DNA from: an uncultured euryarchaeote
Lineage (GTDB): Archaea > Thermoplasmatota > Poseidoniia > Poseidoniales > Poseidoniaceae
DNA: 45,600 nucleotides
Assembly: GCA_937894115.1 (NCBI GenBank)
Contig: CALBFP010000152.1
Span: forward strand, 1 to 45,600
Direction: 5' to 3'
Shown: one piece after another, positions 1 to 45,600 of the stretch
Numbering within the stretch: position 1 is the stretch's first letter
Layout of the letters: every line of letters begins with the position of its first letter
Made by a program: the position numbers and the translations under genes
The notes under the pieces: model-generated
Told to the model about the DNA's origin: nothing
The model's input: only the letters and a program-made list of their open reading frames with translations
Databases searched by the model: none

Positions 1-567
1 TGCCTCATTTTCAAGCCATTCAGAATAGTCCTTAGATTCGCTCTTCTCAAAACGCAAACGTAGAACCTCGTTAATATTCTCTGTTAACTCTGTATCTTCT
101 TTGTCCTCAACATCGAGAATCTTTTCTTCAATCGCTCTGGTTCTTTCCGCAGCCTCCTTCTCAGCCTTAGCTCTCTCAGCGGCTGCTTTCTTCTCAGCAG
201 CAAGACGTTCAGATTCCACTTTCTCAGCAGCAATTCGTACAGCTTCCGCCTTCTCAGCAGCAATCTCTTGCGCCTCTTTCAAAGTCATTCCCGAAGTAAA
301 ATCGTCATTGGCTTTTGTTAATGAATCAGAGGTTCCTTTTTTGAAAACCTTATCTGAATCAATTCCTTTCGAATCCGTAATTATACTATTTTGTGGAGTG
401 TTTTTTGTAGTGATAAAATATTTCTTCAACGCAGGATCGTTTTTGGCCTCCTTTTCAAGCCATTCTGAAAAATCTTCAGAATCACTTTTTTTAAATCGCC
501 ACTCTGCATATTCACGAAGGGTTTCAGAATCATCCTCATTATCTGTTTGAGTGGGCAACTGCTTCAC
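1..567 (-). CDS. Lys/Glu/Ala-rich coiled-coil protein (3' end outside window)
   Basis: The reverse strand is open from a GTG at 567 to the window edge (189 codons visible), so the C-terminus is missing. The start could instead be a TTG at 558, which has the GGTGA-like ribosome site 5-6 nt upstream; the GTG overlaps that site. An in-frame TAG lies upstream. Residues about 105-160 are almost entirely A, E, K and R in heptad-like order, predicting a long charged coiled coil. An 18-residue segment RFKKSDSEDFSEWLEKEA (445-498) recurs as RFEKSESKDYSEWLENEA (1-54), 13 of 18 identical, so a short aromatic module flanks the coil on both sides. No signal peptide is visible. It follows the beta-CASP RNase gene by 53 bp on the same strand and may be cotranscribed. 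I do not recognise the family. Confidence 0.75.
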   Translation of the reverse strand, partial: MKQLPTQTDNEDDSETLREYAEWRFKKSDSEDFSEWLEKEAKNDPALKKYFITTKNTPQNSIITDSKGIDSDKVFKKGTSDSLTKANDDFTSGMTLKEAQEIAAEKAEAVRIAAEKVESERLAAEKKAAAERAKAEKEAAERTRAIEEKILDVEDKEDTELTENINEVLRLRFEKSESKDYSEWLENEA

Positions 568-620
568 CTTCAAAGGTATGTTGGTAAAAATCAGTATAGA
601 TGGTTTTCGCCTACAGTAAA

Positions 621-1931
621 TTAAATTATTTTAGAAACTCCGTTTTCTGGAAGATGGACTCGATGACCGTTTGCTTCAAGAGATTTAGCGAGGGCTGGAC
701 GTGCCGTGTCTGGATCTGAATGGTAAATGATAACGTCTTCTGCTTGGCATGCCTCAGCAAAATCGATGATTTCTTGATGGCCGGCATGTGTGGAAAACGA
801 GAATTGATCAACTTCAAGTTCGATGTTTGTAATTTTCCCGAAAATTGGTACGCGTCGTTCCTCGAGTAGTTTTCTTCCTCCTGTATTAATTGCTTGATAG
901 CCTGTAAAAATCACTGCATTTCTTCTGTCATGTCGTAAACGATTGAGATACCAAATAGCAGGTCCGCCATCCAACATACCTGAAGTTGAAACAATAACAT
1001 CGGCATTCAGGGCTTTTTTACGATCGGATTTACTAGAAACACGCCGACACCAACGCCAGGCGGATTCGAGGGCTGAAGGATCTCGTAGCATTTCTGGGTG
1101 TTCCATTTGCAATTTTGCAACTCTTTTTCCCATGCCATCTACGTGCACATCAAGTTCTGGTAAGTACTTGTGAAGAAGCATAACGATATCTTGCGTACGG
1201 CCGTTTGCAAAAGCAGGAATGAGTGCTGTACCACCTCGATCGGTTATCTCAACGATACGTTGTATGAAACGTTCGATTTCATCTTGCTGTGGAGGATGAT
1301 CGCGCCCTCCATACGTGCCTTCGATAAACAACACATCTGATTTTATCGGCTGTGCACCAACAGTTAGTTGTGAATCTCGAGTATCAAAATCACCAGAAAA
1401 CAGTACCGATCGTTCTGGTGTTTCAACGTGGAGCATTGCTGCACCAGGAATATGTCCTGCACGGTGCAATTCTAGATTCCAATCACCAAGATTCCAATTT
1501 TTATTGTAAGAATGAGTTTTCCATGAGGATAAAGCAATGTCAATGTCTCGTTTATCCCAAGGAAGCGGATAGCCTTCTATTGATGATATTTTATGACAAT
1601 CGTACCACATCATTTCTGAAATAGCTGCAGTTAATTCCGTTGCGTGAAGAGTTGTATTGTAATTTGATGACAACCAAGGAACCATTCCTAAATGATCGAT
1701 ATGAGAATGGGTTACAACTGCATCCGTAACGTAAGGAGCTTCATGGGGATAACGTGGTGGTTTCGTTGGAGCGAGTCCATAATCCAAAAGGAGCCGGTTC
1801 ATTGATGGATCTTCGAGAACAACTCCCACATTACCGACTTCGTTTGCTCCTCCAAGGAAATGATAACGCAATCCTTTGTCGGGTGGACTCTCTGGATACG
1901 TAGATGTTCGTCCAGGAGCATAAACGACCAT
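621..1931 (-). CDS. beta-CASP metallo-beta-lactamase ribonuclease (aCPSF2-like)
   Basis: A 436-residue zinc-dependent RNase of the beta-CASP family, which cleaves or trims RNA in archaeal 3'-end processing and decay. The metallo-beta-lactamase motifs are all present: HSHIDH (residues 75-80), H160 in GHIPGA, and SGDFD (179-183). The beta-CASP motifs follow: E204 (motif A, FIEGTYG), H382/H385 (motif B, STHAGH) and H404 (motif C). STSGML (315-320) is typical of the beta-CASP fold. The length fits aCPSF2-type enzymes; the N-terminal KH domains of aCPSF1 are absent. The ATG at 1931 is supported by a strong ribosome site (GGAGGGGAT) directly upstream. Assignment between aCPSF2 and other short archaeal beta-CASP subgroups (such as RNase J-like) would need a tree; the fold and activity class are secure. 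Confidence 0.9.
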   Translation of the reverse strand: MVVYAPGRTSTYPESPPDKGLRYHFLGGANEVGNVGVVLEDPSMNRLLLDYGLAPTKPPRYPHEAPYVTDAVVTHSHIDHLGMVPWLSSNYNTTLHATELTAAISEMMWYDCHKISSIEGYPLPWDKRDIDIALSSWKTHSYNKNWNLGDWNLELHRAGHIPGAAMLHVETPERSVLFSGDFDTRDSQLTVGAQPIKSDVLFIEGTYGGRDHPPQQDEIERFIQRIVEITDRGGTALIPAFANGRTQDIVMLLHKYLPELDVHVDGMGKRVAKLQMEHPEMLRDPSALESAWRWCRRVSSKSDRKKALNADVIVSTSGMLDGGPAIWYLNRLRHDRRNAVIFTGYQAINTGGRKLLEERRVPIFGKITNIELEVDQFSFSTHAGHQEIIDFAEACQAEDVIIYHSDPDTARPALAKSLEANGHRVHLPENGVSKII

Positions 1932-2251
1932 ATCCCCTCCAAAAAATCTTCATGAATGAACTTGTGGGTCGCACCCCTTGTTTTCCATTGGAACTTTACA
2001 ACAGGTTTCAGAAGCGATCTTTCATAGTAAAATACCCATAACAATATACACTACTCGCGACTAAATTCAAGCGGATGTTGTTTTTTTGATTAAATTATTA
2101 TGTTGTTTTTCTATACGATCAAGACATTAAGGTTCCAGTAGAAACCAAGGGGTGTTTCAATATCCATTGATTTAGTTTGAAAATCTTCACGGATGTGTTT
2201 CTTCTCGAAAATTAATCAAAATTTTTCAGTTCACTTTACAGAAGGTCAAAT
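1932..2251. promoter_or_regulatory. Divergent intergenic region between RNase and ferredoxin genes
   Basis: This 320-bp gap separates two divergently oriented genes and should hold both promoters. It is AT-rich. Runs such as GATTAAATTATTA near 2090-2102 and AAATTAATCAAAATTTTT near 2209-2226 could serve as TATA-like elements; the second lies about 30-40 nt upstream of the ferredoxin start. No tRNA, strong hairpin or convincing ORF is seen; one short minus-strand ORF that crosses the RNase start looks like chance. Confidence 0.4.
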
Positions 2252-2464
2252 ATGAGAGTTACGAGTGGAACTTCCATGGCTCAACTTCATTTTACAGTAA
2301 ATGAAGACGTTTGCTATGGTTGTGGTGCTTGTATAGGCTTGTGTCCAACAAGCGCTTTGAGTATGAAAGGACTCCTCGCTTTGATCGAGCAGTCACAGTG
2401 TACATATTGTGAATATTGTCTACCAAACTGTCCTGTTGATGCACTTTTAATTGAAGCCAGGTGA
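2252..2464 (+). CDS. 2x[4Fe-4S] ferredoxin
   Basis: A 70-residue electron carrier with two complete cluster motifs, CYGCGACIGLCP and CTYCEYCLPNCP, each C-x2-C-x2-C-x3-C-P. This is the bacterial/archaeal 2[4Fe-4S] type, soluble and cytoplasmic. The start is the ATG at 2252, with GAAGGT about 7 nt upstream; an internal ATG at 2276 would give 62 residues and fits the usual family start equally well. The next gene begins 5 bp after the stop, so the ferredoxin probably passes electrons to, or takes them from, the flavoprotein-like neighbour. Confidence 0.9.
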   Translation: MRVTSGTSMAQLHFTVNEDVCYGCGACIGLCPTSALSMKGLLALIEQSQCTYCEYCLPNCPVDALLIEAR

Positions 2465-2468
2465 ACCA

Positions 2469-3158
2469 ATGAGCGTTCTCATCGTTGGGGCAGGAATTGT
2501 TGGATACGGCTGTGCATATTCCGCTCTTCTTGATGGATTTGACGTCACCGTAGTTGATCATTCTATTGAATTCGGATTACCCAACGTCTGGCCTAGTATT
2601 CTCTTAAGTAAGGAATCCATACCACTGGAATTCTCTACTGATCAAAATTTTGAAGGAACAGAAAAAGCGCATCGGCATGAATGGATCATGAAATCGATGA
2701 GTATTGAATTAGCAAAAAAAGGCTGCCGTTTTCTTCATAAAACACGGATTAACTATTCTGTAAAGAAAGAAAATGGAAATTATCTTGTTGAATTTATTGG
2801 AGCAGGACAGGCAAACGGTACGGCACAATACCAACATCTGATTGACGCAACGCAAGACACTTGGATACCATGGGCCACACCACACCAAATTACAACACCA
2901 TCCTCACAATACAATGTCGAACGTCAAGAAGCTACAGGTTTTGTTCATTTAGACACTTCAACCTCTGATTTTCAAAACCCAATTTATCAAATTAATCGAC
3001 AAGATGGCCTCATAGAATCTTGGTTTTCCGGAAATCCGAACATTACAAATCGGAAAACAATAGAAATCATATCGACTATGTTGCCAACGGATCATTCTCT
3101 GTGGGACTGCAGTCATCGATTTCAAACAGGAATGAATTTGTGGAACATATTGAGGTGA
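2469..3158 (+). CDS. Short FAD/NAD(P)-binding Rossmann protein
   Basis: The N-terminus MSVLIVGAGIVGYGCAYSA carries the GxGxxG dinucleotide-binding fingerprint, with the acidic end of the second strand at VTVVDHS. ATG 2469 is chosen because GGTGA sits 5 nt upstream; an in-frame ATG at 2451 overlaps the ferredoxin gene. The N-terminal half resembles FAD-dependent oxidoreductases of the geranylgeranyl reductase / glycine oxidase type, which in archaea often accompany a ferredoxin. At 229 residues it is only about half the length of those enzymes, and no second FAD motif or catalytic domain is visible, so it may be a reduced flavoprotein or a decayed gene. It lies tightly between ferredoxin and alaX with good ribosome sites, which argues that it is expressed. 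Substrate unknown. Confidence 0.7.
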   Translation: MSVLIVGAGIVGYGCAYSALLDGFDVTVVDHSIEFGLPNVWPSILLSKESIPLEFSTDQNFEGTEKAHRHEWIMKSMSIELAKKGCRFLHKTRINYSVKKENGNYLVEFIGAGQANGTAQYQHLIDATQDTWIPWATPHQITTPSSQYNVERQEATGFVHLDTSTSDFQNPIYQINRQDGLIESWFSGNPNITNRKTIEIISTMLPTDHSLWDCSHRFQTGMNLWNILR

Positions 3159-3165
3159 ACACATA

Positions 3166-3927
3166 ATGACAGAAAAATTGTACTTAGAATCTATCGATGC
3201 AGCATATTCATACCAATTTGACGCTACCGTTTTAGAGGTGGACAACAACAACATAATTTTGGATCGAACGCTTTTCTATCCAATTGGTGGTGGACAACAT
3301 TGGGATACAGGCACCTTCTCAGGACCAAACGGACCACTTACAGTAACCGAAGTGCGTGGTCGAAACCGAATCGCACATACGATTGAGGAAAACCACCAAC
3401 TTTCTTCTGGTGATGAAATTCGTGGCACCATAGATTGGCAGACAAGATACAAACACATGCGTATGCACACTGCTCAACACTTGATGAGCGGAATAGCATA
3501 CGAGTTGTTTGATGGGGTTCGAACAGTAGGAAACCAAATACATGCCGACAAATCACGCATAGATTTCAATCCCATCTCCTTCGATGAAAACATGTTGAAG
3601 CAACTTGTTGATGCAGTCAATATACATATTGATTCGGGCCTAGAAATATCAGACTCCATAATGACGCGTGACGAAATCAACAATATCATGCCACCCGATC
3701 GAACAAATATGAATCTCCTTCCAGCTAGTGTAAAAAATCTACGTGTGGTTGAAATTGGTGAACGAGTAGATTTGTGTCCGTGTGCAGGAACGCACGTCGC
3801 AAACACATCTGAACTCGGTTACGTCAACCTAATCGGAAAAAAATCCAAAGGAAAAGGGACGCAACGAGTTACATACAATCTCATTGAGTCAAAACATGTC
3901 CGTATGCCCAACCAAATCATTCTCTAA
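3166..3927 (+). CDS. alaX: Alanyl-tRNA editing protein AlaX
   Basis: A free-standing homologue of the AlaRS editing domain that deacylates mischarged Ser-tRNA(Ala) (and sometimes Gly-tRNA(Ala)). The zinc site is complete: H101-TAQ-H105 and C206-AGT-H210. The N-terminal beta-barrel portion with FYPIGGGQHWDTG (residues 37-49) is also typical and marks it as an AlaX-M type rather than the short AlaX-S. Length 253 fits. A strong GAGGTGA ribosome site precedes ATG 3166, which starts 7 bp after the flavoprotein stop. The operon link to ferredoxin and the Rossmann protein is positional; no functional link is known. Confidence 0.93.
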   Translation: MTEKLYLESIDAAYSYQFDATVLEVDNNNIILDRTLFYPIGGGQHWDTGTFSGPNGPLTVTEVRGRNRIAHTIEENHQLSSGDEIRGTIDWQTRYKHMRMHTAQHLMSGIAYELFDGVRTVGNQIHADKSRIDFNPISFDENMLKQLVDAVNIHIDSGLEISDSIMTRDEINNIMPPDRTNMNLLPASVKNLRVVEIGERVDLCPCAGTHVANTSELGYVNLIGKKSKGKGTQRVTYNLIESKHVRMPNQIIL

Positions 3928-3982
3928 GTGAACACTTTCTGAATAAAACTCTCAAATCCTCTTCTATTTTTAGGAGAATGCG

Positions 3983-3989
3983 TATAAAA
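3983..3989 (+). promoter_or_regulatory. TATA box for the 4010 membrane-protein gene
   Basis: TATAAAA at 3983-3989 lies 21-27 nt before the ATG at 4010, the distance expected between an archaeal TATA box and the transcription start. The transcript would thus be leaderless or carry only a few nucleotides. A GGAAGAAG stretch just before the ATG could act as a weak ribosome site if the start is slightly upstream. Confidence 0.65.
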
Positions 3990-4009
3990 GAGGAACACAA
4001 GGAAGAAGC

Positions 4010-5338
4010 ATGGCTGAACAGGAATCGATTGTTCCAGTTGCAGCCATTGTTTGTTTTCTTTTGGGAGTAACCACTCTCATTCTTCTTAACCGGTCAAAAA
4101 ACCGAATTTGGATGGACAAACTTGCTGGTTTGATGCTGGGTTGGTGTCTGATTTTCCTTGGCCTTCGTTATGCTGCTGCTACGATCCAAGAAACGGGGTG
4201 GGTCGACATTATGTATGCAAACGAATCCTCTAAGCTTGGTGTTTTCCAATACTTGTATTATTCGTTTACCATTGCTGCATTCGCAATCCTCGCCCTCTTC
4301 CCTTTCGTTTATCCCTACCCTGTTTTACAAAAAGAATCCTCAATCAAATTGGTTGGACCAATTACCTTTGTTCTCGGACTCGTTATCGTCATCACTATGA
4401 TGTTAACAGATTACAAATACAACACGTTTTGGCAAGTATTGACCATACCGTGCTTTATCATAAGCATCCCTGTTTATTTCCGCTTCTTATCTGAAGAAAT
4501 GGTGAATAATGACGAAACAGCAAGACGAATGTCACTTGCTGCAGGTATCATTCTCGTCGCATTTTTTGGTTCTCAAATGACCTGGTGGCTCGCACAACTC
4601 ATTTCAATTAACGACGAATTTATTGGCAGATTTGCAATTGAGGAAGGCGTGAAATCACATTCATATCTACCTAATTTAATTGGAGATACGATTGTCAATA
4701 CATTAGGATCCATTTCGATTTTATGTTTAGTAGCTGGCGAAACATGGCGAGCAAATAAGAAAGGAGTTTCTAGTTTTACAATCGTTATCTTCCTGATTCT
4801 TCTTGTTGGAATCATTAGTGGAATCGCAGACATTGCAGTTCTAGATATCGTAGAGAGTTGCATGGTTACAGAATGTGAAACGTTTCCTGCAAGTTATGCA
4901 ATCTGGTACAAATTTACTACCGAGGCCTTACTTTTGTTGTTTACCCCATTAATGGTGATGTACATTCTTCTTCATTTTGACGTTATTGACACCGAAGCAG
5001 AAAACAATCAATGGATGACAAGAATCATCGTCATTCTCATGCTTCTTATCGTTTCATCAACAATGATCGAACTACTCCAATCCTTCCTACCAGTCTCTCA
5101 AATGGTATCTTCTGCCATTTTAGCGATGGTCGTTGCAATCTTTATCGGATGGGAAGAACGGATTATGAGTTCATTGATCGGAGAAGGTGAAAGCGTTTCT
5201 AAAAAATTAAAATCGCTCGGAGAGCTTCATGAAACAGACATCAGTGATGAGGAACTTCAAATTTTTTCCAAATTAATGGGCGTGTTAACCACAATTATCA
5301 TCATTCTCTGCTGGTTATATTCTTCTATTGTAAGGTGA
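4010..5338 (+). CDS. Polytopic membrane protein, unknown function
   Basis: A 442-residue, very hydrophobic protein with about 11-12 predicted transmembrane helices. They begin at residue 8 and 40, recur through the protein, and end with a C-terminal helix at about 422-438. A charged cytoplasmic-looking segment (about 385-418, rich in E/K) precedes the last helix. No catalytic motif, transporter signature or sensor domain is recognised. The general look (N-terminal helices, loop with C-x4-C at 281-286) is like the 7TM-type sensory membrane domains, but I cannot show homology to the other TM proteins in this window. The downstream gene starts 4 bp after its stop, so the two are cotranscribed and may form a complex. 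Confidence 0.8.
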   Translation: MAEQESIVPVAAIVCFLLGVTTLILLNRSKNRIWMDKLAGLMLGWCLIFLGLRYAAATIQETGWVDIMYANESSKLGVFQYLYYSFTIAAFAILALFPFVYPYPVLQKESSIKLVGPITFVLGLVIVITMMLTDYKYNTFWQVLTIPCFIISIPVYFRFLSEEMVNNDETARRMSLAAGIILVAFFGSQMTWWLAQLISINDEFIGRFAIEEGVKSHSYLPNLIGDTIVNTLGSISILCLVAGETWRANKKGVSSFTIVIFLILLVGIISGIADIAVLDIVESCMVTECETFPASYAIWYKFTTEALLLLFTPLMVMYILLHFDVIDTEAENNQWMTRIIVILMLLIVSSTMIELLQSFLPVSQMVSSAILAMVVAIFIGWEERIMSSLIGEGESVSKKLKSLGELHETDISDEELQIFSKLMGVLTTIIIILCWLYSSIVR

Positions 5339-5342
5339 TTTT

Positions 5343-6038
5343 ATGAGTTCAAGTGGCGATTTCCGTGATATTGTATCGAACATGACCTCGAGTAAAGAAG
5401 GAAACAGATTCACACTAATCTCATTTCTTGCGGTCATAATTATGTTGTCCTATACAGGTTATGATACAGTGGTTTATCGCGCCGAAGTAATCAGTGGTTT
5501 TGCTGAAGAGAATGAGTACACCATCACGTTTTCGATACAGAATGAAACAATGCAACTGGTTGAGACATTGCAAGATGATGAAACAAGAAATGTCATCTTT
5601 AAATTGTCTGATATCGATGTTCCAGATGGATTCTCAATTGGATTAATCGAAGTAGCTATTACATCCGAAGAAGAAGAAGGCATTTCAGTTCAATGTGATT
5701 CTGTTGCAGGTGACATTATTGAAAACGATCTCACTGCCCAATGGAACGACACAACCAATGACCTTTCGGGGCAAGATAGTAGCTGCGCCCCAATAGAATT
5801 GAATCTAAGAGTTTACCCAGATTTCACAGGAGAAACGGTCACAGTTTCAGCAATAAATGAATTTCAAGCAGTCCAAAAATGGACAGAAACCGGTTGGGGA
5901 GAAGGCGACTTGTCCATAGATCTGGATCTTGATGTCAACTCTCCTCTAGGCTTCGACCCCGTTGGTCAAGATACGGATGAAGAAATTACAGTAGATGTTA
6001 CAGTTGTATTGTTTTCATTATCCATACAGCAAGTATAG
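5343..6038 (+). CDS. Membrane-anchored extracytoplasmic protein
   Basis: A 231-residue protein with about 22 cytoplasmic residues, one transmembrane helix (TLISFLAVIIMLSYTGY, about 23-40) and an acidic, beta-rich domain presumably outside the cell. The outer domain has two cysteines (C119 and C143 by position), which may form a disulfide, and many Asp/Glu residues, as is common for surface proteins of marine archaea. It follows the polytopic membrane protein by 4 bp and is translated from the same message. No family recognised; a partner or ligand-binding subunit for the upstream protein is the natural guess. Confidence 0.75.
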   Translation: MSSSGDFRDIVSNMTSSKEGNRFTLISFLAVIIMLSYTGYDTVVYRAEVISGFAEENEYTITFSIQNETMQLVETLQDDETRNVIFKLSDIDVPDGFSIGLIEVAITSEEEEGISVQCDSVAGDIIENDLTAQWNDTTNDLSGQDSSCAPIELNLRVYPDFTGETVTVSAINEFQAVQKWTETGWGEGDLSIDLDLDVNSPLGFDPVGQDTDEEITVDVTVVLFSLSIQQV

Positions 6039-6062
6039 TTGCAACCGTTCAAAAGGCCGAAG

Positions 6063-6085
6063 GATGGTTGTCAGTTCAAACCATC
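6063..6085. terminator. 7-bp hairpin between convergent genes
   Basis: GATGGTT (6063-6069) pairs perfectly with AACCATC (6079-6085) across a 9-nt loop, in the gap between two convergent genes. On the minus strand the hairpin is preceded by a T-rich run (TTATTTTTTA, 6087-6096), which could itself end transcripts of the 6148 gene, since archaeal termination relies mainly on U-tracts. A role in ending either transcript is inferred. Confidence 0.4.
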
Positions 6086-6147
6086 TAAAAAATAACGAAT
6101 ACTATATGAGTAATAAAAGAAACATTATCTTTTCAAATAACCAATAA

Positions 6148-6660
6148 TCAACCATCACTATTTAGCAATTTTAAAACATCATCAACAACATCTTCCCAAT
6201 CCTTTTTTTCTTTCAGCGCTTGTACTACTGCTTCATCTTCCAACAATTTACGAAGTTCACCCTCGACATGCTGCAGTTTGGCTTGCGCATTAAGGCGTGC
6301 CGTTAACTCCACATCTTCACCAATCCTGTCCGATCGATCCGTTTCATCAATCGTTTTGTTTGTAATTGTTCGACCATCATGGTAATGATCTGTTTCTAAC
6401 TCTTCAGGTTTCCACGTGGTTTGCCCAATTGAACGAGCTTCTCCTGGTTCAGGTGGCTTATCTTTCCACGGGTTTTTGTTTGCGACTTCCTGAATAAGAT
6501 TCTTTTTTTTCTTCGTTCGAATTGATTGGCGTCTGCTGTTGATGATTTCATTCACGTGTTCGATATTCATTTTTTTTATTGAAGCAATTTGATCGCGAGT
6601 AAAACCTGAATCCAACAAAAAAAAGATGTCAGTTTCAAGCACTTGAGAATCCTTTTTCAT
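6148..6660 (-). CDS. Hypothetical charged protein with possible N-terminal HTH
   Basis: About 170 residues, highly charged. The first 45 residues (LLDSGFTRDQIASIKKMNIEHVN) have the spacing of a small helix-turn-helix, with a basic KKKK stretch next. The middle is polar and probably disordered, and the C-terminal 50 residues form amphipathic helices (LNAQAKLQHVEGELRKLLED). ATG 6660 is preferred over 6675 because a GGGGTGG ribosome site lies 5 nt before it. A nucleic-acid-binding role is possible from the basic N-terminus but not shown. It stands alone, convergent with the gene before it and divergent from the M50 protease. Confidence 0.65.
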   Translation of the reverse strand: MKKDSQVLETDIFFLLDSGFTRDQIASIKKMNIEHVNEIINSRRQSIRTKKKKNLIQEVANKNPWKDKPPEPGEARSIGQTTWKPEELETDHYHDGRTITNKTIDETDRSDRIGEDVELTARLNAQAKLQHVEGELRKLLEDEAVVQALKEKKDWEDVVDDVLKLLNSDG

Positions 6661-6780
6661 TTTTCCACCCCACATCCGAAATCTTCTTTCTTATCTGAAC
6701 GATTTTTATTACCCAGTAATGTTCATTCATTCGCAACATATGCTTGATTTAATCTCTATGGCCAACCGAATTTAATGTTG

Positions 6781-6872
6781 CGCTGCGCGAGCGAGGATTC
6801 AAAGAACCCCAACTCTTGAGAGGGTCATGGTTCGAGACCCAAGAGCAGACGTTCTCGAACCAAGCCCTTTTT
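6781..6872 (+). promoter_or_regulatory. Hairpin-rich leader with two mutually exclusive stems
   Basis: Three inverted repeats lie upstream of the M50 protease start. CGCT/AGCG is at 6781-6793. Hairpin A pairs CTCTT (6813-6817) with AAGAG (6841-6845) and GGGTC (6822-6826) with GACCC (6836-6840). Hairpin B pairs TGGTTCGAGA (6828-6837) with TCTCGAACCA (6853-6862), 10 bp perfect, followed 5 nt later by TTTTT (6868-6872). A and B share 6828-6845 and cannot form together. B plus the T-run resembles a terminator and A an antiterminator. An ATG at 6827 sits in the loop of A and is in frame with the protease. Regulation is inferred only. Confidence 0.4.
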
Positions 6873-6955
6873 ATGGCTCGAAGAATAAAATCCATCGCGT
6901 TCACGCAAATCAACCCAGTTCTACAAATTATTCAATTGGTCAATTCTTCAATGTC

Positions 6956-7714
6956 ATGTCAAAGACAAAACCCACTCTCCACAAAGGAGGAGTGTGGCAC
7001 TTTAGTGATGAAGAGAAACGGCATTTGTGTTATGCAACTGCAGCTTTTACACTCGCTCTCGGCTTGATGAGTGCAGGTGGATTGAGCGGTTTGAGTGCGA
7101 ATGGGGCATCGGCTTGGATTGTACAAATTCTTCTTTCCATGCCAATAATGCTCATAGCCGTTGGCCCTGCCTTTGTTTTGCATGAGATAGGGCACAAAAT
7201 CATTGCAAAGAAGAACGGTTGTTGGGCAGAATTTAGAGCTGATCCAAAAGGTCTTCAAATTGGAGTATTAATTTCACTCTTTCTAGGTGTTCTTTTCATG
7301 GCTCCAGGAGCTGTTATGGTCGCAGGTCTTGTCACACGCCGACAAAACGGCCATATTGCAATCGCAGGCCCACTCACAAATCTTGGTCTCTTTATCATCG
7401 GGATTCCTTTAGGAGCACTCTTGTTTATTCTTACCAATGCCCAAGACTATGGGGCTGTGGCCTATTTGCAAGATGGGACTTTAATTTGGCAATCTATGGT
7501 GTATGATATTGTACTGTACTGGATCGGTGCGAATCTCATACTTGGACTGTTCAACATGCTTCCCTTTGGGCCGCTTGATGGTGTAAAAATCAAAGATTGG
7601 AATAATGGCGTTTGGTGGGGCCTTTTCCTAATTTTCCTTTCACCAATCATCATTTATTTGATGACACCTTACTCGCCGATGAAACTCGTCATCTGGCTAG
7701 CAAATTTGGTTTGA
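6956..7714 (+). CDS. M50 family membrane zinc metalloprotease (site-2 protease type)
   Basis: An intramembrane metalloprotease that would cut membrane-bound substrates such as transcription-factor anchors or signal peptides. The zinc motif HEIGH (residues 76-80 from this start) lies at the end of a hydrophobic helix, and the third ligand is in NMLPFGPLDG (200-209), the family's N-x2-P-x3-LDG motif. At least five transmembrane helices are visible. The start is uncertain: ATG 6956 has an AT-rich element about 25-30 nt upstream (ACAAATTATT) and gives 252 residues, whereas the in-frame ATG at 6827 adds 43 polar residues encoded by the hairpin-rich leader. I prefer 6956 because the added segment looks like non-coding sequence translated. 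The stop is next to the convergent 7716 gene. Confidence 0.85.
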   Translation: MSKTKPTLHKGGVWHFSDEEKRHLCYATAAFTLALGLMSAGGLSGLSANGASAWIVQILLSMPIMLIAVGPAFVLHEIGHKIIAKKNGCWAEFRADPKGLQIGVLISLFLGVLFMAPGAVMVAGLVTRRQNGHIAIAGPLTNLGLFIIGIPLGALLFILTNAQDYGAVAYLQDGTLIWQSMVYDIVLYWIGANLILGLFNMLPFGPLDGVKIKDWNNGVWWGLFLIFLSPIIIYLMTPYSPMKLVIWLANLV

Positions 7715-7715
7715 T

Positions 7716-9755
7716 TCAAAGACCGTGCAGTTCCTTGGACTTGTCATTACTCCAGTGGTAACACAATCGGAGTAGATTTAGATAATGTCCTTGACCGTCT
7801 TTTGTCATCTTCTCGTGAAGCGGTTCGTTGGTCATGAACATATCTCCCCAGACGTTTGCAGAGGTTCCCTTTTTGCCTTTTGGAAGGTCGAATACTTCGT
7901 TTGTTGTTGGTTCTAACAAGTTCTTCCAGACAATAGCAGGGTTGACAGCCATCGTTACCTCTACAATAATCTCATCTTCGTTTAGACCGGTTCCAGTTTG
8001 CCATGATTCTTCACCCATGTCGGCCAAGAACGGGAGACACAAGTCAATGATGGAAAGACCCGTCATTGGATCAGCACCGGTCATTTGGGCGTAAGCTTCT
8101 CGCATTCTTCCACGATCAGCACCACGTGCGCCAGTAATGGTTCGCAATTTGTCAATGGATGTTGGAACGAGGAATCGAATGTCTGTGTAATAGACAAGCG
8201 CTTGTTCACTGCTACCAGCAGGGGCAAAGATGTGTGAGAACGGCTGTGCACCTCCACTTTCACCGAGCATATCCATCGGGAACAACGTCTTGAGGGCGTT
8301 TGTAGCGACGGATTGTACAACTCTTCGAATAAGTCGCTCTGGTGCAGCAGAGACATCGTTAAACGATTCCATGTATTCATCAAGATTCAAAATATCGTAC
8401 CCACGAACTGCGAGGATGGAATGGACGTTTGGTCCAAGAATCTTATCTCCCCCAATCATTGCTTGACTGATCCAGCGTGCTCCCTTTGCGAAATCACTTG
8501 CTGTAACGAGATCGGCATATGCTTTGAACCGTCGAGCTACACGGTTCATGAAGTCCGCTTGATCGAGTTTCGTGAAAACCGTTGCAGCATAATTGGATTT
8601 GAGCGCATGGTCAGCAACCTGGCTTGCATTAACACACGTCAACAAATTACCCTGGTCGTGAGGATAGAGCAACAGACGACGTCGCTTTGCAGCGCCACCA
8701 AGCGATCCGACTTTCGGATCAGTGAGTAGGTATCCAAGACATGCCGTGACTTCGAACAATCGTGCATACTTGTCTTCATCACTTGCATTCTTGATCCACT
8801 CATCAAGTCCGGGTTCGATACAATGGAATTCAAGCGGAACCATTTCAGAACCTGCTCCGAACATTTGTCGAACGGTTGAGGATGACATCATGCCCATTAT
8901 GGTGTAAAGTGAGGTTTTTCCCGTTGTTAGGTACACGTCAGTAATTCCTTCTTCGCCAAACGAAATACGTCGATCAGGCAAATTGACGAGAAGATTGAAT
9001 GAGGTGGCCGTATCTCTGTTTCCATCAACTGCTGGATGAATCCAGGTTGTCGGTTTTGTCATTAAATATCCACTCGCATCTTTTCCGAACCCTGCTGGCG
9101 AATAACGAATCCATCCCAAACGGTTGTTGAAAGCAACACCACGATGCATCAACGACGGATAGTATACCTTGTCCTGCGGGTCCGAATCTGGAACCACACC
9201 ACGGTGGCCCAATCCCCAAAGGATGGGCTCCCACTCAGAAACGCCTTCACTTTCGCCTCCATCTCCAAGGAAGGGGTGAGACGGTGCAACGGTTTCACCC
9301 GTCAACATTGAACCGCCAAGCCTTTCCTCATCTCCTGTTGAACAGAAGAAGAAGGTCTGCGTAGTCACCAATTGTTTCGGTGTCCACATGTTTGCGTTGA
9401 CAACCGTTTTTTGCTTCAAGAAATCAGAAAGTGTACTGATTCGGCGCTCAAACTTAAATCGTTCAGATTCAATCCATGTGGAACCAAGAATCAGATTTGT
9501 GTTCAATAGTTTAGGTCGTCCAGGCCCGATATACCTCGAACGTGGATCACCTTTCGTATCATCCGTTTCATGAATTGGTTCCCAAGGGCCTTCCGTTGGA
9601 ATGTATTTTAGAAACTCTTCATGGTCAAAAGGCATTTTTTGTGCGTCTTTAACACTGTCTTCAACCTTATCCATCAATTGAACGTATGTTTCAGTTGGTG
9701 TTATTCTTCCACTCTCTTTGAATTGTTTATGCGATACTGCACGGTGTTCCCACAT
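7716..9755 (-). CDS. 679-residue soluble protein of unknown family
   Basis: A large (about 75 kDa) protein with no signal peptide and no transmembrane helix. I recognise no catalytic motif. There is a Gly-rich stretch near residue 370 (GSLGGAAKRRRLLLYP) and a conserved-looking SGYLMTKPTTWIHPAVDG segment near 230-247, and the protein has a normal globular composition rather than low complexity. ATG 9755 is firmly placed by GAGGTGA 6 nt upstream; the ribosome site overlaps the stop of the preceding gene, so the two are translationally linked. It is the last gene of the operon with the 8-9 TM protein, the M28 lipoprotein and the acidic-tailed membrane protein, and may act on the inner side of that assembly. 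Function unknown. Confidence 0.85.
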   Translation of the reverse strand: MWEHRAVSHKQFKESGRITPTETYVQLMDKVEDSVKDAQKMPFDHEEFLKYIPTEGPWEPIHETDDTKGDPRSRYIGPGRPKLLNTNLILGSTWIESERFKFERRISTLSDFLKQKTVVNANMWTPKQLVTTQTFFFCSTGDEERLGGSMLTGETVAPSHPFLGDGGESEGVSEWEPILWGLGHRGVVPDSDPQDKVYYPSLMHRGVAFNNRLGWIRYSPAGFGKDASGYLMTKPTTWIHPAVDGNRDTATSFNLLVNLPDRRISFGEEGITDVYLTTGKTSLYTIMGMMSSSTVRQMFGAGSEMVPLEFHCIEPGLDEWIKNASDEDKYARLFEVTACLGYLLTDPKVGSLGGAAKRRRLLLYPHDQGNLLTCVNASQVADHALKSNYAATVFTKLDQADFMNRVARRFKAYADLVTASDFAKGARWISQAMIGGDKILGPNVHSILAVRGYDILNLDEYMESFNDVSAAPERLIRRVVQSVATNALKTLFPMDMLGESGGAQPFSHIFAPAGSSEQALVYYTDIRFLVPTSIDKLRTITGARGADRGRMREAYAQMTGADPMTGLSIIDLCLPFLADMGEESWQTGTGLNEDEIIVEVTMAVNPAIVWKNLLEPTTNEVFDLPKGKKGTSANVWGDMFMTNEPLHEKMTKDGQGHYLNLLRLCYHWSNDKSKELHGL

Positions 9756-9766
9756 TTTCTTTCACC

Positions 9767-10312
9767 TCAAAATTTCTTCTTTTTTACTGGAGCTTTCTTT
9801 TCCGCTTCAGGGGCTTCACTATCATCAGATACTTCGCCTTCATCTTCGGGCACTTCTTCCTCTTCTTCAATGCTATCCCCATCTTCAGTAGAATCCTGTT
9901 CCTGACCTTCTTGGTCGGAATCTTCTACTCCGGAGTCATCAATTTCTTCTTCTGATGACTCTTCATCCTCCATTAAACCATCAACGACTTCATCGATTTC
10001 TTCATCTTCGACGGGGTCTGGAAGTTCATTTTCATTGCTCTGCTCCCTTGGAATCATGAGTTGAAGAATAAGACCCAACGTTCCTGCAACCGCACCCAAT
10101 CCTATGATTAATCCGTTGTTAGTGCGTTGATTATCGTCTGGATCACTGTTTGTTTCCATTCCTGTTACTGGAGGAACTTCATTCCCAACAACATTCGTTA
10201 CAATTTCTACTGCAGACCATGCTGCGAAAACAAGCAAGATTATTGAGACTAAATTTGCGGTTGATGCATTCGCTTTAACCCAATTTATGAAGGGGGTTTG
10301 ACCATCTTCCAT
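9767..10312 (-). CDS. Two-helix membrane protein with long acidic tail
   Basis: About 181 residues. ATG 10312 has AGGAGG 4 nt upstream, so the 21 extra residues of the longer frame (to 10375) are rejected. Two transmembrane helices (about residues 20-42 and 64-86) are joined by a polar loop. They are followed by about 90 residues that are mostly Asp, Glu and Ser, ending in a basic patch (EKKAPVKKKKF). The tail is probably disordered and cytoplasmic and could bind basic partners or cations. It lies between the M28 lipoprotein gene (62 bp away) and the 679-aa gene (11 bp away) in one operon. A membrane adaptor or scaffold for the 679-residue protein is the simplest idea; nothing in the sequence proves it. 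Confidence 0.8.
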   Translation of the reverse strand: MEDGQTPFINWVKANASTANLVSIILLVFAAWSAVEIVTNVVGNEVPPVTGMETNSDPDDNQRTNNGLIIGLGAVAGTLGLILQLMIPREQSNENELPDPVEDEEIDEVVDGLMEDEESSEEEIDDSGVEDSDQEGQEQDSTEDGDSIEEEEEVPEDEGEVSDDSEAPEAEKKAPVKKKKF

Positions 10313-10374
10313 ACCGCCTCCTCGCGACGTTTGCATATAACTTGTGTGCTTCAAGAAAGGGAAAAATTCCTTCA

Positions 10375-12144
10375 TTAAGCATCTAAGTAAGCGTTTCTAA
10401 TTGGATCTTCGTCAAGGTGGAAGAAGGAATACGTAGCCCACCATGTAATGGTATCCAGAGCATCAACAAGATTGCTTGTCCCAGTTTGCTCTTCTCCGTA
10501 ATCTTTTCCTGTTGTATCCATCCAATCAATCATTTCATCCACCGTGTCACACGTTTGATGGTAGCACCAATAACCGTCCACAAGGCCACCAAAGCCCATA
10601 GTTACTGTTCCGAGGTTGTCTTGGAATGTGGCGTGGTCAGAACGAGCAGTGGTGTCTTCGTAAACGATGATTTCAGGCCGATCTTTCGCCATCCAATCAT
10701 CAACTTTCCAGGTTTCCGCATCGTACCCTTCACCCAACAATGGCGACATTTGTTCTTCAACACCGATGGCATCAGAACCAATCCACATGGCAAGGCCAAC
10801 CATCCCTGGTTGATTCATGACATCGTGGTCGAGGCTTGGGCCGATATACACACGCATCGGCCATACTTCCTCATCTTTTGGATAACCATCAGGATCGACC
10901 TGTGGTTGAGGGTCGCAGTTACCGTCACCACCACCATGCCCATCTCCACAAGGGGCACCTCCGCCGCCTGGCCAGTTTACTCCAGCCATGTCCAAATTTA
11001 CATAGTTCGTAACTTCCACATTTGGATTGTCTTCTTTTACCCAGTAATCGGTCCAAAAATCACTTCCGCGTTTTCCACCTTCTTCACCTGACCAGAGACA
11101 GAAAACCATGGTGTTGCGAGTGCTGTAATCCGCCATCGCTTCAGCCACTGTTAAGACCATACTCGTTCCAGCAGTGTTGTCGTAAGCACCTACACGAGTA
11201 CCGTATGTCCGGCCAAAGATGTGCGGATCCAACATACCACCATTAATCGGTGGAGCGATGTCAAAATGAGCGCCAAAAACCATCCATTTATCGCGATCGA
11301 CTTCACCCCAGCGATAGCCGCATACATTGTACGCCTCTGGATTTTGTGAACCAGTCATTAACGAATCGTACACAAATCTCTGCGTAATGACTTCTAACCC
11401 AAAATTCTCCATCGTTTGGATCAGGTATTGAGCTGCATCCTCATAGGCAAGGTTGCCTTGCCCCGCCCATCGATCAAGATATCCTACAGCACCGTCTCCG
11501 AGGTCGGTAACATCAGGAGTTTCATCAGACATGACATTGATGTAGTTGAAAACGGTTCTTCCATCAACCATACCCGTAGAATGTCGACCACCCTCGTCCT
11601 CAGTAAACCCAGGTGCTTGTTGTCGCTGCACTGTGAGCAGAACTACTGTAACTTCACCACCGTTCATCGTTGCAGGACGAACATTATCAATTGTCCCATT
11701 TTCTCCATTGACACGTTCCAATCCTTGCGCGTTACTGTCTGTAAAGCCACTGCGTTGCCACCATGTTTTCCAGGATTCATCAAGGTTCCGAACCGGCCAA
11801 TTTTCACGACCATACTCACCGAGTAAAACAACGGCCGTATCGGTACGTGGTGGTGCCAACACCGTCAAAAGAATGTCTTCTCCTGCTTTTACATCCACTA
11901 CGGTAGAATTCTGAACAAACCCCGTATCTTTATTCAGAATCAAGTAGGGAACATATGCAGAAAGATCTCTGTCAGCAGAAATCGTCACACCTTGAAAAAT
12001 TCCTCCAATTAATACTTCAGGCGTGATAACAACATCTCCCGTTCGAATCAATGCAGAGTTGTCATCCTCGCCAAAACAACCGGATAATGGGGCAAGCAGC
12101 ATTACACAGACCAGACCAATAGCCCGCACAATCTCCTTCCTCAT
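10375..12144 (-). CDS. M28 family zinc peptidase lipoprotein, copy 1
   Basis: A secreted, lipid-anchored aminopeptidase-like protein. The N-terminus has a basic start, a hydrophobic stretch and a lipobox LSGC (C23). The M28 zinc ligands are clear: H293-x-D295 (GAHFDIAPP), the bridging Asp in GAYDNTAGTS, the catalytic Glu pair in WSGEEGG, the Asp of NLDMAG, and His of ARSDHATF. At about 390-410 there is a Gly/Asp-rich insertion with two cysteines (APCGDGHGGGDGNC) absent from the second copy at 41900. Residues 30-200 form an N-terminal domain shared with that copy (VNWP-like ENWPVRNLDESWKTWW). It lies 74 bp downstream of the 8-9 TM gene in the same direction. Likely role: digestion of peptides outside the cell or processing of surface proteins. 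Confidence 0.92.
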   Translation of the reverse strand: MRKEIVRAIGLVCVMLLAPLSGCFGEDDNSALIRTGDVVITPEVLIGGIFQGVTISADRDLSAYVPYLILNKDTGFVQNSTVVDVKAGEDILLTVLAPPRTDTAVVLLGEYGRENWPVRNLDESWKTWWQRSGFTDSNAQGLERVNGENGTIDNVRPATMNGGEVTVVLLTVQRQQAPGFTEDEGGRHSTGMVDGRTVFNYINVMSDETPDVTDLGDGAVGYLDRWAGQGNLAYEDAAQYLIQTMENFGLEVITQRFVYDSLMTGSQNPEAYNVCGYRWGEVDRDKWMVFGAHFDIAPPINGGMLDPHIFGRTYGTRVGAYDNTAGTSMVLTVAEAMADYSTRNTMVFCLWSGEEGGKRGSDFWTDYWVKEDNPNVEVTNYVNLDMAGVNWPGGGGAPCGDGHGGGDGNCDPQPQVDPDGYPKDEEVWPMRVYIGPSLDHDVMNQPGMVGLAMWIGSDAIGVEEQMSPLLGEGYDAETWKVDDWMAKDRPEIIVYEDTTARSDHATFQDNLGTVTMGFGGLVDGYWCYHQTCDTVDEMIDWMDTTGKDYGEEQTGTSNLVDALDTITWWATYSFFHLDEDPIRNAYLDA

Positions 12145-12218
12145 AACCCCACGGAGAAGACCCTACATCTCAATACTTTGCTTGTTAAATCATGAGTGAG
12201 GCCAACCAATAGACCCAT

Positions 12219-13592
12219 TCACTCTTCTTCGAGCATGCGTTTTTCATCGTACCAAAGCTCGAGGTATTCGACCCGTTTTTCATCCAAGTGAAGTGTCTTA
12301 GCTTGCAGATTCAGGAACTTACGAGCTTCGTCGGTCACAGCCCCCTCTTCACGAGCGATTTCAAATGCTTCCAAATACGTGCTCTCAGCAGATGTGAAAG
12401 CCTCCGGCATCAAACGGTTGGAAAAATTGTTGATAATGGAATAGATGGGTTTTCTCAAAACCACTAACGGAGCACCGACCACAACACCTCCGACCCAACC
12501 AGAACCGCCAAGTCTTGATTCAACCAATTCCGATGCAATTACGAGCAAAAGAGCCCCAAAAGTTGCAAAGATGGCTGTACTGAATGTTTTTCTTAACTTT
12601 TCATCAATACCTAATACCTCGTTCTTCAATATGGCGTATGTGAACATCGTACCTTCAAACAAACCAGCGAACAAAGCACTGAAGAGAAAACCGTACAGCC
12701 CATAGAAGTAGAATTTCATGCGATTGTTCATTTCAACTTCCAATAAATCTGCTGAGTTGAATTGACCGTACTCATAAGTTATGTAAATCATGAAAAACAA
12801 CATCGATCCTTGGAAGAAGGTTTTTCCACCGAATCCAAGAACCAAAGCTCTTGCTTCAGATGACCTTTGACGTGCTTCCTCATTTTCTTCATCCTCTTCC
12901 AACCCTTTCTGCACTTTTCGCATAAACCCAAGTGCGATGAATGCTGTAATTACTGGCATCATCAACAACAACCGTCCAAGATCGGTTTGTTCCACGGTAA
13001 TGAAATCATAAGGTGCGTATTGCTCCAAACAATTTCCTTCGTAATCGTTTTCACCGTATGATGCCGTTACAACCGCATCCCCTTCTCCACTACCTTCCTG
13101 ACATTCGATGTGAAGGGAACCAGCAAAGGTCTCATGCACACCTCCAGAAGACACAATTGCTACCGAAATGATTGCAACCGAAAGCACCGGTAGAGCCCAA
13201 AACAGATTTTTCTTTATGACGTCTTTCGACATGAATTTCAAAAAACGAACGGGATAAAACGACGATAATGAAAGATACATCAAAATCGACAACAAACACA
13301 TCGTGTAATAGACCACTCTCCAGTGCTGAACGTAGGGGAGTGTTTCTGGTCCAAAGGGGTAAATCGCGTACCATGTTACAATCGTTTTCAAACCCTCAAC
13401 AAACAACATCAGAGACATAAACCTGTTTTCGGGCGAATCAGGTCTTGCCCGATAAATCATGGTCGCCAATGTGAATAAAAACAACAGTGTAATCAACGAC
13501 AAAACCGCATGTATGATGCCGACACCGACCCATGCAAATTGAAAATCAATGTTCCGTATTGAGTCGAAATACCAGTCCAGTGTTTCGCTCAT
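12219..13592 (-). CDS. 8-9 TM membrane protein with TerB-like tail, copy 1
   Basis: About 457 residues. Four transmembrane helices, a loop of about 60 residues with cysteines (presumably outside), then four or five more helices and a soluble C-terminal tail of about 75 residues. The stretch LFEGTMFTYAILKNEVLGID resembles the end of 7TM histidine-kinase sensor domains (AYAILRYRLFDID-like), but no kinase follows. The tail (EIAREEGAVTDEARKFLNLQAKTLHL) resembles TerB-type helical domains. It is clearly paralogous to the protein at 43544 (shared ENRFMSLML, RVVYY, GIDEKLRK, RLMPEAFT). ATG 13592 with GAGGG upstream is chosen; GTG 13619 is an alternative. It is the first gene of a four-gene operon and pairs with the M28 lipoprotein. 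A surface sensor or permease is possible. Confidence 0.83.
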   Translation of the reverse strand: MSETLDWYFDSIRNIDFQFAWVGVGIIHAVLSLITLLFLFTLATMIYRARPDSPENRFMSLMLFVEGLKTIVTWYAIYPFGPETLPYVQHWRVVYYTMCLLSILMYLSLSSFYPVRFLKFMSKDVIKKNLFWALPVLSVAIISVAIVSSGGVHETFAGSLHIECQEGSGEGDAVVTASYGENDYEGNCLEQYAPYDFITVEQTDLGRLLLMMPVITAFIALGFMRKVQKGLEEDEENEEARQRSSEARALVLGFGGKTFFQGSMLFFMIYITYEYGQFNSADLLEVEMNNRMKFYFYGLYGFLFSALFAGLFEGTMFTYAILKNEVLGIDEKLRKTFSTAIFATFGALLLVIASELVESRLGGSGWVGGVVVGAPLVVLRKPIYSIINNFSNRLMPEAFTSAESTYLEAFEIAREEGAVTDEARKFLNLQAKTLHLDEKRVEYLELWYDEKRMLEEE

Positions 13593-13740
13593 AACCCTCG
13601 CTTTGTCCTGAACCTCCACATGAAAAAGGTTAACCCATCTTTACTGTTTTAGAATACAGATTTTTTACAGTGGACGCGCAGTTCCACCGACCAATGAACA
13701 CCAATCGGACCAAATGTGTTCATGACGCCGTTTTGAACCA

Positions 13741-14280
13741 TTACTTCCATTTGACAGAACAGCCAATGGCATCCGTGATTTGTACCGGCGGCGTTTGACC
13801 AGAGAGCATGGCGTCAATAGCATCTTTGAGCTCACTTGTCTTCACCTTTGTAGGGTCTCGAGGGTTGTCGTCCATACGTCCATGATAGACAACGGTGGCA
13901 TTGGAGTCTAGGAGGAAAAATTCAGGTGTACGTTTCGCTCCCCAGGCGGCAGCGACTTCTTGCGTTTCGTCATACAAGTAGGCATACGGCATTTCCTTTT
14001 CAGATCTTTTTACCATATTTTCAAATGAATCGGATGGATAGTTTTCAGCGTCATTGGCGCTAATCCCAATAAACCCAATTTTGTTCAATTTGCAATATTC
14101 AGCCATATTGTTCAATCGATCGACACTTGCCACAACATAAGGGCAATGATTGCATTCAAACACAACCACACACCCTTTCTCCATGAGTGAATTTTCTAAG
14201 GATTGGATTTGGTTACCCACATTTTGGTTAGCATTTTTTAAATTGAATTCCGGAGCCTTATCACCTATATTGAGTCCCAT
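13741..14280 (-). CDS. Thioredoxin-fold redoxin (AhpC/TSA-like)
   Basis: A 179-residue thiol protein of the TlpA/AhpC-like superfamily. The N-terminus GDKAPEFNL is the usual redoxin start; the active site is ECNHCPYV (C-x2-C, about residues 48-55), where most thioredoxins have WCGPC. cis-Pro is in RTPEFFLL, and the C-terminus carries GCSVKWK, typical of a subgroup of predicted cytoplasmic redoxins. No signal peptide. ATG 14280 has AAGGGG 6 nt upstream. It is followed downstream by the TM gene's promoter region and preceded by the TPR gene 42 bp away, in the same direction. Likely a peroxide or disulfide reductase; substrate not predictable. Confidence 0.87.
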   Translation of the reverse strand: MGLNIGDKAPEFNLKNANQNVGNQIQSLENSLMEKGCVVVFECNHCPYVVASVDRLNNMAEYCKLNKIGFIGISANDAENYPSDSFENMVKRSEKEMPYAYLYDETQEVAAAWGAKRTPEFFLLDSNATVVYHGRMDDNPRDPTKVKTSELKDAIDAMLSGQTPPVQITDAIGCSVKWK

Positions 14281-14322
14281 AAATACCCCTTGTTGAGCCG
14301 ATAGATAGGTGTTCGCCTGTGT

Positions 14323-16593
14323 TTACATGCTCGCAAGATATTGCTCGCACTCTTGCAAACGCTGTCGGGCAAGTTGGTGATCGGATTCAATTGCAAGAAC
14401 GCCCCTCCATGCAGCTGAAGCTTGCTCTATGTTTTTGCTTGCGTGATGTATTGCCGCTACTTGAAGACGGACCTCAATATTACTTCCATCGGCTCGTATT
14501 GCGGCCTCAAAATCACTGAGCGCCGCTTCGTATTTATCCCATGCAAGATACAACATACCCCGTTGATGCCAAGCTTCAGCGTAGTCAGGCGCCAAACGCA
14601 ATGCTTCGTTTATTGGGCCCTCAGCCCTTTCAGGCCGATCGAGGGCGAGATAGCATGCACCGAGTTTTGTCAGTGCTTGATGGTGATGGGGCGCTTTTTC
14701 CAACACCGCCATGAAACCTTCCTTTGCTTCCTCCCACTCCCCTAATCGAGATTGAGCATCTGCGAGTGCAAAAACTGCAACTGTAAGTTCCGGAGCCAGT
14801 GACAACAATATGTCTGCATCGTCCTTTGCTTCTAGAGGTTGGTCTAGAGTGAGGTAGCAATTGATTCGATTAAGTCGGGCACGAATGTGTTTTGGATCCG
14901 CGTTTAACGTTTCAGAATACATTGCTATTGCACGAGAAGGGTCGCCTAATTTAATGGCGATGTTACCACGGACATAGGAAATTCTTGATCCACTTCCTTG
15001 AATTTCGGCAGCATCGATGTATCGTGATGCAGCATGAACATCATCGAGGTCTATTGCTAGCATCGCAGACTCAATTGAGCAAGAAGAGTCGGTATCGCCG
15101 AGAAGACGACGCGCTCGAGCAAGCGATTCCCCTGCCTCATCGAGGTTTTTGAGAAGACGCTGAGTTCGAGCAAGGCCAAGCCACGCAACACCCATTTCTC
15201 GATTGAGTTGAAGAGCTGCTTGGAACGACTCGATTGCCGAGCCCAACAGACGTTGGTCCGTTTCTCCTGTTCCATCTCTGCGTCGGTCGGCACGAGCAAG
15301 ATGCAAACGCCCTTCGACGATGTGGAGTTGTGGATGGTCAACCATTGAAGGCGTATTGTCCAACAGCCCTTGTGCGACCTCGAGACGCCCCTCAGAGAGC
15401 CGCCGAGAAGCAACAACACTCCTCAATTCAGCATCCATTGGATGCTTCTCTATTGCTTTTTCAAGAGAGGTTTCAGCAGCCATTACATCTCCTGTTTCAG
15501 CAAGAAGGTCGGCTTTCAAAACAATAAGTTGAGAGCCCCCACAATCGAGTGCTACTGCATGTGTTGCGGCTTTCAACGCTTCTTTTTCTCGCCCTTGTTT
15601 CATGCTTAACAAAACAGCCCGTAGCGCCCATGCTTCGCCAACTTGGCGATCCAAATTCAAACAACTATCAACCGCATCAAGTGCGCGCTCATTCTCTTCA
15701 GCTTCATGCAACAATTGAGCGTATTGAAGCCAATAGTCTGGCTTTGAATTATCCTCAGCAAGGGCTTGTTCAATTGCGTCAATCGCTTCATTTGAGGATC
15801 CTGCCCGCTGTCGCAATCCTGCGAGTAGTGAACGGTCAGCTGGCGTGTCTAAACCAAGTGCTTCCAATCTTCGAACGTCCTTTTCAGCTTCTCCATCACC
15901 GTTCTGGACAAGAAGATGTGCATGGCTTCTCAAGAGGTCAGGATTGTCTGGATCAATTCGTAATTGCGCATCAAGCCAATGCAAACGAAGCACATCATCG
16001 GATTTCCAGAGCGCAATGGTTTCCAATCCCTTCAGTACCGTAACATTCCCTGGTAGTGCTTGATGCGCAGCTCCAAAAGCATCCTCTGCCCATTTCAAAT
16101 TTTTTAGATGTAGAGCACACAAGCCAACCTGCAAGGATTGCCGTCCGTTTAGATTGAGTTTCGAAACGGTCATCTCCAAACCGTCAAGAATTTTGAACAA
16201 TCGAGATGCCATTTCAGATTGCATGGGTGAGAGCGATGCATCATCCTGTAATGAAATGGAAGAGAAAACAGCATCGAGTGCATCGACTACATTCGGTGAA
16301 GCAACACCATTTCGCTCAAGCTCAGTGATTGTTAGAAAAGCACGGATGCCGTGATCAACTTCAGGTTGAGTGGATCGCATTGCTGAGACGAGTGTGTCGT
16401 AATGATCGATTTTCCTTTGCAGGACAAGCAATGCATCACTGGTTTGTTTTGCATGCGCTCCTTGGGATTCTGACAAAACAAGAGTTCGATCTGAAACGTT
16501 CTGCAATGCTGTTCTGGCATGGTGTAAATTCCAAGAAAGAATTGCAATCGTACCAATCGATAAACCAACGATGAGGATGGAAATAGGTTCCAT
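14323..16593 (-). CDS. Membrane-anchored TPR protein
   Basis: A 756-residue protein with one N-terminal transmembrane helix (about residues 4-22) and then a short helical linker. The rest is essentially continuous tetratricopeptide repeats. Typical units such as PHHHQALTKLGACYLALDRP and AEAWHQRGMLYLAWDKYEAA near the C-terminus match the 34-residue TPR consensus (W-x2-L-G-x2-Y...A...F-x2-A...P). Such solenoids act as protein-protein scaffolds. The C-terminus ends in EQYLASM. No ribosome site precedes ATG 16593; an ACATAAAGG element about 27-35 nt upstream suggests a leaderless message. The redoxin gene follows. The divergently transcribed neighbour encodes another large scaffold-like protein. 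Confidence 0.88.
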   Translation of the reverse strand: MEPISILIVGLSIGTIAILSWNLHHARTALQNVSDRTLVLSESQGAHAKQTSDALLVLQRKIDHYDTLVSAMRSTQPEVDHGIRAFLTITELERNGVASPNVVDALDAVFSSISLQDDASLSPMQSEMASRLFKILDGLEMTVSKLNLNGRQSLQVGLCALHLKNLKWAEDAFGAAHQALPGNVTVLKGLETIALWKSDDVLRLHWLDAQLRIDPDNPDLLRSHAHLLVQNGDGEAEKDVRRLEALGLDTPADRSLLAGLRQRAGSSNEAIDAIEQALAEDNSKPDYWLQYAQLLHEAEENERALDAVDSCLNLDRQVGEAWALRAVLLSMKQGREKEALKAATHAVALDCGGSQLIVLKADLLAETGDVMAAETSLEKAIEKHPMDAELRSVVASRRLSEGRLEVAQGLLDNTPSMVDHPQLHIVEGRLHLARADRRRDGTGETDQRLLGSAIESFQAALQLNREMGVAWLGLARTQRLLKNLDEAGESLARARRLLGDTDSSCSIESAMLAIDLDDVHAASRYIDAAEIQGSGSRISYVRGNIAIKLGDPSRAIAMYSETLNADPKHIRARLNRINCYLTLDQPLEAKDDADILLSLAPELTVAVFALADAQSRLGEWEEAKEGFMAVLEKAPHHHQALTKLGACYLALDRPERAEGPINEALRLAPDYAEAWHQRGMLYLAWDKYEAALSDFEAAIRADGSNIEVRLQVAAIHHASKNIEQASAAWRGVLAIESDHQLARQRLQECEQYLASM

Positions 16594-16767
16594 TATCTGT
16601 TTAGTTGTTCAACTGCCTTTATGTTCTGCGGTCTTTGAGGACCTTCAAACCCAGTTTTTTGAACCTCTTGGAACTCACCAAAAGCCGCCAATATTGCTCG
16701 AATTTGTGAAAATTACGGCTCACATTGAAATCCTATGCGGGGATATCGAACATTTGAGGAGAGGGGC

Positions 16768-19389
16768 ATGACATTGGATGAACTCTCCGAAGATGGAAAA
16801 AACATACAATTGTATGTTCAGAAATGGGAAAATCTTGGGTTTAACACGTCGTTTTTGAACTCTAAAATTGACCAAATGACACCCACGGATTTTGAACAGA
16901 TTGAAGAAAGAATCCAAACCATCCAGAATCTAAAAGAACGAATTTCTTCTTTCGATTTTCTTCCAGAAACACAAAAGATGCTGGATAAATTAATCCATCC
17001 AATGAATTATGAGGATGTAGAACAAGAATTTGGTGAATGGGTTGCAAGGAAGGCTCCATGGGAGCCAGGATACTATCGATGGTATGCAAATTGGTCAGAA
17101 AAGGGAGAAACAAAAGAGCGTTATTGGGAGATTGTTTCAATATGTACCAAACTTGATGAGTCGAGTTGGGCTTCTGTGAATCTTCTTCTTCCGCTGTTGT
17201 CAAATCCTGATAATTATACAGAAATCATCAACGCCCTCGAGCAGGTGAAAGCAGATGAAAAACGTCAGCGCCTTCTTCTTGAGAAGGCAACAACCCTGTT
17301 GGAGGAAAAGGGCTACACAGTGGACATCTCGTCCGGGAACATCATCGATCAGTTTGATCAAATGGAACAATTGCAGTACCATTCCAGTCAAATTGATCTG
17401 TTACGATTGGAAATTCAAACAAAAATATATTCTTTTGATCCAACCCTCGCAGAGACTTTTGAAAAACGATTGAATGATGCTGTAAAGAATCCATCTGTTG
17501 ACATCAAAACAATTGCAGAGAACATCACGACGATTTCTGAACATCTTCAGATTCGATTGAATGAAATGAACACCCTGATACACAGATGGGGTTCTGAAGG
17601 ATACACATATCATGGGCGAACACAAATAACTCCTGATGAATTGCTTGAATGGGAACAAATTTTACCTGAAGTTGAACAGCAATACCATCGACACGTCGCT
17701 GCCCACCAGCGATGGAATGAATTATCAAAAGCATGGGATTTGACTGACACTTCGATTGAACAAACCATTGGTAAAATTGAGCATACGGATAACTTTTTGG
17801 ATAAAATTGAATCCGTTGAACAGGAATGGACTGAGAAGGAATTACAGTGCGCATCCATCATTGAACGCTGGGAGCAACTTGGGTTTGAAATGGATGTTTG
17901 GCGCTATAAAATCGATGAAGACCCAAGCAAAGCCCTGACAGAATTAAAAGAACACCAGCAAATGTATGAAAGGGCAAACGAACAACTTGAGAATCTTCTC
18001 CAACTCGACACCTCACTTGGCGGAGAGGGAGAAGTCGAACAACGAACAAATCTTCTTCGAAGTGTTGAACTTGATAGTCAAATTTTGGACAAAGTCGAAT
18101 CTTGGATTGAGAAAAAGACAGTTCGTAATGCACGACATCGACGTATGCTTCAAAGCGAATGGGAACAAGCAGCTCGAAAGGGAAAAGCAGATCCAGATCA
18201 GTCTTTTCAAGACTTATATTCGTTTGAAGAAGCCTTAGCATCTCTGGAGAACAACACCCATAAAATGACCCAAAGAATTTCAAGTTCAAAAGCCTTTGAA
18301 CGCACAAAAGCGGAGCTGTTGAGAATGGAAGGAAGGGGGTGGAATATGAGCGAACTCCTCCATCTTCACGAGCAGGAATCGATGGACTTCTTTCACCATT
18401 ATTCACGAGCAATCGATGCAACATCTCGAATACACACTATACAACGAAGGATTGCGGCACTTGATTGGTGTCGCGATGTCAAGCGTGCACATGATGTATC
18501 GATTGACGTACGCAATCCGCTTGAATTGGTCCGAATCGAACAGAAAATACCTGCAATGATTCGCCACCTTTCAACCCGACCAATTGAAGACAAGAGTTAC
18601 AAATATACAGTTTGGTTGCCCGAACAACGACCGATTCTTCTCCCTGAGGAACAGTCGCGAACCAACAAAGTCTTGCTTCCAGTTCAACCAGAGACAACTT
18701 TGGAAGAAGCTCATGAGGCCATGCTAGAAGCGATGGAAGAAGGAGCGAATAGGGAAGAAAAAGTACCGCATTCACAATCAAATGATGCCACACAAAGTAA
18801 ACCTCAATCGATTCCAGACAAGGCCCAGAATCTTGATGATGAGAACGTCTTGGTAGTAAGACCACCTTTGGCGGCAAAACCGGCCGCCACCCAAGTTGTA
18901 GCATCAACTCTATCTTCTTACGAATCCCTCTTCCGTCTTCTCGGATTGAGTGATGAAGCCGATGCGCTTATCGCGACACGCGACATCAACCCAACTCGTC
19001 GGAAACTAGCATCACTTGTTGGCGTTGAACCACGTGATCTCCGGGTTGATCGTCTTCTTCGTCTTGTTCTTCGTTTGTTGCCTCAAAACGATGACAACGA
19101 TACTGAACGTGCTGAATCCATTGACATGCTCGTGGATGTTTTACCAAACTACAAGCAATGGGTTCGGATGAGGCTTGAGGCACGTTACACAGGATCGACA
19201 GGAGATTTCTTTGAGGATGCTGAACGATTGGGAAGTGCACTGGACAGAACCCCTGGGCCCGGTGTACGGGTACCGCTTCAAGCAGACGTTATACAACTCC
19301 CCGATATTTCGAATGTGGCCGAATTGCGTCGACATACTGAACGGTTGGTGCAATCGATGAACCCAGTAGCCGCTGGAGGAATCAATTGA
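16768..19389 (+). CDS. Coiled-coil repeat protein with W-x3-G-[FYW] modules
   Basis: About 873 residues, soluble, mostly helical with long coiled-coil segments. ATG 16768 is chosen because GAGGAG lies 6 nt upstream; the frame extends 33 nt further. A short motif recurs: KWENLGFN (G24), LLEEKGYT (G182), RWGSEGYT (G278), RWEQLGFE (G372) and RMEGRGWN (G524), each followed by a helical region, with intervals of about 95 or 155 residues. Residues 630-710 are acidic and Pro/Gln-rich, probably a flexible linker. A compact C-terminal helical domain follows (LFRLLGLSDEADALI, VDRLLRLVLRLL). No enzymatic motif is seen. Its stop abuts that of the convergent gene. A structural or nucleic-acid-organising role is possible but not shown. 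Confidence 0.83.
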   Translation: MTLDELSEDGKNIQLYVQKWENLGFNTSFLNSKIDQMTPTDFEQIEERIQTIQNLKERISSFDFLPETQKMLDKLIHPMNYEDVEQEFGEWVARKAPWEPGYYRWYANWSEKGETKERYWEIVSICTKLDESSWASVNLLLPLLSNPDNYTEIINALEQVKADEKRQRLLLEKATTLLEEKGYTVDISSGNIIDQFDQMEQLQYHSSQIDLLRLEIQTKIYSFDPTLAETFEKRLNDAVKNPSVDIKTIAENITTISEHLQIRLNEMNTLIHRWGSEGYTYHGRTQITPDELLEWEQILPEVEQQYHRHVAAHQRWNELSKAWDLTDTSIEQTIGKIEHTDNFLDKIESVEQEWTEKELQCASIIERWEQLGFEMDVWRYKIDEDPSKALTELKEHQQMYERANEQLENLLQLDTSLGGEGEVEQRTNLLRSVELDSQILDKVESWIEKKTVRNARHRRMLQSEWEQAARKGKADPDQSFQDLYSFEEALASLENNTHKMTQRISSSKAFERTKAELLRMEGRGWNMSELLHLHEQESMDFFHHYSRAIDATSRIHTIQRRIAALDWCRDVKRAHDVSIDVRNPLELVRIEQKIPAMIRHLSTRPIEDKSYKYTVWLPEQRPILLPEEQSRTNKVLLPVQPETTLEEAHEAMLEAMEEGANREEKVPHSQSNDATQSKPQSIPDKAQNLDDENVLVVRPPLAAKPAATQVVASTLSSYESLFRLLGLSDEADALIATRDINPTRRKLASLVGVEPRDLRVDRLLRLVLRLLPQNDDNDTERAESIDMLVDVLPNYKQWVRMRLEARYTGSTGDFFEDAERLGSALDRTPGPGVRVPLQADVIQLPDISNVAELRRHTERLVQSMNPVAAGGIN

Positions 19390-20559
19390 TCAAGACAATT
19401 CATCCAAAAGTGCATCTTGTTCCTCTTGTGAGATCAGTGGCTCATCACTTGGAGTGGCCTGTACAGCAATTCTCGGTGCTTCTGGCATAGGTGCATCGAG
19501 TGGGACTGGTTGTCCAAGAGTAGGGGGTTTCATCGGTAATGGTGCGATGGGGGGAGGTATTGGTGCAGGTTTTGGCGGCACTATAGCTGGGGGCGGAGGA
19601 ATGGCCATAGCAACAGGAGGTGGAGTGGCCACTGGAGGACCCGTTGGAGGTGCGATTGGCGGTGGTAGTGGAGTAGCAGGTTCAACCGCTGTTGGGACAT
19701 TAACTGGAGGACCGGCCTGTGAGAGCAGGTTTTGTTCAACACCCTGGTCGTCTTGTTTGTTTTCGGATTCGAGCGGCTCATCCTGTACAATCTGTTGTGC
19801 ATCTTCGTTTGAAGGTATAACTTCCACTGGGGGTGTTGCAATCGATGCTGGCGGAGCAAGTAATTGTTGATTGGTCTGAGGAATCGGCTCCGGAAGTATG
19901 GGAGCACGAAGTTCGGCATGCAAGTTGTCGATCAACGTGGTATCGAGTCTTCCAAATTGAATGTACTCAGCCATTGCGGGTCCGACCAGAGCCATACTCG
20001 CTCTGAACGTTGGCAGGAAACTTCCAAGTGCGCGAATTCCAATCTCGTGCGAATTACCGCACGAAGAGAAAATCAGTCTATGTCTTTCAATTTGGTTTGG
20101 TAAATACTTCAGTCCGATAAGAAACAAAGCCGCTCCAAGGAATCCAAATCCTGCCATTCCTTGGAATACAAGGAGAAGAACACCGAAAGCTGCTAGGCCA
20201 AGTGAAAAGCCAAGCTCAAGTCTTGTTGGTTTTTCGATAATATGCTGGAAGCCAGTCAGTTCGGAATCCATTGCAAGTTTTACGTCAATTCGGGGGTGGC
20301 CGTCTGCATGAATCGCAGTAGTGACAATTCGAAACAAACCTTCTCCGACGACAATGGATGTGGATTTCAAACCGTCCTTGGTTTCAAAGAGCGGAAATTC
20401 CTCCACGTCTTCGTTGTTGTTGTGAAACAGCGGCTTTGCACGAATCGGAAGCGCGCGGTCATCCATCAATGACCGTTCCGCAGGGGTGTCATCGAGAACA
20501 TCTTCCAAATCAGGATTATCTTCTTCAACTTCGGAAATGGGTTCGGATTCGTTCTCCAT
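19390..20559 (-). CDS. Membrane protein with proline-rich C-terminus
   Basis: A 389-residue protein in three parts. The N-terminal 110 residues are acidic then beta-like (GLFRIVTTAIHADGHPRIDVKL). A tight pair of transmembrane helices follows at about 113-150 (SLGLAAFGVLLLVFQGMAGF and FLGAALFLIGLKYL). The remainder is about 60 residues of helix, then about 170 residues rich in Pro, Ala and Gln (repeated PPP and APP units), ending in an acidic helix (SQEEQDALLDELS). The Pro-rich part is probably an extended, disordered arm binding partner domains. The stop codon is directly adjacent to that of the convergent coiled-coil gene. No ribosome site of note. Family not recognised. Confidence 0.8.
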   Translation of the reverse strand: MENESEPISEVEEDNPDLEDVLDDTPAERSLMDDRALPIRAKPLFHNNNEDVEEFPLFETKDGLKSTSIVVGEGLFRIVTTAIHADGHPRIDVKLAMDSELTGFQHIIEKPTRLELGFSLGLAAFGVLLLVFQGMAGFGFLGAALFLIGLKYLPNQIERHRLIFSSCGNSHEIGIRALGSFLPTFRASMALVGPAMAEYIQFGRLDTTLIDNLHAELRAPILPEPIPQTNQQLLAPPASIATPPVEVIPSNEDAQQIVQDEPLESENKQDDQGVEQNLLSQAGPPVNVPTAVEPATPLPPPIAPPTGPPVATPPPVAMAIPPPPAIVPPKPAPIPPPIAPLPMKPPTLGQPVPLDAPMPEAPRIAVQATPSDEPLISQEEQDALLDELS

Positions 20560-20599
20560 ACAACCATCTCAGAGGACAAATAAAATGAATGTAACGACA

Positions 20600-21829
20600 T
20601 CACCGGTGCGTTTCAGAGAACCAAGATTTCATTTTGCTCTCTTCATCATATCCTTTTCCAGGTTTGGTACCAACAACAGTTGCAATGGATGCTTCAGAAG
20701 CAATTTCCTGAATTCGATCACTAACTGGTCCGTTGATAATAAGAGCCTGGACCCCTTCAGTATCAGCTGCAGTTTTCGCAATTGAACCTGCACCCATTTG
20801 TTCACTTACCGTGCCGTCAGAAAGAACAAACATGGCTTTGTTTTTCCCGAGACTATCTTGGTGATCAAACATTTCCTGAATCTCAGCAGGTGCAACTTCT
20901 GTCTCGAAAACCTCAGACATTTCTTCAACCCATTCGTCGCTGCTGGCACCATGTCTTTGCTGATCCTTTTTGTCTTGTGCTTTCATCGTTTTAGCAAACT
21001 TTGCCGCGTCGACCTTCATCGAAAGTGATTTCGTGATGGTCTTTTGTGGAAGGAGTTCCCATTCTTGACCGGTCGGCGCTTGAGCAACAAAGTCCACTTT
21101 CAAAATAGCGTGAAGTTGTCGGAACAACATTTCTCCGCCACGATCGCCGTCGATGGCGAGTGTGACGGACTGCTTTCCGTTCGCAAGGTCGATGAGTTCC
21201 TGTTTGATGTCCCCTGCACCATCTGCACTGATTGCATTTTTCACACCACAATTGAGTAGGTTGATGACGTCATTCCTTCCCTCAACAATGATGAGAGAAT
21301 CGGAGCTTTGCACATTTGGACCACACGTTAATCCATGGTAGTTTGTTGCAGTTCCGACCGTTAACACAGATCGAACCTCTTCGACGACGGTCTTGCTTGC
21401 AGCTTCCCCGGAATTAACCAATGCAAGCAGCAACTCCTTTGCACGGTCGACAACAGCTGTGCGTTTCGTAGCGCGCACATCTGAAATTTCAACAACGGTA
21501 ATTTTCGCTTGACACGGGCCAATTCGATCGATTGTTTCCAGCGCAGAACCGATAATTGCGGTTTCAACATTGTCCATGCTGCTTGGAATGAGTATCATTC
21601 CATGCACTTTACCACCCTTGCTTTCCATTTCGACATCCACGTGTCCTACGCGCGCTGTTCGCTGCAATTTACGCAGCTCAAGTTCATCACCGAGCAGACC
21701 TTCGGTTTGACCCATTATCGCTCCAATGATGTCTTTACGCTGAACGGTTCCGTTGACTTTGATATCAGCCTTGATTAGATATTTCATCGCTTTTCCTTGT
21801 TTGTTTCCTGAATTGTTTCTTCGAGACAT
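20600..21829 (-). CDS. dnaG: Archaeal DnaG-type primase / exosome subunit
   Basis: A 409-residue archaeal DnaG. In archaea this protein makes short RNA primers in vitro and is a stable subunit of the RNA exosome, recruiting poly(A)-rich RNA. The TOPRIM catalytic residues are present: E183 in IVEGRNDV, and D227/D229 in AIDGDRGGE. The N-terminal domain starting KYLIKADIKVNGTVQRKDIIGAIMGQTEGLLG is the hallmark of the archaeal family. The C-terminal region is charged and ends in a small alpha/beta domain. ATG 21829 is fixed by GGAGG 6 nt upstream. The 165-bp leader back to the next gene is GC-rich with only a minor inverted repeat (ACAAG/CTTGT, 21895-21912). Confidence 0.95.
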   Translation of the reverse strand: MSRRNNSGNKQGKAMKYLIKADIKVNGTVQRKDIIGAIMGQTEGLLGDELELRKLQRTARVGHVDVEMESKGGKVHGMILIPSSMDNVETAIIGSALETIDRIGPCQAKITVVEISDVRATKRTAVVDRAKELLLALVNSGEAASKTVVEEVRSVLTVGTATNYHGLTCGPNVQSSDSLIIVEGRNDVINLLNCGVKNAISADGAGDIKQELIDLANGKQSVTLAIDGDRGGEMLFRQLHAILKVDFVAQAPTGQEWELLPQKTITKSLSMKVDAAKFAKTMKAQDKKDQQRHGASSDEWVEEMSEVFETEVAPAEIQEMFDHQDSLGKNKAMFVLSDGTVSEQMGAGSIAKTAADTEGVQALIINGPVSDRIQEIASEASIATVVGTKPGKGYDEESKMKSWFSETHR

Positions 21830-21994
21830 TTGAATCCTCCTTTCGGCCTCCTCACAGTCGGCGCATTCGTCCCATCAGGGGCGCAGTGCAGCGAACAAGG
21901 AAAAAATCTTGTCCAAGTGAATGTGATTCAGCAAACGGTCCTGAGGCCTACACCTTTTCAATGCTCTGTTTGAAACGGTGGAAAAAATTACGTT

Positions 21995-22570
21995 TCATTC
22001 CTTAGGCAGTGTAGACGAACGTTCGACCAGATTTTCTCGAGTTTTCTCACTTAGAAACGGTAAGTAAGGGTCTTCATCACCCATTGAATTCTTCCAAGAA
22101 TCCATAGCCCGAGCCCAGATCTCTTCGTCCGCATTCCATTCCAACCATCGTTCAACGAACGCAACATGCCGTTGAACGTCTTCATCATCCTCAGCGATTT
22201 TTTTCAGAAGCATGTTGGTCTGTGCCAAAATAAGGCCCATCGGAGGCGAAATCAAATAAACGCCGAATGGGTTTCGTTCTGTAGAGATTGTAAGATGTTC
22301 TTTCCACAAACCAAGACCGACATCGTAAATATACCCGATCAACAAGACGGTTAAGAGAACAAGAAGGCCTATCGACATGAGTCCAACGTAAGTTGACGGC
22401 AGGCCCAAAATTTTATTTGAAAAACATAGGCCTGAATCACATGTTGACTCAAAACGCCACCTCACATACGGCCAAATAAGAAGCGTCAATGTGGTTGTCC
22501 AGAACACCATAGATATGACGGTCTGAGATTGTTGAAGACGCCAATACTGACGCATTATCACTTTCTTCAT
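21995..22570 (-). CDS. Small two-helix membrane protein
   Basis: A 191-residue protein with two transmembrane helices (about 17-37 and 60-84) separated by a short loop with two cysteines (STCDSGLC), probably outside. A cytoplasmic helical domain of about 100 residues follows, containing W-rich amphipathic helices (WLEWNADEEIWARAMDSW). The C-x4-C loop could form a disulfide or bind a metal. Family not recognised. It is upstream of dnaG on the same strand, separated by 165 bp, and divergent from the glycosyltransferase gene; the 138 bp between them hold a GATTA/TAATC inverted repeat (22660-22671) that may be part of a promoter. Confidence 0.72.
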   Translation of the reverse strand: MKKVIMRQYWRLQQSQTVISMVFWTTTLTLLIWPYVRWRFESTCDSGLCFSNKILGLPSTYVGLMSIGLLVLLTVLLIGYIYDVGLGLWKEHLTISTERNPFGVYLISPPMGLILAQTNMLLKKIAEDDEDVQRHVAFVERWLEWNADEEIWARAMDSWKNSMGDEDPYLPFLSEKTRENLVERSSTLPKE

Positions 22571-22708
22571 GGGTTAATGCTGTCTATCAACCCTTATGGA
22601 TTCAACCCTTTTTCCCACCCCCACCTCCCGTTTTTTGTCAAAGTAGAATGCATCGACGTGATTAAATAATCAATTCTTGACGTTAAAACACCAACAGGTT
22701 GAGTTGTT

Positions 22709-23587
22709 ATGGGGGTTACAGCATTCATCCGTAACCTCCCTTACAAACTAAAAATCACCATGAGCATGATAAAATTAAATCTCTTTAACATGATTTCATC
22801 AAAATCAATGTTGTCAGAGCATGGACCAACACTCTCAATGACAACGTATGGGGTTCGGTTTCAAACCGCACACCTTTCACTGGAAGCCATTGCAAGAGGG
22901 CACGTTCGCCCGTCGAGAGCTGTTCTTTTTGTTGACGACCAATCTTTGTTTGATCATCCGACAAAGGGTTTGCAACGTCTTCTTCGTCGAGGTCTCGAAA
23001 TGAAACTCGTTGAGAACTTTGGACCCCATACGAAGTACTACCCCTTTCTTGAATTGGTAGAAGACTTTGACCGGCCTCATGCGACTGGAGACGACGATCA
23101 CATCTACCCGAAGTGGTGGTTGAAGAAACTTTCACAATCCATTGAGAACAGTCCTGGTCAACTTCACGCTTATCGTGCACATCGCATACGGCTTAATGAA
23201 GAAGGAACTGAAGCACTACCGTATCTTGAATGGGGCCCAGGGATTACCAAACATCCATCAAATCTCAATTTTTACACATCTTCAATGGGTGAAATATACG
23301 GTCCAAATTTTCTTAAGATTGCGAAACAGCGCGGAAGAGAATTTCTTGAGTGTTGTCCGAAAAATGATGATTTGTGGCTTACATCACTTGCTATTGAACA
23401 TGAAGTCCCAATCACAGTAGTGGATGGTGTTAATCGTACCTTCCCAGCGATACCGGCTTCCCAACAATTAACATTGGAAACGTCAAACGTTTTTGGCGGC
23501 TACAATGATGTTCAGATTAAGGCAACCTTCACGGAAGAGATTGTTAAAAAACTTCGAGAGCTCGAACATCATGAAGGTTTTCGTTAG
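22709..23587 (+). CDS. GT-A fold glycosyltransferase
   Basis: A cytoplasmic sugar transferase, judged from the GT-A pattern: an N-terminal strand LSMTTYGVRF, the RPSRAVLFVDD segment, PHTKYYPFLEL (residues 106-116) and the metal-binding DDD at 128-130 in ATGDDDHIYP. A later R-x-H-R-I acceptor-side region and YLEWGPG follow. This layout matches families that use nucleotide sugars to decorate polysaccharides or glycoproteins. The start is uncertain: ATG 22709 gives 292 residues; ATG 22760 would begin closer to the catalytic domain. TTAAAA at 22683-22688 is a possible TATA element for a leaderless start at 22709. The TerB-like and HEAT-like genes follow on the same strand. Confidence 0.8.
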   Translation: MGVTAFIRNLPYKLKITMSMIKLNLFNMISSKSMLSEHGPTLSMTTYGVRFQTAHLSLEAIARGHVRPSRAVLFVDDQSLFDHPTKGLQRLLRRGLEMKLVENFGPHTKYYPFLELVEDFDRPHATGDDDHIYPKWWLKKLSQSIENSPGQLHAYRAHRIRLNEEGTEALPYLEWGPGITKHPSNLNFYTSSMGEIYGPNFLKIAKQRGREFLECCPKNDDLWLTSLAIEHEVPITVVDGVNRTFPAIPASQQLTLETSNVFGGYNDVQIKATFTEEIVKKLRELEHHEGFR

Positions 23588-23673
23588 AAATGAGATAAAA
23601 GAATTGTTCAAATCATCTCATTTTCAAAAAATCATCGCGTGGGTTCAAGAAGAAGTTCTTCTTAGGAAGGAGT

Positions 23674-24156
23674 GTGTCCGCCAAATCCGTTCATCGTCTC
23701 GCTGCGTTTCGCAGCACGATTGAGGTCATGCTGCTTGATGGTGTGCTGACACGCGAAGAAAAGCGTCTGATCATACGCTTGTCGTCCTGTTTGAATCTGG
23801 AACCTCACCAACCAGCAGAAATTTATCAAGCGATCCTTAATGGCGTCACAACAGAAGAAGGCGATCTTCTTACTGCTGAAGAACAGCATGAAGTCTACAA
23901 GACTGTCTTTGAGGTTGCAATCATTAATGCATCGTTGTCGAAGGATGAATTCAGAGTCATGGCTCACCTTCGGGAAATCTTTGCTATTGACGATGAAGAA
24001 CACAATCTCGTTGAAAGCGAATTAAGAGATTTGGTCAAGGAACGATATGAAGACCCAAACATGGTTGAAAAAACTTTGAACAATCTTCGAGATTCGGTCC
24101 GAGTTGTAACCACACTTTTTGATAATGTTCGAAAGAAAAACCACGGTGAAACGTGA
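23674..24156 (+). CDS. TerB-like helical protein
   Basis: A 160-residue all-helical acidic protein. The pattern MLLDGVLTREEKRLIIRLSSCLNLEP and, after about 60 residues, INASLSKDEFRVMAHLREIFAIDD gives two tandem copies of the D-G-x-[IL]-[ST]-x-x-E motif seen in TerB/DjlA-type domains, which often bind metal. It starts with GTG at 23674, just after AGGAAGGAG; an upstream stop in frame excludes a longer product. The stop overlaps the next gene's ATG (TGATG), so the two are translationally coupled. The soluble tails of the two 8-9 TM proteins in this window share the same motif. Confidence 0.75.
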   Translation: MSAKSVHRLAAFRSTIEVMLLDGVLTREEKRLIIRLSSCLNLEPHQPAEIYQAILNGVTTEEGDLLTAEEQHEVYKTVFEVAIINASLSKDEFRVMAHLREIFAIDDEEHNLVESELRDLVKERYEDPNMVEKTLNNLRDSVRVVTTLFDNVRKKNHGET

Positions 24157-24779
24157 TGAAAAAAACGTCTTTGGATGATTACTTGGATGGTTTTACTTCT
24201 TTCCCACTCCGACGTAGAAAACGACTCTCGATGCTCCGTGAGGCATACACATATGGCGTGCCTGGAATGATTACAAAGTCGATGACGGACCGTCTCGCCC
24301 AATCCGGCCATTACACATTCCATATCGGTACTCCGGATCCTGAAATGCGTCGCATTGCTTCATGGCTGCTCACCAGTGAAAAAGACCGCATCAAAATTGC
24401 AAAATTTATCCCAAAACTATGGAAACGGGGAGGAAGAGAAGATCTGAAACTTGTTGGCCTACTTCTCGCGAATATGTCCGATGATGAACTTGGTGAAAAC
24501 GCATGGACTGTACTTCTCCAACTTATTCAGGAACGGGTTTCGGTAGAGGTTTTCTTGGAAATCGCTGAGGAATTTGTTCGCGGCGGACGTCAAATTCCTG
24601 ATGATGAATGGATTCAAGCCGCTGCCCTTCAGAGCGATGTGTGGTCTCAATTGATGATTTTGCTTCTATCGTTGGACCAACAACGTTGTGCATCACATGA
24701 GGATTTAATTCGGAACACTTCGCAAGGAGGAGAGTTGTTTGAACGAATCCGAAATCGCCTCCTCTTACAATTATCTTGA
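24156..24779 (+). CDS. HEAT-like helical repeat protein
   Basis: About 207 residues, fully helical. Repeating amphipathic pairs such as IASWLLTSEKDRIKIAKFIPKLWKRGG, LKLVGLLLANMSDDELGENAWTV and VFLEIAEEFVRGG have the length and pattern of HEAT repeats. A relation to AlkD-like HEAT proteins is possible, but no catalytic Asp/Trp arrangement can be confirmed. ATG 24156 overlaps the preceding stop in TGATG; the GTG three bases before is an alternative. As part of the TerB-like/HEAT/69-aa block it may form a protein-binding subunit. Confidence 0.68.
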   Translation: MKKTSLDDYLDGFTSFPLRRRKRLSMLREAYTYGVPGMITKSMTDRLAQSGHYTFHIGTPDPEMRRIASWLLTSEKDRIKIAKFIPKLWKRGGREDLKLVGLLLANMSDDELGENAWTVLLQLIQERVSVEVFLEIAEEFVRGGRQIPDDEWIQAAALQSDVWSQLMILLLSLDQQRCASHEDLIRNTSQGGELFERIRNRLLLQLS

Positions 24780-24804
24780 TGGGCTTTGAACGAATCGACC
24801 TTTC

Positions 24805-25014
24805 ATGGCTGAACGCTTCCTCCCTACCGAAGACCCAGTTCTTGAGCAGGTCTTGTCATGGACCGTTGAACGCGATGCGAGAGACGTCCGTCGCTTGCTT
24901 GAATGGCTACCGCAAGCCCGCTCAAGTCGTGAGCGACAAGCACTTCTTGATCGTGTTCGCGATTTACTTGACGAATTGGAACAGGCGATGACGTCATTGG
25001 ATCAGCTTGTGTGA
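24805..25014 (+). CDS. 69-residue helical protein
   Basis: A small, acidic, helical protein (MAERFLPTEDPVLEQVLSW then repeated charged helices ending in ELEQAMTSLDQLV). It starts with ATG 24805, 25 bp after the HEAT-like stop, and ends 5 bp before the probable ATG of the MobA-like gene; the stop overlaps an alternative GTG start of that gene. The compact gene order and coiled-coil-like protein pattern argue that it is real, but no strong ribosome site is present and I do not recognise it. Confidence 0.55.
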   Translation: MAERFLPTEDPVLEQVLSWTVERDARDVRRLLEWLPQARSSRERQALLDRVRDLLDELEQAMTSLDQLV

Positions 25015-25019
25015 ATACC

Positions 25020-25535
25020 ATGGCTCTGCTATGTCTTATTCTTGCGGGTGGAAAAGGTGCCCGAATGGGCCAGGATAAGGCCCTGGTTTTTGATACTGTA
25101 AACACACTTGCAAAGGAATTGAAATCGAGAAATTGCAAGGTCGTTGTTGCTTGTGGGACTGCAAATCGCGCATCGTTGTTCAATGAACAATGTTGGCCAG
25201 ACCCACCAGAAGCAGAAACTCTCGCAGAAATAATTTGGAAGTTTATCGATGACAACCAAGAAGAAATCCAATTGTTTCCATGCGATATGTACCGATTGAA
25301 TGAGGTTGCCATTACCACCATACTTGCTCAATCACCAGGTATTCCAGTTGATGTGGAAGGCCAAGAACAGTATACACTTGCACGGATTCCCAAAGGATAC
25401 AAACCCCCGCCTGCGTTGAGTTTGAAACATCTTTTCGCGGATCTTAAAACAAATCAAATGGCTTTCTTGGGAAACCGCTTAGAAAATTTCAATCATCCAA
25501 ATCAAATCGATGACCTGAACAAATCAAATCAATAA
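25020..25535 (+). CDS. MobA-like NTP transferase
   Basis: A 171-residue nucleotidyltransferase-fold protein whose N-terminus LILAGGKGARMGQDK carries the pyrophosphorylase signature (GGxGxRMGxDK) of MobA and related enzymes. MobA attaches GMP to molybdopterin; relatives transfer CMP or other nucleotides. The later Asp motif is FPCDMYRL, close to the usual PCDMP. It is shorter than MobA (about 190-200 residues), so the acceptor region may be reduced. ATG 25020 is chosen; GTG 25011 overlaps the upstream stop. The last 47 bp overlap the 3' end of purN on the other strand. No other molybdenum cofactor gene is in the window, so the substrate is open. Confidence 0.75.
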   Translation: MALLCLILAGGKGARMGQDKALVFDTVNTLAKELKSRNCKVVVACGTANRASLFNEQCWPDPPEAETLAEIIWKFIDDNQEEIQLFPCDMYRLNEVAITTILAQSPGIPVDVEGQEQYTLARIPKGYKPPPALSLKHLFADLKTNQMAFLGNRLENFNHPNQIDDLNKSNQ

Positions 25536-26133
25536 CAGACGGGTAGAGTCTGTGTTCTTCAACCTGAATGCGCTGAGCAAGTTGTGAACGTTCATCCGTT
25601 TCAAAAACTGGAACGCGACGTTGTGCGAGTATGGTTCCAGTATCCATGCCATCATCAACAAGATGTACGGTGCAACCGCTTACCTTAACACCAGACTTGA
25701 GTACATCAGCATGCGCATCTGCGCCAGGGAACGCCGGTAACAATGAGGGATGAATGTTAACAATTCGTGGATAAAACCGATCGACAAAATCCTTTGACAA
25801 AAGCCGCATATATCCAGAGAGTACAATTAATTCAACATCGTATTTCTCCAGCCTTTCAACAATTCTCGACTCATGGTCCAAACGCCGTTTTTCGGGTTCA
25901 ACATCCGCATTCAAGAATTCTTGAATAACGGGCACTCTGTGATTCTCAGCGTATACAATGCCCCCTGCCTTTTCTTTGTTTGTAACACATACGACGGTCT
26001 TGTGATTGCAAGGTAGACTTGTTTGGTGACTGAGAAGAGCGTTCAATCCAGTCCCAGAACCTGAGAAGAAAACAGCAACTCGTATGGGGTCAGAGGGGCT
26101 TCCAGTACGGGATAAGATCCGTAATCCCTCCAT
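25489..26133 (-). CDS. purN: Phosphoribosylglycinamide formyltransferase PurN
   Basis: GAR transformylase, the folate-dependent third step of purine synthesis. The fold's landmarks are present: N-terminal strand VAVFFSGSGTGLNALL, SGYMRLLS, the catalytic Asn-His in NIHPSLLPAFPG (about residues 126-137), and the catalytic Asp in VDDGMDTG (about 164). Length about 214 fits. The start is not certain: ATG 26133 is taken; GTG 26148 is also in frame, and neither has a clear ribosome site. It is the last gene of a block with purH and a beta-decarboxylating dehydrogenase. The 3' end overlaps the MobA-like gene on the other strand by 47 bp. Confidence 0.93.
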   Translation of the reverse strand: MEGLRILSRTGSPSDPIRVAVFFSGSGTGLNALLSHQTSLPCNHKTVVCVTNKEKAGGIVYAENHRVPVIQEFLNADVEPEKRRLDHESRIVERLEKYDVELIVLSGYMRLLSKDFVDRFYPRIVNIHPSLLPAFPGADAHADVLKSGVKVSGCTVHLVDDGMDTGTILAQRRVPVFETDERSQLAQRIQVEEHRLYPSVIDLICSGHRFDLDD

Positions 26134-26270
26134 GCATCGGCCACACACTCGTTCGTTTCAGTCCTTTCGATGGACTTAGCTGCTGACCTTTCAATCCGCT
26201 TTGATAAAGAACCTGTGAAGATGATTACACTGGTTGCGTTCGTTGTTGATATTTTAATGAATGAATCCGT

Positions 26271-27452
26271 TTAGAGTTCCTTGAGATGCGCTGCTAAACG
26301 ACCAGCAATTGAGATACCGACCTCTGTACAAGAGGCGGTACCGCCCAAGTCGTAGGTAAGTGACTTGCCGTCCTTCAGGTGCTCAGCAACGCTTTGGTCG
26401 AGGATTTTTGACACATGAAGCAGGCTATCATCGTTGTTGCGACGAGCCAACCAATCCAACATCATTTGAATGGAATTGATGCTTGCGATAGGATTGACTT
26501 TGTTTTGACCAGCGTGTTTTGGTGCAGAACCATGAACCGGCTCAAAAAATGCATGATTATCGCCGATGTTTCCAGATGCAGCCATACCCATCCCTCCCTG
26601 AAGAACCGATGCGAGATCGGTTGCAATATCACCAAACATGTTGGAAGTAACGACAACATCGTAAAATTCAGGCGTTCGGGTTAACCATTGTGTAAAAGCG
26701 TCAATGTAACCATAATCTGTATTGATGCTGGGGTACTGAGTTGCGACATTGTCAAAGGATCGTCGAAACAACTGACACCCCCGCGTCACGTTGCTCTTGT
26801 CGATGCATGATACACGTGACGTGGCATCAACGGGGGCGCCATTTCGCGTTTTACAAATTTCAAAACCCATACGAATCAAACGTTCTGAACCGTGTGAAGA
26901 AATCGGCCTTGGGTCGTACGCAATCTCGCCCTTTAAGCCCGGGAATTCGATAGCAGGCGGTTCATATCCTTCCAACCCTTTTGCGCGTTGAGCGCTTCGG
27001 TGAAGCAACGAGTGGTAGAGGCCTTCTGTGTTCTCACGCAGAATGACCATATCCACCATGTCTGGATCCCAAACTTTCGTAAATTTTCCATGGATTTTGT
27101 GAGGGACGCCTTCGTAGAGTCGTATTGGTCGTACATTGGCGTACAAATCCAAACCACTACGCATGCCCAGTATAACGGACCCTCCAGCGAGGTCACCATT
27201 CGGTAAATGTGCTCCTGGGAATCCGATGGCTCCCATAAAAATGGCATCAGCTTCATCACGACAAAACTCGAAAGAACCTTCTGCCCATTCCTCACCGGTT
27301 GCAAGATAATGTTCGCCGCCGCAAGGAATTACGCTTTGCTCAAAACCATGGTTCGTGTGCTCCTGAATTGTAGCGAGTATGCGTTGTGCTTCAACTGCAA
27401 CTTCCTTTCCTGTACCGTCGCCAGGGAGCACTGCAATCACATGGTCGCTCAT
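26271..27452 (-). CDS. Isopropylmalate/isocitrate dehydrogenase family enzyme
   Basis: A beta-decarboxylating NAD(P)-dependent dehydrogenase of about 393 residues. Family motifs: VIAVLPGDGTGKEV at the N-terminus, LDLYANVRPIRL (substrate loop), ILRENTEGLY, and the metal/cofactor region DVVVTSNMFGDIATDLASVLQGGMGMAAS, then FEPVHGSAPKHAGQNKVNP. RENTEGLY is commoner in isocitrate, homoisocitrate and tartrate-type members than in classical LeuB, so the substrate cannot be fixed by eye; archaeal LeuB-like enzymes also show it. ATG 27452 is preferred because the family N-terminus begins there. ATG 27491 is possible; longer frames overlap purH. It sits between purH and purN on the same strand, with no other leucine-pathway gene nearby. 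Confidence 0.88.
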   Translation of the reverse strand: MSDHVIAVLPGDGTGKEVAVEAQRILATIQEHTNHGFEQSVIPCGGEHYLATGEEWAEGSFEFCRDEADAIFMGAIGFPGAHLPNGDLAGGSVILGMRSGLDLYANVRPIRLYEGVPHKIHGKFTKVWDPDMVDMVILRENTEGLYHSLLHRSAQRAKGLEGYEPPAIEFPGLKGEIAYDPRPISSHGSERLIRMGFEICKTRNGAPVDATSRVSCIDKSNVTRGCQLFRRSFDNVATQYPSINTDYGYIDAFTQWLTRTPEFYDVVVTSNMFGDIATDLASVLQGGMGMAASGNIGDNHAFFEPVHGSAPKHAGQNKVNPIASINSIQMMLDWLARRNNDDSLLHVSKILDQSVAEHLKDGKSLTYDLGGTASCTEVGISIAGRLAAHLKEL

Positions 27453-27507
27453 AGGCCGTCGAGAGGCCAATACTACATGAAGAAGACCCATTTCTTCTCT
27501 GTGAACT

Positions 27508-29145
27508 TCAATGACGAAACAGCCTGTGACCTGTGAACAACATCGAGATTCCAAGTCTGTCAGCAGCAGCGATGACTTCCCCATCCCGTATTGAACCACC
27601 GGGTTGAACTATTGCCGCCGCTCCGGCTTCAGCAGCCTGTTCAAGTCCATCAGCAAACGGGAAGAAAGCATCGCTTGCAAGGACAGAACCTTTGGCTCGT
27701 TCACCAGCACGTCGGGCAGCAATACGTACCGCTTCAACCCGACTTGTTTGACCGGGACCAATACCTACAGTAGACAAACCTTGGACCATGACGATAGCAT
27801 TTGACTTGACTTGTTCACAAACACGAACTGCAAATTTCATTGAATCCATCTCGGACTGAGATACGCCTTTCTTGGTAACGGTTCTTGCAGAGTTCCAGTC
27901 AATGATGGGTGGCTCTTCCGTTTGCACAATCCATCCTCCCTCGATTTGCTTCAAAATACGTTTGCGTTCAAGGGGGGCGAGTCGATCGTTTGGCGATTTG
28001 ATGGTGAGCAACCTCCTGTTGCTCTTTTTCATAATGTATTCTTTTGCCTCGCCGGTGTAACCGGGGGCGATAAGAACTTCAATGAACAATTCAGCCATTG
28101 CCTCGGCGGTATCGAGAGTTACGATTTCATTAAAGCAAATAATGGAGCCAAACGCAGATTCTGGGTCGCTTTCAAGAGCTTTCTTGAACGCTTCAACCTG
28201 ATTTGCCGAGAGTGCCACACCACAGGGATTGTTGTGCTTGACAATAACACATGCATGAGGCGAATCTGGCCATTCATCGGTCGATAAGGAACGACACAAC
28301 CGGAGTGTTGCATCTGCATCTGAGTAGTTGTTGTACGACATTGCTTTACCGCCTTCCACTTGAGCGGTGACCAGAGTTGAGTGGTCTCCTAAAGCCTCAT
28401 CATCAACAAACAAAGCAGCGCTTTGGTGAGCATTTTCGCCGTAACGCAATGTTTCCATCTTTATTGATGAGGCAAGGAGGGTCTCATGGAAACGTTTTGA
28501 TTGTTCGTCGATATCGTCAAACGACTCTGGAACGTTCTTCCAGCGCTTGTGTAAAGCGTTAGCGATGGCAACATCATAGGATGCAGTGTGCTGATATGCA
28601 ACAAGTGCAAGGTCCTGCCTCCGCCCGATTGGTACGCCTGATGGATCGCCTTTGGACTTCATCAAGTCTTCGATAATGGAATCGTAATCTTTGGGATTGC
28701 AACAGATGATGACGTTTGCATGATTTTTAGCAGACGCACGAACCATCGTTGGTCCGCCGATGTCGATCATTTCCAGTAAAGCGTCTTCGTCAAGAGGAGG
28801 ATCTGTTGTTGCTGCAGAAACAAACGGATAGAGGTTGCAGGCAACCAGTGAAATTGGCGTGTATTGAAGTTCATTCATACCGATTCGATCTTCCTCCTTT
28901 TGCAATCTTGCAAGCAACGGTCCGTGAATGGCGGGGTGAAGTGTCTTCACGCGACCGTCAAAAATTTCAGGGTGCTGAGTAACATCAGAGACGCTCAATA
29001 CAGGTAAACCGGATTGTTTGAGTTTTTTCGCAGTCCCTCCAGTTGAAACGAGTTCGAAGCCAAGTTCGACAAGCGAAGTGGCGAAATCAACAATTCCAGT
29101 CTTGTCCCAAACGCTTAGGAGCGCACGAGGTTTTCCCGAGTCCAT
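27508..29145 (-). CDS. purH: Bifunctional AICAR transformylase/IMP cyclohydrolase PurH
   Basis: Catalyses the last two steps of IMP synthesis: formylation of AICAR and ring closure. The N-terminal IMP cyclohydrolase domain (MGS-like fold) shows LLSVWDKTGIVDFA, STGGTAKKL and GRVKTLHPAIHG (64-75). The transformylase domain has the catalytic Lys-His (about K303-H304) in KHNNPCGVA and the Asp/Gly-rich SDAFFPFADGLEQAAEAGAAAIVQPGGS near the C-terminus. Length 545 is full. Many archaea use PurP/PurO instead; the bacterial-type fusion is typical of some mesophilic euryarchaeal groups and probably came by old transfer. ATG 29145 is clear. Confidence 0.96.
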   Translation of the reverse strand: MDSGKPRALLSVWDKTGIVDFATSLVELGFELVSTGGTAKKLKQSGLPVLSVSDVTQHPEIFDGRVKTLHPAIHGPLLARLQKEEDRIGMNELQYTPISLVACNLYPFVSAATTDPPLDEDALLEMIDIGGPTMVRASAKNHANVIICCNPKDYDSIIEDLMKSKGDPSGVPIGRRQDLALVAYQHTASYDVAIANALHKRWKNVPESFDDIDEQSKRFHETLLASSIKMETLRYGENAHQSAALFVDDEALGDHSTLVTAQVEGGKAMSYNNYSDADATLRLCRSLSTDEWPDSPHACVIVKHNNPCGVALSANQVEAFKKALESDPESAFGSIICFNEIVTLDTAEAMAELFIEVLIAPGYTGEAKEYIMKKSNRRLLTIKSPNDRLAPLERKRILKQIEGGWIVQTEEPPIIDWNSARTVTKKGVSQSEMDSMKFAVRVCEQVKSNAIVMVQGLSTVGIGPGQTSRVEAVRIAARRAGERAKGSVLASDAFFPFADGLEQAAEAGAAAIVQPGGSIRDGEVIAAADRLGISMLFTGHRLFRH

Positions 29146-29208
29146 GGTTGCACCCGTTATCGACCTCTAGTAAGTCCTTGTTATCAAGCATGTGATGGAA
29201 CCGTTTCC

Positions 29209-30792
29209 TTAATCTCCGCGTGAAGAAATGACTTGATCCACGCGGAGAAGGCCACACGTTGTTTCAACCGCTGCTTGTAAAGCGTGTGAAATGGTGTGTG
29301 CTGGAATCAAAACGTCGCTGATCTCTTTAATTTGCCCGTCTTTACCAACGCCGAAAGAATCGGATTGGTTTCGATGTGCAGCTCGTAACTGTAGCAATGT
29401 GTCGATTTGATCCTCTCCAGCATTAAGCGCAAGTGTGCTTGGAATGGCTTCCAAAGCACGAGCAAAACCTTCAACAGCCAGACGTTGCCGCCCTGAAATG
29501 GACTCTGCAATTTCCTTCAAATGTAGTGCTGCTGCAATATGAAACGAACCTCCGCCAAGAAGGGTTGCAGGCGTTTCAATGACGGATTCAATCGATCGCA
29601 AGGCATCATACATCGCTCGAATGTATTCTTCAACAGCTGCACCTTGTCCCCCCCCAACATCAACGGTGACCAGACCGGAACCGGTGCCAGCATCGACGAC
29701 AAGTCGAGTACGGCGCCCGTCCTCGTGTTCTGAAACTTCAACAAGTGCGGATTGCAACGAACCTAAATTTTCTTCTACGACTTCATCGAGATGATTGATT
29801 AATGTCGCTCCAGTAGCAGCAGCAACATCCTCGATACCATCGTCTTCCATCATCCCGACAAGCAGGATTCCGTTATCGTTGCAGATGTGCTGAATCCGAT
29901 CATCAACCTCTTTTGAAGTGAAAATCACTTTTGCACCCGTAGCTAACAATGCATCAATTTTTTCTTGAATAATGTTTTCTTCAGCGTCTAAGAACGCCAA
30001 CATCTGGTCGGGGCGCTCGATTTCAATTTCAGCATCACGCTTTGATTTTTGTATAACCAAGGGACAGGTTAGAGCAAGGACGGTCGACGAATGAGATATC
30101 TTTGGTGCACGTTCAGAATCGAACTTCTTTTCAACGATCATTCCTTGAATCAGACGTGTTTCTTGCAGTGAATCGCGTCCGCGTTTCGTCATTCTGACGT
30201 GTTCGGCACGAACGGGACGCCCACTATTTTGTACAGTCGTCAATGCATCAACCAACAAATTTGCAAGTTCGGATCCTCCTGCTTCCGCAGATTTTCCAAC
30301 CATTGCAGTCTGTGCAATGTGTGGCAATGTACTCAGAACATCATCGCGAATCGTTCGCTTTTGAAGAATTTCAAGCGTGTGCACCATCGATTGCTGATAT
30401 GCTTCGACCAATGCCAATGGGTGAACCCCACGCTCGAGTAGACGCCCCGCCTCCTTCATCAACTCGCTGGCAAACAAAAGACACCCAGTAACTCCATCAC
30501 CGCATGCATTTTCTTGAGATTCAGCGAGTTGGACGAAGGCTTTTGCAGCGGGATGCTTCACAAGCAAATCAGCGACGATTCGTGCACCATCGTTTGTAAT
30601 TGCGTTTTCGCCATTCGTCTTGTACATCATCTTGTCGAGACCATTTGGCCCGAAGGTCCGACGGAGAATGTCACCAAAAGCTACTGCGGCGCCCACCAGT
30701 TTCTGTGTTACTGCAACTCCGCTTGTCACCGACGTCGTCGGACGAACGATAACAACAGGTGCACGACCGGCCCCATCGTCTCGTTGCGCCAT
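29209..30792 (-). CDS. Divergent group II chaperonin (thermosome) subunit
   Basis: About 527 residues aligning along the whole chaperonin: apical and equatorial regions with FGPNGLDKMM, NDGARIVADLL, the nucleotide motif GDGVTG (98-103), a late LLGGGSFHIAAAL and the C-terminal LRAAHRNQSDSFGV...LLRVDQVI. It is divergent: the usual GDGTT(T/S) reads GDGVTG, the GGGAxE segment reads GGGSFH, and the Gly/Met-rich C-terminal tail is missing. The Asp residues of NDG and GDG and the Asp in the MYDALRSIE helix are kept, so ATP hydrolysis is likely. ATG 30792 is taken; a TTG 15 bp upstream is in frame. It follows the KH-ATPase gene by 38 bp. It may be a specialised second subunit alongside a canonical thermosome elsewhere. 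Confidence 0.9.
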   Translation of the reverse strand: MAQRDDGAGRAPVVIVRPTTSVTSGVAVTQKLVGAAVAFGDILRRTFGPNGLDKMMYKTNGENAITNDGARIVADLLVKHPAAKAFVQLAESQENACGDGVTGCLLFASELMKEAGRLLERGVHPLALVEAYQQSMVHTLEILQKRTIRDDVLSTLPHIAQTAMVGKSAEAGGSELANLLVDALTTVQNSGRPVRAEHVRMTKRGRDSLQETRLIQGMIVEKKFDSERAPKISHSSTVLALTCPLVIQKSKRDAEIEIERPDQMLAFLDAEENIIQEKIDALLATGAKVIFTSKEVDDRIQHICNDNGILLVGMMEDDGIEDVAAATGATLINHLDEVVEENLGSLQSALVEVSEHEDGRRTRLVVDAGTGSGLVTVDVGGGQGAAVEEYIRAMYDALRSIESVIETPATLLGGGSFHIAAALHLKEIAESISGRQRLAVEGFARALEAIPSTLALNAGEDQIDTLLQLRAAHRNQSDSFGVGKDGQIKEISDVLIPAHTISHALQAAVETTCGLLRVDQVISSRGD

Positions 30793-30830
30793 ACAACCCG
30801 GGTGCAACCGCTCTTCAAGAACTCTCCTTT

Positions 30831-32168
30831 TCAGCGGCGACGACCTTTCCTTGTCTTTCTTGAACGCCCATGTTGTTCGTATGCTCGACTTTGATATGCT
30901 CTTCTTTCTTGGTCATCGCTCCATATTGAGTGTTCCGATACATGGTCAGATTCAGGCACATCTTCGATGGATTCTATGCTAAGACGCAGGCCTCCGAGTT
31001 GATCTTGTAAAGCCCGAACATTCTCTCCTCCTCGTCCAACGAGCGTTGAAATCATATTGGGTGGAGCGTAAACGGTTGCAGCATCTTCGCTGGTAAATTG
31101 AACGCGTACATGAACACCTGCCCATTGACGGATTGTGTGGATTAACTGCTTTTGAGCAAGTTGGTGAAGAGGCTTTCTTCGACCTCCCTCTGCAACAGGA
31201 ACCACTGCAAGTTCAGACCCAAATGCAAACATTTCATGGGTAACGTTGCCGCTTGGAAACTCAACGACCTCGATGACCGGTCTTGCGAGTTCTTCTTGCA
31301 TTCCAGAAGGCGGTTTGACCGTCATTCGCAATTCCAATACTTGCTGTATTTGCCCTGCTTCGACGTGTAAAACCGTATCCAAGACTTGAGAAACAAGTCC
31401 TAACTCGACCTTCCCAATCAATCTTTGAATGGCCTCAAGAGCAGAATTTGCATGGGTGACTCCGAGCAATCCGACACCGGCGAGTCGGACGTCCGCAAAA
31501 ATCTCAAAGTCACGCGCTCGACGGACCTCATCAAAGATTACGAAGTCCGGGCGAACGAGGAAAATGATTTCTGCTGTTTTTTCAAGGTCCCCTTCAAGCG
31601 GAGCATATTGTGTAATTCGGTCTGCCAGTTGCAAATCTCTTGGCGCTTCCATGGTTTTGACCATTGCACCGATGTCATCATCGAGGTATTCAGCAATGGC
31701 TTGGGCAAGTGTTGTTTTCCCAGAGCCCGGGCGTCCGCAAATGAAAACACCGCGGTGATGATTGGATAGACGTTCAACAATTTTGGGGTCGAGTTGATAA
31801 TCACTAAGAGAAAGTTTTGCCACAGGCCGCACAATGGTAATTTCACGGGCATCAGAAAACGGCGGGCTTGCACAGGTGATACGCAAATCGCCGAGTTGGA
31901 GGACCTGACATCCTTTTCGATCAATTTCAAGAAAGCAATCGCTTCTTTGCTGATTATTCTCAACAATAGTCTTCAAATCTTCCTGCAAAGATTCCAATTT
32001 TAGGTTGTCCCACGCATCAACTTCAAGCTCATTGAGCGTTAGTTGGCCGATTGAACCACGCTTTACGCGTGGAAGACAGTCAGCCTTCAAGAAGATTGTA
32101 TGAACATCAGCTTCAAGCAATTGTTCCAATTCGGAAGGGAGTTCAGGATGTTCTCCGTGCTTTGCCAT
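30831..32168 (-). CDS. PilT/VirB11-like ATPase with C-terminal KH domain, no PIN domain
   Basis: About 445 residues. Walker A GRPGSGKT (145-152) and Walker B VIFDE (about 210-214), then DVRLAGVGLLGVTHANSAL, identify the type II/IV secretion-like ATPase core. A KH fold follows with the GRGG loop (378-381), and a basic, Arg-rich tail (RSRKTRKGRRR). Archaeal relatives usually carry an N-terminal PIN nuclease domain; here residues 1-50 begin in the linker (TIFLKADCLPRVKRGSIGQL corresponds to the usual SVHLKEG...AKRGxPG), so the PIN domain has been lost. An RNA-binding ATPase is likely. ATG 32168 is favoured, probably leaderless. The chaperonin gene follows 38 bp downstream and a small membrane protein gene precedes it. 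Confidence 0.87.
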   Translation of the reverse strand: MAKHGEHPELPSELEQLLEADVHTIFLKADCLPRVKRGSIGQLTLNELEVDAWDNLKLESLQEDLKTIVENNQQRSDCFLEIDRKGCQVLQLGDLRITCASPPFSDAREITIVRPVAKLSLSDYQLDPKIVERLSNHHRGVFICGRPGSGKTTLAQAIAEYLDDDIGAMVKTMEAPRDLQLADRITQYAPLEGDLEKTAEIIFLVRPDFVIFDEVRRARDFEIFADVRLAGVGLLGVTHANSALEAIQRLIGKVELGLVSQVLDTVLHVEAGQIQQVLELRMTVKPPSGMQEELARPVIEVVEFPSGNVTHEMFAFGSELAVVPVAEGGRRKPLHQLAQKQLIHTIRQWAGVHVRVQFTSEDAATVYAPPNMISTLVGRGGENVRALQDQLGGLRLSIESIEDVPESDHVSEHSIWSDDQERRAYQSRAYEQHGRSRKTRKGRRR

Positions 32169-32209
32169 GGGTGTTTTGGCCAAGTGGAGGCATTTGACAC
32201 TTCGCACAC

Positions 32210-32566
32210 TTACGTCGACGGCGAGCCCGGTTCAAGCATAGCAAAGGTCCACCAAATGTAGGCGTTGGTCCCTATGCTTCCTAAAATGGAGCCAACGAGT
32301 GGGAAGTCGTAGAAATAAATGCACCAATAGGTCAGCCCAGCAGTGACGACAATGAATGCAAGTATGTTGAGGACTCCACCGTTTTTCATCCCGCTCAATT
32401 GCATTGTTTTTTCGTATCGAGTTGCCCCCCAAATTAGTGCAACAACACAGGAAAGAATCGAGAATGTAACCGCCGCATCAAAAGCGGAATCCTGTACAAA
32501 CCAAGTTGCAATCGACGCAACAGTAACGCCTGCAAGGAGCCAAACCATGACTCGTTCGGGGCTCAT
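32210..32566 (-). CDS. Small four-helix membrane protein
   Basis: About 118 residues with four transmembrane helices (roughly 7-24, 30-48, 66-84, 88-108) and short loops. No catalytic or transport signature. ATG 32566 is taken (a TTG two codons upstream is also in frame). It lies 17 bp downstream of the Gfo/Idh oxidoreductase stop and upstream of the KH-ATPase gene, all on the minus strand, so the genes are probably cotranscribed. Function unknown. Confidence 0.7.
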   Translation of the reverse strand: MSPERVMVWLLAGVTVASIATWFVQDSAFDAAVTFSILSCVVALIWGATRYEKTMQLSGMKNGGVLNILAFIVVTAGLTYWCIYFYDFPLVGSILGSIGTNAYIWWTFAMLEPGSPST

Positions 32567-32583
32567 GCTCAATCCAAAGAGAC

Positions 32584-33525
32584 CTATCTCTTCAACTCTC
32601 TTGTGTCTGAATATCCCAATTCAACCATTTTCAAGCGTGCCTGTTCGACGCATTTTATTGTTCGAAGTATGGATCCCGTCGAGGCTGCAATAGAGGTTGA
32701 GTTTCCACTGAGGAAATCAAGTAGTACTGCTTCAAGAGGCGTATGAGTGCTCTCAACCGTCACTTTGACTGAAGAATCTCGCTCAATACAATATTCAATG
32801 TGGTTTTTCAAGTCGATGACAAATGACCCGTCAACACCTAGAACTTCTAATTCAGAACGTTCAGCAATCGCATTCCATCCTACATCGACATGAATTTCGA
32901 CTTGGTTTGGATACTCCAGTGTTAATTCCGTATTGGTGCGATTTCCAACTACCTCTGAGATTCGCAAAGGGGTTTGCCCATCGAGCAGAAATTCCGCCAA
33001 ATCGATTCCATGAATGGCAAGAGACTCAAGGGCATGAGACGTTGGACTCCCCTTGCGCACTGTTTTTTTCCGATATCGGACGGATTGAATCGCACCAATT
33101 TCTCCAGATCGGATTCTTGAGTGCGCGTCAAGAACGCATGGGTGAAAACGCAGGAGAAAACCGCTCTTCAAAATCCGCCCTTCTTGGATAGAATTTGATA
33201 CGAGCGAGGATCCGTGTTCAAACGTTGTAGCAAGCGGTTTTTCGAGGAAAACATCAACACCCTGGGCAAGGAATTGGAGACCGAGTTTGTAGTGCGTATC
33301 GTTAGGAGTCGCTATGACAACCGCATTGAGATTAAAACATCCAACCAATGTTTCGGGGTCATCGTGCAATTCAACGCCGGTGACTGCATTCAGTGCATTG
33401 GTATCGATATCGCATGCGACAATTTGCTCAATCCGAGCATCTTTTTTGATGGTTTTCAGGGCTTGTAAGTGCTTTGACCCCCACCGGCCGCAACCGATTA
33501 CGCCGATACGATGTCCCACAAGCAA
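32584..33525 (-). CDS. Gfo/Idh/MocA family NAD(P)-dependent oxidoreductase
   Basis: A 313-residue sugar dehydrogenase-like enzyme. The Rossmann fingerprint is IGVIGCGRWGSKH (7-19), and the family motif EKPLA is at 95-99. A His/Asp catalytic-type segment AIHGIDLAEFLL lies near 170-182. Members oxidise or reduce nucleotide sugars and inositols; WbpB/GnnA-type enzymes work with a DegT-type aminotransferase, and one is encoded 3 kb away (36471). Start is TTG 33525 or GTG 33519; no strong ribosome site separates them. The small membrane protein gene follows closely. Confidence 0.87.
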   Translation of the reverse strand: MLVGHRIGVIGCGRWGSKHLQALKTIKKDARIEQIVACDIDTNALNAVTGVELHDDPETLVGCFNLNAVVIATPNDTHYKLGLQFLAQGVDVFLEKPLATTFEHGSSLVSNSIQEGRILKSGFLLRFHPCVLDAHSRIRSGEIGAIQSVRYRKKTVRKGSPTSHALESLAIHGIDLAEFLLDGQTPLRISEVVGNRTNTELTLEYPNQVEIHVDVGWNAIAERSELEVLGVDGSFVIDLKNHIEYCIERDSSVKVTVESTHTPLEAVLLDFLSGNSTSIAASTGSILRTIKCVEQARLKMVELGYSDTRELKR

Positions 33526-33570
33526 CGGTTTGCTTTACAGCAATTGAGGTTTGGCTTCCCACCATCACGA

Positions 33571-35808
33571 TTATCGAGAGTAATCAGAGTCGTTGCTTTC
33601 GATATCAAACATCACAACGTCTGAAAGTGCCATCGTGGTTAGATTGTGAGCTGTTATCCCAGCCCCAGAGATGGCGTAGATGTAATCTCCCATGAAGATG
33701 GTTCTGCGTATGTTTTCATTACCACCCCACCAATAATTTCCGTGATTTTGATTGATCATCGATGAATGGTTTACTTCACCGTAAATCGACATGGTTCCAG
33801 TTGTTTCATTGACTTGAACAAGGATTGCTTTCGAAACATAATCGTAGTGCCAGTGATAGCCTCCATCTTCGTCATAGTGTTCAATCCATTGGTATGTTGA
33901 CAAAGGAACAGCAAGCAATTCCTTAGGTGCCCAATACTGGAAAGCCTTGTGCTCATACTTCGCCTCAGAATACGACCATGTCCATCGATTGTTTTCAGGG
34001 TCATCAACGGGTGAGAGCATCAATGTGTCCGCAACCGATGGCGCAGTCAAGTCACTGATGTTAAAGGTCGAGAGTCGGGTACTGGACCAGTCAAGGCCCA
34101 ATCCATCTTCTCCTGCAGGGCCCATCCCAATGGTGAGCAACATTTCATCGTGTAGAGGATGAATGTAGGTTGAGACTCCAGGAACTTCCAATTCGCCCAG
34201 AATCGTTGGACTCATTGGATTTGACAAATCGATTGTCCACAAAGGATCAATTTGTTCGAATGTGACAATGTACGCCCGGTCGCCGACAAAACGAGCAGAC
34301 CATATCCGTTCACCCTCTGCGATTCCGTCCAGGCGCCCATATTCAAGTAAAATTTGTTGATCGGTTTGCGGGTCCACTCCACGTACCAGTGTAATCACGG
34401 AAGAGGACATTGGCTCTGGGTCTTCCATCCACCATCGGTTCCATTGCCCTGTGGTCGTAGCTACACGAAGCACACCCTCATACTCAGAAAGGCTGAATTG
34501 ATTCAAAATCTGACCATCAATACGACCTGAGCCCGTGTATGTTGTTGCGCCTGGAACGGAAATGTCGAAGGTATGTATGTTCGTCATTTCATCGATACTG
34601 TCTTGGCCCCAAAACCACCACCAATCCCAAGCGTTTTCGGTAAGAACAAGAACATCCTTTGAGGCATAGACGAGCGGATGGTTGCTAAGAAGATGGTCGG
34701 ATTCGTAACTGAATGTTGATGCATAGAGGTCGAGTGAGAGAATGTTTGTGAAACCACGACTGAAGCCGTCCATCGGTTTGTGAAAGTTCTCACAAGATTC
34801 TGAGCGAACATCATGCTCGATGATATCACCGTCCACGATTTGGTAGATTTTTGGTACAAGGTCCTCGAGTTGCAAATCATCGAGAACCTCGTAATTCTTC
34901 AGAATGGTTTCATAGGCAACAAGTTCGCGTTGTACTTTTCGTTCTGGATGGTCCCATCTTAGTTCATAATAATCACTGGGCATTTCAAGCCAACTTTTGA
35001 GGCCAGGTATGTTGAGCCATGAATACGTCACGGCACGAATTTGGCCTTCAATCTCTCTTGCATCGACGTTGTAACCTTCGAGATAGAGTTCTTGCAATAC
35101 GACAGGATTGCTTCGATTCGAGACATCAAACGTCGTGTATTTTGTCATCGAATTGACGCGCCATTGATTGTAATCACCATCCCAGCGAAGGTAGTCGTAC
35201 AACGCATCATCCGATGTAGTACTCCATGGAGTGTAGCTTGAAAGCACGACCAAGCGATCGCCTCGCAACATCATCGAAATCGGGGACCCCTCGATTGTTG
35301 AGTTGCTAACAAATTCAATTTCCCCAAATTCTGGGACTCCTGTTATTGTTAGTGTTGACTCCTGAAGAAGGTAAATGTAGTATCCATCCGTTTTGACAAA
35401 GTCTGCTTCATCAACACCCTGCTCCTGATTGTTGGTTCCACTAAAGTCCTCGCCTTCCGTTCGAGCCGGCTGGGATTTTGCCGTACTGGACGCAGCACCG
35501 TCACCATCCATAGAAGATTCAGCAACATCATCGGTGAACAACATTTCATCCCCATAGTAATACATCTCATCCACTGCTTGCAACAATTGCGTGCGATATT
35601 CTTCCGCGATACTTGCTTTGAGAGCATTTTCCATGTCGGAACAAGAATCAAATTGCACCAATTGAGGCTGCGAAACCGCACGTTGAGTTTGAGATTTCCA
35701 ATCATCAGGCAACTGGTTTGAGGATGAATCGTCCGAGACAGCGCCCAAACACCCAGAAAGCACCATCAATAAAATCAGTGCAACAGCAGTACTTTTCCTC
35801 TTGTTCAT
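33571..35808 (-). CDS. Secreted beta-propeller domain lipoprotein
   Basis: A 745-residue surface lipoprotein: basic N-terminus, hydrophobic stretch and lipobox LSGC (C20). The signature NNQEQGVDEADFVKTDGYYIY (quoted in parts: GVDEADFVKTDG) marks the 'C-terminal beta-propeller domain' family of bacteria and archaea. Repeated blades follow, with segments such as GDRLVVLSSY, GDRAYIVTFEQ and GDYIYAISG. A Ser/Gln-rich linker (about residues 25-45 and 100-125) leads from the anchor. The function of this family is poorly known; sugar or peptide binding at the surface is plausible. The CYTH gene starts divergently 96 bp upstream and a Gfo/Idh gene lies downstream. Confidence 0.88.
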   Translation of the reverse strand: MNKRKSTAVALILLMVLSGCLGAVSDDSSSNQLPDDWKSQTQRAVSQPQLVQFDSCSDMENALKASIAEEYRTQLLQAVDEMYYYGDEMLFTDDVAESSMDGDGAASSTAKSQPARTEGEDFSGTNNQEQGVDEADFVKTDGYYIYLLQESTLTITGVPEFGEIEFVSNSTIEGSPISMMLRGDRLVVLSSYTPWSTTSDDALYDYLRWDGDYNQWRVNSMTKYTTFDVSNRSNPVVLQELYLEGYNVDAREIEGQIRAVTYSWLNIPGLKSWLEMPSDYYELRWDHPERKVQRELVAYETILKNYEVLDDLQLEDLVPKIYQIVDGDIIEHDVRSESCENFHKPMDGFSRGFTNILSLDLYASTFSYESDHLLSNHPLVYASKDVLVLTENAWDWWWFWGQDSIDEMTNIHTFDISVPGATTYTGSGRIDGQILNQFSLSEYEGVLRVATTTGQWNRWWMEDPEPMSSSVITLVRGVDPQTDQQILLEYGRLDGIAEGERIWSARFVGDRAYIVTFEQIDPLWTIDLSNPMSPTILGELEVPGVSTYIHPLHDEMLLTIGMGPAGEDGLGLDWSSTRLSTFNISDLTAPSVADTLMLSPVDDPENNRWTWSYSEAKYEHKAFQYWAPKELLAVPLSTYQWIEHYDEDGGYHWHYDYVSKAILVQVNETTGTMSIYGEVNHSSMINQNHGNYWWGGNENIRRTIFMGDYIYAISGAGITAHNLTTMALSDVVMFDIESNDSDYSR

Positions 35809-35904
35809 GCTTTAATGAACGGCCCTGATGTTATGAAGGAGTTGGTTCTCTGCTTCGGGAATCGATGTGACACCATTATGTGCTGGAGACGCCTACAGCC
35901 AATC

Positions 35905-36480
35905 ATGCCAGAAAACATCGAGATAGAACGACGTTTCCTTGTCGATGGCCGTCAACAACGTGTATGGATTGATGAATCTTCAGAACGCATCGAAATTCGA
36001 CAATGGTATCTTGATTCAACACAACTCAGTTTTAGGGAAAACGGAGCCATTTCTTATGGCGATGAACTTCTTGTAACCGGTATCGATCCTACAACCATTC
36101 AAAACCTAGATTCCTATCCAAACTGGACGACACGAATACGCACGTGGAACAAGACTTGTTTTTTGACATTGAAAGGACTTCAAGATGGGGCCTCAGCGAT
36201 TGAGCACGAATGGGAGATTGGCCGTGAATCTACAGATAAGATAGTTCAATCAGCAACGTATCCGTACATCGAAAAGAACCGATATCTTTGGGAAGGAAAA
36301 GACGGTCTCATTTGGGAAATCGATGAGTTTGAAGGCGATTTAGCGGGAATGATTATCGCAGAAGTCGAACTTGAGCACGTAGATTCTGAAATCGAAATCC
36401 CTTCTTGGGTTGGTATGGAATTGACGCATCTCAACGGATGGTCAAATGCTGCGCTGGCGAAGATGCTCACTCAGAAATAG
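35905..36480 (+). CDS. CYTH domain protein (triphosphatase-like)
   Basis: A 191-residue tunnel-fold protein. The N-terminus MPENIEIERRFLV fits the CYTH ExExK signature except that the final Lys is Arg. Later strands with alternating charged residues (TRIRTWNKTCFLTLKG, IEHEWEIGR, RYLWEGKDGLIWEIDEFEG, IIAEVELEH) supply the Arg/Lys/Glu set that binds triphosphate and metal. Family members hydrolyse inorganic tripolyphosphate or thiamine triphosphate, or act as class IV adenylate cyclases. ATG 35905 is chosen since the domain starts there; upstream in-frame ATGs at 35815 and later add unlike residues. The stop overlaps the 3' end of the convergent aminotransferase gene by 10 bp. Confidence 0.85.
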   Translation: MPENIEIERRFLVDGRQQRVWIDESSERIEIRQWYLDSTQLSFRENGAISYGDELLVTGIDPTTIQNLDSYPNWTTRIRTWNKTCFLTLKGLQDGASAIEHEWEIGRESTDKIVQSATYPYIEKNRYLWEGKDGLIWEIDEFEGDLAGMIIAEVELEHVDSEIEIPSWVGMELTHLNGWSNAALAKMLTQK

Positions 36481-37571
36481 GTCTCAATCGCTTTGACGAT
36501 ACGAGCACTTTCCTCATTTGTTAGGCTATGATGTACTGGGATTGAAACGAGTTGACGACACAATGCTTCTGTGACTGAAAACGTTTCATTGGCTTGTGGA
36601 TGGTTTGCGTAAACGGGGTGCATGTGGCAGGGGGTAGGATAGATTAGGCGAGCATCAATATGGAGGTCATTCATGTGCTCAACCAGTCGTTCGGCACTAT
36701 CTGTTCGGATGCAGAATTGGTGCCATGCATGGTTCGAATCTGGACGTACAGCAGGCGATTTCAGATTGGAATTTGCATCAACAACTTGCGTGAACGTTGT
36801 TGCATGAGAACGACGTTTTTCCAACCAGGCATCAAGATGAACAAGCTGTTTGCGACCGATGGCAGCGAACACTTCAGACATACGTAGGTTTGTCCCAACT
36901 TCTTGCGATTCAAGAGTTCCATCTCTTCCGTGATCAACAATGGACTTGATGCGGGCCCCAATTGCTTCATGAGAGGATGTAATCATACCACCTTCGCCCC
37001 CGACGGTTACATTTTTTGAAGGGAAAAACGAGAAACATGAGACGGTTCCCAGTGCTCCAGCCATTCTCAATTCCCCTTCAATTTCGACAGACGCCCCGTG
37101 TGCTTGTGCAGCATCTTCGATGAGGGCAATGTCTCGTTCTTGACAAAGGGTTACGAGGTCAGGATTGTAGCATTGGCCAAAAAGGTGGACGCCGATTACA
37201 GCCTTCGTCTTCGATGTAATTCGTTTTCGGACGTCTTCAACATCAAGACACCAGAAATCGTTTTCGACTTCAGCAAAGACAGGAGTTGCGCCAGTCATTG
37301 AGACGGACGTCGCAGTGGCGATGAAGGTGAACGATGGAACGATAACTTCGTCTCCCTGTTCAATTCCTAACAGTCTCAAAGCGGCGATCAACGCACCAGA
37401 ACCACTGTTGCATGGCGAAGCATATTGTGCGCCGCAATATTCAGCGAATTCTTGAGCGAAGGCCCGCCCCTGCGGGCCTTTGACCCATCGACGAGAGTCC
37501 AATGTTTCAATTGCAGCTTGACGCATTTCATCTGTCCAAGAGGGGCGTGCTAATGGAATTCGTCCAGGCAT
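36471..37571 (-). CDS. DegT/DnrJ/EryC1/StrS family PLP aminotransferase
   Basis: A 366-residue sugar aminotransferase that makes amino sugars on nucleotide carriers. The PLP lysine is K186 in SFFPSKNVTVGGEGG; D153 and Q156 in IEDAAQAHGA contact the cofactor; the N-terminal loop RRWVKGPQG and the substrate segment PSFTFIATA are typical. The C-terminal YPTPCHMHPVY segment is the usual phosphate-side motif. ATG 37571 has no strong ribosome site. It is divergent from the HerA-like gene and convergent with the CYTH gene. Together with the Gfo/Idh enzyme at 32584 it could make a diamino or acetamido sugar; the substrate is not predictable. Confidence 0.93.
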   Translation of the reverse strand: MPGRIPLARPSWTDEMRQAAIETLDSRRWVKGPQGRAFAQEFAEYCGAQYASPCNSGSGALIAALRLLGIEQGDEVIVPSFTFIATATSVSMTGATPVFAEVENDFWCLDVEDVRKRITSKTKAVIGVHLFGQCYNPDLVTLCQERDIALIEDAAQAHGASVEIEGELRMAGALGTVSCFSFFPSKNVTVGGEGGMITSSHEAIGARIKSIVDHGRDGTLESQEVGTNLRMSEVFAAIGRKQLVHLDAWLEKRRSHATTFTQVVDANSNLKSPAVRPDSNHAWHQFCIRTDSAERLVEHMNDLHIDARLIYPTPCHMHPVYANHPQANETFSVTEALCRQLVSIPVHHSLTNEESARIVKAIETYF

Positions 37572-37601
37572 GTTTCGGCGAGGGATTTGACCTTCAAGAG
37601 C

Positions 37602-40043
37602 ATGCGCCTTGACCCTTCTGCGCGTCGTTCAATTCAAGACCTGAAGCGCTTCTGCGCGTATATGGTGTCCGGTGATGAGCAACCACCTGCATCCGAATTC
37701 TCTTCACTTGTGGATGACATTCTTGACCCAGAACTATCCATGGCTCCGAAGAGACGATTCAAGCCAAAAGGCCTTTTTCTTGGCGAACGAAGGGATTCTG
37801 GAGAACCGGTTGACATCCCTTCTCAAGTCCTTGCTCGCCACGCAGCTATGTTGGGTTCAACTGGCTCAGGAAAAACAGTTATGGCGAAAGCGCTTATCGA
37901 GGAGGCAGCTCTTGCGGGCATCCCTTCGTTAATCATCGATCCACAAGGAGATCTCGCTCGCCTCGCTCTCGGTATTGATGAAACTGAACTTACTGAACGC
38001 GATGGAGATGTCGATCGGAAACGGAAATTACTGGAGAATTGCGAGGTGCGAATTTGGACTCCACTTCGGAGTAAGGGATTGCCTCTGTGCATTGACCCTT
38101 TCCGAGCTCCGCCTGCGGATTTGGACCCTGAAGAAGCCATCACTGCTTGGGACATGGTAGCAGCAGGTTTCACAAGTCTTGCAGGGTACGATGTAGAAAA
38201 AGCTCAGGGAAAAGTCGTCAAACCCTTCCTTTACGAAATACTCGTCGAAGGTACGCGATGTGGCCTTGATGTTGGCGATTTCCAATCATTGGCCCGAGTC
38301 GTCCGAGAACCTCATCATGAGTTTACACGGTTTCTGTATCCGCACTGCTTCATTGAGAGCGACGAAGATGAGAAACCGGATGTTCCGCAGTGGGACGAGG
38401 TGATGTTCGAACACCGCTTGACCGATTTCGAAGAGCGGTTACCAAAGACGACGCGCAACGACCTTGCTCGTAGGCTGGCGGCGTTTTCAAGCGGGGTCAA
38501 TCAATTGCTCTTTTCCAACGGCGTGCCAATAGACATCGATTCTTTTGCTGAAGCTGCAATTCCGGGGAAAGTACCTCTGAACATTGTCTATTTGAATACC
38601 ATTCAAGATGAGGCACAGAAGCAATATTTTGTCCAAGAACTGTCACGTGAACTGTACGATTGGATGCTGACACAACAACCGGCTGACGGAGAACTCAAAC
38701 TCCTCTTCTTCATGGATGAGGTTGCACCTTACCTTCCACCACATCCACGCAACCCTCCCGCCAAGGATTTGATTAAACTCATCTTTAAGCAAGCGAGAAA
38801 ATACGGTGTAGCCTGCGTCTTAGCAACCCAAAACGTCTCCGACGTGGATTACAAGATTCTCGCCCAAGCAAACACGACCTTCATCGGTCGGTTCACTCAA
38901 CCACAAGATGTTGAGAAGGTTCGACACTTGCTCAAGGAAAGCGGGGGCGACCAAGATCTTGTCGCCCAATTACCGACGCTCGGGCCAGGACAATTCCAAA
39001 TGGTTGCTCCCGATGTTGATCCTGCACCGGTTCCAATTCAGTGCAGATGGTTGTATACGGATCACGGAGCCCCGCTCAATGAAGATCAGGTTGAAGAACT
39101 GATTTCCACGGAGATTCGGGCCTGGGCGAAATCCCGTTCAGCGGGAAGAAAGGGTAGGGGAACTGGTGCTGCACATGCTGCGAGTCGCGGTTCCGAATGG
39201 TCAACAAACAATCCGAACGATGAATCGGAAAGCATCGTTGAGGCAGCTCGAATCCAAGCGATTGGAGGTATGACAGCAGCGAGTCGCGGAATTGTCGACG
39301 AGTCCGGATTTGAGGTGCGGCTTATGGGGGGACTTTCGGTTCTGAAGGACGGTCGAGATCCACTTTACACCATGCAGGCGGCCGTCAACAGCGTTTCTGT
39401 CATTGCATTAGCATGGGCTTTTGTTGCTCTACTTGAAGCATGGAGGATTGGAGAGATTGGTTGGTTTGGACTCGCATCAAGTGGTATCGTTACGCTTACT
39501 GTTGGTCTCTATATTTCTCTTGAGTTGATTCTTTCCCATGACTTGGTTTTGCTGCGTAAACTCGCAAAATTTGCAAGGCTGTTCCAACTCTTCCTTGTTG
39601 CTTGGATATGGGCTTTGTTTGCATGGTCGAAGTTTGGTACATTGGATTTAATGGGTCTTGATCCTTTGTTGGAAGTTGTTGTCCTCTGGGTAACTGTCTT
39701 TACAGGCATTGATATCATCAACCGATTTCGTCTTGGCAAGATTCGATGGAACGGTGGAAGTGCGTTGGATAAAGTGGTTGGTTTAACGGCCATTTTGACC
39801 GATTCTCAGATGTCTGAAATGCGTGCGAATTCAACGCAGATTTTAGGCGTATTTCGCTGGATTCTCCACGGGTTAACTGTGGTTTGGCTCACGATAATAA
39901 TCGCTTTTGCAACTCCTCTAGAGAGTGCCCCAGAGTGGCTGAATGAGATGTCAAACGTCCACCTGTGGCTTGCCTCTCTGTATGCTTTGATCTTCTTCAG
40001 TGAAGGGTGGTTGCGAATGCGCAAACGCTACATTGAACAATAA
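37602..40043 (+). CDS. HerA/VirB4-like ATPase fused to C-terminal membrane domain
   Basis: About 813 residues. The N-terminal 550 contain a DUF87/HerA-like P-loop ATPase: Walker A GSTGSGKT (85-92), IIDPQGDLA, Walker B LLFFMDE (D372/E373), and CVLATQNVSDVDYKILAQANT with the usual sensor Gln. From about residue 594 there are five or six transmembrane helices. HerA itself has no membrane part; conjugation ATPases have theirs N-terminally, so this arrangement is unusual. ATG 37602 is taken (a TTG 15 bp upstream is in frame). The linker about 520-560 is Gly/Ser/Arg-rich. It may move DNA or protein at the membrane. The neighbouring gene at 40063 encodes another membrane protein on the other strand. 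Confidence 0.87.
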   Translation: MRLDPSARRSIQDLKRFCAYMVSGDEQPPASEFSSLVDDILDPELSMAPKRRFKPKGLFLGERRDSGEPVDIPSQVLARHAAMLGSTGSGKTVMAKALIEEAALAGIPSLIIDPQGDLARLALGIDETELTERDGDVDRKRKLLENCEVRIWTPLRSKGLPLCIDPFRAPPADLDPEEAITAWDMVAAGFTSLAGYDVEKAQGKVVKPFLYEILVEGTRCGLDVGDFQSLARVVREPHHEFTRFLYPHCFIESDEDEKPDVPQWDEVMFEHRLTDFEERLPKTTRNDLARRLAAFSSGVNQLLFSNGVPIDIDSFAEAAIPGKVPLNIVYLNTIQDEAQKQYFVQELSRELYDWMLTQQPADGELKLLFFMDEVAPYLPPHPRNPPAKDLIKLIFKQARKYGVACVLATQNVSDVDYKILAQANTTFIGRFTQPQDVEKVRHLLKESGGDQDLVAQLPTLGPGQFQMVAPDVDPAPVPIQCRWLYTDHGAPLNEDQVEELISTEIRAWAKSRSAGRKGRGTGAAHAASRGSEWSTNNPNDESESIVEAARIQAIGGMTAASRGIVDESGFEVRLMGGLSVLKDGRDPLYTMQAAVNSVSVIALAWAFVALLEAWRIGEIGWFGLASSGIVTLTVGLYISLELILSHDLVLLRKLAKFARLFQLFLVAWIWALFAWSKFGTLDLMGLDPLLEVVVLWVTVFTGIDIINRFRLGKIRWNGGSALDKVVGLTAILTDSQMSEMRANSTQILGVFRWILHGLTVVWLTIIIAFATPLESAPEWLNEMSNVHLWLASLYALIFFSEGWLRMRKRYIEQ

Positions 40044-40062
40044 TGTCTGAAAATGTCTTGGA

Positions 40063-40806
40063 CTACTTTCGCAACCCACCACGCGCCCATTGGGTGTCAA
40101 CTTCAAGTTCTGGGTGGTAATTTGAGCGACGAACAACCCGACGTTGTTGTTTCGCGGCATCTCTTGGAACTTCTTCTGGGCTGTTGCGTTTTTTGTGCCA
40201 TCGTTGGACAAGGAGACTGACGAGAACACACGGGATAACAAGCAGCGGAGCTAATGAGGACTCGAGGTCCAAGTATTCCATCGGTAATTCGAGAATGATG
40301 CAGGCCCCAACATAGAGGCCAATTGAAGCGAGGAGAGCAGCAACAATCGGGGGTAAAATGTGACGAAACGACATGCCCACAAAGAAGGCGATAATCGCCG
40401 TTATGCCGGGCAGCAATTCGCCACGCTCAGGATTGATGCCGTAGTTTTTCAACAACTGAATTCCATTGGAAATGACGATGAAGACGAATCCGGTCGCGAG
40501 CAAACGAATTGACATCGAAGTAATCATCACTGCGATAATAGCAAATGCCATTGCGGAAAAGAGCTGAAACCGATCGAGGGTAAGTGCGAGACCAAGGTCG
40601 AGCACATAGGGGTAAAGCGTACTTGCGGAAAGGTATCCAATGGCAGCTCCTGCGATAGCAGTGATGAGGCTCAATCTCCGATATCCTTGAACAAACAGAT
40701 AGATTGAGAGAACAACAATTGGAACCGCCGTGACGTAACCTCCATCGACAATCTGCGTGATGACAGTATCGCGAATGTTGTCCACGTTCGGAGCATCCTC
40801 TACCAT
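40063..40806 (-). CDS. Polytopic membrane protein, unknown function
   Basis: About 247 residues with around seven transmembrane helices, beginning at about residue 22 (VTAVPIVVLSIYLFVQGY) and ending at about 203. A polar basic tail of 45 residues (KKRNSPEEVPRDAAKQQRRVVRR) follows, probably cytoplasmic. It resembles the DUF4203-like membrane proteins in pattern, without certain homology. ATG 40806 is preferred to a GTG three codons upstream. It is encoded just downstream of the tRNA-Leu gene on the same strand and convergent with the HerA-like gene (gap 19 bp). Confidence 0.75.
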   Translation of the reverse strand: MVEDAPNVDNIRDTVITQIVDGGYVTAVPIVVLSIYLFVQGYRRLSLITAIAGAAIGYLSASTLYPYVLDLGLALTLDRFQLFSAMAFAIIAVMITSMSIRLLATGFVFIVISNGIQLLKNYGINPERGELLPGITAIIAFFVGMSFRHILPPIVAALLASIGLYVGACIILELPMEYLDLESSLAPLLVIPCVLVSLLVQRWHKKRNSPEEVPRDAAKQQRRVVRRSNYHPELEVDTQWARGGLRK

Positions 40807-40856
40807 CGCTATCACGTGGGCGAGAATGAGAAAGAATGTGAACTTGTTGGAAGAAG

Positions 40857-40943
40857 TGGTGCAGAGGGCAGGATTCGAACCTGCGAACCGTTACGGACTG
40901 GGACCTCATCCCAGCGCCTTTGACCAAGCTGGGCGACCCCTGC
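40857..40943 (-). tRNA. tRNA-Leu (anticodon GAG)
   Basis: On the minus strand the acceptor GCAGGGG (40943-40937) pairs with CCTCTGC, with one G-T. The anticodon stem CTGGG/CCCAG encloses the loop ATGAGGT, anticodon GAG, reading CUC/CUU leucine codons. The variable arm is long and self-paired (CCGTAACGG), as expected for the class II tRNAs Leu and Ser. The T-arm GCAGG-TTCGAAT-CCTGC is perfect. The discriminator A and a genomically encoded CCA follow (ACCA, 40860-40857). No intron. Confidence 0.96.
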
Positions 40944-40967
40944 AGCAATTCAAACGGCCACACTCGC

Positions 40968-40974
40968 GTATATC
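40968..40974 (-). promoter_or_regulatory. TATA box of tRNA-Leu
   Basis: On the minus strand GATATAC (40974-40968) is centred 28 nt before the first nucleotide of the tRNA-Leu gene, where archaeal box A should be. It is flanked by a CGCG pair on each side. Confidence 0.55.
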
Positions 40975-40990
40975 AACGCGCTGATTGGTT

Positions 40991-41827
40991 TTAGAAGAAG
41001 ATTGAACAGCACGTGATTGACCCATCACCCTCTCGAATCTGATCCATGTCAAGGACGATAGGCTTCAACCCCTTTTGCTTGAGTGTCTCAAGAACGGTAG
41101 GGTAGCCCTTGGCAACCAAAACATTGCCGTTTTCAAATCCAATTGTGTTGCATCCATAGACTTCTTCTTCTGGCATCATGATGACTTCACAGTCATCGGG
41201 AAGTTCACCGAAATCTTCTGGAGTGAGATAGCCCTCTGCAGCGAGAATAATCTTGTCTGTCGGCGTGGATGAAATCGATGTGAGGTGCAGTGCTTTGTCA
41301 GTAGGTATGTCGATGATCCGAAGTTCATGTCCGAGGTGGCTCAAGAGGTCTCGAAGGGTTTCAATTCCTTGTTCGTTGGTACGTTGTGAACGACCAACAA
41401 AGAAAATGTCCCCAAGCCGGAGAATGTCCCCACCATCCATTCGCGCTTCGCCGAACATTCCACAGACTTGAAACCCGTTGAGTTGTCGAGACAAGAAATC
41501 AGCGATGGGGGGTTGCTCCGCAACTCGAGAAGGGTGGCCAGGCACGGGCAACAAAACGTGGCCGTCGATGACAATTGCCTGATCCTCGACAAAGATACAA
41601 TCTGGGTGTCTTTCATCTGCTGGTAAAATCGTGACCTCGAGCCCGCAATCCAAGAGCGACTGAACATAGGCCGCATGCTGCTTTTTTGCAAGAGGGATGT
41701 CGGTTGGTCCCGAACCGAAGTAACTGGCTAAAGCCCTCGAGAATGAATTTGGCACAGCCCGCATGAGGGCGCGCTGCTTCTGGTCCGTGCGGACAGTAGC
41801 CATGATTGACCGGCCCATCTTCGTCAT
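40991..41827 (-). CDS. Dimethylargininase-like amidinohydrolase (DDAH family)
   Basis: A 278-residue enzyme of the amidinotransferase/DDAH superfamily, which hydrolyses methylated or free arginine-type guanidino groups to citrulline. Key residues: FVED (79-82), the MDGGDIL segment (130-136), the catalytic His H181 in ALHLTS, and the nucleophile C273 at the C-terminus in ITCCS. The length is typical. ATG 41827 is taken; ATG 41803 would also keep the domain, and neither has a good ribosome site. It lies upstream of the tRNA-Leu gene and divergent from the M28 lipoprotein gene (72 bp). True substrate could be dimethylarginine, arginine or another guanidino compound. Confidence 0.88.
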   Translation of the reverse strand: MTKMGRSIMATVRTDQKQRALMRAVPNSFSRALASYFGSGPTDIPLAKKQHAAYVQSLLDCGLEVTILPADERHPDCIFVEDQAIVIDGHVLLPVPGHPSRVAEQPPIADFLSRQLNGFQVCGMFGEARMDGGDILRLGDIFFVGRSQRTNEQGIETLRDLLSHLGHELRIIDIPTDKALHLTSISSTPTDKIILAAEGYLTPEDFGELPDDCEVIMMPEEEVYGCNTIGFENGNVLVAKGYPTVLETLKQKGLKPIVLDMDQIREGDGSITCCSIFF

Positions 41828-41899
41828 TTAACCCTTAGCGATGTACAAAATGCGCTTAAGACCACTGAATTCAAAGAGAATGCACCGTTGGATTGTGCC

Positions 41900-43483
41900 A
41901 TGCGCGATTCTTCACAGGCCATTGGACTTGTCCTCCTAATGTTGTTTGCATCACTCTCCGGATGCTTTGGTGAAGCTCGAAGTAATGGAGTGGATGCGAC
42001 GTCGCTGATCGTTTCAAATTCAGATGCACTTGAAGCAGGAATGTGGCAAATTATCACACTTGAGGCAACCGACGATTTGGCGGTCTTCATTCCCTACTTC
42101 ATCCAAGACCCTGGTTCAATGCGGGCACAGAACGGGACGGTTCTTGATATTAAATCGGGCGAAAAGGCGACTGTAAATATTCTTCTTCCTCCGAGAAATG
42201 AAGAAGTATTCTTGTTCCTTGGTGAAATAAACCGAGTCAATTGGCCCATCCGTCAAGCGAACGAATCTTGGTCCACTTGGCTGGAAGGCGACGGTAGTGG
42301 CACAGCAGTAGAGGCTGTGCCAAATCAGGATCTAAACGGACAATGGCCATGGCTTATCGCCGGAACAGAAACAGGAGGCAAGGTCATTCCATACCCAATG
42401 AAGGCGGAACGACCGTTTCGGGCTGATTTAGACCAAGACAGTGGTGTTGGTGCCAGCGATGGATGGGTCAACGGCAGAGACGTTTACGAATGGGTCGATT
42501 TCATTGCGGATGATACGCCTTGTGCGACCTGTGGTCCAGATGGAGCAGTTGGCTATTTGGACCGGTGGATTGGGAATGCAAATCCTTCGTATGAGCACGC
42601 CATTGTTTATTTTGAAGGCGTTATGCAAGGATATGGTTTGGATCGAGTCGAAGTTCATCGATTTCAATGGAATACTGCTTGGGCGGTCAATATATGCGGA
42701 TACAAGGACGGTTCGGTGTATCCAGACGAATGGTTGATTTTCGGTGCTCATTTTGATATTGCCCCACCTGTAGCCTACACTCCCGTTGCACTTCCTGGTT
42801 ATGGGACGCGTCACGGCGCTTACGACAATGCAGCGGGTTCGAGTATGGTGTTGACAACCGCTAGTGTTCTTGCAGAATTTGATGCTCGTCGAACCATGGT
42901 GTTTTGTTTGTGGTCTTCTGAAGAGGAAGGCTTGTGGGGTTCGCGATCCTTTGCAAACGATTTACCCGATGGAGTAACCGTAAGCAACTATCTGAATTTG
43001 GATATGGCGGGGGTTAACTATCCTGGTGATTACGCACTCTCGGTTTATCTCGGACCTGATGGGACACAAGATGCAATCGATCAAGCAGGTATGTTTCATC
43101 TCGCTGAGTGGATTGGTGCAGATGCCCTCAACCTTGGATACGAGATGGAACGCGGTCGTGAAGCATGGCTCGATGGCGGAGAGAGTCCTCTTTGGGGAGA
43201 CATCTATGAAGACACAGTCGCTATTTACGAATCCCCAACCGCTCGTAGCGATCACGATTCATTCCAAAACATCGGCGTTGCAACGCTTGGATGGAATGGC
43301 CTCGTCGATGGCTATCCGTGCTATCATCGTGAGTGCGACACAATGGAGACGATGATAGAATATATGGGCACAGATGAATCAACGGGAATCAACAACCTTG
43401 TCCACTCGTGGGATATTGTTACTTGGTGGGCAGTATATGCATTCTTGCACATGGATCAAACTCCCGTGCCAAATGAATTGTAA
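41900..43483 (+). CDS. M28 family zinc peptidase lipoprotein, copy 2
   Basis: A secreted lipoprotein peptidase (527 residues) paralogous to the 10375 gene. The signal peptide ends in a lipobox (SLSGC). M28 ligands are all kept: H284 in FGAHFDIAPP, HGAYDNAAGSS, WSSEEEG, NLDMAGVN, and ARSDHDSF. It differs from copy 1 in having a CATC cysteine pair just before GPDGAVGYLDRW and in lacking the Gly/Cys-rich insertion after the NLDMAG motif. The shared N-terminal domain includes NWPIRQANESWSTWL. ATG 41900 is taken; the frame also has a TTG at 41888. The 8-9 TM partner gene follows 60 bp downstream with its own TATA-like element. Confidence 0.92.
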   Translation: MRDSSQAIGLVLLMLFASLSGCFGEARSNGVDATSLIVSNSDALEAGMWQIITLEATDDLAVFIPYFIQDPGSMRAQNGTVLDIKSGEKATVNILLPPRNEEVFLFLGEINRVNWPIRQANESWSTWLEGDGSGTAVEAVPNQDLNGQWPWLIAGTETGGKVIPYPMKAERPFRADLDQDSGVGASDGWVNGRDVYEWVDFIADDTPCATCGPDGAVGYLDRWIGNANPSYEHAIVYFEGVMQGYGLDRVEVHRFQWNTAWAVNICGYKDGSVYPDEWLIFGAHFDIAPPVAYTPVALPGYGTRHGAYDNAAGSSMVLTTASVLAEFDARRTMVFCLWSSEEEGLWGSRSFANDLPDGVTVSNYLNLDMAGVNYPGDYALSVYLGPDGTQDAIDQAGMFHLAEWIGADALNLGYEMERGREAWLDGGESPLWGDIYEDTVAIYESPTARSDHDSFQNIGVATLGWNGLVDGYPCYHRECDTMETMIEYMGTDESTGINNLVHSWDIVTWWAVYAFLHMDQTPVPNEL

Positions 43484-43515
43484 TCGTCGTTGAAAAAGTT
43501 CCTTTTACTAAAATG

Positions 43516-43524
43516 AATTAAATT
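43516..43524 (+). promoter_or_regulatory. TATA-like element for the 43544 membrane-protein gene
   Basis: AATTAAATT (43516-43524) is centred about 24 nt before the ATG at 43544. With no ribosome site in the space between, a leaderless transcript for the 8-9 TM gene is likely, independent of the upstream M28 gene. Confidence 0.5.
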
Positions 43525-43543
43525 CTCAGTGCTAGGACAATTC

Positions 43544-44920
43544 ATGGCAGGTGTTGGCGGCCCCTTGGAGTACTACTGGCGTACCATCTCCAATGCCGAT
43601 TACGGTTCTTCATTCATCGGCTATTGGCATGTATTGGCTCTTTTCAGTCTCGTTTCTGCGCTCTTTCTTGCTTTTTTGGCCTTTTTAGTGCTTAAAGCTG
43701 ATTCGAGTAAAGGGAAAAACCGCTTTATGGCCGTTATGCTGCTTACGGAGGCTGTTCGTTGCAGCACCGCAATGTTGTTTTGGGTTTATTCATGGCCAGA
43801 GGCAGCGCTTGATTTTCTATCAAATGCTCGAGTAGTCTACTACGTCATGTCTTTGCAACTGTTCGTATTGTATGTTGTTGCACCGACATTCTATGCTCAG
43901 AACGATAGAGGCAAAAAGGTCTCGAAATTTTTCAGTAAGCACGGTTTGTATGCTCTACCCGTATTTTGTTTTCTGTTGATTTACGTCCTGATGAATGCCC
44001 TTGGCGGCCGACATGAAGCCATTGGTGATGTTGGCTGGACCTATTGCGCCGGTGTCGGTACAGGAGAGGGGACAACGTCCTCAGGAAATTCGATGCCGTT
44101 TGCGGTGAATTGCCCTGAAAGTTGGAACGCCGTGTATCCAATGACACTTTCGTCACCGACTCTTGGGCCGCTTACACAGGCGCTTATGATTTTACCAACA
44201 ATGGGGGCAGTTTTTGCTGCTGTTAAGATCACAAAGCATACAAAAGAAACAGAAAACAATTCGAAAAACACCATCGGTGAGTTGAAGGCCGTACGTCTTG
44301 GTTTTGTTGGAAAAGCGATTTTGCAAATAGCGACCATCGTACTGCTGATGACGCTTATCGGCGTGCTTGGCGAGCGCCCTACGCTGGATACCCACCCTTT
44401 CAATCCAGACGATCAAGTACCGAGAATTTTGATTGCAGTAGGGCCACTTTTACCAACCACAGTTGTCCTTGCAGCCTTGTTTGAAGGATTGGTTTTCACT
44501 TACGCCGTAGTAAAGAATGACATGTTCGGTGTCGATGAAAAACTAAGAAAAGGGTTCATAACCGCCTCTTTCACAGGTCTTTTTGCTGTTCTTTTTCTTG
44601 TTGGGACAGAAGCTATGGAGGCCGTATTTGACCGAGGTTGGTTGGGAGGCATCATAATTGGACTGCCTTTGATTGTTCTACGTAACCCGATTCTACTCTC
44701 GCTTTCAAAACTGGCAAAACGGATCATGCCGCAATCGTTTACTCAAAACGAACTTATCTACATTGAAACCTACAAAACAGCCATGAGTGACGGCATCATT
44801 ACGGAAAAAGAACAGTCCATGCTCGACATTCAAGCCAATTCATATGGATTGAATGCATCAAGGCGTGAATTCCTGGAAGCGTACACGATACAGGGCCCCG
44901 GTACGGACGAAGACATTTGA
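43544..44920 (+). CDS. 8-9 TM membrane protein with TerB-like tail, copy 2
   Basis: About 458 residues, paralogous to the 12219 protein over its full length: KNRFMAVMLLTEAV, ARVVYYVMSL, LFEGLVFTYAVVKNDMFGVDEKLRKGF and RIMPQSFTQNE match the first copy. It has eight or nine transmembrane helices, a cysteine-containing loop in the middle (presumably external) and a soluble tail of about 70 residues with SDGIITEKEQSMLDIQANSYGL, a TerB-like metal-binding pattern. The helix-7 region is similar to 7TM histidine-kinase sensor domains, but there is no kinase. ATG 43544 is preferred over GTG 43529 because of the TATA-like element. Its neighbour is the M28 lipoprotein, as in copy 1 but in the reverse order. 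Confidence 0.83.
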   Translation: MAGVGGPLEYYWRTISNADYGSSFIGYWHVLALFSLVSALFLAFLAFLVLKADSSKGKNRFMAVMLLTEAVRCSTAMLFWVYSWPEAALDFLSNARVVYYVMSLQLFVLYVVAPTFYAQNDRGKKVSKFFSKHGLYALPVFCFLLIYVLMNALGGRHEAIGDVGWTYCAGVGTGEGTTSSGNSMPFAVNCPESWNAVYPMTLSSPTLGPLTQALMILPTMGAVFAAVKITKHTKETENNSKNTIGELKAVRLGFVGKAILQIATIVLLMTLIGVLGERPTLDTHPFNPDDQVPRILIAVGPLLPTTVVLAALFEGLVFTYAVVKNDMFGVDEKLRKGFITASFTGLFAVLFLVGTEAMEAVFDRGWLGGIIIGLPLIVLRNPILLSLSKLAKRIMPQSFTQNELIYIETYKTAMSDGIITEKEQSMLDIQANSYGLNASRREFLEAYTIQGPGTDEDI

Positions 44921-45004
44921 ACAGAGCAGAGGGTGCCTTCTGAGAGTAGCTCCATACGATGCATACTGTATCATTCAACGAGTTACCTCTTGGTCGGGAC
45001 TCAA

Positions 45005-45015
45005 TTTTTAATTTA
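45005..45015 (+). promoter_or_regulatory. TATA-like element for the 45035 gene
   Basis: TTTTTAATTTA at 45005-45015 is centred 25 nt before the ATG at 45035, and no ribosome site intervenes; this fits a leaderless archaeal promoter. Confidence 0.55.
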
Positions 45016-45034
45016 GAAGTTTCAAGTTGAGTAC

Positions 45035-45415
45035 ATGTCGGATAAGCCTGGGCGCAGATACACGACGAACTTCAAGACACCAGCTATGAAGAAGTGGCAA
45101 AGAGATCATTTGAAACAAGAAGATGATGAACCTGCCAACAACACTGGTGAAATCGTTACTGGCTTTTTTATGCCAACCTTTGCTGCGTTCTGTCTTTTCA
45201 TGGTTGTCGGGACGTCAACTGCCGATGATCCTTGGGGTGAGGTAGCTGCGATGGGCTTCACTATGATTTCGTGGCCTATAATTTCACTAATTTTTATTCT
45301 CTACTACAATTCGAAAGGAAACGAGAATCGAATGAAAGGAGCAATGAATTCGTTCATTGCATCTTTGGGGATGATCCTAATTGTGGTCGTTTTCGGCGGT
45401 ATACTTCAATCGTAA
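45035..45415 (+). CDS. Small three-helix membrane protein
   Basis: A 126-residue protein. The first 38 residues are basic and polar (KPGRRYTTNFKTPAMKKWQRDH), followed by three transmembrane helices (about 43-60, 72-91 and 105-123). No catalytic motif. The promoter element just upstream and the balanced protein composition support it as a real gene. It is separate from the 8-9 TM gene (114 bp gap). Function unknown. Confidence 0.75.
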   Translation: MSDKPGRRYTTNFKTPAMKKWQRDHLKQEDDEPANNTGEIVTGFFMPTFAAFCLFMVVGTSTADDPWGEVAAMGFTMISWPIISLIFILYYNSKGNENRMKGAMNSFIASLGMILIVVVFGGILQS

Positions 45416-45600
45416 AATTACAAATTACACGAAGAAATATCTAACCGAAAATTAAGATAATCAGTCCAATTCAATTGCATCACTCTCGTGGTGATGGATA
45501 AGCAGAGGGTACCGAATCAACAGGCAACTCATGAGTGGGTGTCGGGTGGGCGTCGGGCCAATTACTAAGAAGGATAAATTCAATTTAAATTTGAGCGTAT
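45416..45600. other. Structured tail of the window; possible gene start
   Basis: No complete gene is seen. A perfect hairpin CATCAC (45478-45483) / GTGATG (45491-45496), a 10-bp palindrome ACTCATGAGT (45527-45536) and a near tandem repeat GGGTGTCGGGT / GGGCGTCGGGC (45537-45558, 9 of 11 identical) lie close together. An ATG at 45531 opens a frame that runs to the end of the window (MSGCRVGVGPITKKDK...), which could be a gene start or chance. Confidence 0.3.

Follow-up and report, generated by a model that had tools for sequence, protein, structure and literature searches.

What does a HerA-type ATPase do when it is joined at its C terminus to a membrane domain and encoded with no nurA beside it? 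The gene that raises this question lies in a stretch of 45,600 nucleotides (the window) at the start of contig CALBFP010000152.1, and its host is an archaeon of the Poseidoniaceae (marine group II). The initial annotation, made from the sequence alone, described a P-loop ATPase of HerA/VirB4 style joined to five or six C-terminal transmembrane helices and proposed either a membrane-bound DNA translocase or a defence or secretion ATPase. The ATPase is of a known kind and its joining to a membrane domain appears to be a new architecture, in which the combination of motor and membrane anchor is well supported. The features of the locus are as follows.

36471..37571, minus strand: DegT/DnrJ/EryC1 aminotransferase (Pfam), the divergent neighbour, constant but not shown to be a partner
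37602..37661, plus strand: upstream in-frame stretch, probably a 5' leader between the divergent genes (TGA inside it in several congeners)
37662..40043, plus strand: whole gene with its revised start, 793 aa (upstream in-frame stops in congeners, recurrent Met, alignment of 23 rows)
37662..37772, plus strand: short variable N terminus, residues 1-37, in place of the HAS barrel (23 rows)
37773..39086, plus strand: HerA-clade RecA-like ATPase with a helical insertion, residues 38-475 (Pfam, PDB sequence and structure matches)
37854..37877, plus strand: Walker A, GSTGSGKT, invariant in 23/23 rows
38703..38720, plus strand: Walker B, LFFMDE, invariant in 23/23 rows
38820..38834, plus strand: LATQN strand, invariant in 23/23 rows
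39087..39359, plus strand: linker, basic and Gly/Ala rich, of low model confidence, residues 476-566 (alignment and model)
39360..40019, plus strand: predicted six-helix membrane domain, residues 567-786 (AlphaFold2 models, loop charges)

The open frame runs on the plus strand from TTG 37587 or ATG 37602 to the stop at 40043. The gene had initially been placed at 37602-40043, of which the stop stands; translation probably begins at ATG 37662, which is residue 21 in the earlier reader's frame. The reason is that several congeners (e.g. L009, L011 and L013-L017) carry a TGA in frame ahead of the equivalent codon, whereas most other loci repeat a Met there (MVS.../MSE...). With this start, positions 37572-37661 would be the spacer between two divergent genes. 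Recoding of the in-frame TGA was considered and rejected, as the congener stops examined sit upstream of the revised start. The reading frame is not due to chance, being kept in the loci of 100 relatives with a dN of 0.06-0.12 against a saturated dS in comparisons with five of them, and the gene is under strong purifying selection, membrane domain included. Conservation is highest in the motor, lower in the membrane domain and lowest in the linker. The family alignment holds 23 representatives at <88% identity, taken from 100 ORFs of >700 aa after exclusion of rows containing X, and it omits L028, L029 and L030 owing to a motif filter.

The motor belongs to the FtsK-HerA superfamily, and within it to the HerA clade, as seen from its Walker A, its Walker B with the DE pair, a Gln strand and a DUF87/HerA-type core; the LATQN stretch is what we take to be the sensor Gln strand of FtsK-HerA type. 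Three Pfam entries exceed their gathering cut-offs, namely the DUF87/HerA central domain (44.2 against 23.2 bits), HerA_C (38.4 against 22 bits) and TrwB_AAD_bind (35.7 against 20.5 bits), and these matches, together with hydropathy and the AlphaFold2 helices described below, bear out the first reading of a P-loop HerA-style ATPase fused to a C-terminal membrane domain. FtsK_SpoIIIE reaches 17.5 bits against a cut-off of 24, and NCBIfam helicase_HerA 32.1 bits against 970, a very strict value that every genome of the phylum sample and 14 controls also miss. The top PDB sequence matches are to defence HerA (8wiv, E 5.4e-12; 8xau, 3.5e-10), and the best PADLOC matches are likewise to HerA (72.8 bits) and mad8 (65.3 bits). 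In the AlphaFold2 model, which is weak at full length (mean pLDDT 59.9, pTM 0.39), residues 33-471 align to DndH-C, HerA, TdpA, VirB4, TrwB and the STIV packaging ATPase with Z of 9-13, and residues 33-463 align to residues 112-459 of Sulfolobus HerA with a Z of 12.9 and an rmsd of 4.8 over 241 aligned residues.

The N-terminal HAS barrel of HerA is absent, since the structural alignment begins only at residue 112 of the Sulfolobus protein and at residue 148 of that from Thermococcus. When canonical HerA rows are compared with the family profile, their aligned part begins no earlier than residue 134, and in the 23 rows a mere 55-95 residues precede Walker A, residues 1-37 carrying a recurrent motif, L..LV.DIL, along with a basic patch. 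Scores against the family ATPase profile fall from 383-392 bits for a set of soluble Thermoplasmatota orphans (L142-L144) to 127-134 bits for a second Thermoplasmatota group (L145-L149), 107-123 bits for three bacterial plasmid proteins, 45-61 bits for canonical HerA, 9.5 bits for R388 TrwB and about zero for VirB4/TraC, which favours restricting the earlier label 'HerA/VirB4 style' to the HerA clade. The tree that the initial annotation had called for, built from 32 rows (11 of the 23 family representatives, 7 of 9 canonical HerA and 14 others), places the Poseidoniaceae motors in a clade of their own (support 100/99) and canonical HerA in a separate one (100/100); the middle of this tree is unsure because of long branches.

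In the domain order of the protein the motor comes first and six predicted C-terminal helices come last. By hydropathy the window protein has five membrane segments at its C terminus, and the last 38% of the 23 rows has five in 12, four in nine and three in two, with no N-terminal segment in 21 rows and one in the other two. AlphaFold2 places six helices, at residues 567-595, 601-626, 628-658, 667-692, 714-749 and 758-786 of the 793, so the original count of five or six was apt, and the domain modelled alone again gives six long helices (pLDDT 73.7, pTM 0.69). The positive loops suggest that both termini are cytoplasmic (N-in, C-in). No Pfam family matched this domain and a Foldseek search of the PDB returned nothing with E <0.6; among the fold matches listed, rows of Z up to 8.8 were set aside, values of that size being given by helical bundles by chance. 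Among the described systems that we compared none has the same domain order, and the accessible text of the literature searched mentions no HerA-type ATPase with a C-terminal membrane domain; the superfamily survey of Iyer et al. (2004) may describe something close.

The host group itself is distinctive in what accompanies this gene. A genome-wide check for a herA-nurA pair, also proposed at the outset, found in the host's own genome a single PF01935 match, which is this gene, with neither NurA nor canonical HerA. HerA_C exceeds its cut-off in seven of nine genomes, in that of the window through this gene only, and FtsK_SpoIIIE exceeds its own in none of the nine. The lack of an adjacent nurA that had been noted extends to the whole genome and to Poseidoniales at large, as NurA (PF09376) was found in 0/45 genomes of the order. 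In the phylum sample NurA occurs in 46/194 genomes, with none of the listed matches in Poseidoniales, and the helicase_HerA profile finds relatives at E 1e-20 in 105/194, none of them in Poseidoniales; several f27 genomes (e.g. G146 and G104) have HerA and NurA matches side by side. These are thus cells without detected canonical HerA or NurA (in the Poseidoniales genomes searched) or FtsK (in the nine genomes); MAGs are incomplete, although one of the genomes, G033, consists of a single contig. The apparent loss of HerA and NurA across the order raises the question of how DNA breaks get resected there.

With the single protein as query, relatives were found in 31/60 genomes, comprising 30/36 of its own family (the window's genome counted) and 1/24 of the sister family. 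The family profile matches 77/389 Thermoplasmatota genomes: 63/71 Poseidoniaceae (in G288 and G397 through the C-terminal part alone), four genomes of the sister family (G373 and G379, again over the C-terminal part only) and ten elsewhere in the phylum, where it matches the motor part only. ORFs were inspected in eight of these ten and lack the C-terminal membrane domain. A profile of the membrane domain matches 68 of the 389 genomes, 64 in the window's family and four in the sister family, and none outside these two. The eight Poseidoniaceae genomes below the profile threshold include the three genomes sampled from genus g3 (G025, G035 and G358). With no match over the threshold in these eight, and none in the bulk of the sister family, an essential part in segregation throughout Poseidoniales can be ruled out for the protein. 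A wider contig search, which used whole-protein patterns and not the membrane domain by itself, kept 80 of 137 confirmed loci, and these are almost all Poseidoniales, Poseidoniaceae or Euryarchaeota by annotated name. One of them, L032 (CALDQY010000057.1), is a record labelled Rhodobiaceae with an archaeal locus of 92% identity and the same synteny, and so a mixed or mislabelled genome. A viral origin or use was rejected, as none of the 84 candidate stretches that the family profile gave in viral contigs was confirmed, and phages gave no match to the family. A plasmid origin was likewise set aside, the three matching records covering the ATPase part only at 27-29% identity.

Across the 89 loci compared, the DegT aminotransferase gene lies upstream and divergent in 76, three ending before its position and ten differing, and beyond it a CYTH protein follows in 66 of those 76. 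The 76/89 should not be read as independent species: several loci share genomes, a single contig stands behind both L157 and L022, G030 contributes L156 and L157 on separate contigs, and some loci taken from the relatives' genomes repeat loci of the wider contig search. The ORF-based synteny is also coarse, as the longest ORFs were taken and some lengths are too long. The two G030 copies (contigs C43 and C39) are near-equal with similar flanks, either a duplication or an assembly artefact. An operon partner was sought and rejected, the downstream genes varying between nitroreductase-like (24/89), SOUL-like (17/89) and others that are fewer, where both names are a reading of the sequences and not a library match. 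No nurA and no constant defence effector or other partner was seen in the window and the 88 other loci, and no Xer, division or segregation gene was linked to the ATPase gene in the neighbourhoods examined.

The other window genes scanned are housekeeping-like or without assignment. Among them are a T2SSE-type ATPase with a KH domain match (30834-32207, minus strand), which recurs upstream in some relatives' loci, and an arginine deiminase/DDAH-like hydrolase (40994-41827, minus strand). At 40043-40063 the window lacks a nitroreductase-like ORF of 235 aa that in close relatives (e.g. L031, L032 and L033) sits between the ATPase gene and that of a small membrane protein, and that is absent from L037 too.

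Beyond the main family there are divergent fused copies, one in G022 (L028, 37% identical, in the window's genus) and others in the sister family (L030 and L153). L028 (575-4264, minus strand) and L030 (270-3125, minus strand) are each preceded by a related gene (32% over 95 aa, E 8e-12), perhaps forming a two-gene system; no relatives of L028 or of its upstream gene were found in viral contigs. The membrane domain also occurs alone as an ORF, in G379 and G373 (260 and 257 aa) and in G397 (364 aa, acidic towards its N terminus). The G379 and G373 ORFs are 81% identical in unrelated loci, sharing 813 bp of DNA at 87% identity between unrelated flanks, and the former follows tRNA-Gln; this pair (L150, 7524-8303, minus strand, with the tRNA-Gln beside it; L151, 7379-8149, minus strand) resembles a small unit that is mobile or was moved horizontally. 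Their dN/dS is 0.34, a far weaker constraint than that on the fusion. In L152 (4152-5243, plus strand), of genus g4, an acidic, repeat-like N-terminal part replaces the motor before the membrane domain.

Taken together, these data are best accounted for by a membrane-tethered, hexameric double-stranded DNA translocase with a housekeeping, FtsK-like role, to which we give a probability of roughly 0.4. Six copies would form a cytoplasmic ring under the membrane, held by six C-terminal six-helix anchors through the flexible basic linker, and this ring would pump double-stranded DNA with ATP. We infer such a ring because the leading structural relatives of the motor are pumps of this kind and because the HAS domain, which makes the NurA contacts in Thermococcus HerA (accessible portion of PMC12977600), serves NurA docking. 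Hexamer and topology are predictions in this scheme, and DNA as the substrate is a prediction from homology; of the membrane-bound translocase proposed in the initial annotation, the membrane-bound HerA type without NurA is supported, and DNA translocation is put forward on the strength of the motor's relatives. A housekeeping role appears likeliest, given that the gene is conserved through vertical descent, keeps no fixed partner and belongs to cells in which neither canonical HerA nor NurA nor FtsK was detected. By analogy with FtsK, and as a guess, chromosomal DNA might be moved or cleared at the membrane during segregation and division; the available part of PMC12977600, a 2026 paper, states that archaea are without FtsK and that HerA may take part in archaeal cell division. 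The stand-alone membrane domains count against this explanation, as they may have a job without the motor. A bolder and rather doubtful extension is that in Poseidoniales HerA-NurA gave way to a HerA-clade pump tethered to the membrane and doing the work of FtsK, a chromosome translocase that would have evolved independently, with a new type of six-helix anchor also able to move and act alone.

The rival that survives best, although we hold it unlikely, is a DNA import or export pump whose motor drives DNA through a channel, the six-helix domain being part of that channel or its dock. Membrane-associated HerA/VirB4-like or HerA-type ATPases of DNA transfer provide the precedent, in CedB and CedD and in the hexameric TdtA, and there are weak NCBIfam matches to CedD (38.4 bits) and CedB (27.6 bits), although these are far below the cut-offs of 600 and 700, as is VirB4_CagE at 28.9 against 643.1. 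However, Pfam recognised no CedA/VirB6, pilin or relaxase among the 27 window proteins scanned, no constant channel-like neighbour accompanies the gene, VirB4-type ATPases score close to nothing with the family profile, and CedD has the reverse domain order. The neighbourhood also gives no support to the secretion ATPase first suggested.

Less probable again is an ATPase acting on something other than DNA, such as a protein or envelope polymer, or in membrane remodelling or stress, with the membrane domain as its functional part. The stand-alone ORFs of 257-364 aa would fit this, as would neighbours of nucleotide-sugar type (DegT, Gfo/Idh), but the weak constraint on the membrane-only ORFs tells against it, the DegT gene is divergent and not co-transcribed, and the structural matches of the motor are led by DNA or T4SS pumps. 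A membrane-fixed translocase against invaders, which would meet DNA as it enters, is improbable: the PADLOC and PDB matches to defence HerA favour it, as does the two-gene arrangement of L028 and L030, yet no nuclease, SIR2, DUF4297 or other effector adjoins the window copy, and the synteny is fixed in most loci, with the family not found in viral contigs, in phages or, with its membrane part, on plasmids. Defence genes usually come and go, and the vertical inheritance seen here likewise speaks against the defence ATPase of the initial annotation. Finally, a plain HerA that has lost NurA and still resects DNA ends, with the membrane part a neutral addition, would suit the only HerA-clade protein found in the genome but is very improbable given the missing NurA dock, the separate, fully supported branch of canonical HerA and the purifying selection on the membrane domain.

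If the protein is a membrane-anchored DNA pump as preferred here, one of the commonest archaeal groups of the surface ocean would have a direct candidate for the counterpart of FtsK, relevant to how archaea clear DNA from the division site, and the FtsK-HerA superfamily would have arrived at a membrane machine by a second, independent route.

Set against known systems, the protein shares with canonical HerA (Sulfolobus 4d2i, Thermococcus 9x1m) the RecA-like motor, the HerA/DUF87 signature and an alignable part after the HAS domain, but differs in having neither a HAS barrel nor a genomic NurA, in its C-terminal six-helix domain and in its separate branch of the tree. The HerA proteins of defence systems (SIR2-HerA, DUF4297-HerA) and mad8 are the best sequence matches of the motor, whereas the Poseidoniales gene is without an effector partner or HAS part and is chromosomal with fixed synteny. 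A capture model for HerA in defence exists (accessible text of PMC12839542), and none of its partners occurs at this gene. TdtA of Thermus, which acts in DNA donation, forms a HerA-type ATPase hexamer at the membrane; its cytoplasmic-membrane location was inferred, it is also present in the soluble fraction, and it is encoded beside a nurA homologue (PMC5365140, in the portion available), whereas in Poseidoniales the anchor is built into the protein and nurA is absent. CedB and CedD are crenarchaeal membrane proteins with HerA/VirB4-like ATPases that import DNA in Sulfolobales, and in CedD a TM domain and an NTD precede the C-terminal ATPase, the reverse of the order found here (PMC11868833, as far as its open sections describe them). 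The closest motors found outside Poseidoniales are those of the soluble orphans L142, L143 and L144, which differ in having no predicted membrane segment and other C termini, for example zinc ribbons in L144. FtsK/SpoIIIE belongs to the same superfamily and offers, by inference, the likeness of a membrane-anchored DNA pump. In FtsK the membrane helices are N-terminal and the motor, with its gamma domain, is C-terminal, an order that the Poseidoniales protein reverses, with its motor N-terminal and its helices C-terminal.
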